Assembly (NCBI GenBank): GCA_029881995.1 | Contig: JAOULO010000040.1 | Span: 1 to 33,174, forward strand | From: Gammaproteobacteria bacterium | Lineage (GTDB): Bacteria > Pseudomonadota > Gammaproteobacteria > UBA6429 > Thiohalophilaceae | Direction: 5' to 3' | Length of the DNA stretch: 33,174 bases | Part shown: positions 1-33,174 of the stretch, piece by piece | Layout: every line of letters begins with the position of its first letter | Numbering within the stretch: the first letter of the stretch is position 1 | Notes under the pieces: generated by a model | What the model was told of the DNA's origin: nothing | Databases searched by the model: none | What the model saw: the letters and a program-made list of their open reading frames with translations, nothing else | Program-made: the position numbers and the translations under genes

Positions 1-97
1 GGCAACGTAGGCATGCCTCTCTCAACTACATGACTCCGGCCGAGTATGAAGAGAAATATGCCTGAATTAAATCGTCCGTTTTATTGGGGGAAGCTCA
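1..97 (+). mobile_element. Right end of an IS3-family insertion sequence (partial)
   Basis: The window opens inside an IS3-type element. The last 20 codons of its transposase are followed by a segment (about 71-97, GTCCGTTTTATTGGGGG then AAGCTCA) that looks like the terminal inverted repeat of IS3-family elements, which end in CA. The exact boundary is inferred; the left end and any target duplication are outside the window. Confidence 0.65.
3..65 (+). CDS. IS3-family transposase OrfB, C-terminal fragment
   Basis: Reading from base 3, the frame encodes QRRHASLNYMTPAEYEEKYA and then stops. The pattern RRHxSLxYxxPxEYE is the conserved C-terminus of the IS3-family integrase-core transposase (OrfB/OrfAB). 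The rest of the gene lies upstream of the window, so it cannot be said whether the copy is intact. The stop codon sits just inside the presumed right inverted repeat, as is usual for this family. Confidence 0.8.
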   Translation, partial: QRRHASLNYMTPAEYEEKYA

Positions 98-226
98 GAC
101 CACTTGATTACTTTTGATCTTCTAACCAGCTATATACGAGTATTATTTCGTCGATATTCTTTACAACTTAAAGTATGTGATAACAACAGTAATTTATAAC
201 TAATTGAAATTATATGCTTAAAATTA

Positions 227-244
227 TTGGTATGACAATTGCTT
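227..244 (+). promoter_or_regulatory. Sigma-54 (-24/-12) promoter of the PEP-CTERM gene
   Basis: TTGGTATGACAATTGCTT fits the RpoN consensus YTGGCACGRNNNTTGCW. GG lies at 229-230 and GC at 241-242, separated by exactly 10 bases, with TTGC intact. The two deviations are C to T in the -24 half. Transcription would start near 254, about 38 bases before the ATG at 292. PEP-CTERM genes are known targets of RpoN with the PrsK/PrsR two-component pair in some Proteobacteria; no such regulator is in this window. Confidence 0.65.
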
Positions 245-291
245 CAACAATAACTTAATCCTAAAACAATAATTAAAGGTTGGAAATAACC

Positions 292-960
292 ATGTTCTCT
301 GGTGTATATAAAAGCGTTCTAATCTCTTTCGTTCTTTTGTTTTCCTCCACGGTTTTCGCTACACCTCTCACTGTGCAGAGCTATGATATGCAAAATGGTG
401 ATACGGGATCGTATAACTACTGGGATGATTCTTATGCAGGCTCCGGTGATAACACAGTTGATCGCAGCTATTTGAGTGGTGGGACGGGTGATCTTACGGA
501 TGGCATTATCGCCACAGAAAACTGGAACCTCGTTGAATCACCTGTTGGTCCTCATGGACCCTACGTTGGCTGGTATACGTTCAGAGGGATACCCAGTATT
601 GATTTTCATTTTGGACAAAATGTCGTCATAAACTCCATTACTTTATATGTCGATGATTCAAATGGTTATGGGGGTGTATTTGTACCTTCCGGCGTGAATA
701 TTGGTTCGACATCATATTCGTTTACTGACCCTGTTGGCAGTGAACCCACCGCACTTACCATCTCGGGTCTGGATCTTATGGTCAGTGATTTAAGCATGGA
801 CATATTTGGTGGAACTGCTAATCGTAATAACACCTGGGTATTTATTAGTGAAATTACTTTTGATGGCAGGATTTTGTCTGTTGCAGAACCTTCAACAATA
901 CTGTTGCTGAGCCTCGGTTTGCTTGGTGTTTTCCGGGTACGTAAACAGTTGAATGGTTAA
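292..960 (+). CDS. PEP-CTERM sorting-domain secreted protein
   Basis: The protein has 222 residues. It starts with a signal peptide (MFSGVYKSVLISFVLLFSST, cleavage near VFA-TP) and ends in a PEP-CTERM tripartite tail: AEPST, a hydrophobic stretch (ILLLSLGLLGVF) and a basic end (RVRKQ). Such tails are recognised by exosortase for export and anchoring of extracellular-matrix proteins. The central part (residues 25-190) is rich in Gly, Asp, Ser and Tyr, looks beta-rich, and has no motif I recognise. ATG at 292 is preferred over an in-frame TTG 12 bases upstream, because the signal peptide begins there and GGAAATA precedes it. It is monocistronic, with a sigma-54 promoter before it and a terminator after it. 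No exosortase gene is visible, so the sorting machinery must be elsewhere. Confidence 0.88.
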   Translation: MFSGVYKSVLISFVLLFSSTVFATPLTVQSYDMQNGDTGSYNYWDDSYAGSGDNTVDRSYLSGGTGDLTDGIIATENWNLVESPVGPHGPYVGWYTFRGIPSIDFHFGQNVVINSITLYVDDSNGYGGVFVPSGVNIGSTSYSFTDPVGSEPTALTISGLDLMVSDLSMDIFGGTANRNNTWVFISEITFDGRILSVAEPSTILLLSLGLLGVFRVRKQLNG

Positions 961-981
961 AATATCACTTGTTCGTTCACA

Positions 982-1006
982 AGCCCCTCTATTGAGGGGC
1001 TTTTTT
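982..1006 (+). terminator. Intrinsic terminator after the PEP-CTERM gene
   Basis: Stem AGCCCCTC (982-989), loop TATT, stem GAGGGGCT (994-1001), then a run of T. It lies 22 bases after the stop codon. Confidence 0.9.
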
Positions 1007-1302
1007 ATTGGTGAGACTCATTTTTCCGTCTAATTCTCAACGAAGTAGCCAAGACATATCCTCATATTCAGTCAAAATTCCTTTGCTAACAAATTTCTGA
1101 AAAAAGCCCTGAACTGACCACCATTTTCCAATAGGAAATTGGGGCAGAAAATGATTATTTCTACTATTATTGTGTATTACGCTATCCTCCTCCTTTATTG
1201 AAGAAAAAAAAACGTAATTTATCCATTTTAACTTGAGTTAAAAGTACAAATAGAAGACCATCAACATAAATGAAATTCCAACCAACATAGGAAAATATCG
1301 AA
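1007..1302 (+). promoter_or_regulatory. AT-rich leader of the cold-shock gene with an 18-bp palindrome
   Basis: These 296 bases hold no convincing gene. At 1226-1243 there is a perfect inverted repeat, TTTTAACT-TG-AGTTAAAA, 59 bases before the cold-shock start codon. Cold-shock genes of the cspA type often have long structured 5' leaders, so this may be a leader hairpin or an operator. I found no confident -35/-10 pair. Confidence 0.4.
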
Positions 1303-1509
1303 ATGAGTACAGGTACAGTGAAGTGGTTCGATGCAGGCAAAGGTTTTGGCTTTATCACTCCAGACGACGGGGGTAAGGACCTGTTCGTACACCATTCTGA
1401 AATCCAGAGCGGTGGGGGCTATGCAAGTCTCAATGATGGTCAGAAAGTTGAATATGAAGTGGGCCAGGGCCAGAAAGGGCCATGTGCGACCAAGGTGGTA
1501 CCACTCTGA
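1303..1509 (+). CDS. Cold-shock domain protein (CspA family)
   Basis: This is a 68-residue, single-domain OB-fold protein of the usual Csp length. Both nucleic-acid-binding motifs are intact: RNP1 as KGFGFI (residues 13-18) and RNP2 as LFVHHSEI (27-34). The N-terminus [15 protein letters not shown] is diagnostic. Such proteins bind single-stranded RNA or DNA in the cytoplasm and melt RNA structure during cold or growth transitions. The start ATG has AGGA ten bases upstream. The next gene begins 31 bases downstream on the same strand with no terminator between, so the two are probably co-transcribed. Which Csp paralogue this is cannot be told from sequence alone. Confidence 0.95.
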
Positions 1510-1540
1510 TTGTCATCATGCTCAAACAATTGAGTTTGGC

Positions 1541-1939
1541 ATGAAGGAATGTAATCAATGTGGAAAGTGCTGTACCAGGTATAGTGATGGTGGCCTGTCG
1601 GCAACGGCCAGTGAGATTTCATCATGGGAAACCTTCAGGCCTGATGTACATCGTTATGTTAATGATGGAAAAATCTGGATGGATCCTGATACGGGCCAGC
1701 AATTAGCATTATGTCCGTGGCTGAGGAAGCTGCCTGATCATGAGAAGTACACTTGTGATATTTATCATGACCGACCAGACGACTGTAAATACTATCCGGT
1801 CACAATTGAGGAAATGGTAAGGGATGGGTGTGAAATGCTTGAGGCTCGAGATTTGATAAAGCCCAGGCTGGCACAAAAAACCTTAAATACTCTCATGGCC
1901 GATAGCCGACCAGCTTATGAGCCTGGTAGATTGGAGTAA
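1541..1939 (+). CDS. YkgJ family Cys-cluster protein (CxxCxxCC, putative metal chelating)
   Basis: This is a 132-residue protein of the YkgJ/UPF0153 family (Pfam CxxCxxCC). The N-terminal cluster CNQCGKCC (residues 4-11) is followed by ALCPWL and by CDIYHDRPDDCKYYP, giving the conserved set of Cys presumed to bind iron or zinc. The biochemical function of the family is not established. A longer open frame runs back to 1331 through the cold-shock gene, but that part is a shadow; ATG at 1541 starts right at the conserved N-terminus (MKECNQCG). The ribosome site is weak, which fits coupling to the cold-shock gene just upstream. A bidirectional terminator follows. Confidence 0.85.
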   Translation: MKECNQCGKCCTRYSDGGLSATASEISSWETFRPDVHRYVNDGKIWMDPDTGQQLALCPWLRKLPDHEKYTCDIYHDRPDDCKYYPVTIEEMVRDGCEMLEARDLIKPRLAQKTLNTLMADSRPAYEPGRLE

Positions 1940-1997
1940 ACCAGGTTCAGAAAACAGCTTTCTCTAACATTCACCTCATAACATATGCCATATAAAG

Positions 1998-2028
1998 AAA
2001 AAGCCGGGATGATGAATCCCGGCTTTTT
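1998..2028. terminator. Bidirectional intrinsic terminator
   Basis: Stem AAAAAGCCGGGAT (1998-2010), loop GATGA, stem ATCCCGGCTTTTT (2016-2028). The A run and T run on either side let it serve both the YkgJ-type gene (plus) and the large lipoprotein gene (minus), which converge here. Confidence 0.92.
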
Positions 2029-2050
2029 CATTACTTCAAGTTATATCAGG

Positions 2051-4828
2051 CTAGATTTTACCGCATACCTCTCCTACTCCAGCAGGAATTGTTATGCATG
2101 CCTTAACACCACTTGCTGAGGCCTTCACCTGACCACCGCCTAAGGTTTGGCAATTACTATTGTGGCAGTATTCACCGCTTACGGTACCACCTAAACCACT
2201 GCTACCTATCTTCAAATCGACAACGGCCTTAACGTCACCCAGTGAAATGTCAATGTTTGTTGTCTTATTGCATCCCTTTGCGATATTACAGCTTTTAGGG
2301 ACACTACAGGTGTTAGCTACTTTGCAAGAATTAGCTATCTTACAGGTTTTAGCTCCGCCAATTAAATTAATACCACATTCAAAAATACTGGTAATAGTTT
2401 TATAACCACAGATCGCACCATCGGTAATGGTTTTGGTGCCACAGATGGCCGCATCTTTGACAGTGTCTACGCCGCATTTGGCTGCACTTGTAACCTTGTC
2501 ATAACCACAATATGCACCGTCTACAACCCACTCAAGCACTTGCTCAACACCACTGACTGGGATGGTAAGTTCGGTACGGCCTCTTAGATCCACACCGCTT
2601 GCATCAATGTCACCAGACATACTGACACGAGAGATTGGAGTGACAAAGCTACCATTGGCGCTTAAGCCACTGGTGTCAATTGTTACACCGCTATCTTCAA
2701 GACCAACACCTGCAATACTCATGTTTCCGTGCAAACCTATCATCCAATCACTTGGATCACCGGTAAAGCGTGCTGTGAGGTCTGCACTTCCACCCAAATC
2801 GATTGCCGGATGAATATTCGCGCTTGTTTTCGCTGTCAGCTTAAAACCAGTGCTATCAATGTTTAATGTGCCTTCACTGGCAGCCAGATCATTAAGTGTA
2901 ATCCCAACCAGGTCACTCAGGTTCGAGGCATTCAAGTTATACTCACCTTCACCTTTCAAGTAAGATTTTTTGATATCACTACTGATCAGACCCGCCATTT
3001 TCACATTGCTTGAAGGCTGGATAGGCACCAACTCCTGAGGAATAAAGCTGGTGTCAGGGTCTAATTCACCACTGATGTATGCATTCTGAACATCATTTTG
3101 TACCTGTATACCAAGACTTGCATTGCCTAGTGGAAAACCAAAGCTGAAGAACTTCAGGAAATCGACTGATACATTCAAGGTACCGTTGCCACCAAATTGC
3201 ATATCAGGATTCTGGTCGTTAAAGATCGTCGCACCATCTTTATCTGGGTCAAGGTTTGCTGCCAACACGCCATCAATCGACAGAGGCAGACGGGCCAATG
3301 GAATTTCACCCTGCAGATAAAGGTGTGCATCGAATGTACCAATATCGCCATCAATACCCCAGGTGGTCTCTGGTGCAAATGGAATATTACCCTGTAAAGA
3401 CATGCCGATACCTAAATCACTTACCCCGGCAACTTCATCCAGACCTGGCAGACTGCCTGTCAGGAAAAAGAAGGGGTCCAGGGGATCAAGCACGAAGGTA
3501 ATGGACTTGCCACCGGGTGCTTCGAATGAGATGGGGCCTGCACTTGCTTCAAAGCCAGCATTGAATTTGAAGAACAGGTATTGACGATTTGGTTTAAGAG
3601 GCGCTTCCAGCTCATCAAGGTTAACACCATAGTCCAAACCTACATCAGCCATGGCAGGTGTACCAATCTCGACACCTTCAAGCATTCCTACAGCAGGGAA
3701 AGGCACTTGTGCTGTACCACGTATACGCTCGATATCCGTCAAGTTGGCGCCATATTCAAATATCAGATTGGCTCCGAAGATGACGATATCGCCCATTGGT
3801 GATGCCAGCAACAGGTTACCTGTTACCTGAAGACCTGTGACATTTTGTCCATCGTCAAAGTTGCTAACATTTTCATGGCGAGCTTTGAATTCCAGGTCTC
3901 CGACTTTGATGATAAGGAAGTTTGAAGTGTCTTCTGCTTCACCATTTGCACAACCATTTGAACCCACTTTCTGTCCCGGTGAAGTTGAAGGACAAAGATC
4001 GACTGAGTTTTCAATACCGTCTCCGTCATCATCTGCAACTACATTGATATCGACAAACCATTCACTGCTTAGCGACTCTCCCGGAATAGAAACAGTCAAA
4101 CCTGTTCTGTAAGTTCCTCCCTGTTCAGCTTTGATGGTTTGGCTTACTGTGTAGGTATGCAAACCCGCTTCGACTTCAAGTGTTCCATTGTTATCTGAAG
4201 CCATGACCAGGCCGCTTTCTGCCGGTGTTTCTGTAAGGTCAACACTGAGTGAGGTTGACGCCCCGTTTAAGATGCTGAAGGTATAAACCACATCGCGACT
4301 CTCACCGACTGTCATGCGTAATTTAGTGGCATCAGACTTCAGTTGCAGATTGGTGGTTTGCTCATACTCAAATTGCCATTTCAAATCTTCGACATGAAAT
4401 GGCTCATCGATTTTCTGTTGCAGAATGAAAGTATCGCTACTCTTGGTTGAGGAATTGGACTTTACATCATCAAAGACCAGGTCTTCATCAGTAGAGAGGA
4501 TATTTGCAGGTGGATTACTCAGTCTGGCGACGACCTGCTTCTGATCCATGGAAAAATTAACCAGCCTGGCGCTGTAGGTATATTCCACCGTAGTGCTGTC
4601 GATTTTCTTGCTGCTGACGATGACATAATCAGTGATGGTGTGGGTTGACGCCAGGCTGCTCAAGGTTTCTGGTGCGCCGCTTGACTGTTCATTGTTGGTA
4701 GTGTCATCCGACTCACCGGAGCCTGAGCCGCCCCCTCCGCCGCCACCACTACCGCAGGCACTTAGAGTTAGAGCACCGGCTAAAACCCATGCCGCACGTC
4801 GTGTAAAACGCTTGTTGAAATGTTTCAT
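2051..4828 (-). CDS. Large secreted lipoprotein with TSP3-like motif and C-terminal Cys-repeat array
   Basis: The protein has 925 residues. A lipoprotein signal ends in LSAC (Cys25), followed by a flexible linker of Gly and Ser (26-40). Residues 60-265 look like beta-sandwich domains. Residues 266-293 (DDDGDGIENSVDLCP then GSNGC) are a thrombospondin type-3-like calcium-binding motif with two Cys. Residues 300-760 are long, beta-rich and mostly Cys-free, with many alternating hydrophobic strands. Residues 774-858 form five 11-residue and then five 6-residue units, each starting with Cys. The last 67 residues hold five more Cys. GGGAGT lies upstream of the ATG, supporting the start. It is probably anchored in the outer membrane. 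I do not recognise a family for the whole protein. It is monocistronic; the nearest minus-strand gene upstream ends at 5028 with its own hairpin. Confidence 0.85.
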   Translation of the reverse strand: MKHFNKRFTRRAAWVLAGALTLSACGSGGGGGGGSGSGESDDTTNNEQSSGAPETLSSLASTHTITDYVIVSSKKIDSTTVEYTYSARLVNFSMDQKQVVARLSNPPANILSTDEDLVFDDVKSNSSTKSSDTFILQQKIDEPFHVEDLKWQFEYEQTTNLQLKSDATKLRMTVGESRDVVYTFSILNGASTSLSVDLTETPAESGLVMASDNNGTLEVEAGLHTYTVSQTIKAEQGGTYRTGLTVSIPGESLSSEWFVDINVVADDDGDGIENSVDLCPSTSPGQKVGSNGCANGEAEDTSNFLIIKVGDLEFKARHENVSNFDDGQNVTGLQVTGNLLLASPMGDIVIFGANLIFEYGANLTDIERIRGTAQVPFPAVGMLEGVEIGTPAMADVGLDYGVNLDELEAPLKPNRQYLFFKFNAGFEASAGPISFEAPGGKSITFVLDPLDPFFFLTGSLPGLDEVAGVSDLGIGMSLQGNIPFAPETTWGIDGDIGTFDAHLYLQGEIPLARLPLSIDGVLAANLDPDKDGATIFNDQNPDMQFGGNGTLNVSVDFLKFFSFGFPLGNASLGIQVQNDVQNAYISGELDPDTSFIPQELVPIQPSSNVKMAGLISSDIKKSYLKGEGEYNLNASNLSDLVGITLNDLAASEGTLNIDSTGFKLTAKTSANIHPAIDLGGSADLTARFTGDPSDWMIGLHGNMSIAGVGLEDSGVTIDTSGLSANGSFVTPISRVSMSGDIDASGVDLRGRTELTIPVSGVEQVLEWVVDGAYCGYDKVTSAAKCGVDTVKDAAICGTKTITDGAICGYKTITSIFECGINLIGGAKTCKIANSCKVANTCSVPKSCNIAKGCNKTTNIDISLGDVKAVVDLKIGSSGLGGTVSGEYCHNSNCQTLGGGQVKASASGVKACITIPAGVGEVCGKI
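2255..2509 (-). repeat. Coding repeat array: five 11-residue then five 6-residue Cys-led units
   Basis: Residues 774-828 of the lipoprotein split into CGYDKVTSAAK, CGVDTVKDAAI, CGTKTITDGAI, CGYKTITSIFE and CGINLIGGAKT. Residues 829-858 split into CKIANS, CKVANT, CSVPKS, CNIAKG and CNKTTN. Each unit starts with Cys and the period changes abruptly from 11 to 6. The phasing is exact, with no insertions. Confidence 0.9.
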
Positions 4829-4978
4829 GATAGTACTCCCTTCAATTATCGTTGATGTGTCATGTTTTAAATTGGCTACATCTGGTTAAGCGATAATCGA
4901 TTGGGAATTCCCTCATGCTCCCTTAAATAATTTCAACATTTATTACCTTATTATAATTATGTTTTTATATAATAAACA

Positions 4979-5016
4979 GCTCAGGGAATATCCAATCCTG
5001 TTGATATTCCCTGAGC
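4979..5016 (-). terminator. Hairpin after the DUF3330-like gene
   Basis: A perfect 14-bp stem (GCTCAGGGAATATC at 4979-4992, GATATTCCCTGAGC at 5003-5016) lies 11 bases after the stop codon. On the minus strand it is followed by TGTTTATTATAT, only a moderate T tract. Confidence 0.65.
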
Positions 5017-5027
5017 CTTATTTACTT

Positions 5028-5195
5028 CTATTGTTGTTTTTCCTGCTCCTGCCATTTTCCATAACATTCGATGCCACAGAAATGAAACACATAATCTCTG
5101 GCTTCATCACTATTGGCCTCTGACACAGGAACCTCTTTCAAGCAGATCTGGCACTCCACAGTTTCTTCCATCGGTATCTTATGAGCTTCTATCAT
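5028..5195 (-). CDS. Small DUF3330-like Cys4 protein
   Basis: This is a 55-residue reading frame starting MIEAHKIPMEETVECQIC. It carries two Cys pairs: CQIC (residues 15-18) and FCGIEC (39-44), the latter in HFCGIECYGKW. The pattern CxxCLKEVP...DYVxHFCGxxCYxKW matches the DUF3330 family, small proteins often found in mercury-resistance transposons and scattered on chromosomes. The Cys set suggests a zinc-ribbon or TRASH-like metal site; the function is not known. A textbook Shine-Dalgarno (AGGAGGT, 5201-5207) sits 5 bases upstream of the ATG, which argues strongly that this short frame is a real gene. No mercury genes are nearby. Confidence 0.8.
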   Translation of the reverse strand: MIEAHKIPMEETVECQICLKEVPVSEANSDEARDYVFHFCGIECYGKWQEQEKQQ

Positions 5196-5348
5196 TATCC
5201 ACCTCCTGGACTGTGCCTGGACACCACCAGTGTCCGAGACAGCTATGCTGGTATTGGATTATCTTGGATCAATAAAAGAGTCCATTTCAATGTCAGCGGT
5301 CAATTAAAGTGTAAACAGGCTGTTGATTCACCTGATATGATAAATAAA

Positions 5349-5374
5349 AAACCACCGACAGAAGTCGGTGGTTT
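5349..5374 (-). terminator. Intrinsic terminator of the MddA-like gene
   Basis: Stem AAACCACCGAC (5349-5359), loop AGAA, stem GTCGGTGGTTT (5364-5374). On the minus strand a T tract follows (complement of AATAAAAA), 33 bases after the stop codon. Confidence 0.88.
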
Positions 5375-5406
5375 GATAACTACAACAACTCGGTAAATTT
5401 TTCTAT

Positions 5407-6306
5407 CTAGCTTTTAAAATGCAGAGGGAAAAACTTTGCTGTTGATTTCATGTATTTCTTATATTTGGCACCCAATTCTTTCATCAGGTGTTCTTCTTCA
5501 TGAGAAACACCAATGGCGATGTAGAGAGTCAGGCCGACAGCCATCAGCAGGTGACCCGCTGTCATGACAGGTGTGAACCAGACACCAATAAATATGCCTG
5601 TCATAATGGGATGACGAATGTATTTATAGAGTGAGTTCTGTTTGAATGGTACAGGCTTGTAGGCCTTGCCCTGGTAATTCATCCACACCTGACGCAGACC
5701 GAACAGATCGAAGTGGTCAATCAGGAATGATGAGTAAAGCACGATACCCCAACCTGCCAAACTGGCGATAACCAGCAGCTTAGACAGTAAAACATTCTCT
5801 GCCTGCCAGATAATCCCGGTCATGGGTTGCCATGCGAAACACATAACAAATGTAATGATGCCTATCGCCAGCATATAGGTGCTTCGTTCAGCAACTTTGG
5901 GGATAAAGCTCAACATTTTCTTCTTGAAGGCAGGGTTTGTCATAATACCGTGCTGAATACCAAACAGGGCAATCAGGCCACTGTTGATCAGGGCTGCTAA
6001 AGGTACGTTACCTTGTACACCTGAATCGATTCCTTTCGGAACAAATGAATTAAGCAAGAATGCGATGAAATAAACCAGTGCCAGTAAGACAACGGCATAA
6101 CTGGCTACACCATATGAAAGTGTCATGAGTTTAGACATGCTTCCACTGGAGCCTTTTTTCGCCTTCTTTTTCGGAGACTTTTTCGGTGCAACTTTCGCCC
6201 TCTTGGCAGGCGCTTTTTTTGCACTTTTCTTCGAAGTCTTTTTTGACGTTTTTTTCGACGTCTTCTTCGAAGCCTTTTTCTTGGTCTTTCTCACAACTTT
6301 TGCCAT
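5407..6306 (-). CDS. mddA: MddA/NnrU-type membrane S-methyltransferase with histone-H1-like N-terminal tail
   Basis: The protein has 299 residues. Residues 57-299 form a multi-span membrane protein with signatures of methanethiol S-methyltransferase MddA and its isoprenylcysteine-methyltransferase-like relatives: VPKGIDSG (89-96), IQHGIMTNPAFK (117-128), ERSTY (140-144), HFDLFGLRQVW (198-208), RHP (231-233) and a C-terminal EEEH. MddA transfers a methyl group from S-adenosylmethionine to methanethiol, giving dimethyl sulfide. Residues 1-56 are a soluble tail of KKxS/T and KKAP repeats, nearly half Lys, resembling eukaryotic H1 or bacterial Hc1 tails; this is not part of the family. ATG at 6306 has GGTGAAG upstream. 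An internal ATG at 6138 (Met57) would give the bare enzyme, but its only SD-like bases (GGAAG) are too close. The substrate is inferred and other thiols remain possible. Confidence 0.78.
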   Translation of the reverse strand: MAKVVRKTKKKASKKTSKKTSKKTSKKSAKKAPAKRAKVAPKKSPKKKAKKGSSGSMSKLMTLSYGVASYAVVLLALVYFIAFLLNSFVPKGIDSGVQGNVPLAALINSGLIALFGIQHGIMTNPAFKKKMLSFIPKVAERSTYMLAIGIITFVMCFAWQPMTGIIWQAENVLLSKLLVIASLAGWGIVLYSSFLIDHFDLFGLRQVWMNYQGKAYKPVPFKQNSLYKYIRHPIMTGIFIGVWFTPVMTAGHLLMAVGLTLYIAIGVSHEEEHLMKELGAKYKKYMKSTAKFFPLHFKS

Positions 6307-6907
6307 TTTTCTTCACCAAATATATTACAGTTATTGGGACTATCGGCAGGTTAAGTATGGACTTTAAAGAAATCTAGGGCCAAAACTCGCTAAATTGACT
6401 CCTGTAGAGAAGGAATTTAGGGCATTATATTTGAGGTTAATGAGATATCTGGTGTGAGGCTAGAAAAAATCAGTCTGAATAAGGAATCGATATTTCGACT
6501 GCTATAGATTCAGTTGTTATGTTAAGTCTCGAATTAAATATAATTTGCTTAATGAAGCTTGTACGAGTCATTCACTAACACTCGATACGTATTAAACAAA
6601 TTGATCTCTCTTTTTGTTTTTATATTCTCGAACCCTTGCCTTCCCGGTAGAGAAGGAATGATACAAAACCTCTGCAAACCGTTAATCACATATATTTTGT
6701 AAACTTTAGTGGCCTTTAATCATGCAAGAATTATAGGCACTATAATCATATAGATATTAAACATGAGGAATAAAGTCATGAAACAAGTAAAAAAAGTGTT
6801 AAATTATGTTTACCTGAGCCTCTGGTTTATCACCCTGACTTTCTATACCTCAGGTCAGGCATAGTCAGTACTCGACACCCTCAGATCCAGGCCAGCTCAA
6901 TGCAGCA
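6307..6907. other. 600-bp AT-rich gap with one candidate micro-ORF
   Basis: This stretch separates the MddA-like gene from the aminotransferase. It holds a 28-codon frame (6778-6864), a TATAAT hexamer at 6741-6746 with no clear -35, and a 13-base direct repeat GTAGAGAAGGAAT at 6404-6416 and 6647-6659. I see no tRNA, terminator or larger gene. Confidence 0.5.
6778..6864 (+). CDS. Candidate 28-residue membrane micropeptide
   Basis: The frame encodes MKQVKKVLNYVYLSLWFITL then TFYTSGQA and stops. A basic N-terminus precedes one hydrophobic segment (about residues 8-23), as in single-pass micropeptides or a bare signal sequence. GAGGAA lies 8 bases before the ATG, a good ribosome site, and a TATAAT hexamer lies 32 bases upstream. 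A second in-frame ATG at 6763 would overlap the ribosome site. No homologue comes to mind. It could be chance in AT-rich DNA. Confidence 0.42.
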   Translation: MKQVKKVLNYVYLSLWFITLTFYTSGQA

Positions 6908-8107
6908 TTAAGCCTTAGTTATCACCTCATTCAGATAAGTACCTAGTCGGCTTACCCCTTCCTGCAATTTGCTAAGCTCGGTGGTATAGGCAAAACGCAG
7001 GTGTTTTTCCGGTTGATTGAAACCAAAATCCTTGCCGGGAGTGACGGCCACGCCCGCCTTCTCCAATAAATCCAGGGCAAAGGCATAGCTGTCATTGGTG
7101 AACTGACTGCAATCAGCATATAAATAGAATGCACCCTTGGGTTCAACGGCGATTTTGAAACCAAGCTCACGTAGGGCTGGTAACAAATAGTCACGACGTT
7201 TCTGAAATTCATCTTTGCGCTGTTCGAGGATATCCATAGTCTCGGCACTAAAAGCCGCCATAGCGGCATGCTGGGCCGGTGTGGGTGCGGCAAGGAACAG
7301 ATTCTGGGCCAGTTTGTCGACATCATTAATATAGTGTTCCGGAACCACCATCCAGCCGAGACGCCAGCCGGTCATACCGAAGTATTTGGAGAAACTGTTG
7401 ATGACAAATACGTCAGGACTCAAGGAGAGCGCGGTTCTAGCCCGTTGGCCGTAAACAAGACCGTGGTAGATCTCATCGACAATGACATGCCCACCCTTGC
7501 CCTGTGCCAGCTGGATGATTTTCTGCAGGTCAGTCTCTGGAATCAGGGTACCGGTTGGATTGGAAGGAGATGCCAGTAACACGGCTCGAGTATGTGCACG
7601 CCAGTGATAACTGACCTGGCCAGGAGTGAGCTGATAGCCCTCATCGGCACTGACTGGCACACTCTGAGTCTGCCCTTCCAGGAAGGTGACGAAATTGCGA
7701 TTACAAGGGTAACCGGGGTCAGCCATCATCACTGCTTCGTCTCGTTCCAGTAATACACCCAATGCCAGTAGCAGCGCGCCAGAGGCCCCAGGAGTAATAA
7801 TGACGCGACGTGGATCCAGTTCCAGACCATAGTGGCCCTGGTAGAAGCCAGAAATAGCCTCGCGCAATTCAGGCAGACCAGTAGCCGGAGTGTAATGCAC
7901 ATCGCCCTCCCGGATGGCCTCCATTCCTGCCTCAACAATGGGCTGGGGGGTAGGAAAATCGGGCTCGCCGATTTCCATGTGGACGATGTCCCGTCCCTCT
8001 GCCTCCAGTTGCCGGGCCCTGGCCAGCAGGGCCATGACATGGAACGGTTCAATCCGCTCGATGCGTGAGGCCTTACCCTGTGGCTTTGAGGGCATGCTGA
8101 CTGGCAT
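6908..8107 (-). CDS. PLP-dependent aminotransferase, class I/II (aspartate aminotransferase fold)
   Basis: The protein has 399 residues, the full family length. It carries the fold-type I hallmarks: IGEPDFPTP substrate arm (46-54), SPSNPTG (180-186), VDEIYHGL (210-217; Asp211 pairs the pyridine nitrogen, Tyr214), the Schiff-base lysine Lys241 in SFSKYFGMTGWRLGW, and a C-terminal RFAY with the carboxylate-binding Arg. It should move amino groups between an amino acid and a 2-oxo acid in the cytoplasm; the actual substrate (aspartate, alanine, aromatic or other) cannot be read from the sequence. The start overlaps the end of the upstream cbbY-like gene by 35 bases (or 23 from Met5), so translation is probably coupled. 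Neither start has a clear Shine-Dalgarno. Confidence 0.88.
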   Translation of the reverse strand: MPVSMPSKPQGKASRIERIEPFHVMALLARARQLEAEGRDIVHMEIGEPDFPTPQPIVEAGMEAIREGDVHYTPATGLPELREAISGFYQGHYGLELDPRRVIITPGASGALLLALGVLLERDEAVMMADPGYPCNRNFVTFLEGQTQSVPVSADEGYQLTPGQVSYHWRAHTRAVLLASPSNPTGTLIPETDLQKIIQLAQGKGGHVIVDEIYHGLVYGQRARTALSLSPDVFVINSFSKYFGMTGWRLGWMVVPEHYINDVDKLAQNLFLAAPTPAQHAAMAAFSAETMDILEQRKDEFQKRRDYLLPALRELGFKIAVEPKGAFYLYADCSQFTNDSYAFALDLLEKAGVAVTPGKDFGFNQPEKHLRFAYTTELSKLQEGVSRLGTYLNEVITKA

Positions 8108-8864
8108 GGAGTTGGCGTACGAGATCGATATTCACAAACTCACCCTCTACCTTGCCGCTGATGACAGTGAAGGGCTGGCCAGGCTCACCCAGCTGATCCA
8201 GAACCAGAGCAGCACCTGTGAAATCATGATCACGGGTATAGTCATTAATTGTGATAAGGGTAATCAGATCTGCCCCCATGGATGACTTAATGCCGTTTTC
8301 GGAATCTTCAAAGGCAATGCACTGCTCAGGCTTGAGATTCATTTCAGCCATGGCATAGGTGTAGATATCCGGGGCCGGTTTTTTGGCCGGCACGATATCA
8401 CCGGCAGCAATCACTTCGAACCAGCCCATGCTGTCCGGGCCCAGAGTATGGGTCAGCAAGGCCTCTACATTTGCAGGGGTGGTCGTAGTGGCTACAGCCA
8501 GACGTAGACCTGCTTCTCTGGCTTCGTTAAGCAGACGCTCAACACCAGGACGAAGCGGAATGGAGCCTTCGCTCAACAATTGGGTATAGTGATTTGTTTT
8601 TGACTGGTGCAGACCGGAAATAAACTCGTCCAGTTTTTCGGGCCGCTCAAACTTGGTGTTGAAGTTATCCAGGTAATAACGAATGCGTTCTTTACCACCA
8701 GTAACAGTAAGGAGTTTTTCATACAACTCGACCGACCATTCCCAGTCGAGTCCAGCTTCGCTAAAGGCCTGGTTAAAGGCAACACGATGACCATCACGTT
8801 CAGTATCGGCGAGAGTGCCATCGACATCAAATAACAGTGCTTCTAACATCACATTTCTACCCAT
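8073..8864 (-). CDS. cbbY: HAD-family phosphatase, CbbY type
   Basis: The protein has 263 residues. It carries HAD motif I as LFDVDGTLAD (nucleophile Asp13, acid Asp15), motif II within AVATTTT, motif III Lys in PAKKPAPDIY and motif IV in AFEDSENGI. TLADTE, TGGKERI and RPGV in the cap region match CbbY from Calvin-cycle bacteria, which dephosphorylates xylulose-1,5-bisphosphate, an inhibitory misfire product of RuBisCO. No cbb genes are near; instead it overlaps an aminotransferase. CbbY-like enzymes also occur outside autotrophs, so the substrate is inferred. Start 8864 and Met6 at 8849 are both possible; the second fits the conserved start MLEALLFD. Confidence 0.82.
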   Translation of the reverse strand: MGRNVMLEALLFDVDGTLADTERDGHRVAFNQAFSEAGLDWEWSVELYEKLLTVTGGKERIRYYLDNFNTKFERPEKLDEFISGLHQSKTNHYTQLLSEGSIPLRPGVERLLNEAREAGLRLAVATTTTPANVEALLTHTLGPDSMGWFEVIAAGDIVPAKKPAPDIYTYAMAEMNLKPEQCIAFEDSENGIKSSMGADLITLITINDYTRDHDFTGAALVLDQLGEPGQPFTVISGKVEGEFVNIDLVRQLHASQHALKATG

Positions 8865-9028
8865 AGTTTTCCAAAAGGCGCTAGGATACCTGACTTGCTG
8901 GTAATGTCACACTCCCCTGCTATAGTAATTTGGTTGATATTTCGCCAATTTGTTTGGGGTAAACTTTTTTACAGAACCATCTTTTATACTTGTAGTCTAA
9001 CAAAAGATCATGAATTGAGTTGTAGTTG

Positions 9029-9057
9029 TTGCGCTGCTTTGTTGAATCTGATATTAA
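9029..9057 (+). promoter_or_regulatory. Possible sigma-70 promoter of dksA
   Basis: TTGCGC (9029-9034), a 17-base spacer and TATTAA (9052-9057) precede the dksA start by about 50 bases, followed by a GC-rich AGCGCG. The -10 match is only 4 of 6. Confidence 0.35.
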
Positions 9058-9107
9058 AGCGCGTTTGATTTAATTTGGATGAATCCACAGGCAGGAGAAT
9101 CGGAACC

Positions 9108-9722
9108 ATGGCCGCTAAAAAGAAAACCGCGAAGAAAAAAACTACCGCCAAGAAAAAAACCACGGCGAAGAAGACGGCAAAGAAAAAAACTGCTGCAAAA
9201 AAAGCTGTGGTAAAGAAGAAAGTAGCGAAAAAAGCTGCTGCCAATAAAACGACCCCGGCAAAAAAAGCAGCAGTGAAAAAGAAAACCTCTGCTAAAAAAT
9301 CGAGCTCAAAATCAGAAGCCGGTCAATTTACTCCCTATACAACAAAGAAAGGCGAAGACTATATGAATGAAGCCCAGACCGCTCATTTCCGTGAAATTTT
9401 GCAGAACTGGAAACGTGAGCTGATGGAAGAAGTGGATCGCACTGTGCACCACATGCAGGATGAAGCAGCAAATTTCCCTGATCCCAATGATCGGGCTACT
9501 CAGGAATCTGAATTTACCATGGAACTGCGTACCCGCGATCGCGAACGCAAACTCATCAAGAAAATAGACGAATCACTGGATAATCTGGAAAACGGAGATT
9601 ACGGTTACTGTGAACAATGTGGTGTGGAGATTGGCGTGCAACGTCTGGAGGCCCGCCCAACAGCAAACCTCTGTATTGACTGTAAGAGTCTGGATGAAAT
9701 CCGCGAAAAACAACGTCTGTAA
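9108..9722 (+). CDS. dksA: RNA polymerase-binding regulator DksA with Lys/Ala-rich N-terminal tail
   Basis: The protein has 204 residues, against about 150 in E. coli. Residues 82-204 are canonical Dks[10 protein letters not shown], a coiled coil, the tip motif DPNDRA with Asp125, Asp128 and Ala130 (equivalents of E. coli D71, D74, A76) and a zinc site C168xxC171...C189xxC192. It should enter the RNA polymerase secondary channel and, with ppGpp, repress rRNA-type and activate amino-acid promoters. Residues 1-70 replace the usual short N-terminus with [10 protein letters not shown] repeats, highly basic and histone-H1-like. ATG at 9108 is chosen because AGGAG lies 10 bases upstream; an in-frame TTG at 9075 adds 11 poor residues. 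It converges on the next gene with 9 bases between stops. gluQ, its neighbour in E. coli, lies 1.1 kb downstream. Confidence 0.95.
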
Positions 9723-9731
9723 AAACAGAAT

Positions 9732-10025
9732 TTAGCCCAATGCTCGATCGCCGTGCCGGCGATCGACGACTACCTTCAGTTTATTTGAACTGGCAAAGCC
9801 CATGACAAATTTATAGGCCTCGGGGTCTTTTTGTTCCATGTTGCGTGCCACCACCAGGCACTTTTCCCCCTCGATAATACAGGCCTGAATGTTTTTTCTA
9901 AGCATCAGGCCACGGTCTTCACCAAAGGCTGTCAGACTCGAGCAGACACGATCGATCCAGTCCCCAGGCCGGAGCTTTTTACCATCTTCTGTAATACCTT
10001 GAATAATGAAAGATTCCTGGTCCAA
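9732..10025 (-). CDS. DUF3579 family protein
   Basis: This is a 97-residue protein beginning MDQESFIIQGITEDGKKLRP, with DWIDRVCS, FGEDRGL, CLVVARNM and DPEAYKFVMGFASSNKL. This layout matches DUF3579, a small cytoplasmic family found in beta- and gammaproteobacteria with no established function. The start codon is TTG at 10025, supported by GGAG 6 bases upstream and by the absence of any nearby ATG in frame. It is transcribed against dksA and away from the nitroreductase gene. Confidence 0.8.
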   Translation of the reverse strand: MDQESFIIQGITEDGKKLRPGDWIDRVCSSLTAFGEDRGLMLRKNIQACIIEGEKCLVVARNMEQKDPEAYKFVMGFASSNKLKVVVDRRHGDRALG

Positions 10026-10088
10026 GAGCGTCTCCGGTGTGAAGAGTTAAGAGGTGGTGTCTTCACATCGGCTGGCTAAAGGGTTACT

Positions 10089-10110
10089 TTAGTGAATAAA
10101 TATTAACTAA
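10089..10110. promoter_or_regulatory. Inverted-repeat operator candidate upstream of the nitroreductase gene
   Basis: TTAGTGAATA-AA-TATTAACTAA has 9 of 10 bases matching between arms. It lies between the divergent DUF3579 and nitroreductase genes, 22 bases before the GTG start. The size and symmetry suit a dimeric repressor, but no regulator gene is adjacent. Confidence 0.35.
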
Positions 10111-10131
10111 ACACAATAAAATAGGGGTTTT

Positions 10132-10797
10132 GTGGACACCTTAACAGTTATGAAAAACCGCTGGTCCTGCCGGGCCTATCTGGATAAGCCTGTAGACCAG
10201 GAACAGATCGAAAAAATACTGGAATCGGCCCGTTGGTCGCCTTCCGGCGTTAATGCCCAGCCCTGGTCGGTGGCTGTCGTGACAGGGAAGACCCAGCAGC
10301 AGATTACTGACGCCCTGATTCAGGCCCGTGAAGAACAGGTACCCGACAATCCTGACTACGATTTTTACCCTGCCAAATGGCAAGAACCCTATAAATCACG
10401 CCGCCTGGATACTGGCTTGTCGCTCTATAAGGCCCTGGGAATTACAAAAGATGACCCAGACGGTCGAATGAAGGCCTGGTATAACAATTACCGCTTTTTT
10501 GGGGCTCCGGTTGGTCTGTTTGTGTTTGTCGATAAGACCATGGGTAAGGGGTCCTGGTTGGACATAGGGATGTTTGTTCAGAACATCATGCTGGCTGCAA
10601 CTGACCAGGGGCTGGCTACCTGTCCTCAGGCCTCGCTGGTCGAGTACCCCGACAGGGTAAGGGAGATCCTGAGTATCTCGGATGACAAGCAACTGGTGGT
10701 GGGTATTGCCCTGGGCTATCCCGATGTGGAACAGCCCGTGAATAACTATCGCCTTGATCGAGAATCAGTAGAGAACTTTACCAATTGGTATGATTGA
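10132..10797 (+). CDS. Nitroreductase family FMN oxidoreductase
   Basis: This is a 221-residue protein of the nitroreductase fold. The FMN phosphate-binding N-terminal motif is NRWSCRAY (residues 9-16), followed by ILESARWSPSGVNAQPW, the usual SARxAPSxxNxQPW signature. A C-terminal GIALGYPD completes the pattern. Members are NAD(P)H-dependent, dimeric and cytoplasmic, reducing quinones, nitro compounds or flavins; the true substrate is not evident. The start is GTG at 10132, with AGGGG about 7 bases upstream. The stop overlaps the start of gluQ by 8 bases, so the two form a coupled pair. Confidence 0.88.
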   Translation: MDTLTVMKNRWSCRAYLDKPVDQEQIEKILESARWSPSGVNAQPWSVAVVTGKTQQQITDALIQAREEQVPDNPDYDFYPAKWQEPYKSRRLDTGLSLYKALGITKDDPDGRMKAWYNNYRFFGAPVGLFVFVDKTMGKGSWLDIGMFVQNIMLAATDQGLATCPQASLVEYPDRVREILSISDDKQLVVGIALGYPDVEQPVNNYRLDRESVENFTNWYD

Positions 10798-11698
10798 TCT
10801 AACAAGCTGCTTACCTTATCGCGGCCGTTTCGCCCCCTCTCCCACCGGTCCCCTGCATTTTGGATCCCTCATCGCCGCCACCGGCAGTTATCTACAGGCC
10901 AAAAGCCATGCAGGCGAATGGCAAATTCGAATTGATGACATCGATCCTCCCAGAGAATTACCTGGTGCCAGTGATTGCATTTTAAAAACCCTGGAACAGT
11001 TTGGCTTTGAATGGGATGGCCCCGTCAGCTATCAAAGCCAGCATACCGAGCAATACCAGAACGCTCTCGATACCTTGCAGGAGAAAGGCCTGGTCTATCC
11101 CTGTGTCTGCACACGAAAATCCATCGCCGCCACCCAAACCAGTTCAGCTGGAAAAAACATCTATCCCGGCACATGTCGAAATGGCCTAGCTGAGGGAAAC
11201 AAAGCCAGGATGTTACGCATTAATACCCAGCAAGCCATTATTCAGTTTGAGGATAAACTTCAGGGCCATTGCCAATACGATCTGGAAAATGAAGTAGGTG
11301 ATTTTGTGGTATTCCGAGCCGACGGGCTATTTGCCTATCAACTGGCTACCGGAATAGATGATGCCAATCAAAAGATTACTGAAGTGGTTCGAGGATTTGA
11401 CCTGCTCGATTCCACTCCCTGCCAAATTCATGTTCAACAGTCCCTGGGACTGAGTTCCCCAGACTATTGCCATCTACCCATCGTCATCAATTCCGCAGGA
11501 CAGAAGCTCAGCAAACAGAATCTCGCCCCTGCTCTGGATCCCCAAAATGTCCAGCAGTTGCTCTGGCAAGCCCTGAATTTTCTTGGGCAGAAACCAGATA
11601 CCTCCCTGGCCAATGAACCGTTAATTAATTTATGGCAATGGGCCATCGATCACTGGCAACTATCTAAAATCCCGCCTGAAAATCAAATTTCACAGTGA
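10790..11698 (+). CDS. gluQ: Glutamyl-Q tRNA(Asp) synthetase
   Basis: The 302-residue length fits GluQRS (about 300), far shorter than glutamyl-tRNA synthetase. It contains RFAPSPTGPLHFGSL, with the HIGH-type motif HFGS (23-26), RIDDIDPPRE, a zinc site formed by Cys105, Cys107, Tyr125 and Cys129 (CVC...YPGTC), and KLSKQN near residue 241 as the KMSKS loop. It lacks the anticodon-binding domain, as expected. The enzyme attaches glutamate to the queuosine base at position 34 of tRNA-Asp. The ATG overlaps the nitroreductase stop by 8 bases. In E. coli gluQ follows dksA; here two genes separate them. Confidence 0.94.
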   Translation: MIDLTSCLPYRGRFAPSPTGPLHFGSLIAATGSYLQAKSHAGEWQIRIDDIDPPRELPGASDCILKTLEQFGFEWDGPVSYQSQHTEQYQNALDTLQEKGLVYPCVCTRKSIAATQTSSAGKNIYPGTCRNGLAEGNKARMLRINTQQAIIQFEDKLQGHCQYDLENEVGDFVVFRADGLFAYQLATGIDDANQKITEVVRGFDLLDSTPCQIHVQQSLGLSSPDYCHLPIVINSAGQKLSKQNLAPALDPQNVQQLLWQALNFLGQKPDTSLANEPLINLWQWAIDHWQLSKIPPENQISQ

Positions 11699-11724
11699 GA
11701 TTTGGCTCTTTATTACATAGCAAC

Positions 11725-11751
11725 TATAGTTTTGGCATAAAACTCCGATAC
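11725..11751 (+). promoter_or_regulatory. Sigma-28 (FliA)-type promoter of the PilZ gene
   Basis: TATAGTTT (11725-11732), exactly 11 bases, then TCCGATAC (11744-11751). The FliA consensus is TAAAGTTT-N11-GCCGATAA, so 13 of 16 positions match at the correct spacing. It lies 58 bases before the ATG of a YcgR-type gene, a class that FliA controls in E. coli. Confidence 0.6.
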
Positions 11752-11809
11752 TAATAAATAGTGTCTACAATTAAAAAACTTATTGGGTGTCACTATTAAT
11801 ACTTCTGCC

Positions 11810-12571
11810 ATGAATGATGAAATTTTTAAAATTAAACCGACCAAATCGGCCGTTATTGAAGATGACTCCAAGTTCCTAGTCTTCACAGAGTCTGAGATTA
11901 TTCAGAAGCTTCGTATACTGGAAAAAAGCAAATGTATTGTCACGGCCTATTTTGATGGGGGTAAACAGACCCTGTTAACCGCCATAGTGGATGTGTTACC
12001 CACCAAGAAACTGGTTCTCCTCGACTATGGTCCGGACGACTCAGTTAACCACGCCATCCTTAATGAAAAACATATAATTTTTAAAACATCAGTAAACGGT
12101 GTCACAGTTAAGTTCGATGTGAATAAGGCACAAAAAGCCACCTTTAAGGGTGAGTCTGTCTTTGCCTGTCAGCTCCCCAAAGATTTACTCTGGGTGCAAA
12201 GGCGAGACACTTATCGTGTAAGAGTCCCGATGGGCATGAATGCATTTTGTATCCTTTATGATGGTAAAACATCAAAACAATATCGTATTCATGATATCAG
12301 TGTGGGTGGTGTTGCACTTGAAGATCCAGAAACCAATACCTCTTTCGCACTGGGTAATAAATTTGAAAAATGTGAGATCACCTTGCCTGAATTTGGCACC
12401 GGTCAAGTCGATCTGGAAGTCCGCAGTATTTTTCCTCCTCCTCCTGATCAACCAAAATCAGCACGTAAAATAGGTTGTCTCTATCACAACCTGCGTAGCG
12501 ATGTTGATGCCATGATCCAGCGTTTTATCCATTCCATAGATAATCAGCGTCGAAAAATTGACGACGATTAA
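11810..12571 (+). CDS. YcgR-type PilZ domain protein (c-di-GMP-responsive flagellar brake)
   Basis: The protein has 253 residues in two domains. The N-terminal YcgR-like domain spans about residues 20-120. The C-terminal PilZ domain has QRRDTYRVRVP (RxxxR) and DISVGGVAL (D/NxSxxG), the two motifs that bind cyclic di-GMP. Proteins of this build bind the flagellar motor or stator when c-di-GMP is high and slow swimming. ATG at 11810 is chosen since it begins at the conserved region; a TTG at 11783 in frame is possible, and neither has a good ribosome site. A sigma-28-like promoter lies just upstream, in keeping with a motility role. No other flagellar gene is in the window. Confidence 0.85.
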   Translation: MNDEIFKIKPTKSAVIEDDSKFLVFTESEIIQKLRILEKSKCIVTAYFDGGKQTLLTAIVDVLPTKKLVLLDYGPDDSVNHAILNEKHIIFKTSVNGVTVKFDVNKAQKATFKGESVFACQLPKDLLWVQRRDTYRVRVPMGMNAFCILYDGKTSKQYRIHDISVGGVALEDPETNTSFALGNKFEKCEITLPEFGTGQVDLEVRSIFPPPPDQPKSARKIGCLYHNLRSDVDAMIQRFIHSIDNQRRKIDDD

Positions 12572-12844
12572 CCCTTCTTATTTTCAGATATTACTGATCC
12601 AGGTCATCTTAAGCTCTAGCTAAGTACAATGTATTCCGGTATAAAATACTTCGATTTATGATCTACACTTAATATCAATAATTTTAAATACTTAAACAGC
12701 TCCAGTATTGGTGACAAAAGAATATTTTTTTCATTATCCGTGTGTTTTTGAGGAGGCTGAAAGTGAATAAACAAATAGTCGTAATCAGGACTGAATGTAT
12801 CCACTGCATTCTTATCAGTAGTCTCAGCAAGTTCTAAACTGGTT

Positions 12845-14719
12845 GTGGGTGTGAGTACCGAATTCCTACAAATACACGCACCCTTTAATAAAATGCAAGC
12901 TGAGCATCAATCCTTTCTTGCTGAACGACTCACTGAGTCGAGTTTTCCTCGTGATTCTGTTGTCACTGGACCTGAACATGGTATTGCAGACAGGCTTTAC
13001 ATCATCAAACAAGGTCGTATCCGGGGTTATAACCATCAGAACGCAACTAATGATGAAAGTGTCTGGGAACTGGTAGATGGTGAAATTTTTCCGGTAGGTG
13101 CTCTGCTCTCTCATCGCAAAGTACAAACCTGGCACCGGGCCATGGAAGACACTCAGTGCTTTGAACTTAGTCGGGAAGACTTTGAAACCTTATTAAATAA
13201 AAGTTCCGTCTTTCACGACTTCTGTACTCGACGTCTGGCCAACCTGCTGGATCAGGCCATGCAGAATATGCAGGCCAATACAGCAACCTCGGTTTCTGAA
13301 GACAGTTCACTTAACACACCCTTACGAAATCTTTTATCAAGTAATCCGATTTCATGCACCATTGATACTTCAATCAAAGATGCCCTGCTCATGATTGAAA
13401 GTGCCCAACGTCGCAGTATTGCAGTGGTTGATGAACAACAGTATCCCATAGGCATCATCACCTTGCGTGATGTCATTGTGAAAGTAACAATCCCCAAGGT
13501 TGATATTGAAACCCCGGTCAGCCAAGTCATGAACCCCATTAATGATTTTCTCGAACCAGATGACTTTGCCTACGAGGCAGCATTGATCATGGCACAACGA
13601 GGCTTTGGTCATGTATGCGTCGTGGATAAAGAAAAGTTTGCTGGCCTAGTATCAGAAAGAGATCTGTTTTCCCTGCAACGGGTTGGTCTTGGTAATTTAA
13701 GTCGTGCCATTCAACGCAGTGAGAAAATTGATACCCTGCAACACTTAAGTCGCGACCTGGTTTTATTTACTGATCAAATGCTGGCCCAGGGTGCATCCGT
13801 TAGCCAGTTAATGCGTCTGATTACCACCCTTAATGATCTGATCACTCAACAGGTAATCAAACTTTGTGAGCAGCAATATGGAAAACCTGACATAGAATAC
13901 ACCTGGCTGGCTTTTGGTAGTGAAGGCCGGATGGAGCAAACATTAAAAACCGATCAGGATAATGGTATTTTATTTGAGGCTGAAAAAAATGCTGTCGAGA
14001 ATATTCGCATACAGCTTCTACCTCTTGCAGAAAAAATCAATCACGCCCTAGCACAAGTAGGCTTTCCCCTCTGCCCTGGCAATATTATGGCCAGTAACCC
14101 GGAATGCTGCCTGAGTCTGGATGAATGGCGAAACCAGTTTGATAAATGGATTAATGTAGGCACCCCGGAACACTTATTGAATGCCTCCATCTTTTTTGAT
14201 TTTCGAGTTTTATCTGGTAATAAAAAAGTTGCATCAGATTTACGAAAATATTTGAATGATAAAATTATCAAGAACAGCCAGTTCAGGCAGAAGATGGCGG
14301 CGAATGCCCTGAGGAACCGTCCACCACTTGGTTTTTTGCGTGACTTTACAAGCAGTGGTAATAAAGAACACCCTGATTCAATCGATCTAAAGACCCACGG
14401 TATCACCCCTTTTATTGATGCAGCAAGAATCTTTGCCCTGGCTGGTGGTATCGATGAAACTAACACCATTGCCAGAATAAAGCAGGCAATCATTAGCAAA
14501 ATTATTCACAAAGAATCAGCCGAATCCTGGATCGAGGCCTATCAGTACATTCAATTACTACGCATGCGCCTGCATCGCCAGCAAACCAGGGCTGGGATCG
14601 ACATGAATAATTTTCTTGACCCTGACGAACTTAATGAACTTGAACGTCGGATATTGAAAGAATCATTCAGACAGGCACGTAAGATACAGACAAAACTGGC
14701 ACTGGATTACCAACTGTAA
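12845..14719 (+). CDS. cNMP-binding / CBS-pair / DUF294 putative nucleotidyltransferase
   Basis: The protein has 624 residues. Domain order: cyclic-nucleotide-binding-like beta-barrel (about 15-135), CBS domain pair (165-280), DUF294 nucleotidyltransferase (about 300-440) with FGSEGRMEQTLKTDQDNG (GS at 358-359, Asp370, Asp372 as metal ligands), and the DUF294 C-terminal helical domain (480-620). The build resembles GlnD-type transferases, with small-molecule sensing at the N-terminus. Target and ligand are unknown. This gene usually accompanies DUF4212/VC_2705 symporters, a DEDDh exonuclease and acs, as here. The start is GTG (12845, or 12851); there is no clear ribosome site, but the barrel needs the upstream residues. 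A 28-bp palindrome follows the stop. Confidence 0.85.
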   Translation: MGVSTEFLQIHAPFNKMQAEHQSFLAERLTESSFPRDSVVTGPEHGIADRLYIIKQGRIRGYNHQNATNDESVWELVDGEIFPVGALLSHRKVQTWHRAMEDTQCFELSREDFETLLNKSSVFHDFCTRRLANLLDQAMQNMQANTATSVSEDSSLNTPLRNLLSSNPISCTIDTSIKDALLMIESAQRRSIAVVDEQQYPIGIITLRDVIVKVTIPKVDIETPVSQVMNPINDFLEPDDFAYEAALIMAQRGFGHVCVVDKEKFAGLVSERDLFSLQRVGLGNLSRAIQRSEKIDTLQHLSRDLVLFTDQMLAQGASVSQLMRLITTLNDLITQQVIKLCEQQYGKPDIEYTWLAFGSEGRMEQTLKTDQDNGILFEAEKNAVENIRIQLLPLAEKINHALAQVGFPLCPGNIMASNPECCLSLDEWRNQFDKWINVGTPEHLLNASIFFDFRVLSGNKKVASDLRKYLNDKIIKNSQFRQKMAANALRNRPPLGFLRDFTSSGNKEHPDSIDLKTHGITPFIDAARIFALAGGIDETNTIARIKQAIISKIIHKESAESWIEAYQYIQLLRMRLHRQQTRAGIDMNNFLDPDELNELERRILKESFRQARKIQTKLALDYQL

Positions 14720-14738
14720 TCACGTGAGACTCAGAATT

Positions 14739-14766
14739 TGTTTTACCCTGTTAACAGGGTAAAACA
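14739..14766. repeat. 28-bp perfect palindrome
   Basis: The left half TGTTTTACCCTGTT (14739-14752) is exactly complementary to the right half (14753-14766), with no central spacer. It lies 19 bases after the stop of the DUF294 gene and 88 bases before the DUF4212 start. It could be an operator for the symporter operon or a terminator hairpin; a run of T is missing on the plus strand. Confidence 0.8.
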
Positions 14767-14854
14767 TTGTAAAGAGCAATACGATGGAGCTTGCTAATCA
14801 GTCAGTATGGATTAGTGTTAACACTACAACCACAACAAAAAGAGGAAACATATC

Positions 14855-15115
14855 ATGTCAGCATCAGGCAGTGCAGCAGAGTACTGGAAGGCGAACTTAC
14901 GTCTTCTAGGAATTTGTCTGGCCATCTGGTTTGCGGTTTCGTATGTCTTCGGCATTATTCTGGTAGACGTACTGAACAAGATCCACCTTGGCGGTTATCC
15001 GCTGGGTTTCTGGTTCGCGCAGCAGGGGTCAATCTATACTTTCGTCATTCTGATCTTCGTCTATGCCAAACAGATGGACAAACTGGATCAGCAATTTGAC
15101 GTACACGAAGATTAA
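14855..15115 (+). CDS. Sodium/solute symporter small subunit (DUF4212)
   Basis: This 86-residue protein has two predicted membrane segments (about 17-40 and 50-70), with the family pattern YWKANLRLLGICLAIWF and GYPLGFWFAQQGSIYTFVIL. DUF4212 proteins are encoded directly upstream of VC_2705-type symporters and are thought to be their small subunit. AGAGGAAAC precedes the ATG. Only 11 bases separate its stop from the large subunit, so the two form one operon. The upper boundary of the transcript may be set by the 28-bp palindrome. Confidence 0.93.
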   Translation: MSASGSAAEYWKANLRLLGICLAIWFAVSYVFGIILVDVLNKIHLGGYPLGFWFAQQGSIYTFVILIFVYAKQMDKLDQQFDVHED

Positions 15116-15126
15116 GGGGGCTAATC

Positions 15127-16905
15127 ATGGAATTACAAACCTTAACTTACTTAGTCGTCGGCGCCACCTTTGCCTTATACATTGGTATCGCCATCTGGGC
15201 CCGGGCCAGTACCACCGGTGAGTTCTATGTCGCAGGCAAGGGTATTCATCCTGTTGCTAACGGCATGGCCACCGCTGCGGACTGGATGTCAGCCGCATCA
15301 TTCATTTCCATGGCGGGTCTGATTGCCTTTAAGGGTTATGATGCCTCTGTATATCTGATGGGCTGGACCGGTGGATATGTCTTGCTGGCCATGTTACTGG
15401 CACCTTACCTGCGTAAGTTTGGTAAGTTTACTGTGCCGGAATTCATCGGTGAGCGTTACTACTCCCAGACAGCACGCATTGTGGCCGTTATCTGCCTCAT
15501 CGTCGCCTCGATTACTTATGTAATCGGTCAGATGAAGGGGGTTGGTGTGGCCTTTGGGCGCTTCCTGGAAGTAGACTTTGAGGTCGGCGTTATCGTCGGT
15601 ATGGCCATTGTCTTTATCTATGCTGTACTCGGTGGCATGAAGGGCATTACCTATACCCAGATTGCCCAGTACTGTGTACTGATCTTTGCCTATACCGTAC
15701 CAGCCATCTTTATCTCCTTCCAGTTAACCGGTGTTCCATTACCACAGCTGGGATTAGGCAGTACCATCAATGATGGCAGTGGCCTGTCGATGCTGGCCAA
15801 ACTGGATGCGGTGCTGGTGGATATCGGCTTTGCGGAATACACGGCCCAGAAGGGGACGACGTTAAATATGGTACTACTGACGCTGTCCCTGATGATCGGT
15901 ACCGCGGGTCTGCCACACGTTATCGTGCGTTTCTTTACCGTACCTAAGGTAAAAGATGCACGTGCCTCTGCCGGTTGGGCGCTGGTGTTTATTGCCATTC
16001 TCTATACCACTGCCCCTGCTGTGGGCGCCATGGCAATCTACAACCTGATCAAAACTGTTCAGCCTGGACAGGTGGGTGCACCTACGGCCAACCTGCAATA
16101 CGAAGCCCGACCAGAGTGGTTCAAGAACTGGGAAAAAACGGGTCTGCTCAAGTATCAGGATAAAAATGGTGATGGTCGTATCCAGTACTACAACGACAAG
16201 AACAAGGACTTTGCTGCCAAGGCCAGTGAGTATGGCTGGAAGGGCAATGAAATGGTCAAGGTGGATCGCGACATCATGGTACTGGCCAATCCCGAAATCG
16301 CCAAACTGCCCAACTGGGTCATTGCCCTGGTGGCTGCCGGTGGTCTAGCTGCAGCACTATCCACTGCGGCGGGTCTGCTACTGGCCATCTCTTCGGCCAT
16401 TTCCCATGACCTGCTGAAAGGCGTGTTCCGGCCGGATATTAGCGAAAAACAGGAGCTGGCCGCCGGACGTATTGCCATGGGAGGGGCCATCCTGGTTGCT
16501 GGCTATTTAGGGATGAACCCGCCGGGCTTTGCCGCGCAGGTGGTGGCACTGGCCTTTGGGCTGGCGGCCTCTTCCCTGTTCCCGGCCTTGATGATGGGTA
16601 TCTTTAACAAACGCATCAACAACAAGGCTGCCGTTGCCGGCATGTTGTCTGGTCTGGGTGTCACCCTGGTATACATCTTTGTCTACAAGGGCTGGATGTT
16701 TATCCCGGGGACCAATAATCTGCCCAATAATGCGGATAACTGGTTGTTCGGTATTCAGCCAGAATCATTTGGTGCAGTAGGGGCCATGATCAACTTCGCT
16801 GTAGCGATCGTGGTCTCTCGGATGACGGCTCCTCCTCCAGAGCATATTCAGCATCTGGTGGAAGACATCCGTGTGCCTCGTGGTGCCGGTGGTGCAAGCC
16901 ACTAA
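15127..16905 (+). CDS. Sodium/solute symporter, VC_2705 subfamily (ActP/SSS family)
   Basis: The protein has 592 residues with about 13 membrane segments of the sodium:solute symporter (SLC5) fold. GEFYVAGKGI, ADWMSAASFISMAGLIAFKGYD and GGMKGITYTQIAQY are the typical signatures shared with the acetate permease ActP. It is longer than ActP (about 550) because of a hydrophilic insert (about 312-395) that contains an EF-hand-like loop, DKNGDGRIQYYND (345-357). The likely substrate is acetate or another short carboxylate, from kinship and from the acs gene in the same block; this is inference. AGGGGG lies 7 bases before the ATG. It is co-transcribed with the DUF4212 gene and ends at a hairpin. 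Confidence 0.93.
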   Translation: MELQTLTYLVVGATFALYIGIAIWARASTTGEFYVAGKGIHPVANGMATAADWMSAASFISMAGLIAFKGYDASVYLMGWTGGYVLLAMLLAPYLRKFGKFTVPEFIGERYYSQTARIVAVICLIVASITYVIGQMKGVGVAFGRFLEVDFEVGVIVGMAIVFIYAVLGGMKGITYTQIAQYCVLIFAYTVPAIFISFQLTGVPLPQLGLGSTINDGSGLSMLAKLDAVLVDIGFAEYTAQKGTTLNMVLLTLSLMIGTAGLPHVIVRFFTVPKVKDARASAGWALVFIAILYTTAPAVGAMAIYNLIKTVQPGQVGAPTANLQYEARPEWFKNWEKTGLLKYQDKNGDGRIQYYNDKNKDFAAKASEYGWKGNEMVKVDRDIMVLANPEIAKLPNWVIALVAAGGLAAALSTAAGLLLAISSAISHDLLKGVFRPDISEKQELAAGRIAMGGAILVAGYLGMNPPGFAAQVVALAFGLAASSLFPALMMGIFNKRINNKAAVAGMLSGLGVTLVYIFVYKGWMFIPGTNNLPNNADNWLFGIQPESFGAVGAMINFAVAIVVSRMTAPPPEHIQHLVEDIRVPRGAGGASH

Positions 16906-16921
16906 ACTCAAGCAGTAATCA

Positions 16922-16943
16922 CAACCCCGCCTCGGCGGGGTTG
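16922..16943 (+). terminator. Terminator hairpin after the symporter operon
   Basis: Stem CAACCCCGC, loop CTCG, stem GCGGGGTTG, then TTTCATT. The hairpin is strong and the T tract short, so some read-through into the exonuclease gene is possible. Confidence 0.8.
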
Positions 16944-16964
16944 TTTCATTATATAGTCTGATAC

Positions 16965-17687
16965 ATGAGCGTTTTGCTAAACAAACTGCATAACCGTTTT
17001 GCCTTTTTACGCCGCCGTATCGAAAGAAAACTGGCGCATGATCAAAAGGCACTGGATGTATTTCGTGCCTGTCACCTGTGTAACCCTGACCAGATAAAAC
17101 AACAGCCCATTGATGATACCCGGTTTATTATCCTGGATACTGAAACAACGGGGTTTCATGCCTATAGTGGTGATGAGGTCATTGATATTGCCATGATAGA
17201 AATGCAGGGGCTTGAGGAAACGGGTCGGTCATATCAAAGCTATGTCAATCCACAACGGTCCATTCCAGTTGAGAGTACGGACATTCACCATCTTACGGAT
17301 AAAGATGTCAGAGATGCGCCTGTTCTGCTCGACATCCTGCCTGATATCCTTGGTTTTATTGACAATGCTGTGCTGGTTGGTCACCATATCAACTTCGATA
17401 TTCGCTTTATAAACAAAACATTACAAAAATACTGTCACGGTCAAATACAGAACCCATGGATAGATACCATGCTGTTATTTCTGGAGCATCGTGGCCAGAT
17501 CGGGCATTATAGTCTCGAAGAAGTCGCCCGATACTGCCAGGTCGAGATCACTCACCGGCATAGTGCCGAAGGAGATGCCAGGGCCACAGCGGCCATTTTT
17601 GCGCACCTGGTGGGTAAACTCGTTTCGAAGCAGGATAGTGTGGGTCGCCTGGTGCGATCCCAATATGAAACCCGCTCGAAACTATGA
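16965..17687 (+). CDS. DEDDh 3'-5' exonuclease (DnaQ/epsilon-like)
   Basis: The protein has 240 residues. The exonuclease core begins at about residue 53 with Exo I FIILDTETTG (Asp58, Glu60), followed by Exo II VGHHINFDIRFIN and Exo III with HSAEGDARATA (DEDDh His and Asp). It is related to the proofreading subunit of DNA polymerase III, but has its own N-terminal 50 residues with CHLC at about 36-39. It should remove nucleotides from 3' ends of DNA or RNA; its role beside acetate genes is unexplained, though the association is conserved in other gammaproteobacteria. The start ATG has only a weak ribosome site. 54 bases separate it from acs. Confidence 0.88.
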   Translation: MSVLLNKLHNRFAFLRRRIERKLAHDQKALDVFRACHLCNPDQIKQQPIDDTRFIILDTETTGFHAYSGDEVIDIAMIEMQGLEETGRSYQSYVNPQRSIPVESTDIHHLTDKDVRDAPVLLDILPDILGFIDNAVLVGHHINFDIRFINKTLQKYCHGQIQNPWIDTMLLFLEHRGQIGHYSLEEVARYCQVEITHRHSAEGDARATAAIFAHLVGKLVSKQDSVGRLVRSQYETRSKL

Positions 17688-17741
17688 ATTCACATTAAAA
17701 CAACACATTCAAACCTAATCGAAATAAAAGGGGAAAATCTC

Positions 17742-19691
17742 ATGTCAGACAAACTTTACGACATCCCTGACAATATCAAAAAGTCCACCCATATCACTGA
17801 GCAGCAGTATCAGGAGATGTATCAACGATCGATTGACGATCCTGATGGCTTCTGGGCTGAGCAGGCCGAGAAATTTATTGACTGGTATAAGCCATGGGAC
17901 AAGGTATCGGACTGGAGTTATGACAAGGACAATCTTTATATAAAATGGTTTGAAGGCGGCAAACTGAATGTGGCCTATAACTGTATCGATCGCCATCTTG
18001 CAACACGCGGTGATCAGGTGGCCATTATCTGGGAAGGCGATGATCCCAATTATGACAAGAAGATCACCTTTAATGAACTCCACGAACAAGTTTCCAAGCT
18101 GGCCAATGTATTAAAGGCACGTGGTGTAAAAAAAGGTGATCGGGTCTGTATCTACATGCCCATGATCCCTGAAGCCGGTTATGCCATGCTGGCCTGTGCC
18201 CGTATCGGTGCAGTGCATTCAGTTGTGTTTGGTGGTTTCTCACCCTCCTCTTTAAAAGATCGTATTCTTGATTCTGATTGCCGTGTGGTAATTACTGCCG
18301 ATGAAGGTATTCGTGGTGGTAAGCCAGTACCTTTAAAATCCAACACCGATGAAGCTGTTAAAGACTGTCCCAATGTACACACGGTACTGACCGTTAAACG
18401 TACCGGAGGCAATATTAACTGGAACGATAAACATGATGTCTGGTATCACGATGCCATGGCAGATGCTTCCAATGATTGTCCACCAGAAGAGATAGATGCG
18501 GAAGATCCCATGTTCATTCTCTATACCTCTGGCTCCACCGGTAAGCCCAAAGGTATTTTGCATACCACTGGCGGTTATCTGCTCTATACCAGTATGACTA
18601 CCAAGTATGTATTTGATCTGACCGAAAAAGATATTTACTGGTGTACTGCTGATGTGGGCTGGATCACCGGCCATAGTTATCTTTTGTATGGGCCGCTGTG
18701 TAACGGCTTTACCACGGTATTCTTTGAAGGTGTACCCAACTATCCCGATGCCTCTCGCTTCTGGCAGGTGGTGGATAAACATAACATCAGCGTTTTTTAC
18801 ACAGCTCCAACCGCCATTCGTGCCCTGATGCGTGAAGGCGAAGGCCCGGTGAAAAAGACCTCACGCAAATCCCTGCGTATTTTGGGAACCGTGGGTGAAC
18901 CCATCAACCCTGAGGCCTGGGAGTGGTATCATAAGGTGGTGGGTAATGAGCGTTGCCCCATAGTAGATACCTGGTGGCAGACTGAAACCGGTGGTCACCT
19001 GCTGACACCCCTGCCCGGTGCAACCAAGCTCAAACCCGGTTCGGCTACCCGCCCCTTCTTTGGTATTAAACCCGGCATTATCGATACCACCACCAATGAG
19101 ATCATCCCTGGTGATGGTGAAGCCTCCGGTGCGCTGGTGATGACCTGCTCCTGGCCGAGTCAGATGCGCAGTATCTACGGTGATCATGAGCGCTTCGTCA
19201 AAACCTACTTTTCAGATTACCCTGGTTATTATTTCAGTGGTGACGGTGCACGCCGTGATGCCGATGGTTATTACTGGATCACTGGTCGAATGGATGATGT
19301 ATTGAATGTCTCTGGCCATCGCATGGGTACTGCCGAGGTGGAATCGGCTCTGGTACTACACGAAAAAGTCGCCGAAGCCGCGGTCGTCGGCTATCCACAC
19401 GACATCAAGGGCCAGGGCATCTACGCCTACGTCACCCCTATCTTAGGCGTTGAACCGGACGATGCCTTAAAGGCCGAACTGCTCGAACTGTGTAAAAAAG
19501 AGATCGGCCCCATTGCCAAGCCCGATATCATCCAGTGGGCACCCGGCCTGCCCAAGACCCGTTCTGGTAAAATCATGCGCCGCATTTTGCGTAAGATCGC
19601 CGAAAACGATCTGGGTACACTGGGTGACACTTCTACCCTGGCCGACCCAGCTGTGGTAGACGATCTAGTCAAAAACCGTGCTAATCAATAA
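17742..19691 (+). CDS. acs: Acetyl-CoA synthetase (AMP-forming)
   Basis: The 649-residue length matches Acs (about 650). It shows the AMP-binding P-loop [11 protein letters not shown], the adenylation motifs [10 protein letters not shown] and [21 protein letters not shown], and the C-terminal acetylation site PKTRSGK with Lys610, whose acetylation switches the enzyme off in related bacteria. It converts acetate, ATP and CoA to acetyl-CoA via acetyl-AMP in the cytoplasm. AAGGGGAAAA precedes the ATG. It closes the block that starts with the symporter, so uptake and activation of acetate are likely linked. A terminator follows 12 bases after the stop. Confidence 0.97.
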
Positions 19692-19702
19692 TAAATCATC
19701 AT

Positions 19703-19730
19703 GACTGCCCGTGATGGGCAGTCCCTTTTT
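19703..19730 (+). terminator. Intrinsic terminator of acs
   Basis: Stem GACTGCCC (19703-19710), loop GTGAT, stem GGGCAGTC (19716-19723), then CCTTTTT. Confidence 0.92.
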
Positions 19731-19735
19731 ACTAA

Positions 19736-20707
19736 GTGATAATCAAAAGTAAATTCAAACCCGCCTGGTGGTTACGAAACCGTCATGCGCAAACGATCTG
19801 GCCCAGCCTGTTTCGTATCCGACCCAGGATTAAGCTTAATCGCGAAAGAATGGAACTACCTGATGGTGACTTCATTGATCTTGACTGGACTGATCATAAT
19901 GAAGGTCCTGTTGTAATACTTCTGCATGGTCTGGAAGGTAATAGCCATTCCCATTATGCAAAGGGCCTGTTAAAGCAATTGCATGATAATGGGTATCAGG
20001 CTGTATTAATGTACTTTCGTGGCTGTAATGGAGAAATCAATCGCTTACCCCGGGCCTACCATTCTGGAGAGACGGGTGATATTGGTTTTGTTGCCCAGCA
20101 AATCAAACAGCGTTTTCCAGAACGCAACATATATGGTATCGGTATTTCACTTGGAGGTAACGTACTTCTAAAATGGCTGGGTGAATCCGGGGAAAATAAT
20201 ATTCTGGACAAAGCCGTTGCTGTTTCTGTCCCCTTTGATCTACTCAATGCAGCAACCCAACTGAATCAACCTGAATCGCGTATTTATCAACGTCATCTAG
20301 TTAACAAACTACAGAGCTCTTTACACCAACGTCTGATAAAAATGTCATTGCCCATAGATAAAGAAAAAGCGACAAAGTGTAAAACCATCTGGGAGTATGA
20401 TGATCATGTCACCGCTCCTCTACATGGTTTTATTAATGCGACTGACTATTACCAGAAAAGCAGCAGCAGACAATATCTAAAACACATCAAGATCCCTACT
20501 CTTATCATTCATTCAAGCGATGATCCCTTCATGACCACGACAGCTTTACCGGAAGAAAATGAATTATCTTCTGATATTTTTTTCGAGCTAAGTGTACACG
20601 GTGGACATGTTGGCTTTATCTCTGGAAATCTGCCTTTCAAACCTGAATACTGGCTGGAACACCGTTGCTGCCAGTTTCTCAATAATTTCTGCAAGCAATC
20701 TTCTTAA
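19736..20707 (+). CDS. YheT-family alpha/beta hydrolase
   Basis: The protein has 323 residues. FKPAWWLRNRHAQTIWPSLFR at the N-terminus is the hallmark of the YheT/COG0429 family. The alpha/beta fold has HGLEGNSHSHYAKG (oxyanion side), the nucleophile Ser138 in GISLGGN, an acid in HSSDDPF and the catalytic His in HGGHVGF. Natural substrates are unknown; relatives act on esters or lipids. The start is GTG at 19736, only 6 bases past the acs terminator T run, with no good Shine-Dalgarno. It may be expressed by read-through from acs, or from a promoter within the acs end that I could not see. Confidence 0.88.
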   Translation: MIIKSKFKPAWWLRNRHAQTIWPSLFRIRPRIKLNRERMELPDGDFIDLDWTDHNEGPVVILLHGLEGNSHSHYAKGLLKQLHDNGYQAVLMYFRGCNGEINRLPRAYHSGETGDIGFVAQQIKQRFPERNIYGIGISLGGNVLLKWLGESGENNILDKAVAVSVPFDLLNAATQLNQPESRIYQRHLVNKLQSSLHQRLIKMSLPIDKEKATKCKTIWEYDDHVTAPLHGFINATDYYQKSSSRQYLKHIKIPTLIIHSSDDPFMTTTALPEENELSSDIFFELSVHGGHVGFISGNLPFKPEYWLEHRCCQFLNNFCKQSS

Positions 20708-20842
20708 ATAACTAATGTAGTTTCCTATATAACTAAATAATTAAAATCATACAAGCTTATTTAGAACCACTCTAACTATAAATTAAATTTAACTTATCGA
20801 TAATTTATATATATTTATTTAACTAAAACACTAGGAATTTCA

Positions 20843-20871
20843 TTGACCTTTTCTAATCGACCATATATAAA
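20843..20871 (+). promoter_or_regulatory. Sigma-70 promoter ahead of the multicopper oxidase
   Basis: TTGACC (20843-20848), a 17-base spacer and TATAAA (20866-20871): 5 of 6 matches in each hexamer with ideal spacing. The start would be near 20878, giving a leader of about 340 bases. Confidence 0.6.
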
Positions 20872-21062
20872 CGTTTTGTGTTTATCATTATGAGGAGATA
20901 AATAATTATTATAATTAAAACTAAGAGAGGTAAGTGGTCTTTATTGAAATTTAATCCAGTATCACGAAGTTACTAGTAGTTTATGTATTGATACGGTTTA
21001 CGGGTGTATTTAACAACGACAACATAAGCATTACGTAACCAGGCATACAAGGAATAATTAAA

Positions 21063-21110
21063 ATGCACGGACTAAGGAATACAGACTATAACATTTGGAC
21101 ATATCTATAA
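21063..21110 (+). CDS. Possible 15-residue leader peptide
   Basis: The frame encodes MHGLRNTDYNIWTYL and stops, in the leader of the multicopper oxidase. AAGGA lies 9 bases upstream of its ATG. It may be chance; no regulatory hairpin follows it. Confidence 0.2.
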   Translation: MHGLRNTDYNIWTYL

Positions 21111-21220
21111 GGAGAACATCAGGACTCAATATATAACTACCTGCTACTTAAATACTGTTTTTTATTCAATAATGGTTTCATACCTCATTATTTAATAATA
21201 ACAATCTGTAGGAGGTACAT

Positions 21221-23341
21221 ATGAATAAGTTAGCTTATTTATTAATGGCTATACTATTCTCGGCCGCTTCGCTGGTACATGCAGCAGCATGCCCGACGGC
21301 CAACCAGGCCACTGAACCACAGTTGCTTCAGTGGACACATCATCCAGCAGCGAATGGTACTGAAGAGTACTGGAGTGGCGTGCTTGAAATGGGTGAAGCC
21401 AGCTTTATCGTTAATGGCGAAACTCTGACAACGCGGGCCTATCGGCAGGAAGGTGGACAATACAGTATCCCGGGACCAACCGTTGTAATGGTACCAGGAA
21501 AAAAATATGTCCTTACCTTCAGAAACCTGCTGCCCTATGAAGCCCCGGCTGCAGTCCACAATGACTTCAAAGATCCAAACATCTCTAATCTGCATACACA
21601 CGGTGTACATATTTCTCCTGAGAACCCATCCGATGAAGTAACACGTGTGATCGAGGGTGGCTTTGCCGGCGACTATGTGTATGACATTGGAGCAGACCAC
21701 ATGGGAGGCACTTTCTGGTATCACGCTCATCACCATGGCTCAACCTATCTCCAGGCTGCTGGCGGTGCATTTGGCCTGATGATTATCAGTGATGAACTGG
21801 ATCAGATCCCGGCCACTGTTCGAAATATGACAGAACAGCATGTAGTGCTGGGTTATCTTGATCCAAATGCCCGAGGAATTGGTGGTGACACTCTGATAAG
21901 CGGTACTCTCGGTCCAACATGGACTGTCAATGGTACTGTCAACGGTGATCTGTGTATCCCACCCAATACCTGGCAACACTGGCGTGTCCTAGTGGCTAAC
22001 CGTGATGGTAAGCTACGTGACCTGACTGTAGGAGACCAATGTGAGGTCGCGCTGATGGCACGTGATGGTGTCTGGCGTACAGTTGTTCCAAAGGCACTGA
22101 CTGGCAATACTATTGGGCTAACAGGTGCATCACGTGCTGATCTTGCTATTCGTTGTAGTGCAAATTCAACTGTTAGTATCGGTAATGTCACTGTCGCCAA
22201 TATTAATGTTGATACAACGGCAGCGACTGATACATCGGTTCATCCTTATGATGGCGTTGAAGGTAAAACATGGGCTTCTGTTCGTCCTCCTTACCTGCGC
22301 GATCTAAGAACCAAACCCGTGGCTCGCCTGGAAACAATCAACATGGGTGCCAGAACTATCAATGGTAACAAGTTTGATATCAATGTACCTTTGTTTGAGC
22401 TTGCCACGAATGGTGTTCAGGAATGGGGAATTCAGGGAGCTCAAAATCATCCCTTCCATCTGCATGTCTACCACTTCCAGGTACAGCGTGACTGTGGCGA
22501 CTTTGAAGCGGGTGAATACTACGATACACTGGCAGCAAACTGTGATGTAAGGTTTGACCTGACAGCCGAGACAGCCTTCCGTGGCAAGACCATTATGCAC
22601 TGTCATATCCTTGATCACGAAGATCAGGGTGCCATGACCTATGCCAATGTACTTGGCGGTGCTGAGCCACCTACCTTCCCGGCAGATCCAAACAGGAGCT
22701 TTGCTATTCGTTATCCCATTGCAAGTGCACCAGCTACCCCTCCAATAGCACCAACACAGCTGAATGCACAGGCTTCTGGAACCAGCATTGCCCTAACCTG
22801 GCTGGATAACTCTAACGATGAGACTGGCTTCAATATTGAACGGTCTCTGGATGGCACTAACTTTGCCGTACTTACAACAGTGAATGCCAATACCATGGCT
22901 TATACAGACACAGGACTGTCAGCCAACACCACATATTCGTATCGTGTTAATGCATCTAACGATGCCGGTAACTCTGCCTACACCAATGTGGCAGGTGCTA
23001 CCACACAAGATGCACCTACAGTCACATCCATGCAGGTTGGTTCAGTGACTTTAACAACAACGAATGCTGGTGGTGGTAATAAAGTGGGTACCGCAACTGT
23101 TGTAATACTGGATAACCTGGGTAACCCGGTAGCCAATGCCATTGTGACAGGTGACTTCACCGGTGATATTACTGAAGCGGGAGCATCAGGACCTGCAACA
23201 GATACCGCAGGTAGTACGGTTATCAATACAACTGGAACAGCACGAGGTGGGGTAACACTTCAGTTCTGTGTAACCAGTGTGACTCACCCAACACTGCCAA
23301 CGTTTACCGCTGAACCTGGTTTACACTGTGGTAACATCTAA
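21221..23341 (+). CDS. Secreted multicopper oxidase with FN3 and Ig-like C-terminal domains
   Basis: The protein has 706 residues. The signal peptide is cleaved near VHA-AAC (residue 21). The oxidase part (about 35-480) has all four copper motifs: HTHG (125-128), WYHAHHHG (167-173), HPFHLH (410-415) and HCHILDHEDQGAM (460-472). His410, Cys461 and His466 form the type 1 site, and the other eight His the trinuclear site. The usual axial Met (first M of CueO GMM) is Ala471 here, with Met472 next to it. A fibronectin type III domain (about 508-597) and an Ig-like domain (600-706, with two Cys) follow, suggesting surface or matrix binding. It couples oxidation of a metal, phenol or other substrate to reduction of oxygen to water. 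The substrate is unknown. AGGAGG precedes the ATG. Confidence 0.92.
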   Translation: MNKLAYLLMAILFSAASLVHAAACPTANQATEPQLLQWTHHPAANGTEEYWSGVLEMGEASFIVNGETLTTRAYRQEGGQYSIPGPTVVMVPGKKYVLTFRNLLPYEAPAAVHNDFKDPNISNLHTHGVHISPENPSDEVTRVIEGGFAGDYVYDIGADHMGGTFWYHAHHHGSTYLQAAGGAFGLMIISDELDQIPATVRNMTEQHVVLGYLDPNARGIGGDTLISGTLGPTWTVNGTVNGDLCIPPNTWQHWRVLVANRDGKLRDLTVGDQCEVALMARDGVWRTVVPKALTGNTIGLTGASRADLAIRCSANSTVSIGNVTVANINVDTTAATDTSVHPYDGVEGKTWASVRPPYLRDLRTKPVARLETINMGARTINGNKFDINVPLFELATNGVQEWGIQGAQNHPFHLHVYHFQVQRDCGDFEAGEYYDTLAANCDVRFDLTAETAFRGKTIMHCHILDHEDQGAMTYANVLGGAEPPTFPADPNRSFAIRYPIASAPATPPIAPTQLNAQASGTSIALTWLDNSNDETGFNIERSLDGTNFAVLTTVNANTMAYTDTGLSANTTYSYRVNASNDAGNSAYTNVAGATTQDAPTVTSMQVGSVTLTTTNAGGGNKVGTATVVILDNLGNPVANAIVTGDFTGDITEAGASGPATDTAGSTVINTTGTARGGVTLQFCVTSVTHPTLPTFTAEPGLHCGNI

Positions 23342-23377
23342 TCAAGATGTAGAGAATAATAATAGATAGTTATATGT

Positions 23378-23408
23378 TGGCCCCATCAAATGATGGGGCC
23401 ATTTTTTT
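23378..23408. terminator. Intrinsic terminator between the oxidase and the small lipoprotein gene
   Basis: Stem TGGCCCCATCA (23378-23388), two-base centre, stem TGATGGGGCCA (23391-23401), then seven T. The minus-strand stop codon begins inside the T run, so the hairpin probably serves both convergent genes. Confidence 0.9.
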
Positions 23409-23949
23409 ATTGTCTAAGTTCAACCATGCGGCGGATAATTTTTTTCTGCCAGCCTGTTCCTGCTGTAATATCATAGAAGAATTTTAACATGGTACGTTCA
23501 TCCGGCTTTCGCATACGCTGAACCTCAAACTCACCATGAGTAAGGAGGTGACGTTTACGGACAATTATTTTCAGTGAACCCAGAAAGTTCAGGCTACCGG
23601 GCGCCACATTGATAATGTTCTGATAGGAAGATTGAACACTATTGACCAACTTGTAGATTTTTCTATTTGAAGAAAATGCCGCAATATAATATTTACCCGG
23701 CTTAAGATTCTCCGACATAAAGTATCCATTCTTATAAACCAGCACCCTGGGTGGTCGCTTAAAAGGGGCGACATACACAACACCAAACTCATGCAGTTCT
23801 ACACTATCAATAGGATAATCTGAACCTTCCACATAACCGTAAACCAAGGCGTTTTCGGGTGAGAGAATGTCATTAGGCGGTGCTGCCGTTGCACAGGACA
23901 GCAATAAACCCACACTTGCTAAAAGCACATACTGCTTCAAAACTGCCAA
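23407..23949 (-). CDS. Small lipoprotein of unknown function
   Basis: This is a 180-residue protein starting with a lipoprotein signal (LAVLKQYVLLASVGLLLSC, lipidated Cys19). The start chosen is TTG at 23949, which has GGAG 8 bases upstream and begins the signal peptide directly; the frame stays open to an ATG at 24024, but that would put 25 residues ahead of the signal. The mature part looks beta-rich: ALVYGYVEGSDYPIDSVEL, GYFMSENLKPGKYYIAAF and NVAPGSLNFLGSLKI resemble carboxypeptidase-regulatory-like modules, in which GxY follows a Pro-Gly turn. I do not recognise a family. It lies between the oxidase and pnp and is probably transcribed alone. Confidence 0.72.
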   Translation of the reverse strand: MAVLKQYVLLASVGLLLSCATAAPPNDILSPENALVYGYVEGSDYPIDSVELHEFGVVYVAPFKRPPRVLVYKNGYFMSENLKPGKYYIAAFSSNRKIYKLVNSVQSSYQNIINVAPGSLNFLGSLKIIVRKRHLLTHGEFEVQRMRKPDERTMLKFFYDITAGTGWQKKIIRRMVELRQ

Positions 23950-24031
23950 AATTCTGTCTCCGGAATCCAATTTCAGGAAATAATGCAATGGATGTGCCAC
24001 CAGCCCCACTCTTGAACAGGACATTCAGGCA

Positions 24032-24058
24032 TTAAAAAAGGCTGCGAGAGCAGCCTTT
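24032..24058 (-). terminator. Intrinsic terminator of the rimP-pnp operon
   Basis: Stem AAAGGCTGC (24037-24045), loop GAGA, stem GCAGCCTTT (24050-24058). On the minus strand a T run follows, about 30 bases after the pnp stop. Confidence 0.9.
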
Positions 24059-24088
24059 CAGGTAAGTGTAGATGAAAATATGGCTAAG

Positions 24089-26176
24089 TTAGGCCGTTTC
24101 AGCAGCTACCGCCTTCATGCTCAGGCGAATACGACCCTGTTTATCAATTTCCAGAACCTTCACCTTAACGATTTCACCTTCGGTCAGCTTGTCACTGACG
24201 TTCTCAACACGTTCATCACAGATTTGAGAAACATGAACCAGACCGTCTTTACCAGGTAGGATAGTCACAAAGGCACCGAAGTCCATCAGTTTGGCAACCT
24301 TGCCTTCGTAGATCTTACCAACTTCAACATCTGCAGTGATTTGCTCAACCTGACGGCGAGCCTCTTCGGCAGCAGCTCCATCGCTTGAGGCGATTTTTAC
24401 CAGGCCATCATCTGAAATGTCGATAGACACACCGGTCTCTTCAGTAATCGAACGAATGGTTGCACCACCCTTACCGATGACATCACGAATCTTCTCAGGA
24501 TTGATCTTGAAGGTAACAAAGCGAGGTGCATGCTCAGACATCTGAGTGCGAGGCTCACTGATCACGGCATTCATTTTCTCAAGGATGTGCAGGCGACCTT
24601 CTTTGGCCTGCTCCAGAGCGACTTCCATGATCTCCTTGGTGATACCATCAATCTTGATATCCATCTGCAGTGCATTGACACCATTTGAGGTTCCAGCGAC
24701 CTTAAAGTCCATATCACCCAGGTGATCTTCGTCACCCAGAATGTCACTTAAAACAGCAAATTTGTCGCCTTCCTTGATCAGGCCCATGGCAATACCGGCA
24801 GTTGGGGCCTTGATAGGTACACCGGCGTCCATCAGGGACAAGCTGGTGCCACACACAGAGGCCATGGAGCTTGAACCATTAGATTCAGTAATTTCAGAAA
24901 CAACGCGCATGCTGTAGGGGAAGTCATCAGCAGAAGGCATCACACCCAGTACACCACGCTTGGCGAGACGACCATGGCCGATTTCACGACGTTTGGGGCT
25001 ACCGACACGACCAGTCTCACCAACAGAGTATGGAGGGAAGTTGTACTGCAACATGAAATTGTCGCGGTAAGAACCCTCCAGGGCATCGATGATCTGAGAG
25101 TCACGCTCAGTACCCAGGGTTGTTACCACCAGTGCCTGTGTTTCGCCACGGGTAAACAGGGCAGAACCGTGAGTACGAGGTAGAACACCAACTTTGACGG
25201 TAATTGGACGGACAGTGCGAGTATCGCGGCCGTCGATACGAGGCTCACCATTGATGATGGTGCCACGTACGATAGTCTTTTCCAGTTTGCCAAAGGCCTC
25301 AGAAACTTCGCCTTCACTCCAACCGTCTTCAGAAGCCAGTTTATCAACTGTCGCTTTGCGGATTTCAGACAGGCGCGCATAACGATCCTGCTTAATTTTG
25401 ATTTTGTAGGCCTCAGTCACATCAGACTCAGCGGCTGCAGCGACTTCACTGTGCAGTTTTTCGTCTTTAACAGGTGGAGTCCAGTCCCATTTCTCAACAC
25501 CAACTTCATTGGCAAATTCTTTAATGGCGTTGATTACAACCTGTTGCTGTTCATGGCCATATACAACGGCACCCAGCATGATTTCTTCTGACAGTTCTTT
25601 GGCCTCAGATTCAACCATCAATACCGCCTGTTCTGTACCGGCAACGACCAGATCCAGATCAGATTCTTTCAGCTGAGTCATGCTTGGGTTAAGCAGGTAT
25701 TGACCATCTTTGTAACCCACACGGGCGGCACCAATTGGGCCATTAAAAGGGGTCCCGGTCAGCATCATTGCAGCTGAAGAACCAATCAAGGATGGAATAT
25801 CTGGATCAATCTCTGGATCCATTGACACAACCGTGGCAATCAACTGAACCTCGTTGGTAAAACCTTTGGGGAACAGTGGACGAATTGGACGGTCGATCAA
25901 ACGACAGGTCAGCGTTTCCTTCTCAGAAGGACGACCTTCACGCTTCAGGAAGCCACCAGGGATACGACCTACAGCGTAAGTACGTTCCTGGTAGTCGATA
26001 GTCATGGGGAAAAAGTCACGGCCTTCATCCGCTTCTTTCATGGCTACCGCTGTCACCAGGACAACGGTATCACCCATGCTGACCATAACAGCTCCGGTTG
26101 ACTGACGAGCAATCTCACCGGTTTCGAGGCGTACGACGTGATCGCCGTATTTAAATTCTTTAGTTACGGGGGTCAT
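24089..26176 (-). CDS. pnp: Polynucleotide phosphorylase
   Basis: The 695 residues fit bacterial PNPase (about 700). Domains in order: first RNase PH domain (about 10-230), helical linker (240-320), second RNase PH domain (325-550), KH (about 550-615, [16 protein letters not shown]) and S1 (620-690, [18 protein letters not shown]). The trimer degrades RNA 3'-5' with phosphate and is a core degradosome enzyme. GGAAG precedes the ATG. Only 34 bases separate it from rpsO, with a short GCCT/AGGC hairpin; the long RNase III-cleaved stem-loop that controls E. coli pnp is not evident, so regulation may differ. Confidence 0.98.
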
Positions 26177-26210
26177 AGCTTCCTTTTGCCTAAAGGCTTA
26201 TTTGTTTGAT

Positions 26211-26480
26211 TTACTTACGCAGACCTAACTTCGCAATCAGATCACGATAGCGCTGAACGTCTTTTTTCTTCAGATAATCGAGCAACTTACGACGCTGACT
26301 AACCATACGCAGTAGTCCCTGACGCGAGTGATGGTCATGGATGTGGGATTTAAAGTGGTCAGACAGATCATTAATGCGGGCTGATAACAACGCAACCTGT
26401 ACTTCGGGTGAGCCAGTATCACTGGCTACACGCTGATGTTCACTGACGATGTTTGCCTTCGTTTCGGCATTGATAGACAT
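26211..26480 (-). CDS. rpsO: 30S ribosomal protein S15
   Basis: The 89 residues are exactly the usual S15 length. [33 protein letters not shown], the [25 protein letters not shown] core and [12 protein letters not shown] are diagnostic. It binds the 16S rRNA central domain early in 30S assembly. AGGAG lies 6 bases before the ATG, which fixes the start; the frame runs 23 codons further upstream but across the promoter. It is followed immediately by pnp, the classical rpsO-pnp pair. Confidence 0.98.
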
Positions 26481-26527
26481 CGCAAACTCCTGTTTTAAAT
26501 AAAATTTACCGATAAATGGGAGCGCGT

Positions 26528-26556
26528 ATTGTACCCGCGGCCCCCACACTACACAA
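26528..26556 (-). promoter_or_regulatory. Sigma-70 promoter of rpsO-pnp
   Basis: On the minus strand TTGTGT (26551-26556), a 17-base spacer and TACAAT (26528-26533), followed by a GC-rich discriminator ACGCGCTCCC. The start would be near 26521, about 40 bases before the rpsO ATG. GC-rich discriminators are typical of promoters repressed by ppGpp and DksA. Confidence 0.65.
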
Positions 26557-26583
26557 GGGAAAAACGGTCTGAAAAACCATTTC

Positions 26584-27498
26584 TTACCCTGATTTCAACA
26601 ACCTTTTTGGCGCAACCCGGCCATCGTCAAGGATCTCACCGATGCCCAGAAAACGCTGATTGGCCGACAGACGGACCAGCCCCCCGGTAGGGGCCTGGGG
26701 AACCTGGATGGCCTGGCCCCGACACAGGTAAAAGGCCGAATTCTCTGTCAGCTGGACTTCAGGCCAGTCAGCCAGCGCCTCTTCAATGGGCAATATTTGC
26801 CTGTCCAGCTCTTCAAAACCCTGCTCAGCCAGTTGCTCCAGCGCTTCCAGCTCAATAGCCGAATCCAGCATAAAAGGCCCTACTTTTGTCCTTCTAAGCC
26901 TATTTAAATGGGCTCCACAGCCTAACTCCCGTCCAATATCTTCCGCCAGCGTTCGGACGTAGGTGCCCTTGGAACAACGGATATCAATTTCCAGCTCATC
27001 CCCTTCAAGGCGAATGGCCCGTAATTCGTGGATATGGATGGTACGGGCCTGGCGCTCAACCTCAATCCCCTGGTGTGCCAATTTGTAGAGCGGTTGGCCA
27101 CCCTGCTTTATTGCAGAATGCATGGGGGGTATCTGTTCTATTGTCCCGGTAAACTTTGCCAGAACATCAGTAATCTGTTGCGGTGAATATTCTGCAACAG
27201 GCTTTTGTTCCAGAATTTCCCCTTCCGCATCTGCCGTTGTGGTAGTCACTCCCAGCTTACAGGTACCTGAATAAGCCTTATCTGAATCCAGTAAATAACT
27301 GGAAATCTTGGTGGCCTCACCCAGACATATGGGTAACAGACCACTCGCAAGTGGATCCAGGCTACCTGTATGACCCGCCTTATTGGCATTGAACAGGCGT
27401 TTAACCCTTTGCAGAGCCGCATTCGATGTCATACCCAATGGTTTATCGAGTAAAACAATACCACTAATATCTCGACCACGAGGGCGTCTTCTTGCCAC
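26584..27498 (-). CDS. truB: tRNA pseudouridine(55) synthase
   Basis: This 304-residue protein has the usual TruB length. It begins with [18 protein letters not shown] and contains [12 protein letters not shown] with the catalytic Asp48, then [12 protein letters not shown] and a C-terminal PUA-like domain. It converts uridine 55 of the tRNA T-loop to pseudouridine and also helps tRNA folding. The start codon is GTG at 27498 with GAGGT 6 bases upstream. It lies 13 bases after rbfA in the same operon. Confidence 0.97.
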
Positions 27499-27511
27499 GA
27501 TCTACCTCGAG

Positions 27512-27877
27512 CTAATCGTCTTTTTTGTCACTAGCAATCGCTTTATCGATCAGAGACGACAGGCGATTACCACGTTCAATGGATTCGTCATGCACAAAAT
27601 GTAGATCTGGAATGATACGTAGTTTAATACGCCGTCCCAGTTCCCGTTTCAGAAAGCCTTTGGCATGCTCAAGGATCTGAAGTGTTTGCTGCATACCTTC
27701 ATCATTATTAAGACTGGTAACAAACACCTTGGCATGAGAAAAGTCTTTACTGACCTCAACAGCTATCACCGTTAAAAGACCAATCCGAGGATCTTTTAGC
27801 TCTTGCTGGATAAGCTGTGCCAGTTCGCGTTGCATTTGCTCACCGACACGACGTGTGCGACTAAATTCTTTGGGCAT
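27512..27877 (-). CDS. rbfA: Ribosome-binding factor A
   Basis: This 121-residue protein has the single KH-like domain of RbfA: SRTRRVGEQMQRELAQLIQ, KDPRIGLLTVIAVEVSKDFSHAKVFV and LRIIPDLHFVHDESIERG. It binds the 30S subunit during late maturation and is important for growth in the cold. It is placed between infB and truB, as in most Proteobacteria, 57 bases after infB. The ribosome site is weak. Confidence 0.97.
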   Translation of the reverse strand: MPKEFSRTRRVGEQMQRELAQLIQQELKDPRIGLLTVIAVEVSKDFSHAKVFVTSLNNDEGMQQTLQILEHAKGFLKRELGRRIKLRIIPDLHFVHDESIERGNRLSSLIDKAIASDKKDD

Positions 27878-27934
27878 GAGAACAACCGGGAAATTCCGCT
27901 TAAAGGGAAATATGATTACCTGCTAATAAACTAC

Positions 27935-30424
27935 TTATAGTTTACGAGCAACCTGAACTCTTTCGTAAACTTCGATCTGATCACCAACTTTGACATCATT
28001 GTAATTTTTAACACCGATACCACATTCAGTACCCTGTTTAACATCATTGACATCATCTTTAAAGCGGCGCAGTGATTCCAGTTCACCCTCATAGATCACA
28101 ACATTATCACGCAGGACACGAATCGGGTTATTACGTTTAACATTGCCATCGATTACCATACAACCAGCAATGGCACCAATCTTGGGAGAGCGGAAAACAT
28201 CTCGCACTTCTGCAAGGCCGATGATCTCTTCCTTGAATTCCGGTGCCAGCATGCCACTCATGGCATTCTTCACTTCATCAATCAAATCATAAATTACACT
28301 GTAGTAATGCAGGTCGACACTTTCTTCATCGATCATGCGTTTGGCAGAACCATCGGCACGCACATTAAAACCAATCATCACGGCATTGGATGCCATAGCG
28401 AGGTTCACGTCAGACTCAGTAATACCCCCCACACCGCTGGCCACAATCTTGACCTTAACTTCATCAGTGGACAGATTCTGTAAAGCATCAGAGATTGCTT
28501 CAACTGACCCCTGCACATCCGCCTTTAAAACGATATTCAGTGAATTGACTTCACCATCTTCCATCTGTGAGAACATATTCTCAAGTTTGGCAGCCTGTTG
28601 ACGTGCTAGCTTAACATCACGATATTTGCCCTGACGGAATAAGGCAATTTCACGAGCCTTACGCTCGTCTGGAACCACATTCGCTTCATCACCTGCACTG
28701 GGTACACCCGACAAGCCAAGAATTTCGACAGGAATCGAAGGACCGGCTTCATCAAGTGTTTTACCGTGCTCATCAACCATGGCGCGAACACGTCCATATT
28801 CAAGACCCGCCAACAGGATGTCACCTTTTTTCAATTTGCCTTGTTGTATCAGCATGGTTGCGACAGGCCCACGCCCCTTATCAAGACGAGATTCAATAAT
28901 GACACCTTTGGCATTACCTTCATCAGCTGCCTTAAGTTCCAGGACTTCGGTTTGTAACAGAATGGCTTCAAGCAAGGTATCAATACCTTCACCAGTATGA
29001 GCAGATACATGCACAAACATGGTGTCACCACCCCAGTCTTCGGGTATAACATCTAGCTGGGCCAGTTCATTCTTGACCCTGTCAGGATCAGAGTCTTCTT
29101 TATCAATCTTATTGACTGCGATGATTAAAGGTACTTCAGCAGCACGAGCATGTTGTACCGCTTCTTTAGTCTGTGGCATCACTCCATCATCAGCCGCAAC
29201 AACGAGCACGACAATATCAGTTACCTTAGCACCACGGGCACGCATGGCGGTAAAAGCGGCATGGCCAGGAGTATCCAGGAAGGTGACCTGCCCACTATCG
29301 GTTTCCACATGATAGGCACCAATATGCTGGGTAATACCGCCAGACTCACCAGCAGCAACACGACTGCGACGGATATAATCCAGTAATGATGTTTTACCGT
29401 GGTCAACATGGCCCATGATGGTAACAACAGGGGCCCGTGTTTTTAATTCGCCAGTCAGCTCTTCAGTCAAACTTTCCTCAATGGCATCTTCTTTGAGAAT
29501 TTTTGGTGTATGACCCATTTCTTCAACGACAATAGAAGCCGTATCTTGATCCAGTACCTGATTAATCGTGACCATGCTTCCCATATGCATCATCACTTTG
29601 ATGACTTCAGCCGCCTTGACTGACATTTTCTGTGATAACTCACCTACCGTGATGGTTTCAGGTAAGCTGACTTCACGAATAATAGGGGTAGTTGGTTTCT
29701 GAAAACCGTGCTCTCCAGAAGTACCACCACCACCGAAAGAACGGGATCTGGTTGGTTTTTTACGGCGGCCCGATTTATCGGCATTGACATGCAGCTCTTT
29801 ACGACCGTACCGGGTCTCTCGGTCTTCATGCTTGTCGGCCTTTTTACCTTTCTTACCTTTACTGCCTCGATCATCCTTGGCAGCTTCAGCCTGCTTACGG
29901 GCAATTTCTTCTGCCTGTTTTTTTGCTTCTTCTTCAGCCGTTTTCTTTGCGACTGCTGCATTGCGTTTTGCTTCTTCAGCTTCTTTTTGGGCCTGGGCTT
30001 CAGCCAGTTTCTTTGCTGCAAGTTCTTCCTGCTCTTTACGAGCGCGTTCTGCTTCAGCTTCAACCGCCTGTTGCTTGGCCTTTTCTTCTTCTACACGCTT
30101 GGTTTCTTCTTCCATGACCACACTGCGTTTGACATAAGTGCGTTTTTTACGCACTTCCACAGTGACAGATTTTGATTTACCGTGAGACCCAGTCTGTCTT
30201 AACTCACTGGTTTTTTTCCGGCTAAGAGTAATCTTTTTAGGTTCACTGCGTTCTCCTGCACCATGCTTACGACGAAGAAAACCCAGTAACTCTACTTTTT
30301 CTGATTCGCTAATCGTTGCATCAGCGTCACTGATTTCCACACCAGCTTCTTTCAGTTGATCCAGCAGGCGATCAATGGAAATACCAACTACTTCTGCAAA
30401 TTGTCGAACCGTTACTTCAGCCAT
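27935..30424 (-). CDS. infB: Translation initiation factor IF-2
   Basis: The protein has 829 residues. Two IF2_N-type modules (1-50 and about 252-305) flank a long charged linker (about 100-235) of Glu/Lys/Ala coiled-coil type. The GTPase domain starts at about 333 with GHVDHGKT (338-345), and has [12 protein letters not shown] and the SAHTGEGI loop; the C-terminal domains bind fMet-tRNA. The factor brings initiator tRNA to the 30S subunit. GGAGAAGAG before the ATG makes a strong ribosome site. It lies 24 bases after nusA. Confidence 0.98.
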
Positions 30425-30448
30425 CTATACTCTTCTCCAGATCTCTTA

Positions 30449-31951
30449 TTACTCAGCACCCTGTGATTCTTCAGCAAACCAGGGGGCTCTGGCTGTCATA
30501 ATCAATTTGGCAGCCTCATCTTCATCCATACCGTCCACTTGCATCAAATCATCTACAGACTGTTCTGCCAGGTCTTCCATAGTGACAATACCCATACCTG
30601 TCAATTTATAAGCCAGTTCAAGATTCATACCTTCCATTTCCAGCAGGTCCTGAGCCGGTTCAGTCTCGGTGATTTCTTCTTCACTACTAATGGCACGTGT
30701 CAGCAATACATCTTTGGCACGATTACGCAGCTCTTCAACAATCTCTTCGTCGAATTCTTCGATCTCCAGCATTTCATCTACTGGAACATACGCCACTTCA
30801 TCAACAGTCGTGAAGCCTTCCTGTATTAATATCGCAGCCACTTCTTCATCAACATCAAGCTGTACCATAAAGGCTTTGACGATTTTCTCTGATTCAGCTT
30901 CACTTTTCTGCTCTGCTTCAGACTCTGACATTACATTCAAGGTCCATTTGCTCAGTTCACTGGCCAACTTGACGTTCTGACCACTACGACCAATGGCCTG
31001 AGACAGCTGTTCCTCTGCTACGGCAATATCCATACTATTGGCATCTTCGTCGACTACAATGGACTCCACATCTGCAGGTGACATGGCGTTAATGACAAAC
31101 TGAGCAGGATTTTCGTCCCACAACACAATATCAACACGCTCACCGGCCAGCTCATTAGAAACTGCCTGAACACGTGAGCCACGCATCCCGACACAGGCAC
31201 CCACAGGGTCGATACGGGCTTCATTACTGCGTACAGCAATCTTGGCGCGTGATCCAGGATCACGGGCTGCACCCAGAATATCAATCATGCCTTCACCGAT
31301 TTCAGGTACTTCAATTTTAAATAATTCAATCAAGAACTGGGGATCGGTACGACTGACCAGAAGCTGTGGACCACGGGCTTCGGGGTTCACTTCTTTCAAA
31401 TAACCACGCAAACGATCACCGGCACGAACAGACTCTCGTGGAATCATTTCTTCGCGAGTAATTATTGCATCGATATTTTTACCCAGATCCAGGTAGATAT
31501 TGCCACGCTCGACACGTTTGACCACACCCATGACTAACTCACCAATACGATCTTTGTATTCTTCATAAACCTGGGCACGTTCAGCTTCACGAACCTTTTG
31601 CACAATGACCTGTTTAGCTGTCTGGGCTGAAATTCGACCAAAACCAATGGACTCGATTTCTTCCTCTGTGAAATCACCAACATTAATATCCGGGTTATCC
31701 AGCTGAGCAGCACTAATGGTGGTTTCACGTTCGGGGTGTTCCATCCCATCATCTTCCACCACTTCCCAACGACGGAAGGTGTCATAATCACCAGACTCTC
31801 GATCGATGCTCACTCGAACATCAATGTCTGTGGTGTAGCGCTTTTTGGTTGCCATGGCCAGAGCCGCTTCTATCGCTTCAAAAATAATGTCTTTTTCGAC
31901 GCCTTTTTCATTAGAAACTGCATCAACAACCAGCAAAATCTCTTTGTTCAT
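30449..31951 (-). CDS. nusA: Transcription termination/antitermination factor NusA
   Basis: The 500 residues contain, in order, the RNA-polymerase-binding N-terminal domain (1-130), S1 (about 135-200, [21 protein letters not shown]), two KH domains (about 230-345, [25 protein letters not shown]) and two acidic repeats with helix-hairpin-helix pattern (365-425 and 435-495), as in gammaproteobacteria. It modulates pausing, termination and antitermination and is known to autoregulate its operon in E. coli, relevant to the terminator found ahead of rimP. It lies 64 bases after rimP. Confidence 0.98.
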
Positions 31952-32015
31952 TGCCTTACCCTTGTTCCACTCAGCTTTTGGGAAAATTCCCTGTTATGGC
32001 CTTTCGACCTGAGTT

Positions 32016-32477
32016 TTAAATCTCAGCTTCCAGATTGGCCTTTTCAATATCACCATAATCCAGTCGGGTTTCCTGTCCCGTATCTGCCTGCCGTAGCAAA
32101 ATTCCTGATTCATCCGCACTGACCAGTTCACCACGAAACTTTCGCTGCCCCTCATGAGGCCTCCGTAAACGGAGTTTTATTACCTGGCCAATATGACGCA
32201 TGTAGTGTGAGGCCTTAAACAAAGGACGATCCAGACCCGGTGAAGATACCTCGAGAAGATATTGCCCCTTGAGGGGGTCTTCCACATCCATCACACCACT
32301 CACCTGTCGACTGACTCGTTCGCAGTCTTCCAGTACGATGCCCTTCTCACTATCTATATATAGTCTCAATATCGAATGTCGCCCCTGAGGGATATATTCG
32401 ATACCAAGAAGCTCATAGCCAAGCCCTTCAACGACCGGCTCAATCATGCTTGTCAGGTTTTCAGCTACTGCTGCCAT
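32016..32477 (-). CDS. rimP: Ribosome maturation factor RimP
   Basis: This 153-residue protein has the RimP two-domain layout: an N-terminal part with EPVVEGLGYELLGIEY and LRLYIDSEKGIVLEDCERVS, then EVSSPGLDRPLF and a C-terminal SH3-like domain. It is needed for 30S subunit maturation. It is the first gene of the rimP-nusA-infB-rbfA-truB operon. Upstream are a promoter and a strong intrinsic terminator, so its mRNA leader is likely to be regulated. Confidence 0.97.
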   Translation of the reverse strand: MAAVAENLTSMIEPVVEGLGYELLGIEYIPQGRHSILRLYIDSEKGIVLEDCERVSRQVSGVMDVEDPLKGQYLLEVSSPGLDRPLFKASHYMRHIGQVIKLRLRRPHEGQRKFRGELVSADESGILLRQADTGQETRLDYGDIEKANLEAEI

Positions 32478-32495
32478 ACGTCATTTGCACCTGAG

Positions 32496-32519
32496 AAAAA
32501 AAAATGGGCCTTCGGCCCA
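32496..32519 (-). terminator. Intrinsic terminator in the rimP leader (attenuator candidate)
   Basis: On the minus strand the stem TGGGCC (32514-32519), loop GAA, stem GGCCCA (32505-32510) is followed by nine T (32496-32504). It lies between the promoter at 32554-32582 and the rimP ATG. The plus strand also reads hairpin then T run, so it could stop transcription in both directions. Confidence 0.88.
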
Positions 32520-32553
32520 CTTTTTTCTTATTACTCTGTAAAAAACTGGGCTA

Positions 32554-32582
32554 ATTATAACATCATATTTATAATTCACCAA
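32554..32582 (-). promoter_or_regulatory. Sigma-70 promoter of the rimP-nusA-infB operon
   Basis: On the minus strand TTGGTG (32577-32582), a 17-base spacer and a perfect TATAAT (32554-32559). Transcription would start near 32547, giving a leader of about 70 bases that contains the terminator. Confidence 0.72.
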
Positions 32583-32723
32583 CACTTAGGCAATTTTTTG
32601 AGTCAAATCAGTCGGATATCACTCTATTAGGACCAAAACACATGCCCTTATCACTGGATAGTCGTTAATCACTCGACCATAAAAAAACCGATTGTCAGCT
32701 TCAAACCAACAACCGGTTAGATT

Positions 32724-32737
32724 TGGTAGCGGGGGCC
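32724..32737 (-). other. tRNA 3'-end-like fragment (initiator tRNA-Met type), possible attachment-site remnant
   Basis: The minus strand reads GGCCCCCGCTACCA, matching the acceptor-stem 3' end of bacterial initiator tRNA-Met (E. coli ends GGCCCCCGCAACCA; 13 of 14). The 5' side does not fold into a tRNA, so only the 3' end is present. The CCA points toward rimP, the place and direction of metY in E. coli. GTAGC/GCTAC can also pair here, so a simple hairpin is an alternative. Confidence 0.42.
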
Positions 32738-32775
32738 TGCTACGGCCATTGTCGGTCATGCTGCCCCTTAAGTAA

Positions 32776-33144
32776 ATGGCTGTTATTCCTTTATATTTTT
32801 TTCTGGTCTTGACCCTTTTACCGATGGCATCGGCTAGTGCTGATGACTGGACAACGGCCGACACATGGCGAGAAACGGGCTGGCAGGTCCTTAATATTAT
32901 TGACTGGGGACAGACATTGTACATTCAGGACAATGATGTCTATTGGGAAGGGAACCCCTTTCTAGGCAAAAACCCAACAGAAAAAGAAATCCACGCATAT
33001 TTTATTCTTGGCGGAATAGGGCATTATGGGATATCAAAATGGCTATCACCAAAAAACCGGGGGGTATGGCAATATATCACCATCGGTTTTGGTGTTGGCA
33101 CTGTCTGGCATAATTACCAGATTGGTATAAGAGTTGATATTTAA
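32776..33144 (+). CDS. Small secreted or membrane protein, phage-type, unknown function
   Basis: This is a 122-residue protein with a signal peptide (MAVIPLYFFLVLTLLPMASA, cleavage near SAS-ADDW). The mature part reads DDWTTADTWRETGWQVLN, DWGQTLYI, EGNPFLGKNPTEKEIHAYF and HYGISKWL then VWQYITIGFGVGTVWHNYQIGI. Proteins of this pattern (ADWSxADTYRE..., NPxLGxHP, GHNYxIG) are, to my recollection, common in prophages and scattered chromosomes, usually annotated as hypothetical; the role is unknown. The second half may span the membrane twice. There is no clear ribosome site before the ATG. It lies beside the tRNA-like fragment, in keeping with an integrated element at this end. Confidence 0.7.
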   Translation: MAVIPLYFFLVLTLLPMASASADDWTTADTWRETGWQVLNIIDWGQTLYIQDNDVYWEGNPFLGKNPTEKEIHAYFILGGIGHYGISKWLSPKNRGVWQYITIGFGVGTVWHNYQIGIRVDI

Positions 33145-33174
33145 TCAGAATATTCTCGTGTATATGTAAGCCTT

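Follow-up and report, generated by a model that had tools for sequence, protein, structure and literature searches.

A two-period cysteine array with matched repeat numbers in a gammaproteobacterial lipoprotein: a possible asymmetric disulfide ladder

Introduction

The window analysed here, the whole stretch of 33,174 nucleotides from a gammaproteobacterium, carries on its minus strand a gene for a 925-residue lipoprotein in which cysteines recur at every eleventh and then, without a gap, at every sixth residue. This raises the question of why one protein should hold two adjacent arrays of different period, and whether these are two structures or parts of one. We approached it through the array itself, its homologues, the number and conservation of its cysteines, and its predicted conformation.

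Results

A two-period cysteine array in a lipoprotein

The lipoprotein gene (positions 2051 to 4828, minus strand, as are all of its parts described below) is an open frame from an ATG, and its full-length homologues are 49–52% identical to it. The signal peptide and the site around Cys25 (LSAC-G), which we take to be a lipobox by the lipobox rule, occupy positions 4754 to 4828, and this cysteine is aligned in all eight full-length proteins, that of the window included. The residue that follows it is Gly in the window, G239, G341, and G415 and Asp in G100, G404, G405, G406, and G407. In E. coli, the residue after the lipobox Cys decides the membrane to which a lipoprotein is sorted, and by that rule the homologues could reside in different membranes. 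The best-modelled part of the protein is an all-beta domain at residues 63–156 (4361 to 4642), with AlphaFold2 pLDDT values of 69–86 over residues 61–150 and about 51 over residues 151–160. A motif resembling TSP3, of the calcium-loop type, lies at residues 266–293 (3950 to 4033) and contains Cys279 and Cys293; it scores 16.4 bits against Pfam TSP_3, below the gathering cut-off of 25 bits, and this stretch alone gives many weak matches in other genomes.

The 11-residue array (2345 to 2509) consists of five units that each start with Cys-Gly, the same number as in six other arrays, while three arrays have seven. Its cysteines (774, 785, 796, 807, and 818, spacing 11) lead directly into those at 829, 835, 841, 847, and 853 (spacing 6), and the only other cysteines of the protein are at residues 25, 279, 293, 888, 893, 911, and 922. 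An earlier note on this DNA had described a two-period array in which every unit opens with Cys, and this description is borne out, as are its five 11-residue units and ten cysteines. Its five 6-residue units prove to be four full ones (2273 to 2344), with the family consensus C-[SND]-[VI]-[AP]-[KRN]-[STG] read from this sequence and its homologues, followed by the lone Cys853 (2272 to 2270) and then the non-repeat CNKTTN, and the span is 80 residues (774–853) rather than the 85 claimed. Cys853, the tenth cysteine, is conserved in 10/10 arrays and would close the ladder proposed below. The C-terminal tail (2054 to 2269) holds four more cysteines (888, 893, 911, and 922) that are invariant in the alignment.

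Gly follows Cys in all 55 eleven-residue units of the family but not in the single 10-residue unit of G405; the commonest residues of the 11-mer are C-G-[YT]-[DKE]-[TW]-[VI]-T-[DS]-[AG]-A-I. The fifth 11-mer of the window protein, CGINLIGGAKT (2345 to 2377), is divergent, with 27% amino acid identity to every other 11-mer of the array, and forms a Gly-rich junction, the proposed hairpin turn, with two or three Gly within the last six residues of this unit in 10/10 sequences. None of 200,000 shuffles of residues 700–925 gave the array spacing and the analytic expectation is 1.9e-12 placements, both figures being for a spacing pattern picked post hoc; the spacing is also kept in homologues that are ~50–60% identical. 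At the DNA level, identity between units is 33–61% for the 11-mers and 50–67% for the 6-mers, and TRF reported only a weak 18-bp array in this region. Given this low identity between units, it looks like an old array under selection rather than a fresh DNA repeat.

A small family within the class

Outside the window, the family was found at 11 loci in 10 genomes, all of the window's class; with the window, this makes 11 genomes and 12 loci, G404 having two. The first relative, L004, from the MAG Gammaproteobacteria bacterium isolate HyVt-583, is identical as the reverse complement to L081, a piece of contig 125 of G404. A profile search of 369 genomes of the class placed the family in four of them (the window's own genome, G100, G239, and G341). 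By order, it was present in 8 of the 24 genomes in that of G100 (10 matched, of which G413 and G423 were left out as matching in the TSP3-like stretch only), in two of four in that of G239 (the other two matching only in this same stretch), and in one of 40 in the window's own order, its own genome alone. A single-protein search of 58 genomes of relatives returned the window's genome and one match of the TSP3-like kind.

Across 398 genomes of the phylum, the full-length profile gave 45 matches and, the window's own gene apart, those among the matches listed were short and lay around the TSP3-like stretch. The C-terminal profile, run on a draw of 398 genomes, recovered G239 together with two weak matches (G629 and G465), and a search of 360 genomes of the class recovered known members and two further weak matches (G188 and G389). 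An array protein was not evident at the G629 locus, and G465, G188, and G389 were dismissed from the match tables as weak. Members other than the window protein are 71–87% identical to one another over their full length. Arrays could be read in 10 loci, those of G407 and G415 running off the contig; the G412 gene is split over two contigs and was counted by its C-terminal piece.

Equal cysteine numbers in the two arrays

In every readable array (10/10, the window's included), the number of cysteines in the 11-residue array equals that in the 6-residue array, and no unequal pair was seen among these ten. Seven arrays are 5:5 (the window, G100, G406, G408, G404, its second copy L004, and G412) and three are 7:7 (G239, G341, and G405). 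The boundary cysteine of G405 is shifted, giving 10 + 7 residues in place of 11 + 6, and its count is still 7:7. One array directly follows the other and their units do not mix, so no single tandem duplication could add equally to both, and each change between five and seven requires a corresponding change in the partner array. The earlier note had seen two independent structures here, a period-11 helix or solenoid and a period-6 tight beta-turn ladder; the homologues suggest instead two arms of one structure.

All 17 cysteines of the window protein are invariant in 8/8 full-length proteins, its own included. Besides the lipobox Cys, each full-length protein has 16 or 20 cysteines, always an even number (setting aside Cys5 of G239, in an N-terminal extension with a doubtful start), and beyond the two units added per arm there is no extra cysteine in any of the eight. 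Because the number per array is odd, five or seven, pairing within arrays alone would leave one free cysteine in each, and oxidising all of them takes at least one bond that runs out of each array. As many bonds between the arrays as there are cysteines in either is the simplest complete pairing scheme.

We favour a structure in which each cysteine of the 11-residue array would bond one cysteine of the 6-residue array, 1:1, within one chain. The arms would run antiparallel around the Gly-rich junction, with predicted pairs 774–853, 785–847, 796–841, 807–835, and 818–829 in the window protein, so that each rung would take up 11 residues on one arm and six on the other. Such a ladder would project as an insert from the C-terminal beta-rich region of the membrane-anchored lipoprotein as a stiff, protease-resistant spike, and its length would change only by equal additions of units to both arms. 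On the sequences at hand, we regard an intramolecular antiparallel disulfide hairpin of this kind, with its bonds, partners, direction, and role all inferred, as having about an even chance of being correct; the role as a rigid spike is a guess.

One or two expansions from five to seven

The only states seen are 5:5 and 7:7, and the number of independent changes between them is one or two. Over the full length, G405 (7:7) is 85–87% identical to the 5:5 members G406 and G408 and 74% identical to the 7:7 members G239 and G341. Within its 11-residue array, units 2–3 and units 4–5 share 88% DNA identity. Units 2–3 of the seven 5:5 sequences reach at most 83% identity to these pairs, and no pair of units in G239 or G341 exceeds 73%. 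The added 11-mers of G405 thus look like a duplication of its own, and there may have been two origins of the 7:7 form, each by an independent matched expansion. An identity of 88% is unexceptional, as units 2–3 are 77–94% identical between other pairs of species, and homogenisation within the G405 array could mimic a recent duplication. In trees of the gene without the array, a clade of G405, G239, and G341 was rejected (p = 0.0145), while a clade that also includes G407, the sister of G405 whose array runs off the contig, was not (p = 0.405). The tree of the gene without the array neither proves nor excludes two independent expansions.

Predicted conformation of the arms

AlphaFold2 modelling of the C-terminal domain with 10 sequences gave a pLDDT of 55.6, too poor to judge the array. 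In this model, predicted strands flank the array on both sides, with nothing reliable inside it, and the tail carries six predicted strands, the first with pLDDT below 50 and the later blocks at 61–79. The full protein, modelled with 12 sequences, reached a pLDDT of 42.4 and was best at residues 61–150; Foldseek found no match to this full-length model in the PDB at E ≤ 0.001. Over the array, the secondary-structure string shows no uninterrupted helix or strand.

Using textbook rises, one unit advances 16.5 Å in an alpha-helical 11-residue arm, 18.6 Å in a polyproline-like and 19.8 Å in a beta 6-residue arm, and 22 Å in a 3-10 helix; among the regular conformations compared, only a helical 11-residue arm and an extended 6-residue arm advance equally within 20%. 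The hydrophobic moment of the 11-mer is 0.80 near 98 degrees, about where a hendecad coiled coil expects it, and 0.85 at 66 degrees. By residue propensities, strand lies slightly above helix for the 11-mers, which agrees poorly with a helical 11-residue arm.

The arrays could also fold separately, without pairing, the period-11 part a helix or solenoid and the period-6 part a stack like that of a left-handed beta helix with its cysteines inward, in which case the equal counts would be coincidence or shared ancestry. Left-handed beta helices are built from many hexads of the pattern [LIV]-[GAED]-x2-[STAV]-x, with which the 6-mer is compatible when its third residue is taken as the start, [VI]-[AP]-[KRN]-[STG]-C-x, and the hydrophobicity of the 6-mer has its peak at 120 degrees; the independent changes in count are also few. 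The array has only four to six hexads, however, enough for no more than two helical turns, and at E ≤ 1 no Pfam model, the hexapeptide models of left-handed beta helices included, matched it in any of 10 members. Nor would separate folds predict equal counts, and an odd number leaves cysteines unpaired in each. We consider this reading unlikely.

Equal counts are equally predicted if the 11-residue array of one chain zips to the 6-residue array of the next, forming a covalent dimer or fibre. The Gly-rich junction and the low-confidence strands that flank the insert fit a hairpin better, and we consider bonding between chains quite unlikely.

Selection on the array and the state of its cysteines

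A third alternative is that the facing cysteine pairs stay reduced and that every rung holds one soft metal ion, so that the array would serve as a rod for storing or sensing metal. The two cysteines of a rung would suit a linear site of the Cu(I) type, a CxxCxxCC protein (1331 to 1939, PF03692) is the closest metal-related neighbour, and 17 kb away is a frame (21221 to 23341, plus strand) that is presumably multicopper-oxidase-like by its His motifs. Against this, the 10 arrays contain neither Met nor CxxC and just two of them contain His, no metal transporter was recognised by eye beside the gene, and an exported protein with an even cysteine count is the usual setting for disulfides. We hold the metal rod to be very unlikely. 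Metal or covalent cofactors on the array cysteines, both options in the earlier note, gain no support from these results.

The array is under purifying selection, with dN/dS of 0.08–0.13 in four pairs of homologues. Its synonymous divergence in these pairs is roughly double the value for the remaining gene (0.75–1.52 compared to 0.31–0.71), possibly owing to exchange between units or to misaligned units. Between G239 and G341, dN is 0.141 in the array and 0.061 in the rest, a faster change of the protein sequence that counts against the ladder. Neutral repeat slippage of no structural meaning can hardly be the explanation, for although array lengths did change and a doubled synonymous divergence is expected from unequal exchange, the cysteines are invariant, dN/dS is low, and array length is the same between homologues only ~50% identical.

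The disulfide-ladder option of the earlier note gains indirect support from the equal counts, 5:5 and 7:7, together with the odd number per array, the even total of cysteines, and export of the protein. The invariant cysteines, the Gly-rich junction, the Gly after Cys, and purifying selection also speak for the proposed ladder. DsbB (PF02600) was found in three of the seven genomes tested (the window's, G239, and G341) and not in the other four, G100, G405, G406, and G408, all of the G100 group. Its presence in the former speaks for the ladder and the lack of a match in the latter against it, so far as this one oxidase can tell.

Database searches

No convincing match to the array was found in Pfam, NCBIfam, or the PDB. 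A sequence search of the PDB with the single protein gave 17 matches at E ≤ 1, the best at 0.061, which were judged chance, three kallikrein-7 chains among them (E 0.62–0.66) aligning to residues 764–876; the C-terminal profile had no PDB match at E ≤ 5. In PHROGs, one family of unknown function matched (E 8e-5) at residues 14–65, the signal and linker region. RalR in NCBIfam (E 0.0016, in one of 10 members) was likewise judged chance, and TIGR04201 was not among the matches of 10 members at E ≤ 1 in NCBIfam release 20.0, a release that may not hold that model. The claim of the earlier note that no known family has this design thus stands for the array in Pfam, NCBIfam, PHROGs, and the PDB, the remaining matches being judged chance or lying elsewhere in the protein.

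Among plasmids and phages, tblastn with the full protein found no relatives, and the best matches of array-only queries (E 0.3, 0.8, and 0.1) were judged chance. IMG/VR also held no relatives of the lipoprotein. The pure spacing pattern occurred there in at least 120 stretches; of the 80 loci among the matches listed, 55 contain a stop-free stretch bearing four CG at spacing 11, and by eye none was a family member.

Gene neighbourhood

The lipoprotein gene has a histidine kinase gene and a response-regulator gene close by in G100, G404, G405, G408, G239, and G341 (the G404 regulator by motif), and both were identified by motif in G406, with the kinase in two frames; G415 has a kinase at its contig end. 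These neighbours (at L013, L014, L015, L073, L074, L075, and L076) thus accompany the lipoprotein gene in two distant groups, in differing arrangements, and by BLAST the kinases of the G100 and G239 groups are 39–41% and the regulators 34–37% identical. By Pfam, the kinase of the G341 pair is a hybrid kinase and its regulator is of the LuxR type. In the ORF list of the window, no such pair was seen by eye, and the best kinase relatives in the window's genome, 35–36% identical, are on other contigs. A regulatory link of the pair to the lipoprotein is possible.

Other neighbours differ between genomes. In G406, the lipoprotein homologue is followed immediately downstream, with no change of strand, by a gene that matches Pfam Thiol_cytolysin (PF01289, E 6e-36; L073:3206-4861, minus). 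G408 has, beside the lipoprotein homologue and between it and the kinase/regulator genes, a gene for a 1073-aa protein with matches to FG-GAP, PKD, and, weakly, TSP3_bac (L074:4115-7336, plus), and G415 has a gene of similar size (L078:1341-4511). In the window, two frames encode Lys-rich repetitive N-terminal ends, one membrane-protein-like with no Pfam match at E ≤ 0.01 (5407 to 6306, minus) and one that we take to be DksA-like (9075 to 9722, plus).

Discussion

The equal cysteine numbers in 10/10 arrays favour the ladder, a kind of structure already known from other proteins. The cystine ladder of theta-defensins has three parallel disulfide rungs between two antiparallel strands (PMC10096437) in an 18-residue cyclic peptide (PMC6327110). 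The lipoprotein array is similar in having equal numbers of cysteines on two potentially facing segments and differs in its five to seven proposed rungs, its two periods, and its position as an internal segment of a 925-aa lipoprotein. It is not a head-to-tail cyclic peptide and was not counted as a theta-defensin-type member, yet it may work like a cystine ladder. We know of no sequence relation between the two.

Other systems share single elements with the array. HAP2 of green algae, a large surface protein, has a loop with a cystine-ladder-like module of three parallel disulfides (PMC6327110); that loop is eukaryotic, has 37 residues, and is not called a tandem repeat there. In alpha-hairpinins, two disulfides close a hairpin (PMC11591084), though these are short helix-loop-helix peptides with four cysteines (six in one figure) and without arrays of different period. 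The myxobacterial surface protein TraA carries a Cys-rich tandem repeat (TIGR04201) that has been suggested to be a rigid stalk (PMC3325183), and it differs from the lipoprotein array in having three invariant and two less conserved cysteines per unit. Disulfide ladders and Cys-rich bacterial repeats suggested as stalks are thus already known, and what appears new relative to these sources is rails of different period with a matched, variable number. Two-period cysteine arrays, or rails with matched and variable repeat number, were not found in the portions of the open-licence literature that were searched.

That the arrays form a length-adjustable asymmetric disulfide zipper, in which tandem arrays of different period are locked 1:1 and selection couples their repeat numbers, is a tentative proposal that we put at somewhat short of even. 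If the pairing is true, this lipoprotein would hold a natural ladder with a different number of residues per rung on each rail and with both rails changing length together in evolution, a combination known to us from no described family. It would then offer a simple test case for the co-evolution of coupled repeats and a template for rigid protein rods of genetically tunable length.
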